Part shown: piece after piece, positions 1 through 64,000 of the stretch | Layout: every line of letters starts with the position of its first letter | Numbering within the stretch: the first letter of the stretch is position 1 | Assembly: GCF_001282685.1 (NCBI RefSeq) | Contig: NZ_LN875035.1 | Coordinates: 1,220,250-1,284,249 of the forward strand | DNA length: 64,000 nucleotides | Source of the DNA: Niameybacter massiliensis | Lineage (GTDB): Bacteria > Bacillota > Clostridia > Lachnospirales > Cellulosilyticaceae | Direction: 5' to 3' | Position numbers and translations under genes: made by a program | The notes under the pieces: generated by a model | The model's input: only the letters and a program-made list of their open reading frames with translations | Told to the model about the DNA's origin: nothing | The model's database searches: none

Positions 1-292
1 CTGTATCTAGTGAATCCAAAATTGCATGCTTCTTTTCGCTATTTAAGTAATTTAAAAGACGACTTCTAATAACCAATTGAGCAAATGGAAGAAAGTCTCC
101 TTTATGAGCATCATATTTACAAATGGCCTCATAAAAAGAACTTAATCCAATACTAAATTCTTCATCATTTTCTATAGATACATAGCGATGTGTAATTGAG
201 GATATAACCTTAACAATAAAGGGGATATAATCTTCAATCAAATCATCTGCATCAGTATAAATTTTATTATGTACACTAATATTGATCTGCAT
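1..292 (-). CDS. sigI: RNA polymerase sigma factor SigI, N-terminal part (runs off the window)
   Basis: Reading the minus strand from an ATG at 290-292 gives 97 open codons that run off the left edge. A good ribosome site (GAGGAAG) precedes the ATG. The translation contains EDYIPFIVKVISSITHRY, then DDEEFSIGL-type and LPFAQLVIRSRLLNYL segments. This is the conserved first region of the SigI family, alternative sigma factors of Bacillus and Clostridia. In cellulolytic Clostridia SigI is normally followed by rsgI, a membrane anti-sigma factor whose outer domain senses polysaccharide; that gene would lie just outside this window to the left. The family call is firm; the trigger is unknown because the RsgI partner is not visible. 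Confidence 0.88.
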   Translation of the reverse strand, partial: MQINISVHNKIYTDADDLIEDYIPFIVKVISSITHRYVSIENDEEFSIGLSSFYEAICKYDAHKGDFLPFAQLVIRSRLLNYLNSEKKHAILDSLDT

Positions 293-390
293 AAACTTCC
301 TCACTTCTTCAAGAATAAAATATCTCCCTTATACTATAAAATACATTTCATGTTTTGTCATTGGGTACTCTTTTTTCTTAAATATATAAA

Positions 391-428
391 AAAGCCTGAA
401 ATACCCTTCCATGAGTACTTCAGGCTTT
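391..428 (-). terminator. Intrinsic terminator of the DUF5348-like gene
   Basis: Ten-base inverted repeat (AAAGCCTGAA / TTCAGGCTTT) starting five bases past the stop codon of the 433-651 gene. On the minus strand it runs into a U-rich tail. Confidence 0.8.
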
Positions 429-432
429 CGCT

Positions 433-651
433 CTATTTATCTGCTCGTGCTGGCAGACCTTCATATAGGTAGATAACTAAGAAACCATCTGTAAAATAGT
501 ATTCTCCAAATTCATCTTCCTCAACTTTTCCTTCTAACCATTCTTGTTCATCTTCCTCAAAAATAGTAATATCTTCACCACCAACCCAATAAGTCTCTTG
601 ATCTAACCCAAAGTACCCTTGATCATTTCTGAAAAGCATACCTTCTTTCAT
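433..651 (-). CDS. Small acidic protein, DUF5348-like
   Basis: This is a 72-residue, strongly acidic protein with no signal peptide or membrane segment. It starts at an ATG preceded by GAGGTG. The opening MKEGMLF, a central ITIFEEDEQEWLEGKVEED stretch and the closing GLPAR resemble DUF5348, a family of short proteins of unknown function that fold as a small beta barrel. It is a single-gene unit between sigI and the osmolyte operon, with its own terminator and a TATAAT-like box about 45 bases upstream. No function can be proposed. Confidence 0.6.
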   Translation of the reverse strand: MKEGMLFRNDQGYFGLDQETYWVGGEDITIFEEDEQEWLEGKVEEDEFGEYYFTDGFLVIYLYEGLPARADK

Positions 652-1051
652 TTTGTCACCTCATTTATAGTATAAATAGCTAAAGCTATTATAATACTAG
701 AGTGCCCTTTTGGCTATATCTAAATTTCTTAACTTATATAACAACTTATCTGAACTATTTTCACCAAGGTTTCTTAGCTCCTTGCCAAAGTCCTTTCACT
801 AACTTCTTTCATTATCTATCTAAAAACAGTACGTCTAGTATTTTTCATATTTAAACAGAACTGCTTATTCACTTTAAAATAATTATATTTAACAAATCTC
901 TCCTCTATGAATTCCTCTCACTTTTGTATATCTAACTATTAACTTGTATCTTTGCATTATATACTCTATAAATAATTTTTAAATTATTATAGCATAAAAA
1001 GCTCTATTATTATTGAAATAGCATGCTATTCTAAATTGAATGTGTAAACGC
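652..1051. other. AT-rich intergenic stretch without a recognised gene
   Basis: About 400 bases lie between the DUF5348-like gene and the terminator of the osmolyte operon. On the minus strand a TATAAT box near 694-699 is the likely promoter of the 433-651 gene. Only ORFs of a dozen codons occur and none has convincing context. No RNA fold, repeat or decayed gene was recognised. Confidence 0.5.
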
Positions 1052-1105
1052 AAAAAGGGCAGTTGTGAACTAATCTATTGAGTTCGCTACACAACTGTCC
1101 TTTTT
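1052..1105 (-). terminator. Terminator of the osmolyte uptake operon
   Basis: A 16-bp inverted repeat, AAAAAGGGCAGTTGTG against CACAACTGTCCTTTTT (one G-U pair), sits immediately after the permease/binding-protein gene and ends in a T run on the minus strand. Confidence 0.85.
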
Positions 1106-1109
1106 CTAT

Positions 1110-2687
1110 CTATTTAATATATCCTCTTTCTACTAAAAAATCATGTGCAACCTTTTCTGGTGCCTTTCCTTGTACATCTACCCTATAGTTAAGCTGCATC
1201 ATATCCTGATCTGTAATTTGACCTGTTAAGGTCTCTAGGACTTTTTCAAGTTCAGGATATTTTATAAGTGTATCCTCTCTCACTAAAGGTACTGCATAAT
1301 ACGGAGCAAAAAAGTTTTTGTCATCTTCTAATACTACTAAATCAAACTCTTCAACTAGCCCATCCGTTTTAAAGACATCTATAACATCACTCTCTCCACT
1401 ATCAATAGCACTATATCTTAAAGCACCATCTACTGCTTTAACTTCTTTAAAATTTAAATCATAAACTTCTTGAACTCCTATTAAACCATCTATTCTATTT
1501 GCAAATTCAATAGTTGTTCCTGCTATTAACTCTTTCTCAATAGCTTTCAAATCTGATATAGTTTTTAAATTATATTTTTCCTTAGTATCTGGTCTAACTG
1601 CAAGTGCATAAGTATTATTAAATCCTAACGTTGGTAAAGTTTCTATTCCAAACTTCTCTCTATATTGTTCTTTAACTCTAGTATACATTTCTTCAGGTGT
1701 GTTATAAATATTTTCTTCACCTAATACATTAACTAGCATCGTCCCTGTATAATCTACATAGAGATCTATATCCCCCTTTTTTAGAGCTCCGAATGCTACC
1801 TGGGTACCTCCTAAATTTAATTTAGTCTCTACATTCAAATCCGTTTCTTCTTCAATCAGATAAGCTAACATAGAACCAACTATAAGTTGTTCCGTAAAGT
1901 TTTTAGAACCTATTACTATTGTATCTTTTCCTGTTGTTTTCACAAAATTTACCTTACCTAGTATTCCTACACTTAATCCTATAATTATTAATATTACTAT
2001 TACGGTTTTAGGAGTTTTCTTTGAATTTTTAATAATCAACTCTCCATTGCTTCCTTTAATTCCATTAGGTGTTACACTTTTTTCTATTACTCCAATTACA
2101 TAATCCATAAGTAATGCTAGAATAGCTGCTGGTATAGCTCCTAATAAAATTAAATGATTGTTAACCGTTTGAATTCCTGAAAATACTAAATAACCAAGAC
2201 CACCTGCACCAACAAATGCCGCAATAGTCATCAGCCCTACAGCTGTAACAGATGCAATTCTAACCCCAGCCATAATAACTGGCATTGCCAAAGGAATTTT
2301 TATTTTTATTAAAATTTGTCTAGGTGTCATTCCAATTCCTTTTGCTGCTTCTATAGTATCAGGATTAATATTCATCAATGCAGTATACGTATTTTTTACA
2401 ATTGGTAAGATAGAGTATAAAATAACCATTATAATAGCTGGCTTTGCACCAATACCCACTATGGGTATTAGAAAACCTAAAATCGCCAATGAAGGTATAG
2501 ATTGCATCAGATTCGCTACTCCTATAACTATGCTAGCCATTTTTTTATTTTTAGTAATAAAAATCCCTAAACAAACACCTATAAGTACACTCATTATAAT
2601 TGCAACAGCTGTTAGTTGAATATGCTCTATACATAATAAAAATAGCTCTTCTTTCTTCATAATTAATGTATTTATAAATTCTTGCAT
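1110..2687 (-). CDS. Glycine betaine/choline-type ABC permease fused to its substrate-binding protein
   Basis: This 525-residue protein combines two subunits. Residues ~1-215 are a ProW/OpuCB-type permease with about six membrane segments and an EAA loop (IEAAKGIGMTPRQIL). After a further membrane anchor, residues ~255-525 form an OpuAC/OsmF-type binding domain starting with IVIGSKNFTEQL. It would import a compatible solute such as glycine betaine, carnitine or choline across the membrane. The ATG directly abuts the stop codon of the ATPase gene, so the two are co-translated. The same fused architecture is known for the ergothioneine importer EgtU, so the substrate is not settled by the fusion; the neighbouring BusR-like regulator favours an osmolyte. 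Confidence 0.87.
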   Translation of the reverse strand: MQEFINTLIMKKEELFLLCIEHIQLTAVAIIMSVLIGVCLGIFITKNKKMASIVIGVANLMQSIPSLAILGFLIPIVGIGAKPAIIMVILYSILPIVKNTYTALMNINPDTIEAAKGIGMTPRQILIKIKIPLAMPVIMAGVRIASVTAVGLMTIAAFVGAGGLGYLVFSGIQTVNNHLILLGAIPAAILALLMDYVIGVIEKSVTPNGIKGSNGELIIKNSKKTPKTVIVILIIIGLSVGILGKVNFVKTTGKDTIVIGSKNFTEQLIVGSMLAYLIEEETDLNVETKLNLGGTQVAFGALKKGDIDLYVDYTGTMLVNVLGEENIYNTPEEMYTRVKEQYREKFGIETLPTLGFNNTYALAVRPDTKEKYNLKTISDLKAIEKELIAGTTIEFANRIDGLIGVQEVYDLNFKEVKAVDGALRYSAIDSGESDVIDVFKTDGLVEEFDLVVLEDDKNFFAPYYAVPLVREDTLIKYPELEKVLETLTGQITDQDMMQLNYRVDVQGKAPEKVAHDFLVERGYIK

Positions 2688-3812
2688 CTACTCATCTCCC
2701 TTTTCTATAAATTGTGAACCAAGCAGTGACAGCAAACTACTTCTTGTAATAAGTCCTTTCAATCTATCCTCCTCATCAACAATAGCCAAATACCCCAATT
2801 GTGTATTACTAAACTGATCTACTACATCTATTAGCGTACCGTTCTCATCTATAGTGGGAACATCACTACTCATTACTTGTTCTATAGTTAATTGCCCATG
2901 TTCTATTTTCTTCAATTTACTTAGACTTACATAGCCTAATAGAACTTTATCTTTATCCACCACTAATAATCCATCTATTTTCTTTTCTCTCATAGTTTCC
3001 ATAGCCTGTAGAACTGTTCTTTTTTTACTAATGGTACCTGGATTTGCAATTGCGGCATCAATAGGTTTTATAAGTGCTGGATTGTTCCATATTTTTCCTT
3101 TTCCTATAAATTGCTCAACATATTCTCCATTAGGATGTTTTAATATATTTTCAGGTGTATCATACTGTAGAATCTTCCCATTTCTTAAAATACATATTTT
3201 GTCCGCCAACTTAATGGCTTCATCCATGTCATGAGTTACAAATACAATTGTCTTATTAAACTCTTCTTGTATATTTAATAATTGATCTTGTAAATCTGAC
3301 CTGGTCATAGGGTCTAGGGCAGAAAATGGTTCATCCATTAAAATAATTTCTGGATCCGTAATCAAAGCTCTAGCTACTCCTACTCTTTGTTGCTGGCCCC
3401 CCGATAGCTGAGCTGGATATCTATCTATAAATACCTTTGGATCTAATCCTACTAATTCTAATAACGCTTTAGTTTTAGCTTCTAAAAATTCTCCCCTCTT
3501 CCCCAACAATTGAGGAATAATCTGTATATTTTCTTTTATAGTCATATGTGGAAATAAACCATGTTGCTGAATTACATATCCTATCTTTCTTCTTAATTCA
3601 ATTGGATCCCAAGTTCCTATATCTGTCCCATTAACGACTATTTGTCCTTCAGATAACTTTATTAATCTGTTAATCATCTTAAGAAGTGTTGTTTTTCCTG
3701 ATCCACTTTCACCAATTAATGCAACAATATTTCCTTTTTCAATTTTTAAATTAAATCCATCAATAACCGTTGTTCCTTTGTACTTTTTACATACATCTAT
3801 AAATTCTATCAT
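2688..3812 (-). CDS. opuCA: Osmolyte ABC transporter ATP-binding protein with tandem CBS domains
   Basis: This 374-residue ATPase has Walker A GESGSGKT (34-41), Q-loop, the signature LSGGQQQR and Walker B ILMDEPFSALD. Residues ~250-370 form two CBS domains. That arrangement is typical of ProV/OpuCA/OpuAA, where the CBS pair senses ionic strength or, in OpuCA, binds cyclic di-AMP. It powers the fused permease encoded immediately downstream. It is transcribed away from the busR-like gene, from a promoter at 3871-3899. The family is certain; inhibition by cyclic di-AMP is inferred from relatives. Confidence 0.92.
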   Translation of the reverse strand: MIEFIDVCKKYKGTTVIDGFNLKIEKGNIVALIGESGSGKTTLLKMINRLIKLSEGQIVVNGTDIGTWDPIELRRKIGYVIQQHGLFPHMTIKENIQIIPQLLGKRGEFLEAKTKALLELVGLDPKVFIDRYPAQLSGGQQQRVGVARALITDPEIILMDEPFSALDPMTRSDLQDQLLNIQEEFNKTIVFVTHDMDEAIKLADKICILRNGKILQYDTPENILKHPNGEYVEQFIGKGKIWNNPALIKPIDAAIANPGTISKKRTVLQAMETMREKKIDGLLVVDKDKVLLGYVSLSKLKKIEHGQLTIEQVMSSDVPTIDENGTLIDVVDQFSNTQLGYLAIVDEEDRLKGLITRSSLLSLLGSQFIEKGDE

Positions 3813-3870
3813 TCATATCCCCCTTCTTACAACTTTATATTTTTGTTAAGTTTTCAGTTTTAACAATTTA

Positions 3871-3899
3871 ATGTTAATCTAAAGTTGTTAGTTTGTCAA
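3871..3899 (-). promoter_or_regulatory. Sigma-A promoter of the osmolyte operon
   Basis: On the minus strand TTGACA (3894-3899) is followed after exactly 17 bases by TAACAT (3871-3876), about 60 bases before the opuCA start codon. A BusR-type repressor would have to act in or near this divergent intergenic region; no operator was identified with confidence. Confidence 0.7.
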
Positions 3900-3997
3900 A
3901 TCGTTTCCCGCTCTTAGATACGTCACCTATAGTATTCTCCACAAAATATGCTATACTACTTATAAATAAATATATATAATTTAAAAGAGGAATTTTT

Positions 3998-4663
3998 ATG
4001 AGTAAACCAAATATACCTAGATATACTAGTATCGCTATTGATATCGCACATAATATCTTGAATGATACTTATGCTGTAGGTGAGAAAATCAAGGGCCGTT
4101 CTACCCTGTCTAGCAAATACAGCGTATCTCCTGAAACTATTAGAAAATCTATTTTTCTTTTAAGAGATATGGATGTAGTAGAAGTAAATGAGAAAAGTGG
4201 AATTGTTATTAAGTCTAAAGATATGGCTTATATGTTTATTGAAAAGTATGATACACAAATTAATATTAATTTACTTCATCAAAAGATACTCGATCTTCAA
4301 AAACAAAAAAATGAGTTAGAATTACAAATTAATTTGCACCTTAATACAATTTTAGAATATACCCTTAAATACGAACGCACCCTCTCTTTAAATGCTCCTG
4401 AAGATTTAAGTGATCATATTGATACAATTAAATTAACATTAAGTGAGGAAGATTTTGTAATTGGTAAAAGCATTAGTGAAACTCAATTTTTCAAATATAC
4501 TCATGCTACTATTGTATCTATTACTAAACAAAATGAACGTATTCTCTCACCAGGTCCATTTCATGTATTCCAACCAAATGATATTCTTAATATCGTCTGT
4601 GATGAAACACATATTGAAGTTGCTAAATCTTTTATAAAATTCGGTCCACATACATGTAATTAA
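3998..4663 (+). CDS. busR: BusR-like transcriptional regulator (GntR winged helix plus RCK_C)
   Basis: The protein has 221 residues. Residues ~1-75 are a GntR-type winged helix (SVSPETIRKSIFLLRDMDVV). Residues ~85-125 are a heptad-rich coiled coil. Residues ~135-215 are a TrkA-C/RCK_C domain (EDFVIGKSI, then PNDILNIV). This exact order is that of BusR of lactococci and streptococci, a repressor of a glycine-betaine transporter whose RCK_C domain binds cyclic di-AMP. Its divergent position next to an Opu transporter matches that role. A good site (AGAGG) precedes the ATG. Ligand and target are inferred by homology and context. Confidence 0.82.
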   Translation: MSKPNIPRYTSIAIDIAHNILNDTYAVGEKIKGRSTLSSKYSVSPETIRKSIFLLRDMDVVEVNEKSGIVIKSKDMAYMFIEKYDTQININLLHQKILDLQKQKNELELQINLHLNTILEYTLKYERTLSLNAPEDLSDHIDTIKLTLSEEDFVIGKSISETQFFKYTHATIVSITKQNERILSPGPFHVFQPNDILNIVCDETHIEVAKSFIKFGPHTCN

Positions 4664-4667
4664 AGAC

Positions 4668-4711
4668 AAAAAGAGTAATAGATGCCTTTTATTGCATCTA
4701 TTACTCTTTTT
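4668..4711. terminator. Bidirectional terminator between busR-like and transporter genes
   Basis: An 18-bp inverted repeat (AAAAAGAGTAATAGATGC and its complement) with an 8-base loop. The A-rich and T-rich flanks serve the plus-strand regulator and the minus-strand transporter. Confidence 0.85.
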
Positions 4712-4762
4712 ATCTTTAATCCTATTCTAACTTAAAATATTTTATGTTCTCTTTTCAATACA

Positions 4763-6208
4763 TTATCCTACAATGAGGTTTACAACTGGTAAACCTACAA
4801 TAATGGTTACAAGTAATGTAGCTACACAAAATACGGTTGCATACTTATAAATATCTTTAGCAGATAGCCACTGGCTATTCCCATGCAAAATTGCACCTAC
4901 TGGTGAACTTGATGGTGTAATCATTGCAATACACGTGATAAAGAATACAAGAATAGCAATTGGCAAACTTGATGTATTCATTTGCTGTGTAAAGAGATAG
5001 AATATTGGTATCATAAGCATACCAATTACCATGTTGTTGCAAAGATTTGTGAGTACAAAGCTTATCACAATCATTAAAATTGTAAAGACTAATATACTCT
5101 TGCCTTCAAAAATAGGTTGAGTAATTTGTTCGAGTAATGGAATGATTCCCGTGCCTTCTGCTGTTAATGCATTTCCTATACAAATAGCTGATGCTACAAT
5201 GAGTATAACTGACCATGCTGCATACTTAGAGATAACCTTTTGAAAATGAATAATGGGTTCTCCCTCTATTTTTAATGCGCACCCAAGTGCTACAAGTAAA
5301 ATCGCTATACCATTTTGCATATTATTCATGAAGTCACGCACGACACCTTGTGGTAAAATAGATGGCATAAGTACCCATATCATATAGAAAACTAATGCAT
5401 CAAGAAGAATCATTTGTTTCTTTGTAAGAGGTTGTAGTGGCTCTTTATTAAGTTGCTCATAATTAATATTTTTAATAGCTGAAATATCTGGTCTTAAAAT
5501 ATATTTAATTACAACAACCATTGCTAAAATAGAGACCAACGAAAGAATCACTGCAACTACCATATATGGAAAGTAGTCGATGCTTGTTCCAGTTATATTT
5601 GCATAGTTATTGAACATGGCTGGCAAAGCTCCTTTATAAGGAGTTGTTGCAAACCCAAGTGTCCCTGCCATTGCTACACTTATTAATAAAATCTTTACGT
5701 ACGCATCTTCCTTTTTTAGTTTGAATTGTTCAAACATACTATAAAGAATTGGATACAATAAGAATAATGATGAGGTTACAAGAGTCATTACACTTAAAAC
5801 ATAAGAGGCTACTAAAATCATTGTTGTAAATACCCAAGGTCTTCCATTATTGATTTTACGTGTAAGGAACCACTTTGCAACATAATCACAAAGTCCTGCT
5901 TCTGAGATAGCCCCTGTTAAAATCATAATATAAAGAATCATATTTACCAGCGGATTACCTAAAGCTGTAGTAATAGCTTTATCAACTGGCATGTAACCTG
6001 ATATACCTAGTAAAATAATCCCGATTAAGCTAGGCCATATGGTATCAATAAACATCCATGCATAAATAACACTGAACAAAATCCCTAGAATTCTCATTCC
6101 CAATGGCGTTACCGGTGCAATAGGTGGCATTAACCAAAATACTAAAAGAATGATTGCGCTGATTATTACATGTAAACCATAAGTACTTTTTATCTTTTGA
6201 CTGCTCAT
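4763..6208 (-). CDS. SLC13/DASS-type anion:cation symporter
   Basis: A 481-residue integral membrane protein with roughly 12 hydrophobic segments and no soluble domain. Repeated motifs such as VTSSLFLLYP in the first half and ITPSSSPVGAILHGNSQW in the second fit the two substrate/sodium loops of the divalent-anion:sodium symporter (ArsB/NhaD/SLC13) superfamily. Relatives carry citrate, tartrate, succinate or sulfate; the substrate here cannot be read from sequence. It starts at an ATG with an AAGGAAAGGG ribosome site. Two palindromes 20-58 bases upstream and the divergent Crp-type gene indicate specific regulation. Confidence 0.78.
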   Translation of the reverse strand: MSSQKIKSTYGLHVIISAIILLVFWLMPPIAPVTPLGMRILGILFSVIYAWMFIDTIWPSLIGIILLGISGYMPVDKAITTALGNPLVNMILYIMILTGAISEAGLCDYVAKWFLTRKINNGRPWVFTTMILVASYVLSVMTLVTSSLFLLYPILYSMFEQFKLKKEDAYVKILLISVAMAGTLGFATTPYKGALPAMFNNYANITGTSIDYFPYMVVAVILSLVSILAMVVVIKYILRPDISAIKNINYEQLNKEPLQPLTKKQMILLDALVFYMIWVLMPSILPQGVVRDFMNNMQNGIAILLVALGCALKIEGEPIIHFQKVISKYAAWSVILIVASAICIGNALTAEGTGIIPLLEQITQPIFEGKSILVFTILMIVISFVLTNLCNNMVIGMLMIPIFYLFTQQMNTSSLPIAILVFFITCIAMITPSSSPVGAILHGNSQWLSAKDIYKYATVFCVATLLVTIIVGLPVVNLIVG

Positions 6209-6228
6209 ATTTCTTCCCTTTCCTTATT

Positions 6229-6244
6229 TGTTATATTTATAACA
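6229..6244. promoter_or_regulatory. Operator palindrome 1 in the transporter/Crp divergent region
   Basis: TGTTATATTTATAACA: seven-base perfect arms around a two-base centre. Its reverse complement is exactly the sequence of the second site at 6251-6266. Probable binding site of the divergent Crp/Fnr-type regulator. Confidence 0.7.
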
Positions 6245-6250
6245 TCACTT

Positions 6251-6266
6251 TGTTATAAATATAACA
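6251..6266. promoter_or_regulatory. Operator palindrome 2 in the transporter/Crp divergent region
   Basis: TGTTATAAATATAACA, the same seven-base arms as site 1. Centre-to-centre distance is 22 bp, about two helical turns, so two dimers would sit on the same face of the DNA. Confidence 0.7.
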
Positions 6267-6284
6267 CTCTTACAACAAGAGAAA

Positions 6285-6300
6285 TATAGCATATGCTATA
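6285..6300. promoter_or_regulatory. Third palindrome upstream of the Crp-type gene
   Basis: TATAGCATATGCTATA is a perfect 16-bp palindrome of different sequence from the other two. It ends 20 bases before a TATAAT box at 6321-6326, so it is centred near -40 of the regulator's own promoter. Possibly an activator or autoregulatory site; this is inference. Confidence 0.45.
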
Positions 6301-6369
6301 CTTTTATAGATTATATTTGATATAATTTATTTATAAAGTCCGATATTTTTCAACTAAGGAGCATACATC

Positions 6370-7062
6370 ATGAGTTCATTATCCAAGGAATGCTTTAAGC
6401 AACTTTATTCAAGCGGTACAATTATGGAAATTCCTAAAGGACATTGCTTTACAACAGAAAGCTATGGTACTAATTCTGTTTATTGTCTTCTAGATGGTAT
6501 CTGTGCACTCATTCGCTATACCAAATGCGGTAAAGAAATTATTTATTATTACTTTCAAGAAGGTGATATTATCGGATGTGTACGTTTTCATGCTGTTGAA
6601 AGCAAACAAGACCAACCTATTCACCATACTGTTAATTATCATGTCTATGCTAAAACAGATTGCACTATTTCTAGATTGAGTTTCAATAAAGTTGCTGAGC
6701 TTATGGATTCTAATATAGAAATTGCTCGCTATTTTAATTTTTCTTTATCTAATCATTATCTCTCTATCCTCAACCATCTACATTCTTCTAAAGAATGTGA
6801 TACAACTGAGCGTCTTGCCCATCTTCTCATTGAGTTAGCTATTTATAAAAACGGCGCTTATATCGTCGATAAACACTTTACTTATGTAGAAATGGCTAAA
6901 TATCTGGGCGTTCATTATGTTACCGTTTCGCGTATTATGGCTAACTTCAAACAATTTGGCTTTATTACAAAATCCGGTCATAATACAATTATTGAAGATA
7001 TAAAAACATTGACTACTATGGCAAGTCCTGCTAATCAAGGTTCTGAAAATATTATCTTATAG
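6370..7062 (+). CDS. Crp/Fnr-family transcriptional regulator
   Basis: The protein has 230 residues. Residues ~10-135 form a cyclic-nucleotide-binding-type beta barrel (YCLLDGICALIRYTKCGKE, then YYYFQEGDIIGCV). Residues ~150-215 are a Crp-type helix-turn-helix (YVEMAKYLGVHYVTVSRIM). There is no cysteine cluster for an Fnr iron-sulfur centre, and the phosphate-binding signature of true cAMP receptors is not evident, so the ligand is unknown. The ribosome site is AAGGAG. It is divergent from the SLC13-type transporter with palindromic sites between, so it most likely controls uptake of that transporter's substrate. Confidence 0.85.
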   Translation: MSSLSKECFKQLYSSGTIMEIPKGHCFTTESYGTNSVYCLLDGICALIRYTKCGKEIIYYYFQEGDIIGCVRFHAVESKQDQPIHHTVNYHVYAKTDCTISRLSFNKVAELMDSNIEIARYFNFSLSNHYLSILNHLHSSKECDTTERLAHLLIELAIYKNGAYIVDKHFTYVEMAKYLGVHYVTVSRIMANFKQFGFITKSGHNTIIEDIKTLTTMASPANQGSENIIL

Positions 7063-7087
7063 CTCTAACACCTCCTGATATAAAAAA

Positions 7088-7122
7088 AGCCCCCTATATT
7101 TTAATCGAAAATATAGGGGGCT
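7088..7122 (-). terminator. Terminator between Crp-type and diguanylate cyclase genes
   Basis: A 15-bp inverted repeat (AGCCCCCTATATTTT and complement) with a 5-base loop. A run of seven T follows on the minus strand, so it mainly serves the cyclase gene; it can also end the plus-strand transcript. Confidence 0.88.
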
Positions 7123-7141
7123 CTCTAATTATTTTATACTT

Positions 7142-8737
7142 TTAATACGTTACACGATTTCTACCCTTTTGTTTGGATTCATACATTTTTTCATCTGCAC
7201 TTTTAAATAAATCTTGCGCTTTATCACTAAAACTAATACCTATACTTATGGTTACATTTAATGGTTGATTCCAGCTGAGGGCTTCTACTTTCTCTCTTAA
7301 CTCATGCCCTAGTTGTATTATTTTATTGTGATCCACATTTCTACTCAATATACAAAATTCCTCTCCACCATATCTAAAGACTTGTGTTCCAGGTATCAAG
7401 TTTTTTTCTAATAGCTGTGCAACTGTCTTTAAAACATGATCGCCATGGGCATGTCCATAGTTATCATTAATCTTTTTAAAATAATCAATATCAATAACTA
7501 GGAGACCTATTAAATCCTTCTTCTGTAACATTTTCTTGTAGGTTTCATCAAATTTACCTCTATTATAAATTTGTGTTAAACTATCTTTTGCATTTTGTCT
7601 AGCTAAACGCTTAAGAATAACCCCTATAATGCCTGTTGCAACAACCGCTACAATACCTATAATAATATTTTTAAACATATTGGTACGTAGTTTATCTGCA
7701 TATTCTAAGTATCTAAAATTATCTTCATACCTACTTAGAATAAACTTTACTGTTTTTTCATTCTTGCTTTTTATAAGTTCATCATATTTTCTAAGTAATA
7801 TCTTTTCTAGATTATCTAATATTTCTTTTGTCTCTTTTTGATCTTCTTCTACATAAAGAGAGTGAATTTGTTCTATAATATGTGTCATATGATTAATTTG
7901 AATATCTATAGCTCCTTCTTGTTCACAAATTTCAAAAAGCCTATATCCCATATTCAACGCTTTATCTAAATAACCTTCATATAAGTCAACTTTAATTCTC
8001 ATCCCTAAGTAAGGTATAACTAAATTGGCAATATCTGTGCTTTTTTCTATGTTAGGTTGTATTTCATCTAAAATTCTTTTTGCTTCTTCTACATTCTCCT
8101 GATAAAAAAGTGCTCTTGATGTTACTATTTTTCTTATCAACATTTTCATTTCATATTCATTTTCATTCCTATTTACAAACTCATAGGATTTATTGATGTA
8201 TTCAATAGCTTCATCACTTCTATTAACTTTAGAATAAATATCTGCTAACTTAATATAACCATATTCTTTCACTCTTGCATCTTTAATTGGGTCTGTAATG
8301 GGCATTTCTAACGCTTGTATAATAAGATTTTCAGCAAATCCTGTCCCTCCAAGTTCAGCACATACATTGGCTATATCTATAAGACTTTTAGCTATCCTAA
8401 ACTCATCTTTATTATGCTCTGATACCTTAAGTGATTGCACTGCATATTCTAAGCCTATATTATATTCATAGTCTTGGAAATAAATCATAGATATTAGATT
8501 TAAAAGCCTAGCCTTACTCTCTTCACCTATATAGACTAATTCATTTAGTAAATCAATTAATCGCTCTCTTTCTTCAACTCTTGCCTCTTTTGTAGCTAGT
8601 GACAAATGTACTGTCTCCTTAGCCAAAATCTTTTCATCTTGAAACTGATTTATCCTTATTTTAACTTCAAAAGCGCCTACAATAATTGCTAATATTATAA
8701 TATTGATACCTATATATTTAAGATATTTTTTATTCAT
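7142..8737 (-). CDS. Membrane diguanylate cyclase with TPR sensor region
   Basis: The protein has 531 residues. A membrane segment at ~9-24 is followed by a long helical region (~45-345) of TPR-like repeats, a second membrane segment at ~357-378, and a GGDEF domain with GGEEF at 457-461. The active-site motif and the substrate aspartate region (VIDIDYFKKIND) are intact, so it should make cyclic di-GMP. The inhibitory RxxD site is absent (IPGT at that position). The TPR region lies between two membrane anchors and is probably extracytoplasmic, an unusual place for a peptide- or protein-binding sensor. Stand-alone gene with its own terminator. Confidence 0.88.
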   Translation of the reverse strand: MNKKYLKYIGINIIILAIIVGAFEVKIRINQFQDEKILAKETVHLSLATKEARVEERERLIDLLNELVYIGEESKARLLNLISMIYFQDYEYNIGLEYAVQSLKVSEHNKDEFRIAKSLIDIANVCAELGGTGFAENLIIQALEMPITDPIKDARVKEYGYIKLADIYSKVNRSDEAIEYINKSYEFVNRNENEYEMKMLIRKIVTSRALFYQENVEEAKRILDEIQPNIEKSTDIANLVIPYLGMRIKVDLYEGYLDKALNMGYRLFEICEQEGAIDIQINHMTHIIEQIHSLYVEEDQKETKEILDNLEKILLRKYDELIKSKNEKTVKFILSRYEDNFRYLEYADKLRTNMFKNIIIGIVAVVATGIIGVILKRLARQNAKDSLTQIYNRGKFDETYKKMLQKKDLIGLLVIDIDYFKKINDNYGHAHGDHVLKTVAQLLEKNLIPGTQVFRYGGEEFCILSRNVDHNKIIQLGHELREKVEALSWNQPLNVTISIGISFSDKAQDLFKSADEKMYESKQKGRNRVTY

Positions 8738-8993
8738 TTATTGTTCTCCCTAGGTGAAATTGCCTATCGTTAATCGCAATAAAAAATTATATACCTTAAT
8801 GAGTAAATAGTCCATAATAATTATTATCTTTTAAAATAATCTTCTATAAATCCAAACTCCTATCACTTCATTTCTATACTTATATCATTGTTTTATTTTT
8901 TAAAATAGTTTAAATTTTACCAAAAACCTCTTCCTTACTTGATATATTATTGTAGTTAAGCAACCTATCTTTCACAGAAAGAAGGTAGATAGA
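8738..8993. other. Intergenic region upstream of the cyclase and a tiny ORF
   Basis: About 250 AT-rich bases. On the minus strand it must hold the cyclase promoter; no clean pair of hexamers stands out. No gene or structured RNA was recognised. Confidence 0.4.
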
Positions 8994-9032
8994 ATGGATA
9001 AAAATCAAGTAGCTTTAGCACCACCTATGTAA
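8994..9032 (+). CDS. Possible 12-residue peptide ORF
   Basis: An ATG eight bases after a GAAGG ribosome site opens a 12-codon frame (MDKNQVALAPPM) ending in TAA. It lies on the plus strand between two minus-strand genes. No convincing promoter was found, and the hairpin after it has its T run on the other strand. It may be chance; it is recorded because of the well-placed ribosome site. Confidence 0.2.
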   Translation: MDKNQVALAPPM

Positions 9033-9067
9033 CGAATACATCTTAAATAAAAATGTTATATAAAAAA

Positions 9068-9105
9068 TAGCAAGGTCTATCACCTATTTGTGACCTACCT
9101 TGCTA
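9068..9105 (-). terminator. Terminator of the YibE/F gene
   Basis: TAGCAAGGT pairs with ACCTTGCTA, with an inner CAC/GTG pair. On the minus strand a T run follows. Confidence 0.8.
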
Positions 9106-9112
9106 CTTTTAT

Positions 9113-10231
9113 TTAGATACTCTCTTGTTTTTCTTTTGGAATCAAACAAGCTGCAATTAAGGATACCATTGGTACTGTTAGAACAACACCTAAACTTCCT
9201 GTAACTCCTTGTAAGATTTCAATACCTATATCGTACATATTCATTACTTGGTGATACTGCATACTATAGGCATAAATAAAAATTAACGTATTGATTGAAC
9301 CACCTGTAAAGGCCAAAATAAGAGTATTAGACATTGTACCCATCATGTCCCTTCCTACACGCATACCTGATCTAAATAGATCTTTTCTCTCTAATATAGG
9401 ATTTTGCGAATAAATTTCTTGTATGGTTGAAGCAATAGACATACTTACATCCATAACTGCTCCTAAAGAAGAAATGAGTATACCTGAAAATAATAATCCT
9501 GACACCTGTAAGTCTGTTGCACTACTGATAAACACCAATTCTTCAATATCCCCTACATTATTACCTGAAATATGGGTTAGTGCTCCAAAGAGCATAGCAA
9601 ATACACCTGCTATTACTACACCGCCTATCGTTCCTAATATTGCCGACAAGGTTTTATAAGTTGTACCTCCTATTAGGTAGAGACTAACTATAGTTGTTAA
9701 TACAACTACGATAACTGCTGACCAAAACGGTGAATATCCCTTATACAGCATAGGTATATAAAGAAAAACAATACATATAAAAGTAAAAATCAATCCCATC
9801 ACAGAGTGAAGACCTTTACGCCCTCCAATGAGCCAAATACTTCCTATAAATAATGCCACAATTAAATACAGCATATTCTCTCTATCATAATTATAAACAG
9901 AAGCTACTACAATATCTTGATACACACTTACTTGTGCAATGACACGTAAGCCTACTGTACAGTCTGCGCCATATAAGTAACCTGAAAAACTTGTGGCTTC
10001 TACAATATCTCCCTTTTTATCCCCTGTTAGAAGTTTAAGCTTTACAATTTGCTGCCCCATTCTAGAGCCATCTTCTTGTAAATTATCTTTTACAACCTCA
10101 ACAACCTTTGCCTTTTCAAATGTTCTTCCTGATGTATTAGATAACTCTACCTTTTCAGCTTGATTAAATTGATATAAAAAAAGAGCAAATATAATAATCA
10201 ATACACCTACAATCCACTGTCTATACTTCAT
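9113..10231 (-). CDS. YibE/F family membrane protein
   Basis: This 372-residue protein has an N-terminal membrane anchor, an extracytoplasmic stretch (~30-120) and about seven further membrane segments. GGRKGLHSVMGLIFTFICI and VGDIEELVFISSATDL match the YibE/F family, widespread in Firmicutes and without an established biochemical role. I chose the ATG at 10231 because AAGGAGA lies five bases upstream; an upstream in-frame ATG at 10249 has no such site. It follows the secreted phosphatase gene, separated from it by a hairpin. Confidence 0.85.
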   Translation of the reverse strand: MKYRQWIVGVLIIIFALFLYQFNQAEKVELSNTSGRTFEKAKVVEVVKDNLQEDGSRMGQQIVKLKLLTGDKKGDIVEATSFSGYLYGADCTVGLRVIAQVSVYQDIVVASVYNYDRENMLYLIVALFIGSIWLIGGRKGLHSVMGLIFTFICIVFLYIPMLYKGYSPFWSAVIVVVLTTIVSLYLIGGTTYKTLSAILGTIGGVVIAGVFAMLFGALTHISGNNVGDIEELVFISSATDLQVSGLLFSGILISSLGAVMDVSMSIASTIQEIYSQNPILERKDLFRSGMRVGRDMMGTMSNTLILAFTGGSINTLIFIYAYSMQYHQVMNMYDIGIEILQGVTGSLGVVLTVPMVSLIAACLIPKEKQESI

Positions 10232-10259
10232 CCTATCTCCTTCGTCCATCCATAAACAA

Positions 10260-10283
10260 AGGGAATGTTTCGCAACATCCCCT
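10260..10283 (-). terminator. Terminator of the cell-wall phosphatase gene
   Basis: On the minus strand GGGGATGTT pairs with AACATTCCC around a short loop, followed by TTTGTTT. It separates the phosphatase from yibE/F, possibly as an attenuating site. Confidence 0.7.
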
Positions 10284-10302
10284 TCATGTTTTATTTTATG
10301 CT

Positions 10303-12057
10303 TTATTTGCTTACACTTTTCTTTTTATTTATAAAGATTACACCTAATGCACCTATTCCAAGGATAGATACTAAGCTAAGTAATAAATCACTTACTCTAT
10401 AACCTGTTTGTGGTAATTTTTCATCTTCAGCTTTTTCTACAAATATAACTTCATTACCAGCCGCCGCTGTCTCTGCTACAGTACCACTTACTGTTGATAC
10501 ATTGTTCGCCTTATTGTCTGTTGCTATTGCCTTTTTAGATGCTTGTGTTTTTACAATGGAGAATGTATTATCAATCTTTTCCATTGTATCTGTACGGTAA
10601 GTATCAATTGTAAAACGGTCTTTTGTAATATCTACAATAGAGAATGTTGGCACATTTTCTTGCCATCTAGCCGCTACATATGCTTGTTGCTTTTCTACTA
10701 ATCCATAGTATTTACTACCTGTTGATGAGTTTGCAGTCATATATAAAATTCCCTGTGGATCCACTACTTCTCCACTTGCATTCGTTACATTTACCGCTTT
10801 AGCATCTTCAACACTTGCTAAATAGTTAGTGTATTTATCATCAATAGCAACTTCGCCTTCAAAGTATGCATCAAATTCATCTTCTGTAATCATAGTACTT
10901 TGATCTAACTTCCCACCTTCTAAAAGGAAAGTTCTTGAATACGTATGGTCATGCCCTGTTAAAACCACATCAATATTATTGGCTTCAAAGATTGGAATTA
11001 AGCTATAACGAAGGTTAACGATTTCTGGCTCATTCGAATGTTCGCCAGAACCATAAATATCTTGGTGAAGTGTTACAATACGCCATGATGTATCTGAACT
11101 TTCTTTAACCGCTTGTTCAATAAAAGCTTGATGCTCTGCAACATTTAAGTTGTTTGTATTAAGATTAATAAAAAGTGCTTCCCCGTAAGAGAAGTAGTAA
11201 TCTCCACCTGCATAAGTAGAGCCTAAATCACTTGCATTTGGATTGTTGAAGTGATATGTATAGTTACTGCTTAATGCGTCATGGTTCCCTACAGTTGTTG
11301 CTACTGGAAGAGATTTAAGAGCATCTGCACTTAAGTAACCTGCATATTCAATTTCATTTCCTGTGTAAAGAGGATCTTTGTTTTTCTTATCTCTTGTTTG
11401 GATTTGATCCCCAGCTGATAAGACAAAACTTGCATTTGGACGAATTGCTAAAGCACTATTAATTGTGTTACTCCAGTTGAAGCTATCATTTCTTGTTGCT
11501 AAATCTTGACCTTGTTCTTCTTCACTGCCTGTTGCTGCATTTCCACTTGAAGAACCAATTTGTGGATCCCCTACATAGATAAAGCTAAATTGTTCTGGAT
11601 TTTGAGTTTTATAAGAAATAGCTTCTGTCCATACACCATTTTTTGTATAACTATAGTAGTAAGTTGAATTTGGTTTTAAATCTTTTGCTATTGCTTTATT
11701 TGATTCATGCCCTTCAACTGCTGAAGTTGTAGTAACCTTTAACTCTTGTGCATCACTTAAGTCTGCTTTTTGACCTATTTTAATCTTTGGTTGTGCATCC
11801 CCGATTTTGCTGTACCAACCAAAGTTAAGTTCTGTTTGATTTTTCCCTGGTGTTAAAGACATTTGCGTCCAATCATCTTTAATATTTTCCCATTCATTAC
11901 ACCATTGTTCCCATGCACCATTTTTAGCTGCTTCTGTTTGTGTTGCTTCTGTCCAAGCATCATTGCTTGCTGCAAATGTATTAACCGCTCCACTTCCAAG
12001 CATTGCTGTTACTAAAGCGAACGCGATTAGTCTTTTTCTAGTTTTTAAGTTTCTCAT
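10303..12057 (-). CDS. LPQTG-anchored purple-acid-phosphatase-like metallophosphoesterase
   Basis: A 584-residue surface enzyme. It has a signal peptide ending near TFAA and a fibronectin-like PAP N-domain (~60-150). A calcineurin-like phosphoesterase core has the metal motifs GDPQ, AGDQ, GNHD, VTLHQD and GHDH in order. The C-terminal wall-sorting signal is LPQTG, a hydrophobic stretch and KKKSVSK. It should hydrolyse phosphate esters outside the cell while attached to peptidoglycan. The ATG at 12057 was preferred over an upstream one because GGGAGG lies four bases before it. The next gene upstream is a sortase, the enzyme expected to attach it. Confidence 0.9.
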   Translation of the reverse strand: MRNLKTRKRLIAFALVTAMLGSGAVNTFAASNDAWTEATQTEAAKNGAWEQWCNEWENIKDDWTQMSLTPGKNQTELNFGWYSKIGDAQPKIKIGQKADLSDAQELKVTTTSAVEGHESNKAIAKDLKPNSTYYYSYTKNGVWTEAISYKTQNPEQFSFIYVGDPQIGSSSGNAATGSEEEQGQDLATRNDSFNWSNTINSALAIRPNASFVLSAGDQIQTRDKKNKDPLYTGNEIEYAGYLSADALKSLPVATTVGNHDALSSNYTYHFNNPNASDLGSTYAGGDYYFSYGEALFINLNTNNLNVAEHQAFIEQAVKESSDTSWRIVTLHQDIYGSGEHSNEPEIVNLRYSLIPIFEANNIDVVLTGHDHTYSRTFLLEGGKLDQSTMITEDEFDAYFEGEVAIDDKYTNYLASVEDAKAVNVTNASGEVVDPQGILYMTANSSTGSKYYGLVEKQQAYVAARWQENVPTFSIVDITKDRFTIDTYRTDTMEKIDNTFSIVKTQASKKAIATDNKANNVSTVSGTVAETAAAGNEVIFVEKAEDEKLPQTGYRVSDLLLSLVSILGIGALGVIFINKKKSVSK

Positions 12058-12177
12058 ATTGCCTCCCGGTATTTGCACCACTTTATCTGTATAATACGTT
12101 TTATCTAAAACTTATTATAATCATCCTAGTGTTTACTTCAAGGCAATTAACGGACCCTTAACTCATTTAACATAATT

Positions 12178-12849
12178 TTAATATTCAAAAACATATTCTG
12201 CATCATAAGGTAACGTCTCTAATAACTTCGCTGTCACTACTATTCGATGAGTTGGATTAAGCGCTGGCTCACAACTTGTTAATGTAACACATGGACCTTC
12301 TTTACGATAAACAACGCTCCAGTCATTTTCTTCTACCATTTGGGTTGTATCATATATGTATTTATAAATTGTATTCTCATATATAAGATAGAGAAGATCC
12401 CCTTCCTTCAACTGATCAATATCTAGAAAGCCTCCTCTTTTTTTAATACGATGTGAAGCAATACTTACATTTGCTCCTTCTTCACTTGGCAATTGCGCAT
12501 ATTCATATAAGCATGGACCATTCTTTAATGTATCCTCATCTGTTTTATCATAGACAGGTTCATCTATCTCCAATACAGGAATTTTCAATTGCATCGTTTC
12601 TGCTTCATAGGCCTGCCTTATTGGTGTGATAAAAAGTTGATCATACGGTAGCGTAAAAGCTACTAGCTCTTCAGCCTCTAACTCTTGTTCAACAGGCTCC
12701 ACTACCTCTACTATATTATCTTTTTCTACTTCATTGTCTATAAGTGCTTGTGCAGCTACTTTTTGTTGTCTGGTTTCTAAATTTCTAGAACCACATACCA
12801 TCAATACTGCAAAGCATCCTATCCCTAATAACTTCTTACCTGTATTCAT
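12178..12849 (-). CDS. Sortase (class D-like)
   Basis: This 223-residue protein has an N-terminal signal/anchor segment (~7-20) and a C-terminal sortase barrel (~90-215). Catalytic residues are visible in order: histidine in SIASHR, cysteine in TLTSCEP and arginine in THRIVV. It would cut LPxTG between T and G and join the substrate to the cell wall. It lies immediately upstream of the LPQTG phosphatase on the same strand, a substrate-enzyme pairing that suggests a dedicated rather than housekeeping sortase. Class D is judged from size and the TLTSC context and is less certain than the family. Confidence 0.88.
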   Translation of the reverse strand: MNTGKKLLGIGCFAVLMVCGSRNLETRQQKVAAQALIDNEVEKDNIVEVVEPVEQELEAEELVAFTLPYDQLFITPIRQAYEAETMQLKIPVLEIDEPVYDKTDEDTLKNGPCLYEYAQLPSEEGANVSIASHRIKKRGGFLDIDQLKEGDLLYLIYENTIYKYIYDTTQMVEENDWSVVYRKEGPCVTLTSCEPALNPTHRIVVTAKLLETLPYDAEYVFEY

Positions 12850-12928
12850 ATTCTTTATTTCCTTTACCTATTCCTTACTCTAATTATATCTAATTTTATA
12901 CTATATCAGAAAACTATACAAAAATACA

Positions 12929-12962
12929 GAGTATAGCTTTATCCTTACTCTAGGCTATACTC
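12929..12962 (-). terminator. Terminator of the FUSC-like gene
   Basis: GAGTATAGC pairs with GCTATACTC over a 16-base loop, followed on the minus strand by GTATTTTTG. Confidence 0.75.
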
Positions 12963-12986
12963 CATATCATTTTATTCTATTTTATC

Positions 12987-14717
12987 TTATCTTCTACTTT
13001 CACTTTGTGTTAAAAGCTGATGACCTAATCTAATCACAAATTCTGCATTGTCTTCTACTAACTTTGTTATCTTTTCATCCTTATAAGCCTTATTGTGTAT
13101 AGATAAATGTTGACCAAGAAGGGCAGAATGAATGATTGTTTCTCGGATGATATGAGTGTTTTCTTCATGCTTTAGGCTTCTAAGTGCTTCTTTTTCTAAC
13201 TTAGTATTAAGACTATCTATTTTTTGAACCAGTTCATTGATGCCGTCCTTTAACTTAAATGGTTTAACTCGTACACTTAGTTCTACAATCACTACTCCTA
13301 CCATTAAATAAATTAATCTATAAAAGATTAGGCCATTAATACCTGTACCAAAAGATGATAAACACATAGAAATAACCGTTAAGAAGAAAGACATACGATA
13401 ATAGTCCTTAAATGTATACACACCATAAAAACCTAATGTGATTAAAAGTACTGATATCCATTCAATATCAACAATATTAATGATCACCCCAACTATGAGA
13501 CAAGCAAGTAAATTGCTTCTTACTCTATCCGACTTACGCTGCATAGTATCCTCATAATAAGGCCTTGTTGTAGACATAATAGGGATAATTGCCCAAATAA
13601 TTTTATAAAATCCTAATTGATGTGCGAGTAGTAACGTAATGGTCAAGATAATAGCAAGCCGTGCTGCAAAGTTAACACGCATACTCTTAGGATTAAGTGC
13701 ATTTTGGAAGTTGTCATAAAGTTGATTTAGACTTGTTCTTTCCCATTCTCCATATACTGTATTTTTCTTCTTATAATTCATTTCATCCAACTCTACAAAG
13801 TTCTTATATAAGGCTTCTAAAATTTCCATAACTTCTGATCCAAAGCCATAATGAATTGGGCCTAGCTCTACAGCATTCTTAAGCACTTGTATAATTTCAT
13901 CTCTTTTAATCTCATACTTAAAATACCTATTAATAGTTTCTGTAATACTGATTAACGCTAAAAGTTGCTTCTTTCCAAACTCTCCTCTAGCGTACTCTCT
14001 ATCAATACTTTCTAATAGAACATTAAAATAACTAATATTCATATAAAAGTGAAACTGTACTTTTCCTTGCTGAGTTGTAAAGTAGCGCCTGTAACCTGTT
14101 CTATAGATTGTATGGGCAACCTCATTCATTGCTGTTCTACACGCTATACTTAATGCATGGTCAAAACGTCCTTCTAAAATATTGTGAAGTTGTTCATCAA
14201 TCATCTTCCACCCCTTCCCAATATTAGAATCCAAAAGAGCCTTATTACGCAATTGGTAAACAAGGCTACTTATAAGTACGCATCCCATTGCAAAAACAAC
14301 TAAAAAAAGTCGACTAGGAAGTTCGCTTAAAGTAATATAGCTATACTGGCAAAAGACATAAAGCATCATAAAAGTTTTATAAGAAATTTGATCATATGGT
14401 GATACTAAACTAAAGATAATGATAAATATAGCTATTAGGTTAAATGGAATACCCCACCACATATTTTGGCTTGCTATAAAGGCCATACATACAATAACTA
14501 CATCTCGTACAAGAAGACGCAAAATCTTTTGTACGGTCTTAACACGTAAGTTTTCTTTTTCATAGATGTTAGCACCTAGTACAATGACGAAAGCAATCAT
14601 CATATTTTCTTTTCCAAACAAAAGACCTGCTATAAAAGTAATGATTAGACCCACAGTGCCTTTTCTAAAAACATCTCTATAATTAATATTTTCTTTTACT
14701 TTCCACTGTTGTAACAT
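12987..14717 (-). CDS. FUSC / aromatic-acid-exporter-like membrane protein
   Basis: The 576-residue protein has two clusters of about five to six membrane segments (~15-150 and ~350-470), each followed by a helical cytoplasmic region. This is the FUSC/ArAE layout found in AaeB, YdhK and YccS-type proteins. These are predicted proton-driven exporters of aromatic or lipophilic compounds. Start chosen at the ATG 14717 with GGAAGG six bases before; an in-frame GTG five codons upstream is the alternative. It lies downstream of the YhgE-like gene on the same strand, but the terminator at 14824-14858 comes after neither of them in this reading order except YhgE, so they are probably separate or reversed units. 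Substrate unknown. Confidence 0.78.
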   Translation of the reverse strand: MLQQWKVKENINYRDVFRKGTVGLIITFIAGLLFGKENMMIAFVIVLGANIYEKENLRVKTVQKILRLLVRDVVIVCMAFIASQNMWWGIPFNLIAIFIIIFSLVSPYDQISYKTFMMLYVFCQYSYITLSELPSRLFLVVFAMGCVLISSLVYQLRNKALLDSNIGKGWKMIDEQLHNILEGRFDHALSIACRTAMNEVAHTIYRTGYRRYFTTQQGKVQFHFYMNISYFNVLLESIDREYARGEFGKKQLLALISITETINRYFKYEIKRDEIIQVLKNAVELGPIHYGFGSEVMEILEALYKNFVELDEMNYKKKNTVYGEWERTSLNQLYDNFQNALNPKSMRVNFAARLAIILTITLLLAHQLGFYKIIWAIIPIMSTTRPYYEDTMQRKSDRVRSNLLACLIVGVIINIVDIEWISVLLITLGFYGVYTFKDYYRMSFFLTVISMCLSSFGTGINGLIFYRLIYLMVGVVIVELSVRVKPFKLKDGINELVQKIDSLNTKLEKEALRSLKHEENTHIIRETIIHSALLGQHLSIHNKAYKDEKITKLVEDNAEFVIRLGHQLLTQSESRR

Positions 14718-14823
14718 CTTGTTCCTTCCCACTTTTTGTATTTTACTCCTTAGTGTGGTTTGAAAACATATAGCTTATTCGTTATAAAAAACTTTTTAAT
14801 CTATCATTAAACCTATAGTTTAA

Positions 14824-14858
14824 AACCCCCATACCTAGTTTTTCTAGCTATGAGGGTT
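14824..14858 (-). terminator. Terminator of the YhgE/Pip gene
   Basis: AACCCCCATACCTAG pairs with CTAGCTATGAGGGTT (two mismatches) around TTTTT; the minus strand continues with TTTT. Confidence 0.75.
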
Positions 14859-14873
14859 CATTGGTTACTTATT

Positions 14874-17800
14874 CTAATGTTCTATTACACCTGATTTTCC
14901 TAATTGTTTAGAGAATCGCTGTAAGAAAGCGTTGGCTTTTTTCTTTAATAATGCACCCATAAACAAGGATAAAACAAAGAAAAATACAAGTACAATCATA
15001 TCTGCTACAAGTGTAGGGGAGTAAACGCCTGCAACAGCTTCTCTCATCCCACTAATACCATACGTAAATGGTAAGAGGTCATGAATTCTTTGGAAGAATT
15101 CTGGTGTAACTTGGATAGGGAATGTACCTCCAGATCCTGCAATCTGTAATACTAATAAAATAACTCCTATTGCTTTACCAACATTTCCAAAGAGAGACAC
15201 AAGTGTATACACAATAGCTGTAAACACCATACTATAGAACATAGCCAAGCATACAAATAATACTGGATGCTGTGCCTCTACCCCTAGTACCACTATATCA
15301 CCAAGACCTGCAATAAAGCCTTGTAGTATGGCTAATGTAGTGAATAAAAGATATTTTCCAAAGTATTCTTGTACAGGTGTATATTCAAAATCTGCATTTT
15401 TCGCTTTTGTACTTAATAGTGCACAAAGTAATAATGCACCTACCCATAGGCAAAGGGTTGTATAAAATGGTGTCATACTTGCACCATAGTTTGCCATTGG
15501 ATAAAGCTTATGTGTATTAAGAATAACAGGTGCTGCTAAGAAATCACTCTTATTACTGTTATCTCCTGTAAGTTCATTGATTAATTCTCTAATATCTACC
15601 TTTTCATCAAGTTCTTTTAACTTATCTACTATTTTATTAATGCTATCTTCAACATTAGGTATATGTCCCTTAACTTCATTAATATCATCAACAAATACTT
15701 CACTCTTATCTTGTAAACGGGTACCAAAGTCTCTTAAGTAATCTAATTCATTTCTAACATTATCAAGTAATACAGTCACATCTCCTACAAATCCAGATAC
15801 ACTGTTTATTTGCTCTTTAAGCTTAGCAATTAAATCTGAATCTAATAAGTCAATAGTGTGTTCTAAGGAAGCTTGAATATTATAAGTAAGCTGAGAAATA
15901 TTTTGTAACATTTCTTCTAATACCACTTTATCTTCTATAACATTGCCTAGCTCACCAAGTCGTCTTTCTAACTCAGCTAAGTTCTTACTTGTAGTTCCTA
16001 ACTTATCTTGAATCTTTTCAGACTCTTTATGAGAAGCTTTTGTCATTTTCTTTGAAATTTCTTCTACTTTATCTTGTACCTTATCAATATTTACAAGCAT
16101 TTTATCAATTTTAACTTGAGTACCTTCAGATACACTGACTACAATATTTTTGATGCCATTTGTACCGGCTCCTACTTCACGCATAAGTTGTTCTGCTGCT
16201 GTTAACTTACCTGTAATATTGTCAGTTAACATATTTAACTGCACGCGAAGATTCCCTATTGTATTACTTAAATTTCTACTTTCAGCTCTTAGATTATTTA
16301 GGTTTTCTTCTACTCGATCTGGGTTATTGGGAGCTGCATTTATTGCATTTAGGCTTCTTTCCATATCATCTAAAGCATATCTCGCATCACCTAAAAATTC
16401 TTCATTATTACTTATATCTTCTTTAGCTTCACGTACTAAAGCTAAACTTTCATTGACACCATCTACCAAATCGCCACTTGCATTGTTATCACTATCTGTA
16501 TTGCTATCTCCTACAGTATTACTGTCTCCTCCAGTATTACTGTCTTCTCCAGTATTACTGTCTCCTCCGGTATTACTGTCTCCTCCGGTATTACTGTCTT
16601 CTCCGGTATTACTGTCTTCTCCGGTATTACTGTCTTCTCCGGTATTACTGTCTTCTCCGGTATTATTATCTTCTCCGGTATTACTGTCTCCTTCGGTATT
16701 ACTATCTCCTCCGGTATTACTATCTCCTCCAGGTAGACTTGGAATAGTTGGTGGTTTAAGTCCCTCTATCGTACCTATAATAAACTGTAGCTTACGTAAT
16801 TGTTCATCAATCTCATTAGCTTTTGCTTGAATCACATTACGTAAAGTGGCAATTTGATTTGCTAATTTTTTATTTATCTTTTCAATTGTATCTAATACTT
16901 TTAAAGCAGTTTCAGGATCATCTAAAACTTCTTTTAATTCTTTAAGTGCTTTTATGTAATCATCTAAACTACTTACTATTTCTTTTTGTATGGTATTAAC
17001 CGTCTTACTTAAATTTTTATCTAACTCATTAGCTTTACTTGTAAGTTCCTCAAGACGGTCTTCGGCATTTTCTAATTTGATTATGCCTTGGTCAATATCA
17101 TTAAGTAGTACAGGTTTATTCAGTTCTATAGCATCTTTAAGCTCAGCTGTTGAACGGGATACATCTGCAAAAATAGTTTGAATTAGTACAAGGTTTTCTT
17201 TAATATCTGGAATGACTTCATCTGGTTTTACACTTAATTCATCTAAAGTTTCAACTACATCACCATTAAAGCCTATGAGTTGGTCTAAAATCTTTTGCAC
17301 CTGAACCACACTCTTATCTTGTCTATCTATCATAACCTTCCCATTTTCTGCTGTTTCGATAAGAGAATCTAGTCCTGATTCTAAGTTTGGAATTCTATCT
17401 TGAATACCTACTATCATATTTTCTAGTTTTTCAAGAGTTGGATATTGTTTGTCAATTTCAATACCTACAGAATGCATCACTTCTATAAGTTTATCTGCCA
17501 CCGTCTCAACAAATGAAGTGCTGATTTGATTTTGAATAGTTGTTGCACCTTTATCTGTAATCTTTGGTGCAATGGCATTTATTTTTTCATTAACATAGTA
17601 TTCAAGCTCAGGTTTAACTGGATTTCTTTCAATTAATGTAAGAATCTTACTTGAAAAGTCTTCCGGAATAATGATAGTTGCATAAACCTTTCCCTCGTCT
17701 AAATCTGTTAAACTTTCTTCGCGGTCTTCATGAAAGACCCATCCTAGCGTATCATTTTCCTTCAACGAGCTTACTACTTCTTCACCTATATTTACATTAA

Positions 17801-18020
17801 TATCTTTAAGGCTTCCACCTTTATCTTCATTCACAATACTAATTTTAATTCCATTGGTATTACCATAAGGATCCCATGATGCATAAATGTTTACCCATGC
17901 GTAAAGGGATGGCAATAAGATTAATCCTCCCAAAACAACTAAACTTACCCAGTTTGTTAAAATTTTTGAAAGGTCAGCTTTATAAATTTTAAAACTATTC
18001 TTCAGTAATTTTCCAAACAT
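14874..18020 (-). CDS. Giant YhgE/Pip-family membrane protein with a repeat-rich extracellular region
   Basis: A 1048-residue protein. One membrane segment at ~25-45 is followed by an ~800-residue extracytoplasmic region that is mostly coiled coil. Five or six C-terminal membrane segments (~855-1030) are of the ABC-2/YhgE type. The YhgE/Pip family includes the lactococcal phage-infection protein and relatives of the type VII secretion component EsaA. Near the middle (~430-515) lies an almost uninterrupted series of hexapeptides of the type GEDSNT/GGDSNT encoded by an 18-bp tandem repeat. The ribosome site is AAAGGAG. The repeat is a flexible, acidic, low-complexity linker and likely to vary in length between strains. 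Function is unproven. Confidence 0.85.
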   Translation of the reverse strand: MFGKLLKNSFKIYKADLSKILTNWVSLVVLGGLILLPSLYAWVNIYASWDPYGNTNGIKISIVNEDKGGSLKDINVNIGEEVVSSLKENDTLGWVFHEDREESLTDLDEGKVYATIIIPEDFSSKILTLIERNPVKPELEYYVNEKINAIAPKITDKGATTIQNQISTSFVETVADKLIEVMHSVGIEIDKQYPTLEKLENMIVGIQDRIPNLESGLDSLIETAENGKVMIDRQDKSVVQVQKILDQLIGFNGDVVETLDELSVKPDEVIPDIKENLVLIQTIFADVSRSTAELKDAIELNKPVLLNDIDQGIIKLENAEDRLEELTSKANELDKNLSKTVNTIQKEIVSSLDDYIKALKELKEVLDDPETALKVLDTIEKINKKLANQIATLRNVIQAKANEIDEQLRKLQFIIGTIEGLKPPTIPSLPGGDSNTGGDSNTEGDSNTGEDNNTGEDSNTGEDSNTGEDSNTGEDSNTGGDSNTGGDSNTGEDSNTGGDSNTVGDSNTDSDNNASGDLVDGVNESLALVREAKEDISNNEEFLGDARYALDDMERSLNAINAAPNNPDRVEENLNNLRAESRNLSNTIGNLRVQLNMLTDNITGKLTAAEQLMREVGAGTNGIKNIVVSVSEGTQVKIDKMLVNIDKVQDKVEEISKKMTKASHKESEKIQDKLGTTSKNLAELERRLGELGNVIEDKVVLEEMLQNISQLTYNIQASLEHTIDLLDSDLIAKLKEQINSVSGFVGDVTVLLDNVRNELDYLRDFGTRLQDKSEVFVDDINEVKGHIPNVEDSINKIVDKLKELDEKVDIRELINELTGDNSNKSDFLAAPVILNTHKLYPMANYGASMTPFYTTLCLWVGALLLCALLSTKAKNADFEYTPVQEYFGKYLLFTTLAILQGFIAGLGDIVVLGVEAQHPVLFVCLAMFYSMVFTAIVYTLVSLFGNVGKAIGVILLVLQIAGSGGTFPIQVTPEFFQRIHDLLPFTYGISGMREAVAGVYSPTLVADMIVLVFFFVLSLFMGALLKKKANAFLQRFSKQLGKSGVIEH
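16485..16735. repeat. 18-bp minisatellite inside the YhgE/Pip gene
   Basis: About 14 head-to-tail copies of an 18-base unit (on the plus strand CTCCGGTATTACTGTCTT with few variants) encode GDSNT-type hexapeptides. Central copies are nearly identical, outer copies have drifted. Because the unit is a multiple of three, gain or loss of copies keeps the frame. Confidence 0.95.
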
Positions 18021-18123
18021 GTCTCTGCTCCTTTCTATTCATCTGCATACCTCTAACACTGATTTATTATATCTGCCTCATATTTATTTACAATAGACAA
18101 TTTACCCTGTTTGTCCAAACCAA

Positions 18124-18160
18124 AAGAAGCTGCTGCATTAGGTTTATGCAACAGCTTCTT
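18124..18160 (-). terminator. Terminator of the sigma/anti-sigma operon
   Basis: AAGAAGCTGCTGCAT pairs with ATGCAACAGCTTCTT (one mismatch) just after the DUF4179 gene; the minus strand continues with TTTT. Confidence 0.82.
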
Positions 18161-18169
18161 GATTTATTA

Positions 18170-19141
18170 CTATTCAATTACGAAGGTTTCTCCTACTTTT
18201 TCACCCTCTACATAAACATCACAAGTTATTGTTTTTGCTTGGGCTACAACATCTTTATATTCTTCTTTCGCTACAAACTCGCCTTTTCCTGCTTGCTCAC
18301 CATTACTTATAAAGACTACTTTATTTCCTTTTTCATCTACTCCTATAATCTCCATATCATGTGTCAAGAAAGATGCACTTGCTTCATAATAAATACTTTG
18401 GCTAATAAGGTTACCTTTATAATCTAATAACTTAATTTGTTCATCATTTTCTAATGAATAAGTTTGATTAATTGTTACTCCATGTGTATCTTGTTTAAGC
18501 GCTTCACCATCTGCCTTAAATTCATATACCCAGTGTGGAGAGCGTTGTTGCCCTGATAAAGGCGTATTAAGTTCTATCTTCACTGAAACTTCTCCCTCTG
18601 GAATATGCTTTAATGGAAATGTAATAACTGAGTGGCCTGTATAATCATCTATAAGTTCTGAACGCCATCTTGCACCACCATTAACTGCCTCTCCATTAAT
18701 ATAGACAACACCACCTGGTCCCATATAGTTTTCACTCATATTTTTCTCACTTGTTGTTGTTACTGATACTAATAACTTATCATTATTAATAATGACTTCA
18801 TTAATCTTCATAGTAATCCCATCTTTTGTAACTTCTTTCCCAACCATTGTTTCATAAGCTTCCATGTTCTTATCAATGCCTAAGAAGCTTGCTATCTTAT
18901 ATATAGTTGGGTTAGTTGTTGCCATTACTGGAACTGCACCTATTGTACCTGCCACTATAACCGCAGCTGCGGCTACACCTACATATTTTTTGAACTGCTT
19001 ATTCATATGTAATCCTTTTGTTAATCCATTGCTAAATTTTTTCATTATTCTTTTTTCCTCCAATTTGGTTAATTCTACTTTTTCATAGCCTTCTAAGTCT
19101 GTCTCTATTTCATTGATTAAGTCATAAATATTTTTATCCAT
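18170..19141 (-). CDS. DUF4179 membrane anti-sigma factor
   Basis: The 323-residue protein has a cytoplasmic N-terminus (~1-50) able to hold a sigma factor, one membrane segment (~51-72, YVGVAAAAVIVAG) and an extracytoplasmic DUF4179-type beta-rich region to the C-terminus. It follows the ECF sigma gene with a 14-base gap and a GGAGG ribosome site. That is the standard arrangement of a sigma factor with its membrane-bound inhibitor. The signal that releases the sigma factor would be sensed by the outer domain and is unknown. Confidence 0.83.
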   Translation of the reverse strand: MDKNIYDLINEIETDLEGYEKVELTKLEEKRIMKKFSNGLTKGLHMNKQFKKYVGVAAAAVIVAGTIGAVPVMATTNPTIYKIASFLGIDKNMEAYETMVGKEVTKDGITMKINEVIINNDKLLVSVTTTSEKNMSENYMGPGGVVYINGEAVNGGARWRSELIDDYTGHSVITFPLKHIPEGEVSVKIELNTPLSGQQRSPHWVYEFKADGEALKQDTHGVTINQTYSLENDEQIKLLDYKGNLISQSIYYEASASFLTHDMEIIGVDEKGNKVVFISNGEQAGKGEFVAKEEYKDVVAQAKTITCDVYVEGEKVGETFVIE

Positions 19142-19155
19142 ATCAGTTACCTCCT

Positions 19156-19695
19156 CTATATTTTAAATAGCTTTTTCACTTTACTCTTAGCTCTTGATAA
19201 ACGATTGTAAATGACCTCTTTTTTCATACCTGTAGCTTGGCTAATTTCTTGAACAGATTGTTCTTTAATATACAAACTAATGAAAAGTTCTTGGTCTTCT
19301 TTTTTCATATACTCAAGTATTTGCTTAAAATAAATACTGACCTCATCTTTAACATTCTCTTCATAAGTAATATCTCCAGTTGCTAGGTCTGCTGCCTCTA
19401 AGGGCTCTTGTTCTAATTCTCGCTTATATTTTCTGACATAGTTTAAGGCCGTATATTTTGACACACCCGCTAGCCAGTTTTTAAAGCTATTTAAATCTGG
19501 GTTAAATCTATCAATATGTTGCCATACAGCTAGTAAGATATCATTCATACAATCTTCTTGGTAGTGAGATAAATGATATAGATGTTTTGTGACTACAGAT
19601 TTAATAATCCAACCATAGTGCTCTATGACATAAGCTATAGCCTTCTCATTGCCTGCTATCATCTCAGAAACAAAGTTTTCTTCTGTTATGCGCAT
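19156..19695 (-). CDS. ECF-type RNA polymerase sigma factor
   Basis: A 179-residue protein with sigma region 2 at ~10-85 (HYQEDCMNDILLAVWQHIDRF, then FKNWLAGVSKYTALNYVRK) and region 4 at ~120-175 (QEISQATGMKKEVIYNRLSRAKSKVK). No region 1.1 or 3 is present, so this is an extracytoplasmic-function sigma factor. The ribosome site is GGAAGG. It is the first gene of a two-gene unit with the DUF4179 anti-sigma. Such units usually control their own promoter; the regulon is not visible here. Confidence 0.9.
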   Translation of the reverse strand: MRITEENFVSEMIAGNEKAIAYVIEHYGWIIKSVVTKHLYHLSHYQEDCMNDILLAVWQHIDRFNPDLNSFKNWLAGVSKYTALNYVRKYKRELEQEPLEAADLATGDITYEENVKDEVSIYFKQILEYMKKEDQELFISLYIKEQSVQEISQATGMKKEVIYNRLSRAKSKVKKLFKI

Positions 19696-19834
19696 AATCT
19701 TTTTCCTTCCTCATTTGCTTCTTCATACTATACTTAACATCTCATATCCAATAATCTATCACTTTTCTAAAACTTTTTATTTATTTTTTATGTAGATATT
19801 AGTATGTCCCTTTAATCCCTTATTTTTACAACAA

Positions 19835-19862
19835 AAAATCTCGTAGAATTTCTACGAGATTT
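19835..19862 (-). terminator. Terminator overlapping the end of the pnuC-like gene
   Basis: A perfect 14-bp inverted repeat (AAAATCTCGTAGAA and complement) with no spare loop bases. The pnuC-like stop codon lies inside the hairpin, so ribosomes finishing the gene could disturb the terminator. Confidence 0.8.
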
Positions 19863-20508
19863 TGAATTTCCTATTTTGAATATATTGCTCATAAACAGCA
19901 ATCACAGAATTAATTGAAACAATCATATAAAATACCGCAATAGAGCATCCACTACCTGTTTCTACCATATGATAACTCCATAAAAAAGTTCCACCTAGTC
20001 CAGACATCAATGTAATGACATATGCATTCTTATAACAAAAAGCTAATAATAAGCATGCACTTACACTGCATACAAAGAAAATCGTATCTAGCAACACACT
20101 TATACTCTTTGAGCCACCAAGAACAAAGTACATCATGACACCTAAAGTAGCCATTGCTATACCTAATGCTATATTTTGCTTAATAGACATCTCTCTCATA
20201 ATACTTTCTGTACTCTTTTTCTTCCTAGCCCAGCTTACAAAACTGTATAAAGCCATGGGTGCTTGTAAAAAGATCATAAATACAAAAGTTGCATAAATCT
20301 GTGTATCATAGGCCACTATACCATTTGCAATAGCATAAATAACTCCAAATAAAAAGCCAATAGGTTTATTAATAGATACAAAGAAATTAAACACTACTCC
20401 TATTATAGAAATACCTATCATATATCCCATATCCTGAGATATAATACCTGCTAGAAGGATAGTTATTAATTGTACCACTAATACACTCTTGTAGTCTTTA
20501 TGTTTCAT
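19852..20508 (-). CDS. PnuC-family transporter (nicotinamide riboside-type)
   Basis: A 218-residue protein with seven or eight membrane segments. The first half has GFLFGVIYAIANGIVAY, the second LLDTIFFVCSVSACLLLAF followed by a tryptophan-containing helix, as in PnuC vitamin transporters, which carry nicotinamide riboside by facilitated diffusion. I start it at the ATG 20508 because GGGGAG precedes it; a longer frame would overlap the beta-galactosidase gene. It sits 16 bases after that gene and shares its operon, an odd partner, so the substrate may differ from nicotinamide riboside. Confidence 0.72.
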   Translation of the reverse strand: MKHKDYKSVLVVQLITILLAGIISQDMGYMIGISIIGVVFNFFVSINKPIGFLFGVIYAIANGIVAYDTQIYATFVFMIFLQAPMALYSFVSWARKKKSTESIMREMSIKQNIALGIAMATLGVMMYFVLGGSKSISVLLDTIFFVCSVSACLLLAFCYKNAYVITLMSGLGGTFLWSYHMVETGSGCSIAVFYMIVSINSVIAVYEQYIQNRKFKIS

Positions 20509-20524
20509 TATTCTCCCCTTTCTT

Positions 20525-23500
20525 TTATATAAGATCAAGCTCTAACTTAAATGCAAATGTTTGATTTGGATGAATTTGCAAAGGCTCTCCACAGTAATTT
20601 CCCCATGATATGCTTGGATAATAATAACCACATGTCAGCTGTAAGTAGTTTACTCCTCTATTCTCATTTGCTGTATGATGTACCAAAGCAGCAAGATGCC
20701 CTTCTATAGGTTTAACCCCTAAACTACTTCTATTTTCAAATTGAACTGTATACTCAAGAATATGGTGTCGTCTCATTCTAAAGTCATTAGTCACTTCCTG
20801 GCTATTCTCTTCAAATAGAAAATAATTTGCCATATCCTGTTCCCATATCCAATTAGGCCTTATACCATAAGTATCTGCAGACTTTTCTTCTTTTCTTCTT
20901 AAATAAGCAATCCCTTCATTTCTTCCAATATGATCTAATGGATAGCTTGAATATAGACCTTTACGTTTCCATTTCACAGCTTCTACTGCCGGGAATAATG
21001 AATACTCTACTCCGAATTGTTGTAGTTGCTCTATATCACCTTTGTCTATAGCCTTGATAAAAGTATGTAGATTTTCACCATCAAAAATAATATCTAGTTG
21101 ATTTTTTAATTTATTCTCATACACTTCATAAGCAGTCATATAAAATATACCATTTTGAATACGATACGTTATATTAGTTACCTCTGTTACTACGCCTCGC
21201 TTCCCATCTAAATAGAAGTAAGGTCCCTCTACTACCTTATCTTCTTCACGTAAGCGATATACAACGACTTTCCCTGTGTTCTTGTTTATAATTAATCTAC
21301 TAGAAGTTGTCATAATCTTGATCTCATCTTGTACTACTTCTGTTTGAAAACCTTGTCTAGCTTTGATTTTATCTATAAGTAGTTCATTTGTTTTTTCTGA
21401 GAGATAGTATGTATCTACTAAAGTTTCTCCAAAATAAAATGCCAACTCTATACCTGTGCTATATGTATTTACATCTTCTAAATAAATGATTCCATCTTGA
21501 TGAGGCATAATATTTTCTTTAATCAAATCATCATATAGCACATTTCCTTCTGTATCTGTACAAATAAGCTTAACTTCGTTTAAAGAAGCATGGTCAAACC
21601 AATTGCTTACATAGAGCGTTATACCTTTACCAAAAATACTCTTACCCTCATCTAAGCGAATAGGAGAAAAGGCTTTTTTAGTTAAATAGGCTTCTGGCTT
21701 TTCACGTTTATAACTATCTAGTACTGCTCCCCATTCACCATATCCAGTAGCTCTCCCTTTTGAATGTTCTTGATGTGCTTTACTCGTCCCCTCTGGTATA
21801 TAAAAGACATCATCAATACCACCCCAAATAGCACATCCTAATGCCCCATCTGTCTTAAAGATATTTTCCCATCCCCGCTTAATACTTTCTCCCCAGAACT
21901 CACGACAGCTATTATCTTTTGTTAAATCTTCTAAGTTATAGCATGGCACATGGGCAAATTCATCATGTAAAACGGGCATTTTATCATTTCCTAATTTTCC
22001 TGTTACTTCTGCATAATGATGACTATACAAATCATAAGGAAGAGGTGTTGTTTTAACCGTATAAGGATAACTAAAGATCACAGGTCTTGTTGTATCTGCT
22101 ATTTTTACATAATCGTATTCTGCTCTAAAAGCATAGGTCTTTTCAAAACCAGACTCATTGGCTAAAGACCAAATAATAACGGATGGATGATTTCTACTAC
22201 TCTCTATCATCTCGGCAAAACTACTGATAAATTCTTGTGGTGCACAATGGATACCATATCCATTATCCCCTTTAAAACATGCAGAATTCTCTTGCTCTAC
22301 ATAGATTCCTAACTCATCACATACTCCTAACAAATAATCTGAGGCAGGATAATGAGATGTTCTAATATGATTAATATTATGCTTTTTGTAAGCAACAATT
22401 TCATCACGAATTTCTTCGTTGGTTAATGACCTTCCATATAAATAAGACACATCATGCCTACATACACCACGCAGTTTAATCTCACGTCCATTGATATAGA
22501 CTTTATTACATGCCGTATCATGCATACCCCCATAACTAATCTGTCTAAACCCAACCTTATGACAATTTTCTTGAACCTTTTCATTGTCTATCCATAAGCT
22601 TACTCTAACTTCATAAAGATAAGGATGTTCTGCATCCCATAGTGTTGGTTGTTCAACATCCATTTCAATACATGCAGAGTATCCCTCTAATCCCGTTGGT
22701 CTTATAAATGAAGAAGAGATATAACGATTCTCAAACTTTTTATCATTTTCATAAGCTTCTTGATTTAATTCTTGCCAGCTTTTATCTGGTCTCATTTTCA
22801 AATGCTCATGTGGAAAATGCCATTTATCTAAGAATGTTTCATCAATGGTATAATTTTCTTCTTTTACCCTTTCACCATTTGCAGTATATAGTTCAACCTG
22901 CACTTTCATAGCTTGTTTATGACTATGAAGTTGTAGATCCATCTTTAAAGTTGCATTTATATAACTTTCATCTAGTACTGTTTGTAGATGAGTTCTTGCA
23001 ATATAGTTTTGAGGAAGTGCATAGAGTGTAATATTGCGCAAAATACCACCTATATTATGATGTGCATAATAACTTGCCCAAGAGGAATCACTCACCATCT
23101 GCCCCTCTTTGTTCCATATACCAGGATTTTCTCCTTCTATATCTGCTACTCCTATAATCACTGTAATAGGTTCTTCAGTTACAAATTCTGTAAGGTCACA
23201 ATCCCAAGCTGTGAATCCACCTACATGGGTTTTGATATACTTATTATTTACCCATACACGTGCATTAGAATAAACCCCTTCAAATCTTAAAATAATTCTA
23301 CTATTTAAATATGCTTTTGGAATTGTTAATTTTCGTCTATAGTAATACTCTACATTATTTTCAATATCATAACCTTGCATGATAAGAGAACTTGGTACAA
23401 TAACACCTTCCCATTTTTTCTCATCAATCTGTCCAAAATCATAGTCCTGGCTTTTATCAAATGGTGAAGGCATATCTTCAATAGTTTCAAACAAAAACTG

Positions 23501-23626
23501 CCATTCTCCCTCTACTCTATTCGTTAAACATATAGAACTTTCTTCTCTATCTTTAAGTTTATTTGGAATAGGTGGCAAAATAGGTGCCTCCCATATTGAA
23601 TTGTTAAAATCAGTTCTGCGAATCAT
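20525..23626 (-). CDS. lacZ: Beta-galactosidase, glycoside hydrolase family 2 (LacZ type)
   Basis: Full-length at 1033 residues. Sugar-binding and jelly-roll domains (~1-370) precede a TIM barrel (~375-660) with acid/base Glu491 in WSLANESGF and nucleophile Glu556 in LHDEFAHV. The C-terminal beta-galactosidase small-chain domain covers ~740-1030. No signal peptide, so it acts on imported beta-galactosides in the cytoplasm. It lies 37 bases downstream of an AraC-type regulator and is followed by the pnuC-like gene. No sugar transporter is next to it. Other GH2 activities (beta-glucuronidase, beta-mannosidase) are less likely given length and the small-chain domain. Confidence 0.92.
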   Translation of the reverse strand: MIRRTDFNNSIWEAPILPPIPNKLKDREESSICLTNRVEGEWQFLFETIEDMPSPFDKSQDYDFGQIDEKKWEGVIVPSSLIMQGYDIENNVEYYYRRKLTIPKAYLNSRIILRFEGVYSNARVWVNNKYIKTHVGGFTAWDCDLTEFVTEEPITVIIGVADIEGENPGIWNKEGQMVSDSSWASYYAHHNIGGILRNITLYALPQNYIARTHLQTVLDESYINATLKMDLQLHSHKQAMKVQVELYTANGERVKEENYTIDETFLDKWHFPHEHLKMRPDKSWQELNQEAYENDKKFENRYISSSFIRPTGLEGYSACIEMDVEQPTLWDAEHPYLYEVRVSLWIDNEKVQENCHKVGFRQISYGGMHDTACNKVYINGREIKLRGVCRHDVSYLYGRSLTNEEIRDEIVAYKKHNINHIRTSHYPASDYLLGVCDELGIYVEQENSACFKGDNGYGIHCAPQEFISSFAEMIESSRNHPSVIIWSLANESGFEKTYAFRAEYDYVKIADTTRPVIFSYPYTVKTTPLPYDLYSHHYAEVTGKLGNDKMPVLHDEFAHVPCYNLEDLTKDNSCREFWGESIKRGWENIFKTDGALGCAIWGGIDDVFYIPEGTSKAHQEHSKGRATGYGEWGAVLDSYKREKPEAYLTKKAFSPIRLDEGKSIFGKGITLYVSNWFDHASLNEVKLICTDTEGNVLYDDLIKENIMPHQDGIIYLEDVNTYSTGIELAFYFGETLVDTYYLSEKTNELLIDKIKARQGFQTEVVQDEIKIMTTSSRLIINKNTGKVVVYRLREEDKVVEGPYFYLDGKRGVVTEVTNITYRIQNGIFYMTAYEVYENKLKNQLDIIFDGENLHTFIKAIDKGDIEQLQQFGVEYSLFPAVEAVKWKRKGLYSSYPLDHIGRNEGIAYLRRKEEKSADTYGIRPNWIWEQDMANYFLFEENSQEVTNDFRMRRHHILEYTVQFENRSSLGVKPIEGHLAALVHHTANENRGVNYLQLTCGYYYPSISWGNYCGEPLQIHPNQTFAFKLELDLI

Positions 23627-23662
23627 GTTCTATCCCCTCTCATATGTTTATATAGTTATTAA

Positions 23663-24463
23663 TTACATCCTATATTGCCCTCGAAAATCCTTTGGAGAAA
23701 CACCTGTTTTCTTCTTAAACATCATACTGAAATACTGAAAGCTGTTATAGCCCACATCCATTCCTATCTCAGAAATAGAGCTATGAGTATTCTTCAATAA
23801 ATCTTTAGCCCTTTCAATGCGTAGCATTGTAATATATTCAATTGCACTAAAACCTACATACTCCATAAATATTTTTCTTAAATATCTTGAACTTACTTTA
23901 TACATTTTGGCCAATTCCTCTAGCTGAATATCCTCCTCATAATGGGCATCAATATATGCCAAAGCTGTTTCTAAAAGCGTATGCTCATATCGGCCTTTCT
24001 TCAAATCGGTATGCTCAATATGCATAGATAGCATAACAAAAAGTTTCTGCAACTCTAGATTAAGTAAAAGTTTATTGTATTCGGAATAACTTTTATAGTT
24101 ATAATAGGTATACATCTGATTCATACTTTCAAGTACATCTGTACAGTTTGCAATTTTAAAATATGGCTGCTTATATTTAAAAAGAGAAAGGGAGTCTAAT
24201 ACTTCATCTATGTTATATAATTTAAAACTTAACTGTGTAATTTGGCATTTTTGTAATCCATCTACCATAAAACTATGTCTATAGTTAGGTGGGATAATCA
24301 CGCATTCCCCTTGTTTGAGTGTAACATTCTTGTCATCTATTACCATAATGCACCGACCTAAGTTAATATAATTAATCTCATATTCATTATGGGCATGCTC
24401 ATCATAAATATAATGTGCACAAAACTCCAGTTTTCCTAAGTTAATAGAATTTACACCAAGCAC
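23663..24463 (-). CDS. AraC-family regulator of the beta-galactosidase operon
   Basis: The protein has 266 residues: an N-terminal cupin-type sensor (~15-100, HAHNEYEINYI, then GECVIIPPNYRHSF) and a C-terminal double helix-turn-helix (~165-262, YKVSSRYLRKIFMEYVGFS, then FQYFSMMFKKKTGVSP). Such proteins usually activate transcription when a sugar is bound. The most likely start is the GTG at 24463, eight bases after AGGAGG; a GTG three codons upstream is too close to that site. It reads in the same direction as lacZ, so it is probably both the first gene and the controller of the operon. Confidence 0.88.
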   Translation of the reverse strand: MLGVNSINLGKLEFCAHYIYDEHAHNEYEINYINLGRCIMVIDDKNVTLKQGECVIIPPNYRHSFMVDGLQKCQITQLSFKLYNIDEVLDSLSLFKYKQPYFKIANCTDVLESMNQMYTYYNYKSYSEYNKLLLNLELQKLFVMLSMHIEHTDLKKGRYEHTLLETALAYIDAHYEEDIQLEELAKMYKVSSRYLRKIFMEYVGFSAIEYITMLRIERAKDLLKNTHSSISEIGMDVGYNSFQYFSMMFKKKTGVSPKDFRGQYRM

Positions 24464-24603
24464 TCTACTCACCTCCTATGAAAAATTTTCAATCCGTACA
24501 TTTATTCTAACTATCCTCTATGAAAAATCCTATAAATTTCTAGCCAAATATTATTTTAAAATTATATTTTTCGGAACTACTGTTTCAAAAATCAATTCAC
24601 AAA

Positions 24604-24655
24604 AAATAAGCAAGAGAGCAATGCTTTCTTATATGCATCACTCACTTGCCTATTC
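24604..24655 (-). terminator. Imperfect hairpin after the TPR gene
   Basis: AATAAGCAAGAGAG faces CTCACTTGCCTATT with three mismatches; the minus strand continues into T-rich sequence. Likely terminator of the envelope operon. Confidence 0.6.
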
Positions 24656-24661
24656 AATCTC

Positions 24662-25588
24662 TTATTCTATATCTTGTTCTCTTTGTTCTTCTATTTCATC
24701 AATATCTTCTTCTATTTCTTGTTCCATTTGTTCTTCTATTTCATCAATATCTTCTTCTATTTCTTGTTCCATTTGTTCTTCTATTTCATCAATCTCATCT
24801 TGTACATCTTCTTCTGTCAATGTGTAAATATGAGAAAACTTCTTTTCTAATGCCTTATTTAAATATTTGAGCGCACCTTTATATTTTTCTTGTGTCTCTA
24901 ACAGTAAGGCATAATAGTAGTATGGATCTGGGAAATTGGCATAGTTTTCGATAAGTTCTTTGCAAAGTTTTGCAGCTTCCACATTCTCTTCTAGATAATA
25001 GTAGCTGGTTGCAAGATTACTTTTTATACGCTCATTGTTTTCATAAAGTTCAAAGGCTTTCAAGTTAAATTCTAATGCTTTTTCATACGCTTCTGCCTCA
25101 ATAAACAAATAGCCTAATGTTTCATAAATAAGCATACTATTTTTTTCATTTAAAAGTGCCTCATAGATTTCAATAGCTCTATGTACATTCCCTTGTTTCC
25201 AAATACTTAGTGCATTTGTAGCATTGTAGTTAAGACGTTCATTTTCATTCATAATCGCTGGATTAAGTGTGCCTAAAATCTTTGCACACGCTTCTATATT
25301 GCCTTCACTTACTAAGCGATAGGCATATAAAATTTTCGCCATGTTCGGACAGTCTTGTACTGCAATGGCTTTTTCATACAGCTCAAAGCTCTTTGTAATA
25401 TTTCCCTTTTGATAAGCAGATGCTGCTGAAGAAGCCCACAAAGCTGCCCTTTGCTTATACATAACAAACCCAAAGATTACAACAAACACTCCTATACCTA
25501 AGAATGCATTTTTCATAATAAAAGAACAAAAAATACTCAGTACAGCCCCTAGTAGTAATATGATATTAGCAGAATTAATCTTTTTCAT
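24662..25588 (-). CDS. Membrane-anchored TPR protein with acidic tail repeats
   Basis: This 308-residue protein has two N-terminal membrane segments (~5-40), four to six TPR units (~60-240) and an acidic C-terminal tail (~255-308). In the tail a 15-residue unit EIEEQMEQEIEEDID recurs almost three times. Start chosen at 25588 because AAAGGAG lies five bases upstream. It is the last gene downstream of the flippase-like, deacetylase and glycosyltransferase genes (46-base gap), so it may scaffold that envelope system. TPRs bind partner proteins; the partner is unknown. Confidence 0.75.
   Translation of the reverse strand: MKKINSANIILLLGAVLSIFCSFIMKNAFLGIGVFVVIFGFVMYKQRAALWASSAASAYQKGNITKSFELYEKAIAVQDCPNMAKILYAYRLVSEGNIEACAKILGTLNPAIMNENERLNYNATNALSIWKQGNVHRAIEIYEALLNEKNSMLIYETLGYLFIEAEAYEKALEFNLKAFELYENNERIKSNLATSYYYLEENVEAAKLCKELIENYANFPDPYYYYALLLETQEKYKGALKYLNKALEKKFSHIYTLTEEDVQDEIDEIEEQMEQEIEEDIDEIEEQMEQEIEEDIDEIEEQREQDIE
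24665..24800. repeat. 45-bp tandem repeat at the 3' end of the TPR gene
   Basis: The plus-strand 45-base unit beginning CTTCTATTTCATCAATATC recurs about 2.7 times with almost no change, encoding the acidic 15-residue repeats. Length is in frame. Confidence 0.9.
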
Positions 25589-25634
25589 AAAATCTCCTTT
25601 CATCTCCTGTCTAATTATAACTATTATAACCTAT

Positions 25635-26678
25635 TTATAATTTTTTTAAAGAATAGTTACGAGATTTCACTAATGAATAACCAAAAATGATTAGTCCACT
25701 TATGGCAATAGCTATATAAAAACTGACACCTCTACTAAGTAACATTGCACCACTTAAGAGATGAGCTGGAAACAATGATTGATATAAAAGTACAAATCCG
25801 CTCTCACTTACTCCCATTGCCCCTGGTACAGGGAAAGCCGACACACTTACATAAAGGACTGACTGTAAGGCAAGGATCGTCCATAAAGAATACTGTTCTA
25901 AGCCAAATGATAAGTATATCCAATAAGGAATACTGTGTAATGCTGCAACCTGTAACACTGTTGTTAATAAAATTTGTAGAACAATCCCTTTTTTATTTTT
26001 CAAATGAGTAGCACTTTCTTGATACTCTTGTAAATGGCTATATAACTTTTCTTCAAGTTGTTCCACTTTTTTATAACGACATAACCTAATAAGCACAACA
26101 ACACCATTTACTAATACTGTCGATAGTCTTTTTGAAAAAATAAAAATTAATACAATAACAAGAATCATAAAATTCATAAAAACGCCCAATAAAATAAGGT
26201 ACCTTAACCCTCCAATGGACTGGGTCATACGGTTATATTGTCCTATCAAACCAATACATGCAAACATTATAGATACCACCTGAAAGCTAGATAACTCAAT
26301 AAGTAATGCTAAAGAAGAATGTGAGATAGATACTTTATCCTTTTGCATATAATAGATTTGCATAGGTTGTCCACCTGTAGCAGAAGGTGTAATTGAGCTG
26401 AAAAAGAAACCTACCAATGCATATTTTATTGTCTGAAAAATGTTTTTATGATATCCAAATATTCCCAAGCACCTTTTAATATTCCACGCTTCGCCTAATA
26501 CAAATAGCCCCATACATGCAAGTGCTATAAAAATATAAGGAATCTTCACACGTCTTATGATGTTCAAAAGTTCTGCTATATTTTCATTTCTTAACAAGAT
26601 GAACCATGTAAGTGCAAGTACACAAATAAATACCACACCGCCCTTTAGTATTTGTTTGCACTTGCTTTGTTTATTCAT
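25635..26678 (-). CDS. LPG-synthase-TM / flippase-like membrane protein (UPF0104)
   Basis: The 347-residue protein has about eight to nine membrane segments. FFSSITPSATGGQPMQIYYM and FPVPGAMGVSES are the two conserved loops of the AglD/MprF N-terminal (LPG_synthase_TM, UPF0104) family. Relatives move or modify lipid-linked sugars or lysyl-lipids. I begin it at the ATG 26678, which follows GGAG and overlaps the end of the deacetylase gene by eight bases (translational coupling); the longer frame would overlap by 65. Together with the upstream glycosyltransferase and deacetylase it suggests handling of a glycolipid. Confidence 0.8.
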   Translation of the reverse strand: MNKQSKCKQILKGGVVFICVLALTWFILLRNENIAELLNIIRRVKIPYIFIALACMGLFVLGEAWNIKRCLGIFGYHKNIFQTIKYALVGFFFSSITPSATGGQPMQIYYMQKDKVSISHSSLALLIELSSFQVVSIMFACIGLIGQYNRMTQSIGGLRYLILLGVFMNFMILVIVLIFIFSKRLSTVLVNGVVVLIRLCRYKKVEQLEEKLYSHLQEYQESATHLKNKKGIVLQILLTTVLQVAALHSIPYWIYLSFGLEQYSLWTILALQSVLYVSVSAFPVPGAMGVSESGFVLLYQSLFPAHLLSGAMLLSRGVSFYIAIAISGLIIFGYSLVKSRNYSLKKL

Positions 26679-27354
26679 AATAATGCTCCACTGTATCAAA
26701 CTTATAACCTTTTGAAATCCAAAATGGTAATACACCCTCTAATGCTTCAATCATTCTTCTTGGCGCTTCATTACTCCCACGTCCATCATGTAAACATACA
26801 ATATCTCCACCATTTGTTCTCACGATTAGTTTTTGCTGAATTTTAGTAACTGTTGTATTCCCTCTCCAATCCTGTGCCATAACCTTCCATAATACAGCCT
26901 GTAATCCTCTTTTTTTAGATTCTAAAATCGTACTAATATTAAAGTGTCCCCATGGAGGTCTAAAATAATGAATATCTACACCTAATTGCTTCATAATCTC
27001 TATACTTTGCTCAAAATCATATTCAGTAGATGCTGGTGTCTGCACTAGCCCATTTTTATGTGACAAGGAATGTAAACCTATTAAATGCCCTGCCTGCTGC
27101 ATTCTCTTTATAATTGCTGAATTTTGTTTTGCAAACTCTGCAACTACAAAAAAGCTTGCTTTAATATTGTATCTATCTAATAAATTTAACAGTTGAAGTG
27201 TGTATTCTGAGTCTGGTCCATCATCAAATGTTAAATATATGGTTTGATTACATCTACCTTTTTGAAAGTAGTTCCATATTTTATATCCATATGTAGGCAT
27301 AATGCTATAACTTAAAAATAGAAGAAACAATGCACTAAAAATGACTATCTTCAT
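26671..27354 (-). CDS. Polysaccharide deacetylase (NodB domain)
   Basis: A 227-residue protein with an N-terminal signal or anchor (~3-22) and a NodB fold. TFDDGPD carries the catalytic aspartate and metal aspartate; HSLSHKNG provides the metal histidines; RPPWGH and VCLHDG complete the site. It would remove acetyl groups from an N-acetylated glycan outside the membrane, such as peptidoglycan or a lipid-linked sugar. Its ATG shares one base with the stop of the glycosyltransferase gene. All catalytic residues appear present. Confidence 0.9.
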   Translation of the reverse strand: MKIVIFSALFLLFLSYSIMPTYGYKIWNYFQKGRCNQTIYLTFDDGPDSEYTLQLLNLLDRYNIKASFFVVAEFAKQNSAIIKRMQQAGHLIGLHSLSHKNGLVQTPASTEYDFEQSIEIMKQLGVDIHYFRPPWGHFNISTILESKKRGLQAVLWKVMAQDWRGNTTVTKIQQKLIVRTNGGDIVCLHDGRGSNEAPRRMIEALEGVLPFWISKGYKFDTVEHYYE

Positions 27355-28430
27355 TATGCAACCTCCTTTTTACCAAAATAATGAGATGGGCATAGGCAAT
27401 CCCATTCAAGTTTTATATTTGCCATATTTACTTCCATCTGCTCAAGAAGAGCATCATTGTTAAGAAGATCCATAATATCTTCATAGACATCCTTTTTATC
27501 TGACCACACAATACGTCCAATATTTTTTTGTTCAATATATTCCGCATTCCCAATTTCTTGCATCAGAAATGGCTTAATAATATACAAAGGTGTTCGGCAA
27601 TAAATTGCTTCAAAAGTTGTACTACCTCCAGACTTTGTAATAACTAAATCTGCTCGTCTCATATACTCTGCTACTTTATCTGTATATCCTACTACATTAA
27701 TAGCTGGAAAATCTTTTTTCATCTTTAAAAATAAGGCTTTATTTTTTCCTGTAATAACAGTAATGTGTAAACTTTTATTCCTACATAACTTAGTTAAAAA
27801 CTTATGATATGAAGGAATAAGTCCAAGTCCTCCTCCCATAATAAGCACTTCTTTTCTCCTCTTTATACCTGTATGTGTTTTCAATACCTCCTTATGAAAA
27901 TCCTCTCTTACTGGAATCCCACTGACTCTAATCTTGTCTTCATATACACCTTTAGAAATAAGTATATTCTTTGTAATGGTTGCTCCGACAAAATATATAT
28001 CTGTATGGGGCGTTATCCATTCTTCATGAGCCGTAATATCTGTAATATAAGTATATAGAGGAATCGATGTGCCTACTTTTTCTTTATAGGCTGAAATGTA
28101 TTGTGAACTCACTGGTAAAGTGGATATAACTAAATCCGCCTGATACTCAGATAATAATTGGTGTACTTTTTTTACAACTGATTTCTTCAATGTTATATTA
28201 CTATGTCTACATGCAATTTCATTTAAGCAGTTATAAATAGAGGCACACTTATTTACCATAAAGTTAAAGCTGGCGTAAATAACTGTACTACTTTTTGGAA
28301 ACATATATTCAATTATATCTACTATATATACATGCGCTTCAGGATTCATTCTTGTAATCTCTTGCTGTATTGATTCAGCTGCGCTATAATGCCCCATTCC
28401 AAAGTGCCCGGTTAAAATTAAAATATTCAT
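27354..28430 (-). CDS. MGDG-synthase/UgtP-like glycosyltransferase
   Basis: A 358-residue GT-B enzyme with an N-terminal MGDG-synthase domain (LTGHFGMGHYSAAESI) and a MurG-like nucleotide-sugar domain (VGYTDKVAEYMRRADLVITKSGGSTTFEAI). Relatives add glucose or galactose from UDP-sugars to diacylglycerol, making membrane glycolipids and lipoteichoic-acid anchors. Start at the ATG 28430 with AGAAG; a GTG immediately upstream is equally in frame. It heads a tightly overlapped operon with the deacetylase and the flippase-like protein. Exact acceptor unproven. Confidence 0.82.
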   Translation of the reverse strand: MNILILTGHFGMGHYSAAESIQQEITRMNPEAHVYIVDIIEYMFPKSSTVIYASFNFMVNKCASIYNCLNEIACRHSNITLKKSVVKKVHQLLSEYQADLVISTLPVSSQYISAYKEKVGTSIPLYTYITDITAHEEWITPHTDIYFVGATITKNILISKGVYEDKIRVSGIPVREDFHKEVLKTHTGIKRRKEVLIMGGGLGLIPSYHKFLTKLCRNKSLHITVITGKNKALFLKMKKDFPAINVVGYTDKVAEYMRRADLVITKSGGSTTFEAIYCRTPLYIIKPFLMQEIGNAEYIEQKNIGRIVWSDKKDVYEDIMDLLNNDALLEQMEVNMANIKLEWDCLCPSHYFGKKEVA

Positions 28431-28438
28431 CACGCTTC

Positions 28439-28450
28439 TTAGGCAGTCAT
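28439..28450 (-). promoter_or_regulatory. Possible minimal ORF (M-T-A-stop) before the glycosyltransferase
   Basis: The best ribosome site in this leader, AGGAGGAAAGG, serves not the glycosyltransferase but an ATG-ACT-GCC-TAA four codons long, ending nine bases before the gene's own start. Ribosomes ending there could re-start on the gene. Could be chance. Confidence 0.3.
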
Positions 28451-28556
28451 TCGCCCTTTCCTCCTAATTGTATATTTGTATTTTATTCATACAGTATACT
28501 TAAGAATTCTTTCTGTAAGATTTACATTCCCTTAAGAAATCTTAAGGTAAAAAAAT

Positions 28557-28595
28557 AAATCCAGAAGCTCATCACCTAACAAGCTTTCTGGATTT
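28557..28595 (-). terminator. Terminator of the HdeD-like gene
   Basis: AAATCCAGAAGCT pairs with AGCTTTCTGGATTT (one bulge), followed on the minus strand by a T-rich run. Confidence 0.8.
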
Positions 28596-28622
28596 ATATC
28601 ATTCATATTTTATTTTAAAACT

Positions 28623-29126
28623 TTAGGCATGGCATCCTATATAGACTTCACTTCCTGCTAAGAAGATAAAATAAGCACCTATAATGTACGGAATATAAGG
28701 GATTATAAAGACTATAGCCACTGGTGAAAGAACAATAAGTAGACCAATAATTACAGTAACTACTCCTTGTATAGTTCTAAAATTCAAACCTAGATTTTTA
28801 TTTTTAAAAGCTATGACAAGTTCAAATAATCCTCTTACTAGAGACCATGCACCATAAAATACAAGTAACATTTCTATGGTTGCCATTGGTGAAATAATGA
28901 GGATAAGCCCAAATAAAATATCTATAACACCTGATATTAAAGTATACATTTTAAATGAACTATGCCATCCATGCACAATCTTTGATATGGCAGCTCCAAT
29001 CATGAGTATGCCTATTAAAAAAGCAAAACTTAATAAAGATTGTAATGGACATAAGAAAAATAAAATTCCCACTACAGCAAGCAAAATACCATCTAGAATA
29101 AATAATTTATCAATATAGTTTTTCAT
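28623..29126 (-). CDS. HdeD-family (DUF308) membrane protein
   Basis: The protein has 167 residues with six closely spaced membrane segments forming three two-helix repeats, e.g. GILLAVVGILFFLCPLQS and GVIDILFGLILIISPMA. This is the DUF308/HdeD layout; E. coli HdeD is linked to acid resistance but the molecular role is unknown. Ribosome site AAGGAG. Single-gene unit with its own terminator. Confidence 0.85.
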   Translation of the reverse strand: MKNYIDKLFILDGILLAVVGILFFLCPLQSLLSFAFLIGILMIGAAISKIVHGWHSSFKMYTLISGVIDILFGLILIISPMATIEMLLVFYGAWSLVRGLFELVIAFKNKNLGLNFRTIQGVVTVIIGLLIVLSPVAIVFIIPYIPYIIGAYFIFLAGSEVYIGCHA

Positions 29127-29209
29127 TCTTGTACTCCTTGATTTATAATTTTTATCCTATAGCTATTTTGTCTCATTTTCAAAAAATCACTCATACATAT
29201 TATGCTTTT

Positions 29210-30604
29210 TCATTTTATATTCCAAATACTCTCATCTATTATAGGATAAATATATCCCGCATCCTTTAAGAGTATAAATCCTGCATTATATACAGTATTA
29301 ATAAATTGTTTTGTTTTACTATTTCTAATATGTTCTGTATATTCTTTTTTCATTTCACCACTAAATGCATTATTAAAATCTATATCCACACTTAAAGTTT
29401 CAAAGGCTTTATCTAGAAGCTCCAAATAATGCTTTTGCATTTCTATAACTTCCTGTTTCTTCTTTTGAAATATATCTTGATTTAATGTACTACTTTCATC
29501 TTTTAATGCTCCAATAGCTTCTTTTATCTTATCCCCTTCTTCTATAAGTTCATCATGATTTATTAGAAGTACAGAGTTTGTCGATGTTAGCTCATCTTTT
29601 ATCAGGTAGTCCTCTTGAGTATCCATATTATAGCATCTATTTTCATTTGCTTCCGTTGTATAAAATATCTCGTAAGTTTCAAAATCAACTGTATTATAGA
29701 TAGAATCTGCTAAAAATGTAAAACGTTCATTTACGCACTTTGGCAACTCATATTTAGGATACTTACTATTACCTCCACTATGCCATCCATCATAATTTCT
29801 ATACATTTGCTCATCTGTCTTACCAAAATCCCAATAAGTCACTCTTCCTTTTTCAGTTGTGCTTCCATAAGTTGCATCAACATGATAATAAGCGCCATCC
29901 ATCTTTACAATATTCCAAACATGAGATTTATCATTAGATACTGCTAAATGGTTTTCTATACCTAATTGGTCTAAAATGGTTCGCATTGCATACGCATAAT
30001 GAGTGCAAATACCTTTTTGACTTACAATAATATCCCCTTGTGTGCGTCCATCTATACCTATTGTGTAAACACACTGTGAAAGCCAATTATAGATTGCAAG
30101 AACTTGCTCAGATTCACTTCTACTCATATCCACTACTTCATTTAAAATATATTCTATTTTTCTAATATACTCATCTTTATAAGCAATAGCAGTATCTCTA
30201 TCATATATACCAAAATATTGAATATTGATTACTTGATTAATAGAATCTAGGCTTAATCCTGATAGATAAGGAAACTCTGGACGACTATAAAGTGCATCTG
30301 CAAGACTTTCTAATTCTTCTTGATCTAGAGTAAATCCCTCTATATTAAGAGAGGGTTCAAACTGATTAATAGCATCTACCAATAGCTTATAAAGTTCTTC
30401 ATCTGGATTAAGATAAGCCTTTTCATTAGGTGTTATTAAATATTGATTATAATTAATATACATCTTTTCTTCTTCCTTATTAGGTATCACTAAATCATCT
30501 GTATATTTGGGTTCCTCTTCTTTTATATTGGTATTATTACTACATCCAACTAATATTAAGCTACTAAACAACATCATTATTAGATATTTTCTTAGCTTAT
30601 TCAT
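29210..30604 (-). CDS. Lipoprotein with transglutaminase-like domain
   Basis: A 464-residue secreted protein. A signal peptide with lipobox LVGC (Cys at ~21) is followed at ~175-270 by a transglutaminase-like core with catalytic Cys in GICTHYAYAMR, His in SHVWNIVK and Asp in YHVDATYG. All three residues are present, so it may be an active peptidase or transglutaminase acting at the cell surface. The ATG at 30604 is chosen because AAAGGAGG lies five bases upstream; this removes eleven residues of a longer frame and leaves a normal lipoprotein signal. The C-terminal ~190 residues match no domain I know. Confidence 0.87.
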   Translation of the reverse strand: MNKLRKYLIMMLFSSLILVGCSNNTNIKEEEPKYTDDLVIPNKEEEKMYINYNQYLITPNEKAYLNPDEELYKLLVDAINQFEPSLNIEGFTLDQEELESLADALYSRPEFPYLSGLSLDSINQVINIQYFGIYDRDTAIAYKDEYIRKIEYILNEVVDMSRSESEQVLAIYNWLSQCVYTIGIDGRTQGDIIVSQKGICTHYAYAMRTILDQLGIENHLAVSNDKSHVWNIVKMDGAYYHVDATYGSTTEKGRVTYWDFGKTDEQMYRNYDGWHSGGNSKYPKYELPKCVNERFTFLADSIYNTVDFETYEIFYTTEANENRCYNMDTQEDYLIKDELTSTNSVLLINHDELIEEGDKIKEAIGALKDESSTLNQDIFQKKKQEVIEMQKHYLELLDKAFETLSVDIDFNNAFSGEMKKEYTEHIRNSKTKQFINTVYNAGFILLKDAGYIYPIIDESIWNIK

Positions 30605-30699
30605 AACTACCTCCTTTGGATTATACATATTTTTCATTATAAGATGGCCTTGATTGATTTACAATTGAATCTGCTAATATATCACATAATTTTAATAAT

Positions 30700-30748
30700 A
30701 AATAAAGGTCGATTTCATAAGCTTTTCTTATAAAATCAACCTTTATTT
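30700..30748 (-). terminator. Terminator of the yitT-like gene
   Basis: A long inverted repeat (AAATAAAGGTCGATTTCATAAG against its near-complement, two mismatches) with a short loop immediately after the gene. Confidence 0.82.
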
Positions 30749-30754
30749 AAATCT

Positions 30755-31600
30755 CTACATATATTCCTTATGTAACGTAAATCCTCGACCTCGTACTTCA
30801 TTCACTTGATTAATAATCATAAAAGCATTTTCATCTATATTCATGGTTAAATCATTGACTTTAGAAAGTTCTCTACTAGACACTACTGTAAGCACAGCAT
30901 AACCTTCTTTACGTGTATGACCACCCTCACTATGAATCAACGTAGTACCTCGGTCTAACTTGGTACGAATTGCCTCACTAATGGCTTCGCTTTTTTCACT
31001 TATGATCTTAATCTGCATTTGATTTCTTCCAATCATCAATACTTTATCTAGTACTGTTGTATAAAGAAGAACAAGTAAAATGCCGTAAAGAATTTGTTCT
31101 TTACTTGAGAAAATCATTTGAGTTAATAAAATCAAACAGTCAAACACAGACATAGTCATAGAAACAGGTAACTTTAACTTTTTATTTAAAATAAGTGGTG
31201 GAATATCCATTCCTCCTGTTGAAGCACCCGAACGAATGACCATTCCAATCCCTGCCCCAATAAGTAAACCCGCAAATACAGTAGCTAACATAGTATCATT
31301 TGTTATACCACTGCCACCAAACCATTTTTCAAAAACACCCAAGATAAATGGGTAGTAAAATGTACTTAAAATCGTTGTCAGCGCAAAAGCTTTCCCTAGT
31401 ACAACTGCACCTGCTACAAACATTATTACATTGAAAACACCTACAAAAACTGAAACAGGCACACCAAACTGATGCTGAAATACAAGCGCTAAACCTGTGC
31501 TCCCACCAGTAATCAGATTGTTGGGTAAAATAAAGAGTGCAACTGCCAAGGCATACAAAGTATTGCCTAGTAAAATGGTTAAAATCTTTTTCATTGGCAT
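30755..31600 (-). CDS. YitT-family membrane protein (DUF2179 C-terminal domain)
   Basis: The 281-residue protein has five or six membrane segments (~5-190) with NLITGGSTGLALV and RSGASTGGMDIPPLIL, followed by a cytoplasmic DUF2179 domain (~205-281, GRGFTLHKEYM). The family is common in Firmicutes and structurally uncharacterised for substrate. Stand-alone gene. Confidence 0.88.
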   Translation of the reverse strand: MPMKKILTILLGNTLYALAVALFILPNNLITGGSTGLALVFQHQFGVPVSVFVGVFNVIMFVAGAVVLGKAFALTTILSTFYYPFILGVFEKWFGGSGITNDTMLATVFAGLLIGAGIGMVIRSGASTGGMDIPPLILNKKLKLPVSMTMSVFDCLILLTQMIFSSKEQILYGILLVLLYTTVLDKVLMIGRNQMQIKIISEKSEAISEAIRTKLDRGTTLIHSEGGHTRKEGYAVLTVVSSRELSKVNDLTMNIDENAFMIINQVNEVRGRGFTLHKEYM

Positions 31601-31720
31601 TATCTTTTATTCCTTTCTGTATCTCTTGTATCATGATAAACCTTATACATTATACCACAGTCTACACTCTTTATGCCTACTCTAATCATTCCCTTTTCTG
31701 CTCAATTTATATACTTAAAT

Positions 31721-34700
31721 TCATTCTATAATTTGTTGATGTGTACAATCTATCTCTAACGCTTTTATGAAATACTCTTTTGCTTTTCCCTCATCTTCTA
31801 GGCCAAGTTTTCCAAGTCCTATAAGATAATAGCAATGCAGTTCATTGCGCTTATTGAGATCCTCATCAAAAATCAAGAAATCTGGTAAAGATACTGCAAA
31901 GTAATCTACTTTTATATCATCAAATAAATGTTTTTCACCATAGCTTAACAATTTATTAAATCTACTTCTTGCTTGTTTTTCATTTCCTAATGCTCTATAA
32001 GCTAAGCCTTGGAAATATATATTCTCTGGTGGCTGATCATTATAATACATAGCACTTGCAGGTTCATTAATTCCCAATGTTGCCTTAAAAAAGTTTGCTT
32101 TGGCGTGTTCAATTTCTTCTATAGCTTTATAGCAAAGGCCCAAGTTAAAGTAAACTTCGTTATCTGTACTCCCTGCTAATTTACCTTCTCCTAAATTATC
32201 AGGATAAGATAAAGCCTCTATAAGTAATGTAATCGCCTTTTCATATGCTTTAACTCTCATGTGCTGTTTTGCACATCCTACCTGTGCTTTCACATATTGT
32301 TTGGTGATCTTCCCTTCGCCCCCCTCCCATGGATGAAACTGTCTTTTTGCAATAAGTATTTTTGCTTTTTCATAATCTTTTACTAAATTAAGCAACGTTA
32401 TATATTCCACATATAAGTCATCTCTTATTTCTACAAGATCCAAATGCTTCTTAAAATGAGATAACCGCTCCTCTATACTTACATTGAGTTTTTTATAAAG
32501 TTGATCTAGCTCTAAAAATACTCTTGCATCCTTTTCATTTAACACAAAAGCTTTTTCAAGCATTACTTTTGCTTGTTCTGGTTGATGGCACTTATTATAG
32601 TATGCAAGAGATAAATTACGATAAGGTGTTGCAAATGTTGGGTATGCTTCTACACATAACTCCCATCCTTCAACAGCTCTATCATATTGTTTTCTATCAT
32701 ACCATAAGTTCCCTAAGTAATAAGCTGCCATACCTGCACTTTGAAGTGTGGATTGAACATGCTCTAGAACAATAATATCTATTAAATCATTAGGAAAACA
32801 ATAATCCGGGCATGCTTTCTCACCCTTTTCATAGTACCTTTTCCCTTCCTCCTCATCTCCTAACTTGTACAAACAGTAACCTTTATAATATTGATTTAAA
32901 GGGGAATTACCAACTTCTAAAACGCTTATCGCTTCTTCATACATACCACTTTGCATATAATTTCTTGCAAGGATTAGTGGCATCTGAATATCTTCTTTAC
33001 GAATAAATGTATGAACTGATACAAACTGCTTACCTTGTAATTTTAAAATCAATGCTATTTCATTTTTTACAAGTTTATCTAATCTATCTATTTTCTCAGT
33101 CTCATGAGCAAAAACTAGAGCTTCTTCAAGACTTCCTAACTTTCTAAGAATCGCTATTTTTAAATGTCTTGCATCTATACTATGATAGTTTCTAACTATA
33201 GACATCTCAATATGTTCTAGTGCCTCTTGGTAGTTCCCCTTTAATGCATCGATTTGAGCAATTTGATAATAACCTGCATGTTGATACTCACTATTCCATG
33301 TTGCCTTGTAGAAAGCTGCATAGGCTGCTTCATATTTTTGTTGATACTTCAAGCTAAGTCCAAGTAAGTAATATCCCTCTCCATCGTATGGATTGGGACT
33401 ATGTCTTATAGCACTCTTAACTGCCTGTCTAAAATATGTCTCACTCTTTTCAAATAATCCTCTTCTAAGAAGTAAAGAACCATATGCCGTGTTAATACGT
33501 ATATCCTCTGGATCTCTTTTTAATCCTTCTAAGTAGTAAGGATCTGGCTCATAGGTGGCATGGCGGTATTGTTCAATATGCTTCCCTGCTAAATATAAAG
33601 CTTCTGTGTTCTTAAGTGTTTCTGGCTCCTCAATAGGTTTGGCCGGCTCTGGTATTTCTTCAATTTCTGGTTCTTTAGCTGTATATTCTAGAATTAATGC
33701 TCCTCTTTCATTTGTTACACGAAGTGTAAGTTCATATTCTTTTTCTTCACCTACATAAACTTCTTTCACAAAGGTAATAGATGGGTCAAGGGAAAGCTTC
33801 TCATCTATATAGACTTGCTCTTTTCCCACGAATTCTACATGAATATTTTGCATAGTTGTTGTATAAATCCCTACTTTGGCTTTGCCTTCTCTTAACTCAG
33901 TACTTAAAGCAATATCTTTGGTTGCATTTTTTACATATCCAATACCTTTGTAAGGCATAAAATATTGAGTAAATGTCTTCTCCTCATAAGGTGCCAGCCA
34001 TGTAAAGTCTGGTTGATTATCTGTATAGATACCTGTCATTAATTCAATATAGGGTCCATCTTCATCTGTCAAATTACAATCCCAAGCCTTACCAAAGTCT
34101 CCACATCCCCAAGTCCATTGCTTTTTCCCTGGTGAAATATGATGATTAGCAACATGTAAAATACCTGCCCCAACAGCATTATCATATCCTCCCACAAAGT
34201 TATAATCTGATTTGTAAGCCATGTAAGATGTAGGGACAGGGATATTTTTGTATCTAGAGATATCTACGCCTTCTGAGTAATCCATTTTATAATAGGTTCC
34301 TGTCGCGATAGGGAACTTAGATACATCCCGTTTCCCATGATCCATAACAGCATGCACATCCGGTGGAAATATAGACTGTGTATAATCATTGACTGCTACA
34401 GCTGGATTTGCCCACCAAAGGAAAGTTTGATTTTCATCTGTTCTATTATACAGTTGTCCCTTGATTTCTATATAAGCCTTATCTGGATAAAGAGTAAATC
34501 CTGCCATTCCTTTTGTTCCATACATTCTATCAATTTCACTGACCCATACCGTTTTGCTTCCATCCTTATTTTCTTCAATATGATAATCTACTGGGCCATA
34601 TGTATTGGGCCTGTGATGCTGTGGCCAATTAAATTCGATTCCCCCAGAAATCCATGGCCCCACAAGCCCTACAAGTGCTGGCTTAATCACATGGTTATAA

Positions 34701-34984
34701 TACACAAAATCATAATTATTGGTCTTATCTAAGGCTCTTTGTATTCTTCCGCCAAGCTCTGGCATAATCATTACCTGGAGGTAATCATTTTCCAAATAAA
34801 CAACTCGATACGTTTTATCTATTTTTTCATCATATATTTTATCAATAACAGGGTAAGGATAAACTTTACCACTACTTCCTTGGTACACTCTCTTTTCTAA
34901 AAACATAGGGTTCTTATCTGGCTTTCCAACTTCATATGTAGGTATTATAACTTGCTCTTCCCAAACCTTAACACTCTGATTCAT
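31721..34984 (-). CDS. DUF5107 domain protein with long TPR region
   Basis: This is a 1087-residue cytoplasmic protein. Residues ~1-440 form the DUF5107 domain, rich in beta strands and aromatic residues (MPELGGRIQRALDK, WWANPAVAVND, WTWGCGDFGKAWDCN). The pattern resembles the galactose-mutarotase-like fold, so it probably binds or acts on a carbohydrate. Residues ~490-1087 are TPR-like repeats. I chose the ATG at 34984, seven bases after GGAGGG. It is divergent from an AraC-type regulator, the usual setting of a sugar-utilisation gene. Despite its size and spread through gut Firmicutes its activity was not known to me. Confidence 0.83.
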   Translation of the reverse strand: MNQSVKVWEEQVIIPTYEVGKPDKNPMFLEKRVYQGSSGKVYPYPVIDKIYDEKIDKTYRVVYLENDYLQVMIMPELGGRIQRALDKTNNYDFVYYNHVIKPALVGLVGPWISGGIEFNWPQHHRPNTYGPVDYHIEENKDGSKTVWVSEIDRMYGTKGMAGFTLYPDKAYIEIKGQLYNRTDENQTFLWWANPAVAVNDYTQSIFPPDVHAVMDHGKRDVSKFPIATGTYYKMDYSEGVDISRYKNIPVPTSYMAYKSDYNFVGGYDNAVGAGILHVANHHISPGKKQWTWGCGDFGKAWDCNLTDEDGPYIELMTGIYTDNQPDFTWLAPYEEKTFTQYFMPYKGIGYVKNATKDIALSTELREGKAKVGIYTTTMQNIHVEFVGKEQVYIDEKLSLDPSITFVKEVYVGEEKEYELTLRVTNERGALILEYTAKEPEIEEIPEPAKPIEEPETLKNTEALYLAGKHIEQYRHATYEPDPYYLEGLKRDPEDIRINTAYGSLLLRRGLFEKSETYFRQAVKSAIRHSPNPYDGEGYYLLGLSLKYQQKYEAAYAAFYKATWNSEYQHAGYYQIAQIDALKGNYQEALEHIEMSIVRNYHSIDARHLKIAILRKLGSLEEALVFAHETEKIDRLDKLVKNEIALILKLQGKQFVSVHTFIRKEDIQMPLILARNYMQSGMYEEAISVLEVGNSPLNQYYKGYCLYKLGDEEEGKRYYEKGEKACPDYCFPNDLIDIIVLEHVQSTLQSAGMAAYYLGNLWYDRKQYDRAVEGWELCVEAYPTFATPYRNLSLAYYNKCHQPEQAKVMLEKAFVLNEKDARVFLELDQLYKKLNVSIEERLSHFKKHLDLVEIRDDLYVEYITLLNLVKDYEKAKILIAKRQFHPWEGGEGKITKQYVKAQVGCAKQHMRVKAYEKAITLLIEALSYPDNLGEGKLAGSTDNEVYFNLGLCYKAIEEIEHAKANFFKATLGINEPASAMYYNDQPPENIYFQGLAYRALGNEKQARSRFNKLLSYGEKHLFDDIKVDYFAVSLPDFLIFDEDLNKRNELHCYYLIGLGKLGLEDEGKAKEYFIKALEIDCTHQQIIE

Positions 34985-35002
34985 AAAATGTCCCTCCACC
35001 AT

Positions 35003-35031
35003 TTGATTGATTGATAAACTTATACTATAAT
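35003..35031 (+). promoter_or_regulatory. Promoter of the second AraC-type gene
   Basis: TTGATT (35003-35008), exactly 17 bases, TATAAT (35026-35031), about 70 bases before the chosen start. The divergent DUF5107 gene begins 19 bases to the left, so regulator binding here could affect both. Confidence 0.65.
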
Positions 35032-35100
35032 ATTTTTATTATTTATACATTACACATACTTGCTTTCTTACTTATAAATATTGCTCTTTGGAGGTGTATC

Positions 35101-35946
35101 ATGTACATAATTGAAAAGGGTGTATTACCAGATTCAAGTATTTTGTTCTATACCCCTAGTCAACTTGCAAAATCATTATTTTTCTATCCAATCTCTATGG
35201 GATATTTTCTATGTGATCACAACTATCATGTCACACGTAAAGAGCATCAGAGCTACTTATTACTCTATGTCATAAAAGATTCAGGTACTGTTATTTCTGG
35301 TAATCAAACCTATACTTTAGATGAGGGTTGCCTGCTCTTTCTTGATTGCTATAAACAACATACTTACTTTACCTCCTCATGGGAAATTGCTTGGTTACAT
35401 TTTGATGGAAATATAAGCGCTCAATACTATAACCTTATTATCGAGCGCTTTGGTAGTATTATTAATGCCAATACACCTACAAGTATTTCAAGACTTCTTT
35501 TAGATTTTATTGATTACTTTAGTACGCAATCATCTATTAATGAGGCACTTGTATCTTGCCAAATCAATCAATTATTATGTGAACTCTTTACACTTTCTTC
35601 TCATTTATCTACCAATGAACTGCATACATTATCTCCCGTTGACCATGCTATTGAATATATGAAAGTTCACTTTAAAGAACCTATAACGTTAGAAGACTTA
35701 GCCTACCAAGTTACTCTTAGTCCTTACTACTTTACAAGACTCTTTAAAAAAGAAACAGGACGTACACCCTACGATTATCTTATTACCTTACGCATTAATC
35801 AAAGTAAATATCTTCTTAAAAGTACATCCATGCTTGTAAAAGAAATTGCTTTTGAAGTTGGCTTTAATAGTGAAAGTAATTTTATGAGCTCTTTCAAAAA
35901 AGTAACAGGTTATACACCTACTGCTTTTAGAACACTCCCCCTATAA
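35101..35946 (+). CDS. AraC-family regulator divergent from the DUF5107 gene
   Basis: A 281-residue protein with an N-terminal cupin sensor (~40-120) and C-terminal AraC DNA-binding domain (~180-278: LEDLAYQVTLSPYYFTRLF, then FNSESNFMSSFKKVTGYTP). Start placed at the ATG 35101 because TTGGAGG lies six bases before it; the reading frame is open 30 codons further upstream but that stretch contains the promoter and is hydrophobic nonsense. Probably activates the divergent DUF5107 gene in response to a sugar. Confidence 0.88.
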   Translation: MYIIEKGVLPDSSILFYTPSQLAKSLFFYPISMGYFLCDHNYHVTRKEHQSYLLLYVIKDSGTVISGNQTYTLDEGCLLFLDCYKQHTYFTSSWEIAWLHFDGNISAQYYNLIIERFGSIINANTPTSISRLLLDFIDYFSTQSSINEALVSCQINQLLCELFTLSSHLSTNELHTLSPVDHAIEYMKVHFKEPITLEDLAYQVTLSPYYFTRLFKKETGRTPYDYLITLRINQSKYLLKSTSMLVKEIAFEVGFNSESNFMSSFKKVTGYTPTAFRTLPL

Positions 35947-35947
35947 G

Positions 35948-35980
35948 TAAAGGACTTGGACAATTTGTCCAAGTCCTTTA
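35948..35980. terminator. Bidirectional terminator, AraC / symporter
   Basis: A perfect 16-bp inverted repeat (TAAAGGACTTGGACAA and complement) with a one-base loop, T-rich on the plus side. It serves both convergent genes. Confidence 0.88.
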
Positions 35981-37138
35981 TTTTTTCTTAAGAATTACTT
36001 CTACTATCGCTGCAATCGCACCATCACCTGTTATATTTGTTGCAGTTCCAAAACTATCTTGTGCTGCATGTAGTGCAATCATAAGAGGCTTTTCTATTCC
36101 TCCAAATCCAAGCATGGATTCCAATACTCCAAGAGCTGCCATAACACCCCCTCCAGGGACACCAGGTGCAGCCACCATTGTTACACCTAACATTAAAATG
36201 AAAGGCATCATCATTTCAAAAGTTGGTACTTGCCCTCTCATATACATAACTGCCATAGAAGTTAGTACAAGTGTAATCGTATCTCCTGCTAAATGGATTG
36301 TCGCTCCTAAAGGAATCACAAACCCTAATATCTCTTCACTGATATTATTTTTCCTTGCACATTCTAATGTGACAGGAATCGTTGCTGCTGATGACTGTGT
36401 ACCAACAGCTGTTAAATATGCTGGCACCATATTCTTAATCATTTTAAAAGGATTATCCTTTTTAAGAATTCCAGCAATGATGTATTGCAACACGATATAA
36501 ATAATTTGTAAAGAAAATAAGATTATATAAACCACTCCAAAGGATTTAAGTGTTAACAAAATTTCTCCACTAAAGCTAAGCCTTGCAAAAATACATCCTA
36601 TGTACAAAGGAACTAATGGAATTAAAATACTTTGTACGACCATTAAAATTAAAGTATTTAGCTCTTCTACACCTTTTAATAGCACACTATTTTTTATTTT
36701 AGATAGTCCAATACCTAGTACAAAGGCAAGTACCAAAGCTGACATTACACCCATAATAGGTGGCATTTCAATAGAAAAATAAGGTTCTGTAAACTGGCTT
36801 GCCTGATTAAACATATCACCACTCTTTATAAGTGTTGGAAGTACTGTATCTCCTACAAACCATGCTAACATTCCTGCTGAAATGGTTGAGGCATAGGCAA
36901 CCATAGTTGTAACTATAAGCCCTTTGCCTGATTGATTACCTAGTGAAGCAATACCTGGAATAATAAAGCCTATAATAATTAATGGGATCATGAAAGATAA
37001 AAAACTTCCAAATAGCCCTTCCGCTGTAACCAAGATTCGCATAGGAATAATCCACTCAAATTGTTTACAAATAAGACCCAGTATAATGCCTATAATCAAA
37101 CATATTATAATTCTAGCAATTAAAGATAGTTTTTTCAT
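35978..37138 (-). CDS. Dicarboxylate/amino acid:cation symporter (DAACS family)
   Basis: A 386-residue protein with eight membrane segments and two re-entrant loops. SSAATIPVTLECA in the first loop region and AAPGVPGGGVMAALGVL and HAAQDSFGTATNITGDGA towards the C-terminus match the GltP/GltT family, which imports glutamate, aspartate, C4-dicarboxylates or serine with sodium or protons. The exact amino acid cannot be told. The ribosome site (AAGGGGG) is strong. Confidence 0.88.
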   Translation of the reverse strand: MKKLSLIARIIICLIIGIILGLICKQFEWIIPMRILVTAEGLFGSFLSFMIPLIIIGFIIPGIASLGNQSGKGLIVTTMVAYASTISAGMLAWFVGDTVLPTLIKSGDMFNQASQFTEPYFSIEMPPIMGVMSALVLAFVLGIGLSKIKNSVLLKGVEELNTLILMVVQSILIPLVPLYIGCIFARLSFSGEILLTLKSFGVVYIILFSLQIIYIVLQYIIAGILKKDNPFKMIKNMVPAYLTAVGTQSSAATIPVTLECARKNNISEEILGFVIPLGATIHLAGDTITLVLTSMAVMYMRGQVPTFEMMMPFILMLGVTMVAAPGVPGGGVMAALGVLESMLGFGGIEKPLMIALHAAQDSFGTATNITGDGAIAAIVEVILKKK

Positions 37139-37267
37139 TTTGTCCCCCTTGTTGTCTTGTTTGTTTTTATACTAAAAACATTTGTCCGTTTGTCACACTA
37201 TAATCTATATTACTATTTTTGTCAATTAGCCTTTTTTTCCTTTTTATCATTTCTTTTAAGTTTTAAT

Positions 37268-37319
37268 CCAAATAATAAAAGCCACAAGTTCCTGTGTACT
37301 TGTGGCTTTTATTATTTGG
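37268..37319 (-). terminator. Very long perfect terminator hairpin of the PepSY gene
   Basis: A 22-bp perfect inverted repeat (CCAAATAATAAAAGCCACAA... and complement) around an 8-base loop, ten bases past the stop codon. No long U run is needed; the AT-rich half of the stem provides it. Confidence 0.85.
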
Positions 37320-37329
37320 ATTGTAGTGA

Positions 37330-38652
37330 TTAATCGTCATCTCTTTCATCATGATCGTCATGGTCATCATCTAATGCTTCTTTATCGAACTCTACTGTCT
37401 TACCTGTCTTTGCATCAATCTCAATGTTGTATTCATATTTTGCATCAATTACTTCTACTTCATAGATCCATTTGTTATCATCTTTATCAAGCTCAATCTC
37501 TATGATTTTTCCTGATGGTACAAGTTTCATAACTAATGCTTTAACTTGTGCTTCTGTAAGAAGCTTATCATTTACTTCTGGTTTTACTGGTTTAGATGGT
37601 TCAATTGGTACCATAGGTACTTCTGTATGTTTCATATCTAGATCAAGACTCATTAATGCACCTGTTTCTGGACACACAATAAGATCCATTGTACCATTTT
37701 CTAATGTTACATCTACGTCATACACCCATAAATTACGTGAAAGGCTCATTTGTACATTGGTTACTTTGCCTTCAGGAATATGTTTGAGTACAATAGCTTC
37801 AATTTGTGCAGGTGAATATTTGGCTACATATCTGCCATTTTCATAACGATTTACTGCATTTTTATCTACTTCTTGTAATGTAAACACTTCTGCATCATCT
37901 ACTAAACCATTGCTTCCATCTACTGTTACTTCAATATGATAGGCTTTATAAGTAAATGTCATTTCATACTTTACTTTTTGGTTCTCAATAATTCTCTTGC
38001 TTCCTACAAAAGTTGAACCTTTTGGAAGCTTATTGTAGATTTTTTGAATTGCTTGGTTTTCTGTTACAACGCCCTCTACAATTTCATCACTTGGAAGTGT
38101 TGTTGGTTTATCCACTGAACCTAAACCATTAAATGTTAAATCTCTTTCTAGTGTTCTACCTGTTTCAGGATCCATTTCTAATGAACCATATACTGCTGTT
38201 GATTTAAATTCCACTTCATAAATCCAAAAACCATTGTCTTTCTCAAGCTCAACGCTTTTAACTACAGCACCTGGATAAGTTCTTTCTACAAGTGCAATAA
38301 TCTCTTTTTCATTTAACTTCGGATTATATTTTCCATTTTTCTTAACTCTATTTTTAGCCTTCTCATCAAAGCCTACATATGTTTCGCTGTCTAATTCTTC
38401 TACTGATTTTAACACTGCATCTACCTTAACTTCAAATTTTTCTTTTGTTCCACCGTTATGTATCTTCACTTCATACTCTTGGTCATCTGTATCATAACTT
38501 GTTGAGAGGTGTTCGCTTCCACGAGGCATCATTTGAAGTACAAGATTGGTTGCTTCATCTTTAGTCATAATTGTTTGAGTAGGTGCTGCAAAAGTTGTCA
38601 CTGTAATGGCTGTTAATGCGGTTAATGTAACAAATGCTTTTCTAAGTTTCAT
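37330..38652 (-). CDS. Secreted protein with five PepSY domains
   Basis: A 440-residue protein: signal peptide (~1-22, ending TFAA), then five successive PepSY-type units, each an alpha helix plus three strands with an acidic turn (e.g. LVPSGKIIEIELDKDDNKW). The tail is DDDHDDHDERDDD, a potential divalent-metal binder. PepSY domains inhibit or bind peptidases at the cell surface. Start at ATG 38652 behind AAAGGAGA; the longer frame adds 21 residues without a ribosome site. It is not linked to a peptidase gene in this window. Confidence 0.82.
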   Translation of the reverse strand: MKLRKAFVTLTALTAITVTTFAAPTQTIMTKDEATNLVLQMMPRGSEHLSTSYDTDDQEYEVKIHNGGTKEKFEVKVDAVLKSVEELDSETYVGFDEKAKNRVKKNGKYNPKLNEKEIIALVERTYPGAVVKSVELEKDNGFWIYEVEFKSTAVYGSLEMDPETGRTLERDLTFNGLGSVDKPTTLPSDEIVEGVVTENQAIQKIYNKLPKGSTFVGSKRIIENQKVKYEMTFTYKAYHIEVTVDGSNGLVDDAEVFTLQEVDKNAVNRYENGRYVAKYSPAQIEAIVLKHIPEGKVTNVQMSLSRNLWVYDVDVTLENGTMDLIVCPETGALMSLDLDMKHTEVPMVPIEPSKPVKPEVNDKLLTEAQVKALVMKLVPSGKIIEIELDKDDNKWIYEVEVIDAKYEYNIEIDAKTGKTVEFDKEALDDDHDDHDERDDD

Positions 38653-38769
38653 TTTTTCAATCTCCTTTAAAAATATGAGTTTATTTTTATTTACACTATA
38701 AGATACAAACCACATTTTTTATTTAGGGACCTTTTTAAGCTTTTTTATAAAAATTTTTATAAACTTTTT

Positions 38770-39006
38770 CTAAATGATAATCTCATAGATATTCTCATAC
38801 TCTAGATGATACTCTATCTTAAGATTCTCTATTAATACTCTATTGTTAGGATCCTCTCTCCATGCTAATCCACAACCTGCTCCTATTAAACGTGGTAAAG
38901 GAATGAGCCTTCCACTCAGCTTTCCTTGTCTGGCTACATCTTCAAAAGCCATAGCTTGTGTAGTGGTCTTAAAGGTGACTACACACTGTAATTGTTTTTG
39001 TCTCAC
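38770..39006 (-). CDS. DUF3343 putative Se/S carrier protein
   Basis: A 78-residue protein starting at a GTG that overlaps the TGA of the csd gene (GTGA). VVTFKTTTQAMAFEDVA and LIPLPRLIGAGCGLAW match DUF3343, small proteins thought to carry selenium or sulfur on the conserved cysteine. It ends the selD-yedF-csd-DUF3343 operon. The conserved GCG cysteine is present. Function inferred from family and gene order. Confidence 0.85.
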   Translation of the reverse strand: MRQKQLQCVVTFKTTTQAMAFEDVARQGKLSGRLIPLPRLIGAGCGLAWREDPNNRVLIENLKIEYHLEYENIYEIII

Positions 39007-40145
39007 CTTGTCTCCTCCTCTAAAGTCCTAAGAGCTTGAATCGCTTCATCCACTTCATCTTGAGTATTAAAATGGGAAAAACTAAAACGAACCATACCTT
39101 GCTCTTCTGTTTGAAAGGCCTTATGAACTAGAGGCGCACAATGTGCCCCTGCCCGAGTTGCAATATTAAAACGATAAAAAAGTTCATCTGCTATTTCTGC
39201 TGAATCCATATCTCTTATATTAAGTGCCACAACAGGCGTTCTCACTATCGCATCAAGATCACCATATAATGCTATTCCTGGCACATCTTGAATACCTGCT
39301 ATAAATCTTTTGGCAAGAACTGTGGCTTCCTCAAGGATTTGCAACTGCCCATAGTGATTTAAATAATCACAGGCTGCACTAAGTCCTGCTATACCATGGG
39401 TATTAAGTGTACCCGCTTCAAGTCGTGTAGGTAAAGGTAAATCCATTGTATGTGAAAAGCTATCCATACCTGTGCCACCTACCTTAAGAGGATTTGGTAT
39501 AGCCCCTTCTGCTAAACAAAGTAGCCCTATTCCTTGTGGGCCTAGAAGACTTTTATGCCCCGAACAGCAAAGTACAGATATCCCTAACTTTTGCATATCT
39601 ATTGGAATAAGCCCAGCTGTTTGAGAAGCATCTAAAATAAGCAACAGCCCATATTGCCTACATAACTTACCTATCTGCTCAATCTCTGTTACATTGCCAA
39701 GTACATTAGATGCATGAGTTATAACAATTACTTTAGATTCTTTGCAAATAGCTGCTTCTATTTGTGAAATATCTATGCAACCTTTTTTATCTGTACCAAC
39801 AACTGTGAGCCTTACGCCTTGCTTCTCCATAAGATATAAAGGACGCAAGACACTATTATGTTCAAGAGCAGTGGTAATGCAGTGATCACCGGATTTGAGC
39901 AGACCTTGTATTGCAATATTTAAGCTTTCTGTTGCATTAGAGGTAAATACCACACGTGCTGAATCACCCACATTAAAAAGTTGGGATAACTTCTCCCTTG
40001 TTTTATAGATTAATCTACTTGCATCGAGAGATGCCCCATGTACACCTCGTCCACTATTACCTGTATTTAATATGGCATGATACACAGCTTCTGCTACTTC
40101 TGGTGGCTTGTGAAAAGAAGTTGCTGCATGATCTAAATAAATCAT
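39003..40145 (-). CDS. csd: Cysteine desulfurase-type class V aminotransferase
   Basis: A 380-residue PLP enzyme. SGHKSLLGPQG holds the PLP lysine, TTALEHNSVLRPL and DASQTAGLIPID are cofactor contacts, and RAGAHCAPLVH carries the catalytic cysteine. It removes sulfur (or selenium) from cysteine (or selenocysteine) as a persulfide. In orphan-selD clusters of Clostridia and enterococci this gene is thought to deliver selenium for selenophosphate synthesis. It follows yedF by 14 bases. Sequence alone cannot separate cysteine desulfurase from selenocysteine lyase. Confidence 0.85.
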   Translation of the reverse strand: MIYLDHAATSFHKPPEVAEAVYHAILNTGNSGRGVHGASLDASRLIYKTREKLSQLFNVGDSARVVFTSNATESLNIAIQGLLKSGDHCITTALEHNSVLRPLYLMEKQGVRLTVVGTDKKGCIDISQIEAAICKESKVIVITHASNVLGNVTEIEQIGKLCRQYGLLLILDASQTAGLIPIDMQKLGISVLCCSGHKSLLGPQGIGLLCLAEGAIPNPLKVGGTGMDSFSHTMDLPLPTRLEAGTLNTHGIAGLSAACDYLNHYGQLQILEEATVLAKRFIAGIQDVPGIALYGDLDAIVRTPVVALNIRDMDSAEIADELFYRFNIATRAGAHCAPLVHKAFQTEEQGMVRFSFSHFNTQDEVDEAIQALRTLEEETR

Positions 40146-40159
40146 CTCTTAACCCTTTC

Positions 40160-40747
40160 TTATGGTTTCACAATTTTAGTGGCTTGCATTTGTTTTTCTA
40201 AAATAGTATACATATTGGTCACTGTTCCAACAGCTAAATTCTCAGTAAGTCCATAATGATTGAGGCAAGTTCCACAAGTAAGTACCTCAACACCTTGTGA
40301 TTCTAAGTGTTTTAAATCTGCTATAGATTCTGAGCTCTTGGTAGATAAATAGGCTCCACTATTATAAAGTAAGATAGTTTTTGGAAGGGTCTCTTGTTCA
40401 GTCAAAGCATAGATGAATCCTTTCATCAATGTACGTCCTAATCGCTCATCACCATCTCCCATTTTGTCTGAAGCAAGTACAACAACTACGTTATCATATG
40501 TAGGCTCTATTCCACACGCCTCTTGTTCAACCACACTTATGGTCACAATATAATGATTTTCATCTATTTTGTTTGAAGTCAGCGGCAGCCTTTTTTGCTC
40601 TGCTAACTTGGTTAAGTTCTGTACAGCTATCTCATTATCAACTGATACTTCTACTGTATCTCCTTCACCTAGTGTTGCTAATACTTTTTTAGTTTCTACA
40701 ACGGGTATTGGACATACTTTACCCATGGCATCTATTACTTTTTTCAT
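40160..40747 (-). CDS. yedF: Selenium metabolism protein YedF (TusA-like plus DsrE-like)
   Basis: A 195-residue two-domain protein. Residues ~1-75 are a TusA/SirA-like domain with the active CPIP motif (GKVCPIPVVETKK). Residues ~85-190 are DsrE-like with a conserved cysteine pair near TCGTCLNHYGL. This fusion is the selenium-associated YedF family. It lies nine bases downstream of selD. It probably moves selenium or sulfur between csd and SelD. Ribosome site TAGGAG. Confidence 0.88.
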   Translation of the reverse strand: MKKVIDAMGKVCPIPVVETKKVLATLGEGDTVEVSVDNEIAVQNLTKLAEQKRLPLTSNKIDENHYIVTISVVEQEACGIEPTYDNVVVVLASDKMGDGDERLGRTLMKGFIYALTEQETLPKTILLYNSGAYLSTKSSESIADLKHLESQGVEVLTCGTCLNHYGLTENLAVGTVTNMYTILEKQMQATKIVKP

Positions 40748-40756
40748 TTTAATCTC

Positions 40757-41776
40757 CTACCTTACAATGATTTTTTTATTTGTTTTTGTAACTGTTCCTA
40801 CTATAGCACAAGGTAATCCTAATGCTTCTATCTCTTTTAATGCACACGCTGCATCGTCTGGATGCATACTTACTAACAATCCTCCAGATGTCTGTGGGTC
40901 AAAGAGAATTTCTTCCATTGCATAAGGCACATTGATAAACGCTACCCTATCACCTACATGATTACGATTTCTCTGTCCTGCAGCTGTAATGAAAAATTCA
41001 TTGGCATAATGTACTGCCTCTTTAATATATGGTACTTGTAAACTATCAATCTCAGCACCAAAATTTCCCTCTAACATTTCTGTGAGATGGCCCAAAAAGC
41101 TAAAACCTGTCACATCTGTACATCCATGTACACGATATTTCTTGATGATTTGGGCTGCATACTTATTGAGAGTCGTCATAGATCTAATGGCGCTATCCAT
41201 TGCTTCTTTCGAACTTTCCCCTACACGTTGTGCTGTACATACAATGCCTACACCCAATGGCTTTGTCAAAATGAGCTTGTCCCCTTCTTGACACCCATTA
41301 TTCTTATAAATCTTATCAGGATGAATGGTACCCATAACAGAAAGGCCATACTTCACATCATTATCAGCAATAGAATGTCCACCTGCTAGTACACCACCTG
41401 CCTCTTTGACCTTTTCACTACCACCTTGCATAATCTTGCCTAAAATATTTAAATCCATCTTCTCTGGGAAACATACAATATTAAGGGCTGTCTTAACCTC
41501 ACCGCCCATTGCATAAATATCTGAAAGTGCATTAGTCGCAGCAATCTGTCCAAAAATATAAGGATCCTCTACCATCGGTGGGAAAAAGTCTAACGTCTGA
41601 ACAACGGCTAAGTCTTCTGTTAATTGATAAACTGCTGCATCATCTGAACTATCAAAGCCTACAAGCAAATTAGAATCTGCATATTTAGGTAACTTTTCTA
41701 GCACTGCTGCTAAGATACCTGGGCCTAGTTTTGCAGTGCATCCGCCACCTTTACAAAACATATTCTCCTCATTCAT
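40757..41776 (-). CDS. selD: Selenide, water dikinase (selenophosphate synthetase)
   Basis: A 339-residue enzyme that makes selenophosphate from selenide and ATP. The N-terminal loop [14 protein letters not shown] holds the reactive residue as cysteine (Cys13), with the conserved lysine three residues on; no in-frame UGA is used, so this SelD is not itself a selenoprotein. ATP-site motifs ([39 protein letters not shown]) are present. It heads the four-gene selenium operon. No selA, selB or tRNA-Sec is in the window, so the selenophosphate may feed selenium-dependent molybdenum hydroxylases or tRNA selenouridine rather than selenocysteine. Confidence 0.93.
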
Positions 41777-41955
41777 TCTTACTCATTCCTTCCTAGCTGT
41801 TCATTATACTTTTAATATAAATCTATTTCTATGTGAAATTCTATTATTAATTTCTTGATTTTACCAATTCTATTATATCATGAATTTAAAGGAATATAGC
41901 TACATTGTAAAATTAATAAGCTATAAAAAAATAGTACAGAACTCAACGCTTAAAT

Positions 41956-41997
41956 AAAAAACCCTTACAAACTTTTCAAAGTTATGTAAGGGTTTTT
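41956..41997 (-). terminator. Terminator downstream of the cupin gene
   Basis: AAAAACCCTTACA pairs with TGTAAGGGTTTTT about 60 bases after the cupin gene's stop; U run on the minus strand. Confidence 0.8.
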
Positions 41998-42055
41998 ACT
42001 ATATCTTATTGGATTTTATACATTATCTATCTCTTAAAAATTTTTCTGCTACATG

Positions 42056-42319
42056 TTATTCTACATGTTTATAATATTTTTTAATAGGTTTTACCACTTC
42101 CCACATACAGTCCATTCCTTTTGGAAAAATAACATAATCTCCTACGCCAAATCTAAATTGGCGTTCTTCATAAGTAACCACTGCCTCCCCTTCTATAATC
42201 AGACAATGTTCTTCTTCTTCAAAATGCCATGGAAACGTAGATACCTCACAACTCCAAGTCTCACATTTCTCCATTTCTGTTCTTTCTTCTTCTGATGCTG
42301 GCCTTATTATAATAGTCAT
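42056..42319 (-). CDS. Small cupin protein (DUF861/EutQ-like)
   Basis: An 87-residue single-domain cupin. EEEEHCLIIEGEAVVTYE gives the first cupin motif and FGVGDYVIFPKGMDC the second, matching Cupin_3/DUF861. Only one histidine remains in the metal motif, so metal-dependent catalysis is doubtful; these proteins often bind a small ligand. Short gene, likely a single unit. Confidence 0.8.
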   Translation of the reverse strand: MTIIIRPASEEERTEMEKCETWSCEVSTFPWHFEEEEHCLIIEGEAVVTYEERQFRFGVGDYVIFPKGMDCMWEVVKPIKKYYKHVE

Positions 42320-42419
42320 CTTTATTTTCTCCTTTTATATTTTACGCTTTATTCTTCACTTTCTATTCTTTGTCAATTCATCTAATCTATTCTTATGTTA
42401 TAACTGTCACAAAAAAATA

Positions 42420-42445
42420 CCAGTCTGTTTTTCTAAACATACTGG
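42420..42445 (-). terminator. Terminator of the HAD phosphatase gene
   Basis: On the minus strand CCAGTATGTTT pairs with AAACAGACTGG around a four-base loop, followed by seven T. Confidence 0.88.
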
Positions 42446-42454
42446 CATCTCCTT

Positions 42455-43291
42455 TTAGGCACTTAGTGCCCTTCTATTCATTTCTATAAATCTTGCCACA
42501 CCATCGTTGTCATTGGTATCTATGACACAGTTTGCATTCTCCTTAAGTGATTTTTCTGCATTTCCCACTGCACACCCACAATCTGCCACTTGGATCATTT
42601 CCATATCATTTAAATTATCACCAAAAGCTATGACTTCATCTATTTCATATTGCCCTGCAACATATTTAGCTGCTTCTGCCTTATTGGTACCTTCTGCTGC
42701 AATCTCCAGTAGATAGCTAGATTCTGTATTAACATCTCTATACATAAGTGTTTTGATGCCTGGTACATCTTCTAACTGATCTGTTATCTTTTTAATCACT
42801 TCATAAGAATCTAACATAACCATATGTCCCACTTGACTCTCTGGTGTAATAGGATAAGACTCTACTTTTTCAAAGCGTTTAAGCGTTAGATTTTTACGTC
42901 CATTGTAGAATGCTTCTTCATCTTTGCTATTAAAGCCTTTATAATAAACGGTTAAAAAATCCTCTTTTAGTGCATAAGCGAAAATTTGCTTTTCTTGTTC
43001 TTCCACAATATTGATAATACGTCTTACGCTATCATAAGGAATAGTTGATGTATAGATATATTTCTTTTGTTTAATATCATAGATAAAGCTTCCATTCATC
43101 ACAATAATAGGAAGATTTATCTCTACACCCTCTAAGAGTGGTACAACTGTTGCCGGTGTCCTTGCTGTAGCTACTGTAAAGTATGCCCCTTGCTTAATTT
43201 CCTTATTAAGGATAGATGCTGTCTGCTCTGAAACTTTACCTTTGCTATTTAATAATGTCCCGTCTAAATCAGATACATATAAAGTCTTCAT
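42455..43291 (-). CDS. Cof-type HAD-IIB phosphatase
   Basis: A 278-residue cytoplasmic hydrolase. Motif I is VSDLDGTLLN (nucleophile and acid aspartates), motif II TVATAR, motif III the lysine near TNKAEA, motif IV FGDNLNDMEMI. The cap between motifs II and III is of the C2B type. Family members dephosphorylate sugar phosphates, FMN or pyridoxal phosphate with broad specificity. Ribosome site GAGGTG. Confidence 0.92.
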   Translation of the reverse strand: MKTLYVSDLDGTLLNSKGKVSEQTASILNKEIKQGAYFTVATARTPATVVPLLEGVEINLPIIVMNGSFIYDIKQKKYIYTSTIPYDSVRRIINIVEEQEKQIFAYALKEDFLTVYYKGFNSKDEEAFYNGRKNLTLKRFEKVESYPITPESQVGHMVMLDSYEVIKKITDQLEDVPGIKTLMYRDVNTESSYLLEIAAEGTNKAEAAKYVAGQYEIDEVIAFGDNLNDMEMIQVADCGCAVGNAEKSLKENANCVIDTNDNDGVARFIEMNRRALSA

Positions 43292-43409
43292 TTTTGTTCA
43301 CCTCGTTGCCTTTTCTCCATCCCTAGTTTTGAGGGGGAATTCCTATTATATCAAATCCAATACTTTTTTCAATCCCCCAAAATATCTTTTATTTTTTTAT
43401 ACATCTATC

Positions 43410-43468
43410 AAAAATAGGTCTTCTATAGCTTATGTTGTATCAACATTTTCAGCTACTAGAAGACCTAT
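43410..43468 (-). terminator. Strong terminator of an unannotated small transcript
   Basis: ATAGGTCTTCTA(G)TAGC pairs with GCTATAGAAGACCTAT (16 bp, one bulge) with an inner ATGTTG/CAACAT hairpin, followed by five T on the minus strand. No known gene lies directly upstream on that strand, other than the 16-codon ORF described below. Confidence 0.85.
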
Positions 43469-43504
43469 GACTTTAATTTATTTTTCTATTTTATCTTCTA
43501 GAAG

Positions 43505-43555
43505 CTATAAGATTTTTTTACGATTTTCTGTTACATAGCTTACTCTTTTTGTCAT
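43505..43555 (-). CDS. 16-residue basic peptide ORF within the small transcript
   Basis: ATG at 43553-43555 follows GAGG by seven bases; the product is MTKRVSYVTENRKKIL, ending in TAG. Eight more sense codons (LLEDKIEK) follow in frame before a TAA. It could be a functional small protein, a leader peptide or a remnant of a longer gene. It is basic and soluble, with no membrane segment. Confidence 0.4.
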   Translation of the reverse strand: MTKRVSYVTENRKKIL

Positions 43556-43589
43556 TTATAGACCTCTATCTCCTATCCTATATGGCTTC

Positions 43590-43618
43590 ATTATAAAAAA
43601 TGCTTATTTCAGCGTCAA
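43590..43618 (-). promoter_or_regulatory. Consensus promoter of the small transcript
   Basis: On the minus strand TTGACG (43613-43618), exactly 17 bases, then TATAAT (43590-43595). This is among the best sigma-A promoters in the window. Confidence 0.78.
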
Positions 43619-43754
43619 TGTAAATATGCAATCAATTTGTAAATTCGCCTTACCTTTTAATCTCCAAAATTCCCCTTTATAATAGATTAAATATTATTTA
43701 TACTATATAATAACATTTGTTCAAATTATTTATTTTCAAAAAAGGAGACTTAAT

Positions 43755-44369
43755 ATGACTACATCACTTAAATCCCATTGGGGAATCGACTTAAATAGCC
43801 GCTTTGTTAACAAAAACAGCGACACACTTTGCGTTATTTTACCTGGTATCGCTTACTATCTTGATCGTTCTTACTTAGATTACTCAAAACAACTTTCATG
43901 CGAACTTGGTTTTGATACATTAGAAGTTGAATATGGCTTCCAAACTGCAAAAGCTGCTTTTTCTGTTCCTGACGAATTTGATATCATTGTAAAAGAAACT
44001 ATTCAAGTTGTAGAATCTAAACTTGAAAAAGAATACAAAAAAATTGTTATCATTGGTAAAAGCATCGGTACATGCGTTCAAATTGCACTTAATAAACATC
44101 TTGAAGGTAAAGATATCACTAACATCTACATTAGCCCAATCGACAAAACTGTAGGCCTTGGTATTACAGAAAATGCTTTTGTGATCACAAGTTCAAGTGA
44201 TCCACTTTTATCTAATGAAAATTTTGAAAGCCTTAAAACTATTGCTGGTATTACATTAACAAACGTTGAAGGTGCAAACCATGCACTTGATTTAGAAAAC
44301 AATGTATTAGGTACTATTGATGCATTAAAAACTTACATTCAAGATGCACGTACTTTCCTTACAAAATAA
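43755..44369 (+). CDS. Alpha/beta hydrolase-fold protein
   Basis: A 204-residue protein with the nucleophile elbow GKSIGT (Ser at ~113), a plausible acid in SSSDPLL and a histidine in GANHALDL, the normal order for a serine hydrolase. No signal peptide. Codon choice is biased to C-ending codons for Asn, Ile and Tyr compared with neighbours, suggesting high expression. Ribosome site AAAGGAG. It lies 69 bases before marR in the same direction; it may be a target of the same regulation. Substrate unknown. Confidence 0.75.
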   Translation: MTTSLKSHWGIDLNSRFVNKNSDTLCVILPGIAYYLDRSYLDYSKQLSCELGFDTLEVEYGFQTAKAAFSVPDEFDIIVKETIQVVESKLEKEYKKIVIIGKSIGTCVQIALNKHLEGKDITNIYISPIDKTVGLGITENAFVITSSSDPLLSNENFESLKTIAGITLTNVEGANHALDLENNVLGTIDALKTYIQDARTFLTK

Positions 44370-44438
44370 TCCTACTATCATTGCGTAGTTATGATACACT
44401 AGTACTATTAATAAAATATTCAATAAAGGTTGTGTCAT

Positions 44439-44897
44439 ATGAAGTTATACGAAGATGAAGGTATTGGACGCTATATTAGCCACCTTCATAGAATTGGAGC
44501 AAGTTTTCTCTCTAAAGAATATGAAAAATACGGTATAGGATCTGGCCAGTATTTATTCTTGCTTCAACTCTACCTAAAAGATGGTATTAGCCATGATGAA
44601 CTTACAGAAAAGGTCTCTGTTGATAAAGGTACAACGACTAGAGCTGTTAAGAAATTAGAAGAATCGGGATATGTTACCCTTGCACTCAACCAACAAGATA
44701 AACGTAAGTATCACATTTACCTTACCCCAAAAGCGCTGGAATCCAAAGAAGAAATTCTAAGCATTTCAAAAAAGTGGGAAGATCAGCTCTTAGGTTGTTT
44801 ATCTTCTACAGAAGTAGATAACCTATTTGCTCTACTTAGAAAGATCTCTACCAACAACTCTAGCTATTTTTCAAAATGTCGTAAAGATATACATTAG
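44439..44897 (+). CDS. MarR-family regulator
   Basis: This 152-residue protein has the MarR winged helix: HDELTEKVSVDKGTTTRAVKKLEESGYV (recognition helix) followed by the wing QQDKRKYHIYLT. I use the ATG at 44439 behind AAAGG; a TTG three codons earlier is possible. It precedes a MATE efflux gene whose promoter carries two copies of a TTGCGTNTNCAAC element, so it probably represses drug efflux until a toxic ligand binds. Confidence 0.9.
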   Translation: MKLYEDEGIGRYISHLHRIGASFLSKEYEKYGIGSGQYLFLLQLYLKDGISHDELTEKVSVDKGTTTRAVKKLEESGYVTLALNQQDKRKYHIYLTPKALESKEEILSISKKWEDQLLGCLSSTEVDNLFALLRKISTNNSSYFSKCRKDIH

Positions 44898-44940
44898 CAA
44901 GAAGCCCTAAAACATTTAGTAAATGTTTTAGGGCTTCTTG
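44898..44940 (+). terminator. Terminator between marR and the MATE gene
   Basis: A near-perfect 20-bp inverted repeat (CAAGAAGCCCTAAAACATTT and complement) with a short loop directly after the marR stop. It makes the MATE gene dependent on its own promoter. Confidence 0.82.
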
Positions 44941-44989
44941 TTGCGTTTACAACGTTTTTATGATAGTATCTTTTTATTGCGTATGCAAC
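44941..44989 (+). promoter_or_regulatory. MATE promoter with two MarR-type operators
   Basis: TTGCGTTTACAAC (44941-44953) and TTGCGTATGCAAC (44977-44989) agree at 11 of 13 positions, each with TTGC/GCAA- or GTTG/CAAC-type dyad symmetry. TTGCGT of the first doubles as the -35 box; TAGTAT (44964-44969) lies 17 bases on. The second site covers the expected start of transcription, an arrangement suited to repression. Confidence 0.7.
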
Positions 44990-45013
44990 AATATTGTAAA
45001 AAGGATGTGAACT

Positions 45014-46420
45014 ATGTCTAAAGACAACACTCAACAAGACCTGGGATCTGAAAGCATTATTAAATTGCTTATTAAGTTCTCTATTCCTGCAATTATTGGC
45101 ATGGTTGTGAATATGCTTTATAACGTAGTAGATCGTATGTATATAGGTAATATTCCTCATGTTGGTGGCCTTGCTATTACAGGTGTTGGTATCACTATGC
45201 CAGTTACACAAATTATTACAGGATTTGGAATGCTTGTAGGAATTGGTACCTGTGCAAGTATCTCTATTGCATTTGGTAAACAAAACCAAAAGGAAGCCCA
45301 ACGTTACTTAGGGAATGGACTTCTAGGGATTATCACCCTTAGTATTCTAGTTGCTGTATTAGGTAATTTATTTGCTGAACAAATCCTTACATTGTTTGGT
45401 GCTAGTGAAAACACACTCCCTTATGCACTAAGCTACATTCGTCCTCTTCTTTGGGGAACAATCTGTAACCTATTTGCTTTTGGACTCAACAATTCAATTC
45501 GTTCAGATGGTAATCCCAAACTTAGTATGCTCACTATGATCATTGGAGCTGCTATTAATATTATTTTAGACCCAATCTTTATCTTTGCACTTGGTCTAGG
45601 TATACAAGGTGCAGCTTATGCTACTGTAATCTCTCAATTTATTGCAGGTTGCTGGGTACTTTATTACTTTACTAAGAGTTCAAAGTCTTCTATTAAGATT
45701 ACATTAGAGGATATGAAGTTAGATTTAGGTATTATGAAAAATATTTTAGTCATTGGGCTTGCACCATTCTGCATGCAATTTGCAAGTAGTATTGTCTCTG
45801 TTATTGCAAACAAGTCTCTGATGATGCATGGTGGTGACTTAGCTATTGGGGCTATGGCTATTATCACTTCTATCTCAACCATTTATATCATGCCTATTTT
45901 TGGTATTAACCAAGGTGCACAACCTATTATTGGCTATAATTTTGGAGCAAATAAATTTGAACGTGTAAGACAAACTTATATGTACAGTCTTATTGTATCT
46001 ACAATCTTCCTTTTCATCAGCTTTATTTTCGTTCAAACGTTCCCTTATATAGCTGTTGGTATGTTTAATAACGATCCTGAACTTACTGAAATTACAGTAT
46101 CTGGTATGAGATTATTCTTACTCTCTATGCCTATCATTGGTATACAGATGACTGCTTCTAACTACTATCAAGCAGTTGGAAAAGCAAAAAAAGCTATGGT
46201 CATTAGCTTATCTCGACAAATTATTTTCCTTATTCCTTGTTTCTTAATTATTCCACGTTTCTTAGGACTTCAAGGTGTATGGTTAGCAGGACCAATTGCA
46301 GATTTACTTGCAATTGCTTTCTCAAGTATTTTTATCTTTAAAGAAATGCGTGAGTTAAAAAAAATGGCCAATGATCCTGAGCTAAGCATGAAATCAGCTA
46401 GCCCAGACTTAGTCGCCTAA
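45014..46420 (+). CDS. MATE-family multidrug efflux transporter
   Basis: A 468-residue protein with 12 membrane segments in two MatE halves. NMLYNVVDRMYIGNI near the N-terminus and INQGAQPIIGYNFGA in the second half are typical MATE motifs. It would export cationic drugs or dyes in exchange for sodium or protons. Ribosome site AAGGATG. It is controlled, by context, by the upstream MarR protein through the two operators in its promoter. Confidence 0.92.
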   Translation: MSKDNTQQDLGSESIIKLLIKFSIPAIIGMVVNMLYNVVDRMYIGNIPHVGGLAITGVGITMPVTQIITGFGMLVGIGTCASISIAFGKQNQKEAQRYLGNGLLGIITLSILVAVLGNLFAEQILTLFGASENTLPYALSYIRPLLWGTICNLFAFGLNNSIRSDGNPKLSMLTMIIGAAINIILDPIFIFALGLGIQGAAYATVISQFIAGCWVLYYFTKSSKSSIKITLEDMKLDLGIMKNILVIGLAPFCMQFASSIVSVIANKSLMMHGGDLAIGAMAIITSISTIYIMPIFGINQGAQPIIGYNFGANKFERVRQTYMYSLIVSTIFLFISFIFVQTFPYIAVGMFNNDPELTEITVSGMRLFLLSMPIIGIQMTASNYYQAVGKAKKAMVISLSRQIIFLIPCFLIIPRFLGLQGVWLAGPIADLLAIAFSSIFIFKEMRELKKMANDPELSMKSASPDLVA

Positions 46421-46429
46421 TTTATTTTT

Positions 46430-46483
46430 AAAAAAGCCATTATAATACTAACCTTTTGCAAGGTGTATTATAATGGCTTTTTT
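46430..46483. terminator. Bidirectional terminator, MATE / mscL
   Basis: A 19-bp inverted repeat (AAAAAAGCCATTATAATAC and complement) plus an inner ACC/GGT pair between convergent genes. Confidence 0.88.
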
Positions 46484-46493
46484 GCTATCTTTT

Positions 46494-46928
46494 TTATTGT
46501 GCTGACTTTTCTTGCTGTGCTTTTAGTAAATCTCTGATTTCGGTTAAAAGAATCTCCTCTTTAGTAGGTTTGGGCTCTTCTTTGGCTTTTTCCTGCTCCT
46601 TATGACTAAATCTACTAGCCATTTTATTCACTACTTTTACCATAATAAATATAGAAAGTGCAATAATAAAGAAATCTAATATAGTTTGGATAAACATACC
46701 ATAGTTAATCACTATAGGATCTAGCCCTTCCTTTGATGGATCAATCACCCACTTCCAATTGGTAAAACTAATCTGTCCAACCAATAAACTAATCATAGGC
46801 ATAATCATATCATTCACAAGAGAACTTACTACTTTGCTAAATCCACCCCCTATAATAACACCTACTGCCATGTCTAACACATTGCCTTTCATAGCAAATG
46901 CCTTAAATTCACTGATTGCCTTCTTCAT
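46494..46928 (-). CDS. mscL: Large-conductance mechanosensitive channel MscL
   Basis: A 144-residue protein of normal MscL length. The N-terminal FKAFAMKGNVLDMAVGVIIGGGFSKVV has the amphipathic helix and the first pore-lining membrane segment; a second segment lies at ~80-100 (FFIIALSIFIMVKVV) and a charged C-terminal helix at ~115-140. It forms a pentameric pore that opens on sudden osmotic down-shock. It complements the osmolyte importer elsewhere in the window. Confidence 0.95.
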   Translation of the reverse strand: MKKAISEFKAFAMKGNVLDMAVGVIIGGGFSKVVSSLVNDMIMPMISLLVGQISFTNWKWVIDPSKEGLDPIVINYGMFIQTILDFFIIALSIFIMVKVVNKMASRFSHKEQEKAKEEPKPTKEEILLTEIRDLLKAQQEKSAQ

Positions 46929-47022
46929 TTATAACTACCTCCCTTTGATTTTTAGGTTGTTTAATACGCTTATATCTTTTAAACTATATTTATCAAATTT
47001 TGTTTATATAAGGAATCAAACT

Positions 47023-48459
47023 ATGAAAAAATTTAAATATCCTATGCTGATTGCATTATGTATGTCTCTAATGCATCCATCACTTTTTGCAGCACCTATA
47101 GTAGAGCCACTATCACCTATTTTATCTAATCCCCTACATGAAGAGGAAGTGGCTATGGAGACATTAATCCTACCTAGAAACTTATACATTCTAGCTGGAG
47201 ATAATCATACACCATCACGCTTAACCCTCTATGATAGAAATATAGTCCTATCACCTTCTAATGCTTATACACTAACTACCCAATCAACTTTTGGTACACG
47301 TACGCTCGGTCGTTGGTTCTATGAGAGTCTTGGTGAGGATGTCCTCACGCTCTCTTCTCCTTCTGATCTCACCCTTACATTAAATACAGCCAAGAACACT
47401 CTTACTCAATCTATGACTGTAGAAGTCGTAGATACTACTGATACTACACCAGTAAGGCTTCTTGCTGTAGGTGATAGTCTTACACGTATGGGAAAATACA
47501 TTGAACATGTACAATCTATTCTTCCAAATGTAGAAACTGTGGGCACCATTACTTATAAGGGTGAAACTATCCAAAGAGAAGGTCGTGGTGGCTGGACCTT
47601 TAATAAATACTTTAATTATATCGGTTCTAGTGGCTATTTAGATAGCCCTTTTGTTTTCCCAACTTCTATCAGTGGTACTGCTTATAAAGGCAACACAGAT
47701 GATTGGAAAAAGGTCTGCGTAGCTAAACCTAGCGATACAACCTATGGAGGACTTCAAAAAGTTGCCCGTGGTTGGCAAGAGTCTGGCCCTTATCTTTATG
47801 ATACCAATGGCTACTACAAATATCCTAGTCTTGGGGATGTAATGGTAGATCCCAGCTTACCTGAAGGCTCTAAATGGATAGAATGGAACGGTACTTCTTG
47901 GGTACCTCTTCCCATCCAACCTACTGAATTTGAAGTAAACTTTACAAAATATATGGAGCGTTTTGCTATAGCCTATCCAACTGGTGCCCCAACTCATATT
48001 AGTATTCTACTTGGTGCAAATGACTTTGGTACACATGATACACTTATGGATATGCCAGGTTTCCTTCATTATTTAGAACAATTCATTGCTTCTATCCATG
48101 CTTATGATCCATCTATTCATATCATTATTTGCACACCAACCCTTGCACCTCATGAGAATATGCTAACAGGAGATACAAGCAACTACTACCGCTATAATCG
48201 TAATATGAAGCTTGCTACTCATTATCTTTTACAAACTTATGACAATGATAAAAGCTTAGCTAGAAATATTTATATTGCACCTATGACCCTTACATTAGAC
48301 ACGGCTAATGGCTTTGACTATAAAACAACTGAGGTTGAAATAGATGGTGTCCTTACTACTCAAGTCATAGCTAAAAACAGCATTCATCCAAATGAATACG
48401 GAAATATTCTAATGGGCAATACTTTAGCAGCTGTTATACAAAAGTTTAGAACAAAATAA
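47023..48459 (+). CDS. Secreted SGNH/GDSL hydrolase
   Basis: A 478-residue protein with a signal peptide (~1-23, ending LFAA), an N-terminal beta-rich region (~35-140) and an SGNH hydrolase domain (~145-478). Block I is LAVGDSLTRMG (catalytic Ser), block III LLGANDFG (Gly/Asn oxyanion) and block V NSIHPNEYG (Asp/His-type, here S-x-H). It probably deacetylates or de-esterifies plant or envelope glycans. The ATG at 47023 is taken because the signal peptide begins there; the open frame upstream overlaps mscL on the other strand and is not credible. Confidence 0.86.
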   Translation: MKKFKYPMLIALCMSLMHPSLFAAPIVEPLSPILSNPLHEEEVAMETLILPRNLYILAGDNHTPSRLTLYDRNIVLSPSNAYTLTTQSTFGTRTLGRWFYESLGEDVLTLSSPSDLTLTLNTAKNTLTQSMTVEVVDTTDTTPVRLLAVGDSLTRMGKYIEHVQSILPNVETVGTITYKGETIQREGRGGWTFNKYFNYIGSSGYLDSPFVFPTSISGTAYKGNTDDWKKVCVAKPSDTTYGGLQKVARGWQESGPYLYDTNGYYKYPSLGDVMVDPSLPEGSKWIEWNGTSWVPLPIQPTEFEVNFTKYMERFAIAYPTGAPTHISILLGANDFGTHDTLMDMPGFLHYLEQFIASIHAYDPSIHIIICTPTLAPHENMLTGDTSNYYRYNRNMKLATHYLLQTYDNDKSLARNIYIAPMTLTLDTANGFDYKTTEVEIDGVLTTQVIAKNSIHPNEYGNILMGNTLAAVIQKFRTK

Positions 48460-48481
48460 AAGGAGGGCATGCCCTCCTTTT
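48458..48481. terminator. Bidirectional terminator, SGNH hydrolase / arsC-like
   Basis: A perfect 24-bp palindrome AAAAGGAGGGCA/TGCCCTCCTTTT that overlaps the hydrolase stop codon; T runs on both sides. Confidence 0.88.
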
Positions 48482-48489
48482 ATTTTGCT

Positions 48490-48831
48490 CTAGTTCCATG
48501 CTTTCCAAACTTCTGCCTGATAACCAATTGTAGCTTGTTTTCCATTACGTACCATAGGAGTTTTAAGTATCTGTTGATTTTCTAGTACCTTTTCTAATTT
48601 GCTTGCTTCATCAATATATTTTACAAGTGCAAGTGCATCTTGATCTTTACAATCAGGATCTAACATATTTTCTAGCCCACCTACAGCTTGCTTCACACTA
48701 TTAAGTTCTCCCTTACTCATTTCTTTTGCTTTCATATCCACAAATTGATATTTTACACCTCGTTCTTTAAAATAACGTTCTGCTTTCTTCGTATCGAAGC
48801 ATTTTTTAGTTCCAAATATTTGTATGTTCAT
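48490..48831 (-). CDS. ArsC/Spx-fold protein
   Basis: A 113-residue thioredoxin-like protein of the ArsC family. The active loop is TKKCFDTKKAERYF, with one cysteine (Cys11) and no CxxC partner, like YffB and arsenate-reductase-type proteins rather than Spx with CxxC. The C-terminal KTPMVRNGKQATIGY holds the conserved cis-proline and arginine. Real arsenate reduction is uncertain because no ars genes are nearby. Confidence 0.85.
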   Translation of the reverse strand: MNIQIFGTKKCFDTKKAERYFKERGVKYQFVDMKAKEMSKGELNSVKQAVGGLENMLDPDCKDQDALALVKYIDEASKLEKVLENQQILKTPMVRNGKQATIGYQAEVWKAWN

Positions 48832-49061
48832 TATTTATAATTCCTTCTTTTTATATGTATTTTTATAAAACCTATCATATCATAAAATCTCCTTCTTTAT
48901 TAATATTATCATCTTTAATTAGCTCTATTTATTTCTATTTAAAGATGAATAATATTCTCATTAATGATATAATGTCTTCTTTAGGGCAAACTACTTAAGA
49001 CCTATAATTCTAATAATTTATATAACCATACAGAAATACTGACTTAATATAGGAGACTTAC

Positions 49062-51374
49062 ATGGAAATTTCTAAAAAAATAAATAAACGCCTTACTCGT
49101 ACTACTTCTATTATTATCCCTATTTTTATTATTATCATCATAATCCTTATAACTTATGGTTCTAATAAAATATCGAGTTTTACTACAGCTTCACATTATC
49201 GTCAGCTTACAGAAGATGTGCAAAACTATTCTAGTATTTTAAAAGCAGTTACCCAGCAAGTTGGTGCTGATGAGGAAATCATACACTTTTTGGATCATTT
49301 CCTCACAACTGAAAGTATAGACCAAAAAAATTTTCTAGCACTCAAAAATCAGATTGCGTTGTATGAAAATATTTTACAACCTATTACTTTTATTAACACT
49401 ATTAATATTGTAAGTTTGCCCGGCCAATATCTTGTTTCTAGTGGAACACTCTTTGAAGACTTCGATGTGACTAAACGCCCTTGGTTTAAAGAAGAATACC
49501 TAGATAATTATCAAGATCCTATTATTACATCTGCACATAAAGATTATACAACTGGTAAATATGCTATTAGCATTATTAAATTTATCTACTCTAATCATAC
49601 GAATACTCTTTCTGGTGTGGTAATTCTAGATATTTTTATTGATGACTTATTAGATTCTATGGATAAAAGCTTTTATTTAGGAACGCTTAAGTCTTATCTC
49701 AATACTGGAAATGGAATGTATTTATCTAGGAATGGTCTCTATACATTAGACGAAATTCCTACACAAGATACTTTTATTTATTCTGATACCATTCTAGATA
49801 ATAAAGTTGATATTTTATTTGCTTTTGACAAAAGTTCACTCATTTATAGTAAATACGTTAAACAAGTGACCCATACAACTATTGTTATATTACTCAGTAT
49901 AGGATGTATTCTATTATTTACTTTAACACGTCTTATGAGCTTTATTATTGCTCCTCTTACAAATTCTCTAGATCATTTAAAAATACTTTTAAAGAACTTA
50001 GAAAAAAATAATTTTGAGCTAGAGCTAAATGATGAATTTGAGCAATTAGAATTTATTTCTGAGGCACTGAGTAAATCTTTTGACAAAAAAGTTCAATCCC
50101 TTATTTATTATGATGAACTAACAGGCCTACCTAATAGAAAAATGTTATTCAAACTTACTACCAAACTTATCAAAAAGGAGCAAAGCTTTGCCTTACTTTT
50201 TATTGATTTAAACAAGTTTAAATATATAAATGATTTATTTGGTCATACAGCTGGTGATGAATTACTTATTAGTTTTAGTCGTGCATTAGAAGATGTTTTT
50301 GCAGATAAAGGTATCGTAACTAGATATTCTGGTGATGAATTTGTTATTATCTATGATCGTTATACTTGTAAAAAAGACTTATTGGATTTTTATAACTTTA
50401 CAGTTATTCCAACATTCACTAAGCCCATTTATTTTAATCAACATCATGCAGTGGTTGAATTCTCAGCTGGAGCTGCGATCTACCCAAATGATGCTACAAC
50501 CTTTGATGATCTTATACGCAAAAGTGATTTTATTATGTATCATTGTAAAAAGAACGACCCTAGCAAAGGCCTCATCTTCTTTGACCCTATGCTTTATGCA
50601 ACAAATCTTAAAGTAGAAGATATAAAAATGGAGTTAAAACAAGCACTCTCTAAAGATGAATTTTTAATTCATTATCAGCCCATCGTAGGTAAAGACCAAT
50701 CCATTCATAAGATAGAAGCCTTACTTAGATGGCGTAGTGAAAAATATGGTTTTGTTGCTCCTAGTGATTTTATTCTCTATGCAGAAGAAACCGGTGCAAT
50801 TATTTCAATAGGTTATTGGATTATAGAAGAAATTTGTAAAAACTTTAATCCCCTTAGCCAAACGGATAGACTACTTCAAATCAGTATTAATGTATCTCCT
50901 ATTCAATTAATGGATATACATTTTACACAGACTATAAAAAAGATTGCTGAGAAGTATTCTATGGATTTTAGTAACTTATGCTTTGAAATTACAGAATCTG
51001 TAGTTCTTGACGAAAATATGGTTGTCTACGATAACCTACATGCACTACACAATTTAGGTATAACCATTGCTTTAGACGACTTTGGAACAGGTTATTCATC
51101 TTTCAACTATTTACGCAAATATCAGTTAGATATTCTGAAAATCGATCGTATCTTTATTCAAGATTCATCTAATAAATATTTGAATATTGTTAAAAATATC
51201 AATGATATCGCTCATTTACTGGGTATGGAAGTTGTCATCGAAGGTGTTGAAACTAAAGAGCAGTTTGATGTTTTAAATAATATGGGCTGTGACTATTTTC
51301 AAGGGTACTACTTCTCTCATCCTGTAACATTAGAAGAATTGAAGCACTTAACCACTAAATCTATCCCTCATTAA
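49062..51374 (+). CDS. Cache-GGDEF-EAL signalling protein, probable c-di-GMP phosphodiesterase
   Basis: A 770-residue protein: membrane segment (~17-37), extracellular double-Cache sensor (~40-265), second membrane segment (~270-290), GGDEF domain (~345-495) and EAL domain (~520-765). The GGDEF motif is degenerate (SGDEF), so cyclase activity is doubtful. The EAL domain keeps EALLRW, INVSP, FEITES, DDFGTGYS, KIDR, EGVE and YFQGYYFSHP, all residues needed for catalysis. It should degrade cyclic di-GMP under control of an external small molecule. It opposes the cyclase at 7-9 kb. Ribosome site TAGGAG. Confidence 0.9.
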   Translation: MEISKKINKRLTRTTSIIIPIFIIIIIILITYGSNKISSFTTASHYRQLTEDVQNYSSILKAVTQQVGADEEIIHFLDHFLTTESIDQKNFLALKNQIALYENILQPITFINTINIVSLPGQYLVSSGTLFEDFDVTKRPWFKEEYLDNYQDPIITSAHKDYTTGKYAISIIKFIYSNHTNTLSGVVILDIFIDDLLDSMDKSFYLGTLKSYLNTGNGMYLSRNGLYTLDEIPTQDTFIYSDTILDNKVDILFAFDKSSLIYSKYVKQVTHTTIVILLSIGCILLFTLTRLMSFIIAPLTNSLDHLKILLKNLEKNNFELELNDEFEQLEFISEALSKSFDKKVQSLIYYDELTGLPNRKMLFKLTTKLIKKEQSFALLFIDLNKFKYINDLFGHTAGDELLISFSRALEDVFADKGIVTRYSGDEFVIIYDRYTCKKDLLDFYNFTVIPTFTKPIYFNQHHAVVEFSAGAAIYPNDATTFDDLIRKSDFIMYHCKKNDPSKGLIFFDPMLYATNLKVEDIKMELKQALSKDEFLIHYQPIVGKDQSIHKIEALLRWRSEKYGFVAPSDFILYAEETGAIISIGYWIIEEICKNFNPLSQTDRLLQISINVSPIQLMDIHFTQTIKKIAEKYSMDFSNLCFEITESVVLDENMVVYDNLHALHNLGITIALDDFGTGYSSFNYLRKYQLDILKIDRIFIQDSSNKYLNIVKNINDIAHLLGMEVVIEGVETKEQFDVLNNMGCDYFQGYYFSHPVTLEELKHLTTKSIPH

Positions 51375-51391
51375 TTTGTAATAATTATAAT

Positions 51392-51448
51392 AAAGAAAAG
51401 AGTCAATAAAACGAGAATACATCTCTCACTTTATTGACTCTTTTCTTT
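51392..51448. terminator. Bidirectional terminator, phosphodiesterase / VWA operon
   Basis: A perfect 19-bp inverted repeat (AAAGAAAAGAGTCAATAAA and complement) between convergent genes, with a 19-base loop. Confidence 0.88.
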
Positions 51449-51458
51449 GCTATTTTCC

Positions 51459-52868
51459 CTACCATATCGGTGCTTGATTATTCATAGAATACCCATCACT
51501 GCGTACATCTCTCATTTCTATGAATTCATCTTTTGTCTCTACTTTATTCAGTCTTTTAATAGCCCCATAAGACTCTTGTAATGAAAGTGTTGCTGCCTTT
51601 TCTGAAAGAATCCATAAAATTTTATATCCTCTTGGTCTAATCTGTAGCTTTTGCTCACCTTTTCCATCGGTAAAATAAATAAGTAAGTCTATATGCTTCT
51701 TATTGGCATACTCAAATACAGGCGTAAACTTAGTAGCACCTCTCGTGCTTGGTCTTTCTTCTATATCCTTTATAGATTTCACCTGATAGGTGCGTCTAAT
51801 TTCATCATCACATTCAATGATTGTAATCGCATGATTATAGTTTTTTACAATATGCAAAACTTCCTTCATGGCTTGTTTAAATTGTTCGTCACTAATACTT
51901 CCACTAATATCAAGTGCAATAGCAATCTCTGCTTTATGCCCTCTCAGCGTACCTCTTAGATCTAACCTGTCTGGCTGTCTTCTATTACGTCTTGTAGTCG
52001 TTTTCTTTGTATGACTTTCTATTGTCCCCATCAAGCGTTTAAGATACAAATCCCAAGACAATTCCCCTTTTTCTTTTTTAAGAGCTGCTATCATATTCCC
52101 AAGGTGAATAGGTAAAGGTCCTTTGTCGGCTTGTTCTACAAATCGTTTGGTAAAGATGTGAATGGTTTGTTCATCTAAGCTATCACATTCCTCCCATAGG
52201 TCATGAGTCCTTGCCACATCATATTCTGTCTGGATAGATTCTTGTTGTGGCTGATCAATGAGATCCCCTTCCTCATCTTCCTCTAAAAGATCTAAAGCAA
52301 TCTGAACTTTTTCCACGTAGTACTCAAAAGGCTCATAGGGTCTGAGTTTTAACTCATATTTCAAGTTAACCCACTCAAGAGTTGTAGCATAAGGTGGTAA
52401 ATATTTAAGATATTGATTAACGACCATATCCATGGCTATATTTAAAGCAATTTTACTATACGTACTTTTTAGCCCTTTTGCTCGTAGTAAATGTAAAGAA
52501 ACAATATGCATAATCTCATGTTTAATAGAATCTTTCATCTGATTTCTATTTAGACTTAGGAAGATAAGCGGATTAAAATAAATTACATATCTAGCACCTT
52601 TAAAGTTGACTGCTGTAGGCGTAGAAATATCAAAACGAATCTCTCGTTCCATCTGAAATAAGAAATACCCATAGAAGCAATCTTGTTCCTCCATAAGGCT
52701 AGAACTAACCTTATCAATTAAACTAAAAAAATCTTGCTTAAACTCTAGAGGCACATCTACTTCAGCTTTTTCGCCAGCACGATTCATTTTCATCATAGAA
52801 ACCATTTGGATAAGTGTGATTGCTTGCTCATATAACGTATCCACTTGTTTTTCAAAATAACTTTCCAT
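51459..52868 (-). CDS. VWA-like protein with metallopeptidase-type N-domain (DUF2201)
   Basis: A 469-residue cytoplasmic protein. The N-terminal half has a zinc-protease-type helix KHEIMHIVSLHLL (HExxH at 117-121). The C-terminal half is a VWA-like domain with MIDAS motif DISGS (320-324) and a later FTDGKGE loop. This is the DUF2201 architecture that travels with MoxR-type ATPases. It is the last gene of a three-gene operon with three-base gaps. It may bind a metal-dependent partner and couple it to the MoxR chaperone. Peptidase activity is inferred only from HExxH; a third zinc ligand was not identified. Confidence 0.85.
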   Translation of the reverse strand: MESYFEKQVDTLYEQAITLIQMVSMMKMNRAGEKAEVDVPLEFKQDFFSLIDKVSSSLMEEQDCFYGYFLFQMEREIRFDISTPTAVNFKGARYVIYFNPLIFLSLNRNQMKDSIKHEIMHIVSLHLLRAKGLKSTYSKIALNIAMDMVVNQYLKYLPPYATTLEWVNLKYELKLRPYEPFEYYVEKVQIALDLLEEDEEGDLIDQPQQESIQTEYDVARTHDLWEECDSLDEQTIHIFTKRFVEQADKGPLPIHLGNMIAALKKEKGELSWDLYLKRLMGTIESHTKKTTTRRNRRQPDRLDLRGTLRGHKAEIAIALDISGSISDEQFKQAMKEVLHIVKNYNHAITIIECDDEIRRTYQVKSIKDIEERPSTRGATKFTPVFEYANKKHIDLLIYFTDGKGEQKLQIRPRGYKILWILSEKAATLSLQESYGAIKRLNKVETKDEFIEMRDVRSDGYSMNNQAPIW

Positions 52869-52871
52869 ATT

Positions 52872-54011
52872 TTATCCTCTTATCGTTTCATAAGTTTCAA
52901 AATAAGCATCTAAAAAACAATCACATTCTAAAGCACTCTTATACACTTTAGGATAGTCCTTTTTAATCTCTTTCATAATTCCCATCATCAAATCTACTGG
53001 ATAAAGTTTGAGTAATGCCATTAACTTTTCAATACTCTTACTTACTTCTCCCTCCTCCTGGTAAATAATATCCTCTAAGCGTTTAAGTATATTGGTTGCC
53101 GCTAGATATAATCTTGTATGGCTTTCATTTTTTACTCGTTCTATAAATGCTTCATCAAATGCCTCTGTTAAGAACACCTCATCATAACTTATTAAGAGAC
53201 TATGATTCGCTTCTACAAAGCTTACAAATTCTTGCGCAATGACCTTTCCTACATTCCCCCCTATCACATTCACAAATACATGACGTGGGATATTCCCTTC
53301 ACTTTCTTTATAGACTTTATAAGTCTTAGAAATTCTTTCATAGCTTCTAGGTGTAGCTCTAATATCATCCTCGTTAATAACATTTAAATACTCTGGGAAA
53401 GTAGAAATAAACTCGATGACCTTTTGTTCAATCCCCACTTCACTTGCCCATCTTAGCCATTGCACTGGATCACTTTCCATATTCAACCATACAAAGCGAT
53501 TCTCCTGAGCCGCGTCCATATCTACAACTTGATAGTCAAACTCTGATCCATACTTTTGTGAAGGATTCATTGCTGCCAAGATTTTTACTGTTTCATGAAG
53601 CTTATAACCATTGATTTCACGATTCAAAATTAAATTCATAAGTTCTTGCTGTACTGTATGCTCACAACGATTGATTTCATCAATAAAGAGCAATACACTT
53701 TGTCCATTGTTGATAGCCCTATCTATTTCTCTTAACTTAGTATGCACGGCATAGACGGTTGTTTTCTTCTCTATAAGCTGTCCATTGTCTCCTACTGCTG
53801 TATAAACTTCTACTGTTGGAAGCCCACCAATTTCACCTTCTTTAAGTAAGTTACCATCAATTATAATTAAGTGCCAGTCATTGGCCTTTGCTATTTCACG
53901 GGCAAGAGCTGTCTTTCCAATACCACTTTCCCCAACAATTAGAGGGACCTCTCCTGTAGCAAGTACTAATTCTACACTTTTTAATGTTTCTATAAAATTC
54001 ATTCTTGTCAT
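52872..54011 (-). CDS. MoxR-type AAA+ ATPase
   Basis: A 379-residue AAA+ protein with Walker A GESGIGKT (27-34), Walker B LLFIDEINR (107-115), sensor 1 in KILAAMNPS and an arginine-finger region after AQENRF. MoxR ATPases act as chaperones that mature or remodel protein complexes, nearly always together with a VWA protein. Here the VWA protein is encoded three bases downstream and an unusual repeat protein three bases upstream. Confidence 0.9.
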   Translation of the reverse strand: MTRMNFIETLKSVELVLATGEVPLIVGESGIGKTALAREIAKANDWHLIIIDGNLLKEGEIGGLPTVEVYTAVGDNGQLIEKKTTVYAVHTKLREIDRAINNGQSVLLFIDEINRCEHTVQQELMNLILNREINGYKLHETVKILAAMNPSQKYGSEFDYQVVDMDAAQENRFVWLNMESDPVQWLRWASEVGIEQKVIEFISTFPEYLNVINEDDIRATPRSYERISKTYKVYKESEGNIPRHVFVNVIGGNVGKVIAQEFVSFVEANHSLLISYDEVFLTEAFDEAFIERVKNESHTRLYLAATNILKRLEDIIYQEEGEVSKSIEKLMALLKLYPVDLMMGIMKEIKKDYPKVYKSALECDCFLDAYFETYETIRG

Positions 54012-54014
54012 CTC

Positions 54015-54818
54015 CTATGCCATCTTCAGCTTTTCATCTACAGTAATTTGTTTGGCTTTCTTACTTCCATATTTATAAATAAAGTGTATCTTATCTATCT
54101 GAAAACGTATGCTACTTCTATCAATCTTTCCACATCTTAAAAAGTCTCTCACATACTTTTCTTCCACTTCATCTGCTGAAAGTACTTCTTTTAACAGAAG
54201 CTCTAACTCATTTAATTCAACTTGTTCCTCTATATATTTGATCACTAAAATATTTATCTTTAAAAAGGTAAGTAATCTCTCTTTATCTAGATTTGGAATA
54301 AAACGAATAGCATCCTCATTGCTTCTAATAGCTAGACACTGTGCACCATAGCTTGGTGACGTCATAAACTTTAAAGCATCATAGCTCGCCTCAACAGCTG
54401 CCTCTTGGGCAGACTCACAAGGGGACTTAATATACTTAATAGCATCATAATTGGTACGTACAGCAAGTAACTGAATGGCCTCACTTGGTTCTTCAATATA
54501 CTGAATTGCCCAACCTGACTGACCTACCGCAAGCTTCATCACTTCTTCTGTAGGTTCCTTAAGATATTCTAAGTTACTCCATCCTTTTTTTATAGCTTCA
54601 AGCATCATCTCTTCTGAAGGTACCTGGACAAATTTAATTGCACGAGCATTATTGGCTACTGCTATCTCTTCCATTTCTTGTGTAGGCGCTTCTATATATT
54701 GTAATAATAGCCCATTCTTCTTAAGGGCAGCCAATTTCATTTCATCTGTAGGACTTGGAATCGTTTTGATTGCAAAAGGATTCATCTCAATCATCCTAAT
54801 CATTTTTGCTTCTTCCAT
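54015..54818 (-). CDS. 22-residue-repeat protein (DUF4116-like) of the MoxR operon
   Basis: A 267-residue protein. From ~25 to ~205 it consists of about eight tandem 22-residue units of the pattern PSEEMxLxAVxxxxxAIKYI, each probably a helix pair stacking into a solenoid. The pattern resembles DUF4116-type repeats seen in phage and poorly known bacterial proteins. No catalytic motif is visible. As first gene of the MoxR/VWA operon it is the likely substrate-recognition or client subunit. The start is uncertain: the ATG at 54818 has a weak ribosome site, and an internal ATG five codons on follows GGAAGAAG. Confidence 0.72.
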   Translation of the reverse strand: MEEAKMIRMIEMNPFAIKTIPSPTDEMKLAALKKNGLLLQYIEAPTQEMEEIAVANNARAIKFVQVPSEEMMLEAIKKGWSNLEYLKEPTEEVMKLAVGQSGWAIQYIEEPSEAIQLLAVRTNYDAIKYIKSPCESAQEAAVEASYDALKFMTSPSYGAQCLAIRSNEDAIRFIPNLDKERLLTFLKINILVIKYIEEQVELNELELLLKEVLSADEVEEKYVRDFLRCGKIDRSSIRFQIDKIHFIYKYGSKKAKQITVDEKLKMA

Positions 54819-54926
54819 TGTTTTAACTTCTTTCTATTATTTAATTAACTATTATTATCACTTAATATTTTATCTTTTTGTCTTTTAACTGTCTACACTT
54901 AAATTTTAACACTTTCACATATAAAA

Positions 54927-54955
54927 ATGCACGTAAGTTTCAAACTTACGTGCAT
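54927..54955 (-). terminator. Terminator of the RNase H-like gene
   Basis: A perfect 14-bp inverted repeat (ATGCACGTAAGTTT and complement) around a single base, with T run on the minus strand. Confidence 0.88.
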
Positions 54956-54976
54956 CTCTTATTCAATATCTATTGA

Positions 54977-55468
54977 TTACTCTTTTCTAAAAAAACGATT
55001 AATCTCATCACAAGCCATTTTATTTAACTTACCCATATTACCTTTAACTTCTTCATTTTCTTGATCACGATCTTTTTTATTAAGACCCATTACCGTATAA
55101 TCTATATCTTTTTGAAGGAGGCTTTCTATTGTATTCCATAAATCCATATACTCTTCGCCCTTATTAAAGCTAATTGCTTTACCAGATTTTTTCTGACTTA
55201 TACCTCTTTGAAGTTCTTCTAAAATATACTCATTTGTTACATATATATGAATGGGTTGACCTACTTGAAGCATTTTTGTATCTTCCAATTCTTCTAAACC
55301 TGTTGCCAGGGCCATAAGCTCTAGTCTGGCTACTCGTGTTTCCTCTTCTAAAAGCTTAATTGCTTCCTTTGAAGTATCTCCTTGTTGAAGAATATAGGCA
55401 CAAACGCCTACTGCTTGGTCATTACGTTTTCTTTTATTTGCTTTACAATATAATTGTATTGGTGTCAT
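54977..55468 (-). CDS. Degenerate RNase H-like protein
   Basis: A 163-residue protein with the RNase HI order of secondary structure. Of the four catalytic acids only two are in place: Glu in RLELMAL and the last Asp in NKMACDEI. The first is replaced (IQLYCKANKR instead of a YTDGS-type turn) and the third is Asn (IYVTNEYI). It is therefore unlikely to cut RNA/DNA hybrids and may bind nucleic acid. Start at ATG 55468; a longer frame begins inside a TTGACA-bearing stretch without ribosome site. Confidence 0.65.
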   Translation of the reverse strand: MTPIQLYCKANKRKRNDQAVGVCAYILQQGDTSKEAIKLLEEETRVARLELMALATGLEELEDTKMLQVGQPIHIYVTNEYILEELQRGISQKKSGKAISFNKGEEYMDLWNTIESLLQKDIDYTVMGLNKKDRDQENEEVKGNMGKLNKMACDEINRFFRKE

Positions 55469-55576
55469 ATATACTCTCTTTTCCTTTAGTACTTGCTTTG
55501 TATAGTCTATCATATACTGTCAATATAAAGTCCATCTTCATTTCTTATTACTTATTATATATCCCTATCATTTATC

Positions 55577-56149
55577 TTACTTAATAATTTCTAATACATA
55601 GGCCTTAAAGGTCTCAAAACCTTCCATATCACGAGAAGTTCCTTTGTGCATTTCTTTTGTATAGAAATTATATTCCACATTCCCATAGTTAAAAGCTGGA
55701 CTTGTTAAGATAAAGCTAAACTCTGTCGTTCTATAATTAACCCCACTATTCATTGCCTTTACACAGATTTCAAGTAACGCTTCTGGATCTTCTAACTGTT
55801 TGTTTGCTACTATTTTAAGAATGAAACTAAATAAACGGTAGCCTCCGTTTAAAGGAAACATTTCACCCTTTCCTGTATAAAAGAGTTTACCTGTATTATG
55901 GAAGTACTTAAGATTTCTAAAGCTCATATTTTTATAGGTATCTTCTACTTCTAATCCTTCTAGCTGAAAAGACTTTGCAGAGTCACTGATACTTTCCCAG
56001 CTTGTATCTTGTACCCCTACATTATTTTTAATAGTTTTTTCGAACTGCTTATAAGCCTCATCTATCTTTTTATTTGTATAAATAACTGTATCATTAACAA
56101 TGACACTGTATTCTCCATTATCAAAAACTAAAGCCACTTTGCTACTCAT
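55577..56149 (-). CDS. Protein of unknown function, 190 residues
   Basis: No family recognised. It is soluble, mixed alpha/beta, with many aromatic residues and no signal peptide. NLKYFHNTGKLFYTGKGEMFPLNGGYRLF and FSFILTSPAFNYGNVEYNFYT-type segments are its most distinctive parts and give starting points for profile searches. The ATG at 56149 is chosen because AAAGGAG lies six bases upstream. It sits between the nucleoside transporter terminator and the RNase H-like gene, 108 bases from the latter on the same strand. Confidence 0.7.
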   Translation of the reverse strand: MSSKVALVFDNGEYSVIVNDTVIYTNKKIDEAYKQFEKTIKNNVGVQDTSWESISDSAKSFQLEGLEVEDTYKNMSFRNLKYFHNTGKLFYTGKGEMFPLNGGYRLFSFILKIVANKQLEDPEALLEICVKAMNSGVNYRTTEFSFILTSPAFNYGNVEYNFYTKEMHKGTSRDMEGFETFKAYVLEIIK

Positions 56150-56246
56150 CTTTATCTCCTTTATCATCTAATAATAATGATTATTATATCATATGAATTA
56201 TATTATTAGTATGCTTATTTACCTACTATACCCTTTATATAAAAAG

Positions 56247-56274
56247 ATTCCTAGACTGTATTTTGTCTAGGAAT
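56247..56274 (-). terminator. Terminator of the nucleoside transporter operon
   Basis: ATTCCTAGAC pairs with GTCTAGGAAT around an eight-base loop; CTTTTTA follows on the minus strand. Confidence 0.85.
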
Positions 56275-56292
56275 TTTTAAAATTATAACAGC

Positions 56293-57225
56293 TTAACGCT
56301 CTTCTCTAAAGTAATTTTCTCCAAGTGCTTTTGGTCCTAAGTTCTGTCCACCTGAACGAATAGACCCTATCACAAGGAATAAAATAGTCACAACATAAGG
56401 TAACATATCTACAAAATATTGATTAATTTGAATGCCTGCTGCTTGAAGACGTAAACCTAAAATATCTAATGCACCAAATAAAATGGCTCCAAAGATGGCT
56501 TTGAGTGGATGCCATCCAATGAAGATAACAAGTGCTACTGCAATCCATCCACGTCCTGCTGTAATATTTTGTTGCCATGCAGGTACATACACTAATGAAA
56601 GAAATGCACCAGATAAACCACATAACATCCCACCTATTACAAGGTTAAGATATTTATAAAGTTCTACACGAATTCCTACAGCATCTGCTGCCGCTGGACT
56701 CTCTCCAATCATACGTGCATTAAGTCCTACTTTTGTATATTTATAATAAACAAAAAGAATAATCCCTATAATATAAGCAAGATAAATAAAGATACTTTGA
56801 TTAAAGAAAGCTGCCCCTATAATAGGTATTTCACTTAGCAGTGGGATAGCTTTTGGTGCTAATACTGCCTTAACAGGCTCAGGTACAATTTGTCCTACCA
56901 GATTTTGTCCTAAAAAGTTAGCAAAACCTGTTCCAAATATAGTAAGGGTAAGTCCTGTTACAACTTGGTTAGCACGTAAAGATACAGTTAAAACAGCATA
57001 AATCAATGCACCAAAACCGCCTGCTAACATAGCTCCTAGTAATGCAAGCCATGCATTTTGAGTTGTTACCCCTACATTAAACCCGACTACTGCTCCCATA
57101 ACCATCATACCTTCTACACCCAGGTTGATGTGTCCTACTTTTTCACTCATTACTCCGCCAAGTGTGGCAAGTAAAAGGGGTGTTCCTGCTATAACTGCTG
57201 CTATTAAAAATGACTCTATTCCCAT
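56293..57225 (-). CDS. nupQ: BMP-type nucleoside ABC transporter permease (second)
   Basis: A 310-residue permease with about eight membrane segments of the RbsC/BPD_transp_2 family. EKVGHINLGVEGMMVMGAV and GESPAAADAVGIRVELYKY match YufQ/NupQ. It pairs with the other permease to make the membrane channel of a nucleoside importer. Its start codon abuts the stop of nupP. Substrate assigned from the operon's guanine riboswitch and the family. Confidence 0.88.
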   Translation of the reverse strand: MGIESFLIAAVIAGTPLLLATLGGVMSEKVGHINLGVEGMMVMGAVVGFNVGVTTQNAWLALLGAMLAGGFGALIYAVLTVSLRANQVVTGLTLTIFGTGFANFLGQNLVGQIVPEPVKAVLAPKAIPLLSEIPIIGAAFFNQSIFIYLAYIIGIILFVYYKYTKVGLNARMIGESPAAADAVGIRVELYKYLNLVIGGMLCGLSGAFLSLVYVPAWQQNITAGRGWIAVALVIFIGWHPLKAIFGAILFGALDILGLRLQAAGIQINQYFVDMLPYVVTILFLVIGSIRSGGQNLGPKALGENYFREER

Positions 57226-58296
57226 TTACATTGCCTCCTTTGCAACTTCTTTTTCAAAATGTACTTTATAGTTAATAAAGAATTGTGAACCAAGTACACA
57301 GAATAATACTACACCTTGGATAATCTCTGCCGCTGCTTGTGGAATTTGATAAGCTGTCTGAATATAACTTGCGCCTTGTGTTAAGATTGCAAAGAAAACA
57401 GATACGACTACAATCCATGGGCTCTTAAGATTAGCAAGCCATGCAATAATAATAGCTGTATACCCTACTCCTGCTGTTAAATCCATTGTAAGTGTGTTGT
57501 TAACTGCAGATGCTTGAATCATCCCTGTTAAACCACAAATTCCTCCACTTAAAAGCATAGCAAAAATCATAATCTTTCTTACATTCATCCCTGCATACTT
57601 AGCTGTATTTTCACTTTCTCCAAGTACCTGAATTTCATAACCTGCCTTTGTATGATTGATCAATATGTGAATACCGATAACTAATACAATGGCAATAATC
57701 CATCCCATATGTATACCAAAAACTTTTGGCAAAATAGCATTATCTGTAAAGTTAGCAATCTTAGGGAATCCCATAGCTGCTGGATCTTTCCATGGTCCAT
57801 ATTGTAAGTAGACAATCCACTTAAGTGCAATATAGTTCATCATTAATGTAACAATGGTCTCATTTGTTCCAAATTTAGCTTTTAACATTGCTGGTATAAG
57901 TGCCCATATGCCTCCACCAATCATCCCAAGGATAATCATAAGTGGGATAAGAATAATGGCTGGTAAATCCTTAAAATATAGTGCTGCAAATGTAGCTGCA
58001 AAACCACCCATTAAAATTTGTCCTTCTACTCCGATATTCCAGAATTTCATACGGAAGGCTACTGCAATCCCTACTGCTGTAATAATAAGAGGAATGGCTG
58101 TAATAACAGTTTGTCTGAAACGGTGAGCTGATCCAAAGCATCCCTCTAACATAGAAGCATACACTTCAAAAGGATTATGTCCCATAACACCTATAAATAC
58201 GCTGGTTAAAATGATAGCTAGTACAATAGCTAATCCTGTAATTGCTACTTTCTTCTTTGCAGAAATAGCGCCGTTTTTAGATACCCTTATTTGCAT
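57226..58296 (-). CDS. nupP: BMP-type nucleoside ABC transporter permease (first)
   Basis: A 356-residue permease with eight to ten membrane segments. MKFWNIGVEGQILMGGFAA and GESENTAKYAGMNVRKIM are the family's channel and coupling-loop motifs (YufP/NupP). It overlaps the end of the ATPase gene by 20 bases, so the two are translationally coupled. Confidence 0.88.
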   Translation of the reverse strand: MQIRVSKNGAISAKKKVAITGLAIVLAIILTSVFIGVMGHNPFEVYASMLEGCFGSAHRFRQTVITAIPLIITAVGIAVAFRMKFWNIGVEGQILMGGFAATFAALYFKDLPAIILIPLMIILGMIGGGIWALIPAMLKAKFGTNETIVTLMMNYIALKWIVYLQYGPWKDPAAMGFPKIANFTDNAILPKVFGIHMGWIIAIVLVIGIHILINHTKAGYEIQVLGESENTAKYAGMNVRKIMIFAMLLSGGICGLTGMIQASAVNNTLTMDLTAGVGYTAIIIAWLANLKSPWIVVVSVFFAILTQGASYIQTAYQIPQAAAEIIQGVVLFCVLGSQFFINYKVHFEKEVAKEAM

Positions 58297-59791
58297 GTTG
58301 TCCTCCCATCATTAACCCAAGCTGTTCTTTTGTTACACCATCTGCTTCTACAAGCCCTGTCATCTCTCCATCACACATAACCATAATACGGTCACAAAGT
58401 TGCATCAATACATCTAGGTCTTCTCCAACAAAGAGTACTGCTACCCCTTTTTCCTTTTGCTCATTAATCAAGTCATAAATTTGATGAGTAGACCCTACAT
58501 CTAGTCCCCTTACAGCATAAGCTGTTATAAGCACACGTGGATTGGCATCAATTTCACGTCCTAAAAGAACCTTTTGTATATTCCCTCCTGAAAGCATTTT
58601 TACAGGATGATTTATATTTGGTGTTTTAATACTTAACTTCTCAACCATTGCCTCTGCTTTGGCTTTGATTCCTTTTTTATCTAAGAATAATCCTTTTTGC
58701 GTATGATACTCTTTTAAAAGTAGATTATCTGCTGTTCCCATGCTACCTACTAAGCCCATTCCTAATCGGTCTTCTGGGATAAAGCTCATACTAATTCCTT
58801 TTTCATAAATGGTTCTTGGTTTAAGACCCGTTACCTCTTCACCTTCAAAAACTAATTTCCCACTTTCTAAAGTCTTAAGCCCTACTAATGCTTCACAAAG
58901 CTCCTTTTGTCCACTTCCAGCAACACCTGCTACACCTAGGATTTCTCCACTTCTAAGGCTAAATGAAACTTTATTAAGTAATGGCACACCTTCTTTGTCT
59001 TTAACCGTTACATCTAAAATGTCATAGACAGACTTAGGATCATGAACTGGCTTACGTTCAATACTTAATGCTTCACTATGACCAACCATTAACTGAGTCA
59101 GATGTACTGTATTTGTATCTTTTATATCTACTGTTTTGGCTACCGTACCTTTTCTAAGAACAGTTACTACGTCACATAGTGCCATAACTTCATTTAATTT
59201 ATGGGTAATAATAATGATACTTTTTCCATCTTGTTTCATAAGCCTTACAATATCAAATAACTTCTCCACTTCTTGAGGTGTAAGTACTGCTGTAGGCTCA
59301 TCTAAAATAAGAATGTCACACCCTCTATAAAGAACTTTAATAATTTCTAACATCTGCTTTTCACTAACAGACATCTCACTTACTTTTTTATCTAAATCAA
59401 TAGTTAGGCCATATTTTTTACAAAGTGTTTTTACACAATCTGCTTCATGACTTCCTTTGGTAAAGAACTTACCACTTCCTGCAATAATGTTCTCTTTTGC
59501 TGTAAAAGATTCTACTAATTTAAAATGTTGATGTACCATGCCAATGCCTTTAGCAATAGCACTTTTAGGAGAACTAAAATGAACTTTTTCAGAACGCACA
59601 AAAATGAACCCGCTATCAGGACTATAAATTCCTGATAGCATGTTCATTAATGTACTTTTTCCTGCGCCATTTTCTCCTAGTAGGGCATGGATTTCTCCCT
59701 TTTTAAGTGTAAGGTCAACGCCTTCATTAGCAATTACCTCACCAAAACGTTTTGTTATGTTTTTTAATTGTACCACTACTGTTTGATCCAT
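58277..59791 (-). CDS. nupO: BMP-type nucleoside ABC transporter ATPase (two nucleotide-binding domains)
   Basis: A 504-residue fused ATPase. Domain 1 has Walker A GENGAGKS (39-46), signature MSVSEKQML and Walker B LILDEPTAVL. Domain 2 has GVAGSGQKE, signature LSGGNIQKV and ITAYAVRGLDVGS where a Walker B with DE would stand, so the second site lacks the catalytic glutamate, as is common in this sugar/nucleoside subfamily. It powers nupPQ. Confidence 0.9.
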   Translation of the reverse strand: MDQTVVVQLKNITKRFGEVIANEGVDLTLKKGEIHALLGENGAGKSTLMNMLSGIYSPDSGFIFVRSEKVHFSSPKSAIAKGIGMVHQHFKLVESFTAKENIIAGSGKFFTKGSHEADCVKTLCKKYGLTIDLDKKVSEMSVSEKQMLEIIKVLYRGCDILILDEPTAVLTPQEVEKLFDIVRLMKQDGKSIIIITHKLNEVMALCDVVTVLRKGTVAKTVDIKDTNTVHLTQLMVGHSEALSIERKPVHDPKSVYDILDVTVKDKEGVPLLNKVSFSLRSGEILGVAGVAGSGQKELCEALVGLKTLESGKLVFEGEEVTGLKPRTIYEKGISMSFIPEDRLGMGLVGSMGTADNLLLKEYHTQKGLFLDKKGIKAKAEAMVEKLSIKTPNINHPVKMLSGGNIQKVLLGREIDANPRVLITAYAVRGLDVGSTHQIYDLINEQKEKGVAVLFVGEDLDVLMQLCDRIMVMCDGEMTGLVEADGVTKEQLGLMMGGQHANKGI

Positions 59792-59811
59792 ATTGCGCCA
59801 CCTATATTTTA

Positions 59812-60954
59812 TTAGTTAATATCGCCTACTACACCTTCAACAAACCAATCATTTGAAAGTTGGTCTTCATCACTTAATACAGAGCCTTCTGGTACTCTTT
59901 CATTCCCTGCTTGGTCTTTAATTGGACCTTGGAAAGTATTAAATGTACCTGCTTTCATCTCTGCTCTTCTTGCTTCAATGATTTCTGCTATACCCTCTTT
60001 TGCATTTGCTGTAAGAGGAGAAATATCTACGATACCTGCATCAATACCTTCCCAGTAAGCACTAGGAGTGAATGTTCCATCAATAACAGACTGTACTGCT
60101 TCTACATAATAAGGACCCCAGTTCCAAATTGCACTAACAAGATTTGCATTTGGAGCAATTCCACTCATATCTTGGTGATATCCGATTGACCATACACCTT
60201 TTTCTTCTGCTGCTTGTTGTGCCCCTGCTGCATTTTGATGTTGAGCAAGTACGTCACATCCTTGGTCGATTAAAGCACTTCCAGCTTCTTTTTCTTTTGC
60301 TGGGTCATACCATGTGTTTGTCCAAGATACTTTTACAACTGCATCTGGATTAACAGCTTTTACCCCAAGTGTAAAAGCATTGATTCCACGAATAACTTCT
60401 GGAATTGGCATCGCTGCAACGTATCCAATTTGGTTCGTCTCAGTTTGAAGTCCTGCTACCATACCTGTAATGTATCTTGCATCTTCTACACGGCCAAAGT
60501 AATTTGCCATATTTTCTGTTGTTTTATATCCTGAACAATGGAAGAATGTTACTTCTGGGAATTCTTTTGAAAGTTTTTCTATGTAATCCATATAACCAAA
60601 TGATACTGCAAAAATAACATTGCATCCTTGGTCAATCATATCTCTAGCTACTTTTTCTACTTCTTGTGTCTCTGGTACTGATTCTTTATAAACTGTTTGT
60701 ACACCAAGTTGTTCTTCTAAATAAAGTCTACCTTTATCATGAGATTGAACAAATCCACCATCTGCTACTGGTGCTGAATAAATAAATCCTGCTTTGATAT
60801 CTGCATTTGCAGTTGTTTGATTGTTATCACTTTTTTCTTCTGTTTTAGGAGCATCTGTAGCTTGTACCGCTGTACCTCCTGTTGAACAACCTGTTAATAG
60901 CATAGCAAGTGATAATGTTCCAGCTACTAATAATTTAAAACTTTTTTTAAACAT
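59812..60954 (-). CDS. nupN: BMP-family substrate-binding lipoprotein (nucleoside)
   Basis: A 380-residue lipoprotein: signal peptide with lipobox LLTGC, a Thr/Ala-rich linker, then a BMP/PnrA-type two-lobe domain (DIKAGFIYSAPVADGGF, VIFAVSFGYMDYI, GPIKDQAGNERVP). PnrA relatives bind purine nucleosides. It is the first gene behind the guanine riboswitch, and the most abundant subunit is usually encoded first. Ribosome site GGAAGAGGAA. Confidence 0.92.
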   Translation of the reverse strand: MFKKSFKLLVAGTLSLAMLLTGCSTGGTAVQATDAPKTEEKSDNNQTTANADIKAGFIYSAPVADGGFVQSHDKGRLYLEEQLGVQTVYKESVPETQEVEKVARDMIDQGCNVIFAVSFGYMDYIEKLSKEFPEVTFFHCSGYKTTENMANYFGRVEDARYITGMVAGLQTETNQIGYVAAMPIPEVIRGINAFTLGVKAVNPDAVVKVSWTNTWYDPAKEKEAGSALIDQGCDVLAQHQNAAGAQQAAEEKGVWSIGYHQDMSGIAPNANLVSAIWNWGPYYVEAVQSVIDGTFTPSAYWEGIDAGIVDISPLTANAKEGIAEIIEARRAEMKAGTFNTFQGPIKDQAGNERVPEGSVLSDEDQLSNDWFVEGVVGDIN

Positions 60955-60995
60955 ATTCCTCTTCCTTCCATGATGTATTTCCTCAAAATAAAAAA

Positions 60996-61017
60996 ACTCT
61001 TTGCATAAGCAAAGAGT
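60996..61017 (-). terminator. Riboswitch-controlled terminator before nupN
   Basis: On the minus strand ACTCTTTGC-TTAT-GCAAAGAGT followed by seven T, placed in the leader ~40 bases before the first gene. Its left foot overlaps UUACUC (61014-61019), which can pair with the riboswitch P1 3' strand instead. Confidence 0.92.
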
Positions 61018-61022
61018 AATCT

Positions 61023-61110
61023 TCCTAACACTTCTAAATTCACTTCCAAAATAACTGATTTAATTATGCTAAATCTGTTTAGTCGAAATATGCCTTTAGA
61101 AATATTAGGA
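61023..61110 (-). promoter_or_regulatory. Clamp helix of the riboswitch expression platform
   Basis: UCCUAAUAUUUCUAAA (61095-61110) pairs over 16 positions, two of them G-U, with UUUAGAAGUGUUAGGA (61023-61038). The helix brings the aptamer P1 3' strand next to the terminator foot. Confidence 0.75.
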
Positions 61111-61115
61111 TAGTT

Positions 61116-61186
61116 TACTCATAGCCCAGACTCTTTATGGTAGTCGGTAGAAACGCTTAGACCTTATCTCCAAGCTTATATAAGTA
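61116..61186 (-). ncRNA. Guanine-class purine riboswitch aptamer
   Basis: On the minus strand: P1 UACUUAUA/UAUGAGUA (one G-U); P2 CUUGGA/UCUAAG with loop GAUAAGG; junction GUUUCUACC, identical to known purine aptamers; P3 with loop CCAUAAA and one bulge; J3/1 GGCUAUG. The discriminating residue (position 74 in the standard numbering) is C, which selects guanine/hypoxanthine over adenine. It lies in the leader of the nupNOPQ operon, so guanine should shut off purine nucleoside uptake. Confidence 0.92.
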
Positions 61187-61207
61187 CCTAACATTTTTCT
61201 TTTTAAC

Positions 61208-61225
61208 AATTCGAACGTTCGAATT
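61208..61225. promoter_or_regulatory. 18-bp perfect palindrome at the transcription start of the nup operon
   Basis: AATTCGAACGTTCGAATT lies immediately downstream of the -10 box, covering about +1 to +18. Its position suits a repressor. It partly resembles two face-to-face PurBoxes, but two to three positions differ in each. Confidence 0.55.
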
Positions 61226-61232
61226 TAAATTC

Positions 61233-61261
61233 ATTATAATCGTACGACAATAAACTTTCAA
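61233..61261 (-). promoter_or_regulatory. Promoter of the nup operon
   Basis: TTGAAA (61256-61261), exactly 17 bases, TATAAT (61233-61238) on the minus strand, about 50 bases before the aptamer. Confidence 0.82.
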
Positions 61262-61319
61262 GTATATTTTTAAAAAAATATATTTATGTCTATAATATTT
61301 ATTATACTAGAATTATTAA

Positions 61320-61352
61320 AACCCTTGAACTAAGTTGTTTAAGTTCAAGGGT
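61320..61352 (-). terminator. Terminator of the hydrogenase-rubrerythrin gene
   Basis: AACCCTTGAACT faces AGTTCAAGGGTT around a short loop, with TTTTAAT next on the minus strand. Confidence 0.82.
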
Positions 61353-61358
61353 TCTAAA

Positions 61359-62024
61359 TTAATAATTTTCTTTTCTTACTTCAAAGTAGCTTCTTGGATG
61401 TGCACATACTGGACAAATTTCTGGTGCTTTATTTCCCACTACAAGATGCCCGCAATTACGGCATTCCCACATAGCCGTTTCACCTTTTTCAAATACTTGT
61501 TGCATCTCTACATTATGTAAAAGTGCACGGTATCTTTCTTCATGAGCTTTTTCAATTTTACCAACTGCTCTAAACTTATTTGCTAGTTCTACAAATCCCT
61601 CTATCTCAGCTTCTTTTGCAAATGTCTCATACATATCTGTCCATTCATAATTTTCACCATCTGCTGCAGCTTTAAGATTTTCTGCTGTACTACTAATACC
61701 CTTTAATTCTTTTAACCACATTTTTGCATGTTCTTTTTCATTATCTGCTGTGTGACTAAAAATACCTGCTATTTGTTCAAAACCTTCCTTCTTAGCAACG
61801 CTTGCAAAATATGTATATTTATTTCTTGCTTGACTTTCTCCTGCAAAAGCAGCTAACAAATTTTGTTCTGTTTTTGTTCCACTATAAGCATTTACTTTTG
61901 GAGGCTCTATTTTTTCTTCAACCTTCTCAAATTTATCTACTCCTACATGACAAATTGGACACTCCTCTGGAGCACTACTTCCTTCATGAATATAATTACA
62001 TACAACACATCTAAACTTTGACAT
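61359..62024 (-). CDS. rbr: Internal start: stand-alone rubrerythrin from the same frame
   Basis: The ATG at 62022-62024 follows AAAGGAGG by eight bases, the best ribosome site of the operon, and the 221-residue product is a normal full-length rubrerythrin with N- and C-terminal rubredoxin domains ([10 protein letters not shown] and [10 protein letters not shown]). It should reduce hydrogen peroxide with electrons from rubredoxin or NADH enzymes. It probably is made both alone and as part of the long fusion. Confidence 0.7.
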
Positions 62025-63437
62025 TACTATATCCTCCTTTTTATTTTCAGATTTATGATTAAGGTTTATTCCTAAATCTGCACTACGGTCTTTATAAGCT
62101 GTATGAAGCATTTGTTCTGCAAGCTCACTTAATGGTTTTCCATAAAATGTCTCATATAACTTTTGAATCTCTTCATTTTCATGGCTTGCTCTTTTTCTCA
62201 TATATTGATCACGCTTATAGAGTCCATCTACTCTTTTCTGTCTGAGCTCATTACCTTTATAAGCTCTATCCTTAGGCTGACCACCACCACCAATACATCC
62301 TCCTGGGCACGTCATTACTTCAATAAAATGGTATTGTTTTTCATTCGTTTTTAATTGCTCTATTAATTTACGTACATTACCTGTTCCATAAATGACAGCA
62401 AGATTAAGAGTATGCTCACCTATCGTTAACGTTGCTTCTTTCATCTCCTCCATCCCCCGAACAGGCTTTAACTCATATAATGTTTGAGGTGCCTTTTCTT
62501 TTAAGATAAACTCATATGCTGTACGAAGCGCTGCTTCCATAACACCACCTGTATTACCAAAGATCACTCCAGCCCCACTTGCTTCTCCCATTAAGTTATC
62601 ATACTGAGATTCTTCTAATTGATTAAATTCAATGTTTTCTTCTTTTGCCCATTCTGCAAGCTCTCTTGTTGTTATCACATAATCCATATCTCGCATATCA
62701 TCTATCCCATGATATCTTCCAGCTGCATTCATCTCTTTTCTACGAATTTCAAATTTTTTAGCTGTACATGGTGTCACTGCAACATTTATAATACGCTTCG
62801 AATCAATATCCATCTTCTTACTAAAGTAAGTTTTTATAGTTGGACCTTGCATGCCAATGGGACTTTTAGCAGTAGAAAGATGAGGTAAAATATCTGGATA
62901 ATAAAGTTCAGCAAACTCTACCCATGCAGGGCAGCAACTTGTAAATTGAGGTAATGGTTTATTGCCTGTTTTAATACGTTCAAGGAGTTCAGTGGCTTCT
63001 TCCATTATTGTAAGATCTGCACTAAAGTTTGTATCTAAAACATAGTCAGCGCCTAAAGTCCTTAGCATAGCAACCATTTGCCCCTGTACAAAACTTCCAT
63101 CTTCCAGTCCAAACTCTTCGCCAAGTGCAACACGAACCGATGGAGATGTGCTAAAGATGACTATTTTATCTGGATCGTTAATTGTCTCTTTTACCTTAGT
63201 ATATTCTTTTTTTTCCGTAATAGACTCAACAGGGCATACATTAGCACACTGACCACAATGAATACATATTGCTCTATCTGATGTATTGGCTAAATCATAG
63301 GTTCCTAGAACTTCAATGTAGTCTTTACAAATATTTTTACACATACCACATTTAATACACTTTTCTTCATTTCTGATAATTGAAGGATTTTCTTCTTCAA
63401 TGGGTACTCTTACTTCTAAAGATAAATGTTTACTCAT
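61359..63437 (-). CDS. [FeFe]-hydrogenase-like protein fused in frame to rubrerythrin
   Basis: A 692-residue open frame. Residues 1-~75 are a 2x[4Fe-4S] ferredoxin (Cys27, 30, 33, 37 and 58, 61, 64, 68). Residues ~90-390 are an H-cluster domain with TSCCPAW (167-173), TPCTAKKFE (222-230; the usual Met of MPC is Thr) and [14 protein letters not shown] (375-388). Residues 472-692 are a complete rubrerythrin: N-terminal rubredoxin knuckle, ferritin-like diiron domain ([24 protein letters not shown]) and C-terminal rubredoxin. The junction codons KKEDIV contain a perfect AAAGGAGG, eight bases before Met472. It may be one fused peroxide-defence/hydrogen enzyme, two overlapping products, or a lost stop codon. 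Confidence 0.85.
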
Positions 63438-63548
63438 TTTCCTTCTCCATATTTTATATTTCTATAATCTATCTATATTTTTATATAATTATACACCTAT
63501 TTAAAATTTAAGTAAATAGTAATTATTATTATGAAATACTTTTTTCAC

Positions 63549-63593
63549 ATTATAACCCCTCAAATTTCATTTTAAAATTTGAGGGGTTATAAT
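63549..63593 (-). terminator. 19-bp perfect hairpin after the histidine kinase gene
   Basis: ATTATAACCCCTCAAATTT pairs perfectly with its complement around seven bases. A long U run is absent, so it may also stabilise the RNA end. Confidence 0.7.
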
Positions 63594-63615
63594 GCATTTA
63601 TTCTGTTAATTCATT

Positions 63616-64000
63616 TTATAAATCATAGATATCTGAGAACTCTATTCTACATTTGTGAATTAATATATCTTCTTTTTCTGAGTCCATCTGATCTATTAAT
63701 TGTACTTGCTGTGTTTCATTTATTGTATGAATAGGAATGGTCACAATAAAGGTAGCTCCCTCTCCTTCTTCACTTTCTACATATATATTTCCTTGTTGTA
63801 TTTCAACTAAACACTTCACTAAAGCTAGCCCAATACCTGAGCCTTCACATTTTCTAGTAAAAGAAGTATCTACTTGTGCAAAACGATTAAAAATCATGGC
63901 TTGCTTTTCTTTTGGAATACCTATACCTGTATCTCTTACTGAAATAACCAAATTATTATCTTTTATATTTAAAGTAACTTCTATAGAATCACCCTTATTG
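63616..64000 (-). CDS. Histidine kinase, C-terminal ATP-binding part (runs off the window)
   Basis: The frame is open to the right edge; reading back from 64000 it gives NKGDSIEVTLNIKDNNLV, then VISVRDTGIGIPKEKQ (G1 box), FNRFAQVDTSFTRK (F box) and GSGIGLALVKCLVEIQ (G2 box). This is the HATPase_c domain of a sensor histidine kinase; the N box, the phosphorylated histidine and the sensor lie outside. About 35 residues (~HTINETQQ to the end) follow the domain and show no further motif. A response regulator is not in the window. Confidence 0.9.
   Translation of the reverse strand, partial: NKGDSIEVTLNIKDNNLVISVRDTGIGIPKEKQAMIFNRFAQVDTSFTRKCEGSGIGLALVKCLVEIQQGNIYVESEEGEGATFIVTIPIHTINETQQVQLIDQMDSEKEDILIHKCRIEFSDIYDL

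Follow-up and report, generated by a model that had tools for sequence, protein, structure and literature searches.

A leader within the window (the whole stretch of Niameybacter massiliensis DNA analysed here, 64,000 nucleotides) very probably carries a guanine-sensing transcriptional OFF riboswitch, as judged from its sequence and from folding models. It belongs to a purine-uptake BMP-ABC operon on the minus strand, in which a predicted promoter, a purine aptamer, a 99-nt spacer, a terminator and a lipoprotein gene follow one another. The aptamer family, the helices and their mutual exclusion, the order of folding, the conservation of the expression platform and the operon context are established by sequence and computation. 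The leader comprises the following elements:

61233..61261, minus strand: predicted sigma-70-type promoter, TTGAAA-17-TATAAT (11/12 matches; consensus match only)
61210..61223, no strand assigned: perfect palindrome TTCGAACGTTCGAA, situated where transcription is expected to start, read from the sequence
61116..61186, minus strand: guanine-type purine aptamer (RF00167 and parsing)
61186-61179/61123-61116, minus strand: aptamer P1
61178, 61153 and 61149, minus strand: aptamer U22, U47 and U51
61175-61169/61161-61155, minus strand: aptamer P2
61168-61162, minus strand: aptamer L2, GAUAAGG
61154-61146, minus strand: aptamer J2/3
61145-61141/61133-61129, minus strand: aptamer P3, GACUA/GAGUC
61140-61134, minus strand: aptamer L3, CCAUAAA
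61128-61125, minus strand: aptamer J3/1, UGGG
61124, minus strand: aptamer C74
61115..61120, minus strand: antiterminator 5' strand GAGUAA, overlapping the P1 3' strand (folding; compensated in relatives)
61095..61110, minus strand: 5' strand of a 16-bp clamp helix (P 0.98-1.00 in all states once transcribed)
61023..61038, minus strand: 3' strand of the 16-bp clamp helix (folding)
61014..61019, minus strand: antiterminator 3' strand UUACUC, overlapping the terminator 5' arm (folding; relatives)
60996..61017, minus strand: intrinsic terminator stem-loop ACUCUUUGC-UUAU-GCAAAGAGU, then UUUUUUUAUUUU (9 bp, -12.1 kcal/mol)

The leader folds more stably than its dinucleotide shuffles (z -6.25), a stability that 0/200 shuffles reach. 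Sequence and folding agree with the initial annotation on every coordinate it had assigned to P1, GAGUAA/UUACUC, the 16-bp clamp and the terminator. The terminator, which had been placed some 100 bases beyond the aptamer, indeed follows the 99-nt spacer as a 9-bp stem with a tract of seven U (UUUUUUU).

The aptamer matches RF00167 at 61203-61102 on the minus strand over the full model (1-102), with 67.0 bits (E 1.5e-09) against a gathering score of 37 bits, and it is the sole Rfam match within the 64-kb window. This covariance match, together with C74 at 61124, bears out the earlier reading of a purine aptamer with C at the ligand-pairing position, for which the Rfam purine model had been proposed as a check. 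The core is kept (U22, U47, U51 and C74, and the kissing bases G37-G38 of L2 and C60-C61 of L3), the joining regions read UAA (J1/2) and UUUCUAC (J2/3), and all residues known to contact guanine are retained. C74, the mark of the guanine subclass, stands in place of U74 and rules out the adenine subclass. It has been established that 2'-dG-I and 2'-dG-II aptamers carry C at position 51 (58 in 2'-dG-I) (PMC8872408); U51 at 61149 rules both out. Xanthine-II, which PMC9295807 defines by U51G and a two-nt J2/3 insertion, is likewise ruled out because U51 is kept instead of G51. These alternative patterns are excluded by the standard U22, U47, U51, C74 and kissing-loop bases. The ligand is inferred to be guanine. 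The base of P3 is irregular: the usual form, which is no strict requirement, has a regular P3 with a two-nucleotide J3/1 (A73 and C74) beneath it, but the window has UGGG in place of GA before C74, with G73 and an unpaired U in P3, and an A.G pair on top of P3. Two C-G pairs are predicted here, C53 and C54 pairing with GG; a single U is then bulged and G73 is left over. Owing to this irregularity, affinity or specificity could differ from those of a standard guanine aptamer. Covariance-model alignments of 126 distinct aptamers, a sample biased to xpt-BMP leaders, have C at position 74 in 124 cases and A or G at position 73 in 81 and 39 cases, respectively, so the window J3/1 represents natural variation inside the family and not a ground for exclusion.

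Partition functions were computed on transcripts growing from 61226, with nearest-neighbour energies that ignore tertiary structure, polymerase and kinetics. In these ensembles the mean probability of P1 is 0.96-0.97 until 61018; that of GAGUAA/UUACUC reaches 0.96 at 61014 and 0.99 through to 61000, with P1 near 0; and once the stem is complete at 60996, the terminator has a probability of 0.97 and P1 is back. The unliganded RNA thus favours the antiterminator over about 16 nt of elongation, and P1, if given a ligand bonus of -6 to -9 kcal/mol, stays closed through most of this interval, decision point included. A helix that excludes P1 as well as the terminator and forms ahead of the latter, as in the OFF platform of the yxjA type, is therefore present in silico, and growing-transcript folding and the relatives described below both support the proposed OFF logic with mutually exclusive P1, antiterminator and terminator. 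Since the full-length RNA at equilibrium favours the terminated state with or without ligand, the switch would have to be under kinetic control, as reported for yxjA and other riboswitches. According to the proposed mechanism, the aptamer would fold first with P1 closed, and the polymerase, on copying the spacer, would allow the 16-bp clamp hairpin to form and bring UUACUC beside GAGUAA. In the absence of ligand, GAGUAA/UUACUC would invade P1 and occupy four bases at the start of the terminator stem, giving read-through; with guanine bound, P1 would resist invasion, UUACUC would stay free, and the terminator would form and turn the operon off. The clamp would be present in both states; it would close a loop of about 90 nt and so let a 6-bp antiterminator beat P1.

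The contribution of the clamp was estimated by forbidding helices in ViennaRNA through soft penalties. At 61008 the ensemble free energy of the antiterminator minus the P1 state goes from -4.70 kcal/mol, clamp included, to +3.41 kcal/mol in its absence, and removal of the clamp pairs brings the probability of the antiterminator to 0.00; when the spacer is replaced by dinucleotide shuffles, this probability exceeds 0.5 in only 14/150. The idea that the clamp favours neither state is contradicted by this shift of about 8 kcal/mol towards the antiterminator in the model; the clamp is more aptly seen as the apical portion of the antiterminator hairpin, persisting in the off state. The leader offers a clean, testable case in which a very short antiterminator can compete with P1 thanks to a hairpin that is present in both states.

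Within the order, 295 genomes supplied BMP homologues, as did the GTDB contigs. A family-aptamer model finds a purine aptamer in 59 of the 110 locus records, in which some genomes are counted twice, nearly always upstream of xpt or BMP. Two genomes (records L015 and L019 for one, L017 and L020 for the other) have two purine riboswitches about 1.6 kb apart in a single locus; in L017 and L020 each riboswitch precedes a BMP-like lipoprotein gene of its own. The platforms were compared in 47 leaders with a recognisable terminator, nearly all of them from these records, plus one family aptamer. In most of them the P1 3' strand pairs with the terminator foot in the same register through altered sequences, such as GAGUUC/GAACUC, GAGUAUG/UAUACUC, GAAUGU/ACAUUC, GGGUGUUUA/UAAACUCCC and GAGGAA/UUCCUC. 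Taken alone, the GAGUAA/UUACUC match is unremarkable (14.0, where shuffled arms across the full set give 10.4 +/- 2.6); the pairing becomes significant when followed across relatives, where strands score 12.96 with their own partners against 10.13 +/- 0.46 with permuted ones (25 distinct strands), a value attained in 0/20000 permutations, which kinship among the loci makes a guide and not a probability. The order P1, antiterminator, terminator is modelled in 37 of the 47 leaders, and the spacers of most relatives fold into one bridging hairpin, that of the window lying at the stable end of the range (z -6.5). The platform had been regarded as unusual, a view that these relatives and the published yxjA and lysC switches do not sustain. 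No riboswitch is seen on the contigs of the four BMP homologues that are closest among those retrievable (L052-L055, 63-69% identity), so the window leader has no close comparison.

The genes of the operon, all on the minus strand, are the following:

59812..60954, minus strand: BMP/PnrA-like substrate-binding lipoprotein (PF02608, 4.1e-70) with an AtzT-like purine pocket (F68, S118, F119, E186, W215, H239, N241)
58277..59791, minus strand: ABC ATPase with two ABC domains (domain matches)
57226..58296, minus strand: ABC permease, BPD_transp_2 (domain match)
56293..57225, minus strand: ABC permease, BPD_transp_2 (domain match)

NCBIfam names of the "B6 ABC transporter" kind were rejected for this operon, as all matches fall far below the curated cut-offs. 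The lipoprotein has the BMP domain of the PnrA/BMP nucleoside transporters, but its closest members are not the nucleoside-binding ones: the nearest solved structures are AtzT (6pi5, 9.9e-86) and Brucella 3s99 (9.9e-83), and BmpD and TmpC, which bind nucleosides, match far less well (4.3e-10 and 1.4e-08). AtzT co-purified with guanine (KD 0.11 uM), nucleosides are absent among the compounds listed as tested with it, and adenine was modelled in 3s99 (PMC6834077). The AtzT guanine contacts Ser97, Phe98, Glu165, Trp194 and Asn220 are identical in the lipoprotein (S118, F119, E186, W215 and N241), and Tyr45 and Asn218 are replaced by F68 and H239; among 82 homologues S118, E186 and W215 do not vary. 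Of the 58 records where BMP follows within reach, 50 have a predicted xpt gene, identified through its N-terminal motif, between the aptamer and BMP, and the three such genes scanned all exceed the cut-offs for xanthine phosphoribosyltransferase; xpt is missing from the window operon and from a few other records. Because the nearest structures are AtzT and 3s99 and xpt adjoins BMP in relatives, import of nucleobases appears likelier than that of nucleosides. Of the earlier assignment to purine nucleosides, the purine part is strongly supported and the nucleoside part is the less likely one. The guanine switch, xpt and the guanine-type pocket argue that a large clostridial BMP clade imports purine bases, which would correct the common nucleoside annotation. 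The start of the BMP gene is overlapped by a frame of 14 codons (MEGRGICLKKVLNY; about 60968-60924, minus strand) that has a GAGG ribosome-binding site of its own, and translational coupling between the two is possible. Elsewhere in the window, a single frame of 692 aa (61359-63437, minus strand) fuses the large- and small-subunit domains of an FeFe hydrogenase with rubredoxin-like and rubrerythrin domains.

The recurring G73 and expanded junction pose a small question on purine aptamer specificity. It is unlikely that the window holds a purine-fold aptamer whose expanded P3/P1 junction alters ligand preference (for instance, a more pronounced selectivity for guanine, as in guanine-II, or a response to some other oxopurine or to a G nucleoside) on the same OFF platform: the ligand-contacting residues are all of the guanine-aptamer type, the presence of U51 rules out the patterns known for 2'-dG-I/II (C51) and xanthine-II (G51), and RF00167 is still the best Rfam family for the variant aptamers tested. 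On the side of such a change, PMC9295807 describes guanine-II aptamers in which J2/3 is enlarged by one nt and J3/1 also carries an insertion, U22, U51 and C74 being conserved; many of the sampled aptamers with G73 precede xpt-BMP operons. Compared with that verbal description, the window aptamer fits if C53/C54 are unpaired, in which case J2/3 is one nt and J3/1 three nt longer than standard, but not if they pair with GG, and the predicted C53-G and C54-G pairs would largely restore the standard junction. A subgroup of aptamers with UUUCUACA-AACUA...UAGUU-ACAGG-C, found upstream of xpt-BMP operons (before xpt at L028/L062, L029, L036/L069, L037, L041, L044, L058, L071 and L078), also fits that verbal description; by sequence they are possibly guanine-II-like, yet with OFF platforms. 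Other purine aptamers lie directly before an FAD-dependent oxidoreductase-like gene (L014, L018, L116:1455-1535, L171, L175, L176 and L178), several with an expanded J3/1 (GUAGG-C); the one such gene scanned has no NCBIfam match. It is unlikely that the purine aptamers combining G73 with an enlarged P3/P1 junction, the window's included, constitute, among xpt-BMP and related leaders, a variant that recurs in clostridia and has a ligand selectivity unlike that of standard guanine aptamers.

It is even less probable that a guanine switch is present while the main control is translational or exerted by PurR at the promoter, with a minor part for the terminator. The genome encodes a Bacillus-type PurR (331 bits), and TTCGAACGTTCGAA, a candidate PurR (PurBox-like) operator or else a 5' hairpin of the leader, lies at the predicted transcription start; the PurBox core is CGAA/TTCG (PMC8789054), and three close relatives without the riboswitch (L052-L054) have PurBox-like CGAAC sites before the promoter. 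However, a strong terminator with its seven-U tract stands between aptamer and gene, and the exclusion between antiterminator and P1 is precise and conserved. TTCGAACGTTCGAA has its only exact copy here, and its single-mismatch copies genome-wide are no commoner than those of a reversed control, for which reason it was rejected as evidence of a genome-wide operator. The palindrome and the encoded PurR make dual control by riboswitch and PurR possible, and such control would not remove the riboswitch. Least credible of all is a non-functional, degenerate riboswitch left after the loss of xpt from the operon. The operon does lack the xpt usual elsewhere, P3 has its unpaired U and A.G top pair, and the aptamer scores lowest in bits among the genome's four purine riboswitches, three of which lie elsewhere. 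Against degeneration, the platform helices are all intact, the 16-bp clamp is mismatch-free, the spacer, judged against shuffles, is more stable than any other in the set and the core residues are all kept. The guanine OFF switch is well formed and probably functional.

The window switch is ordinary in kind, its mechanism being already described in yxjA and common to dozens of relatives. It shares with the clostridial xpt-BMP-ABC guanine riboswitches the aptamer class, the register of P1, antiterminator and terminator, the intervening hairpin and the BMP-ABC operon; unlike them, it has no xpt, its clamp is at the stable end and its J3/1 UGGG is absent from the others. With guanine-II as described in PMC9295807 it shares U22, U51 and C74 and, if C53/C54 are unpaired, additions in J2/3 and J3/1, but guanine-II is described as an ON switch in Paenibacillus and the window platform is OFF. 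In the yxjA (nupG) guanine riboswitch of Bacillus subtilis, a central helix competes with P1 and the terminator, and breaking its pairs locks the switch off (PMC9756952). Both have a purine aptamer, a transporter gene, OFF logic, a competing central helix and an extra platform stem (P4 in yxjA); in contrast, the window transporter is an ABC system and not the NupG permease, and its antiterminator proper, at just 6 bp, depends on a distinct 16-bp clamp without interruptions. In this last respect it resembles the lysC riboswitch, which has another aptamer and ligand but in which a persistent hairpin, present in the bound and unbound states, promotes the antiterminator (reviewed in PMC10907184).
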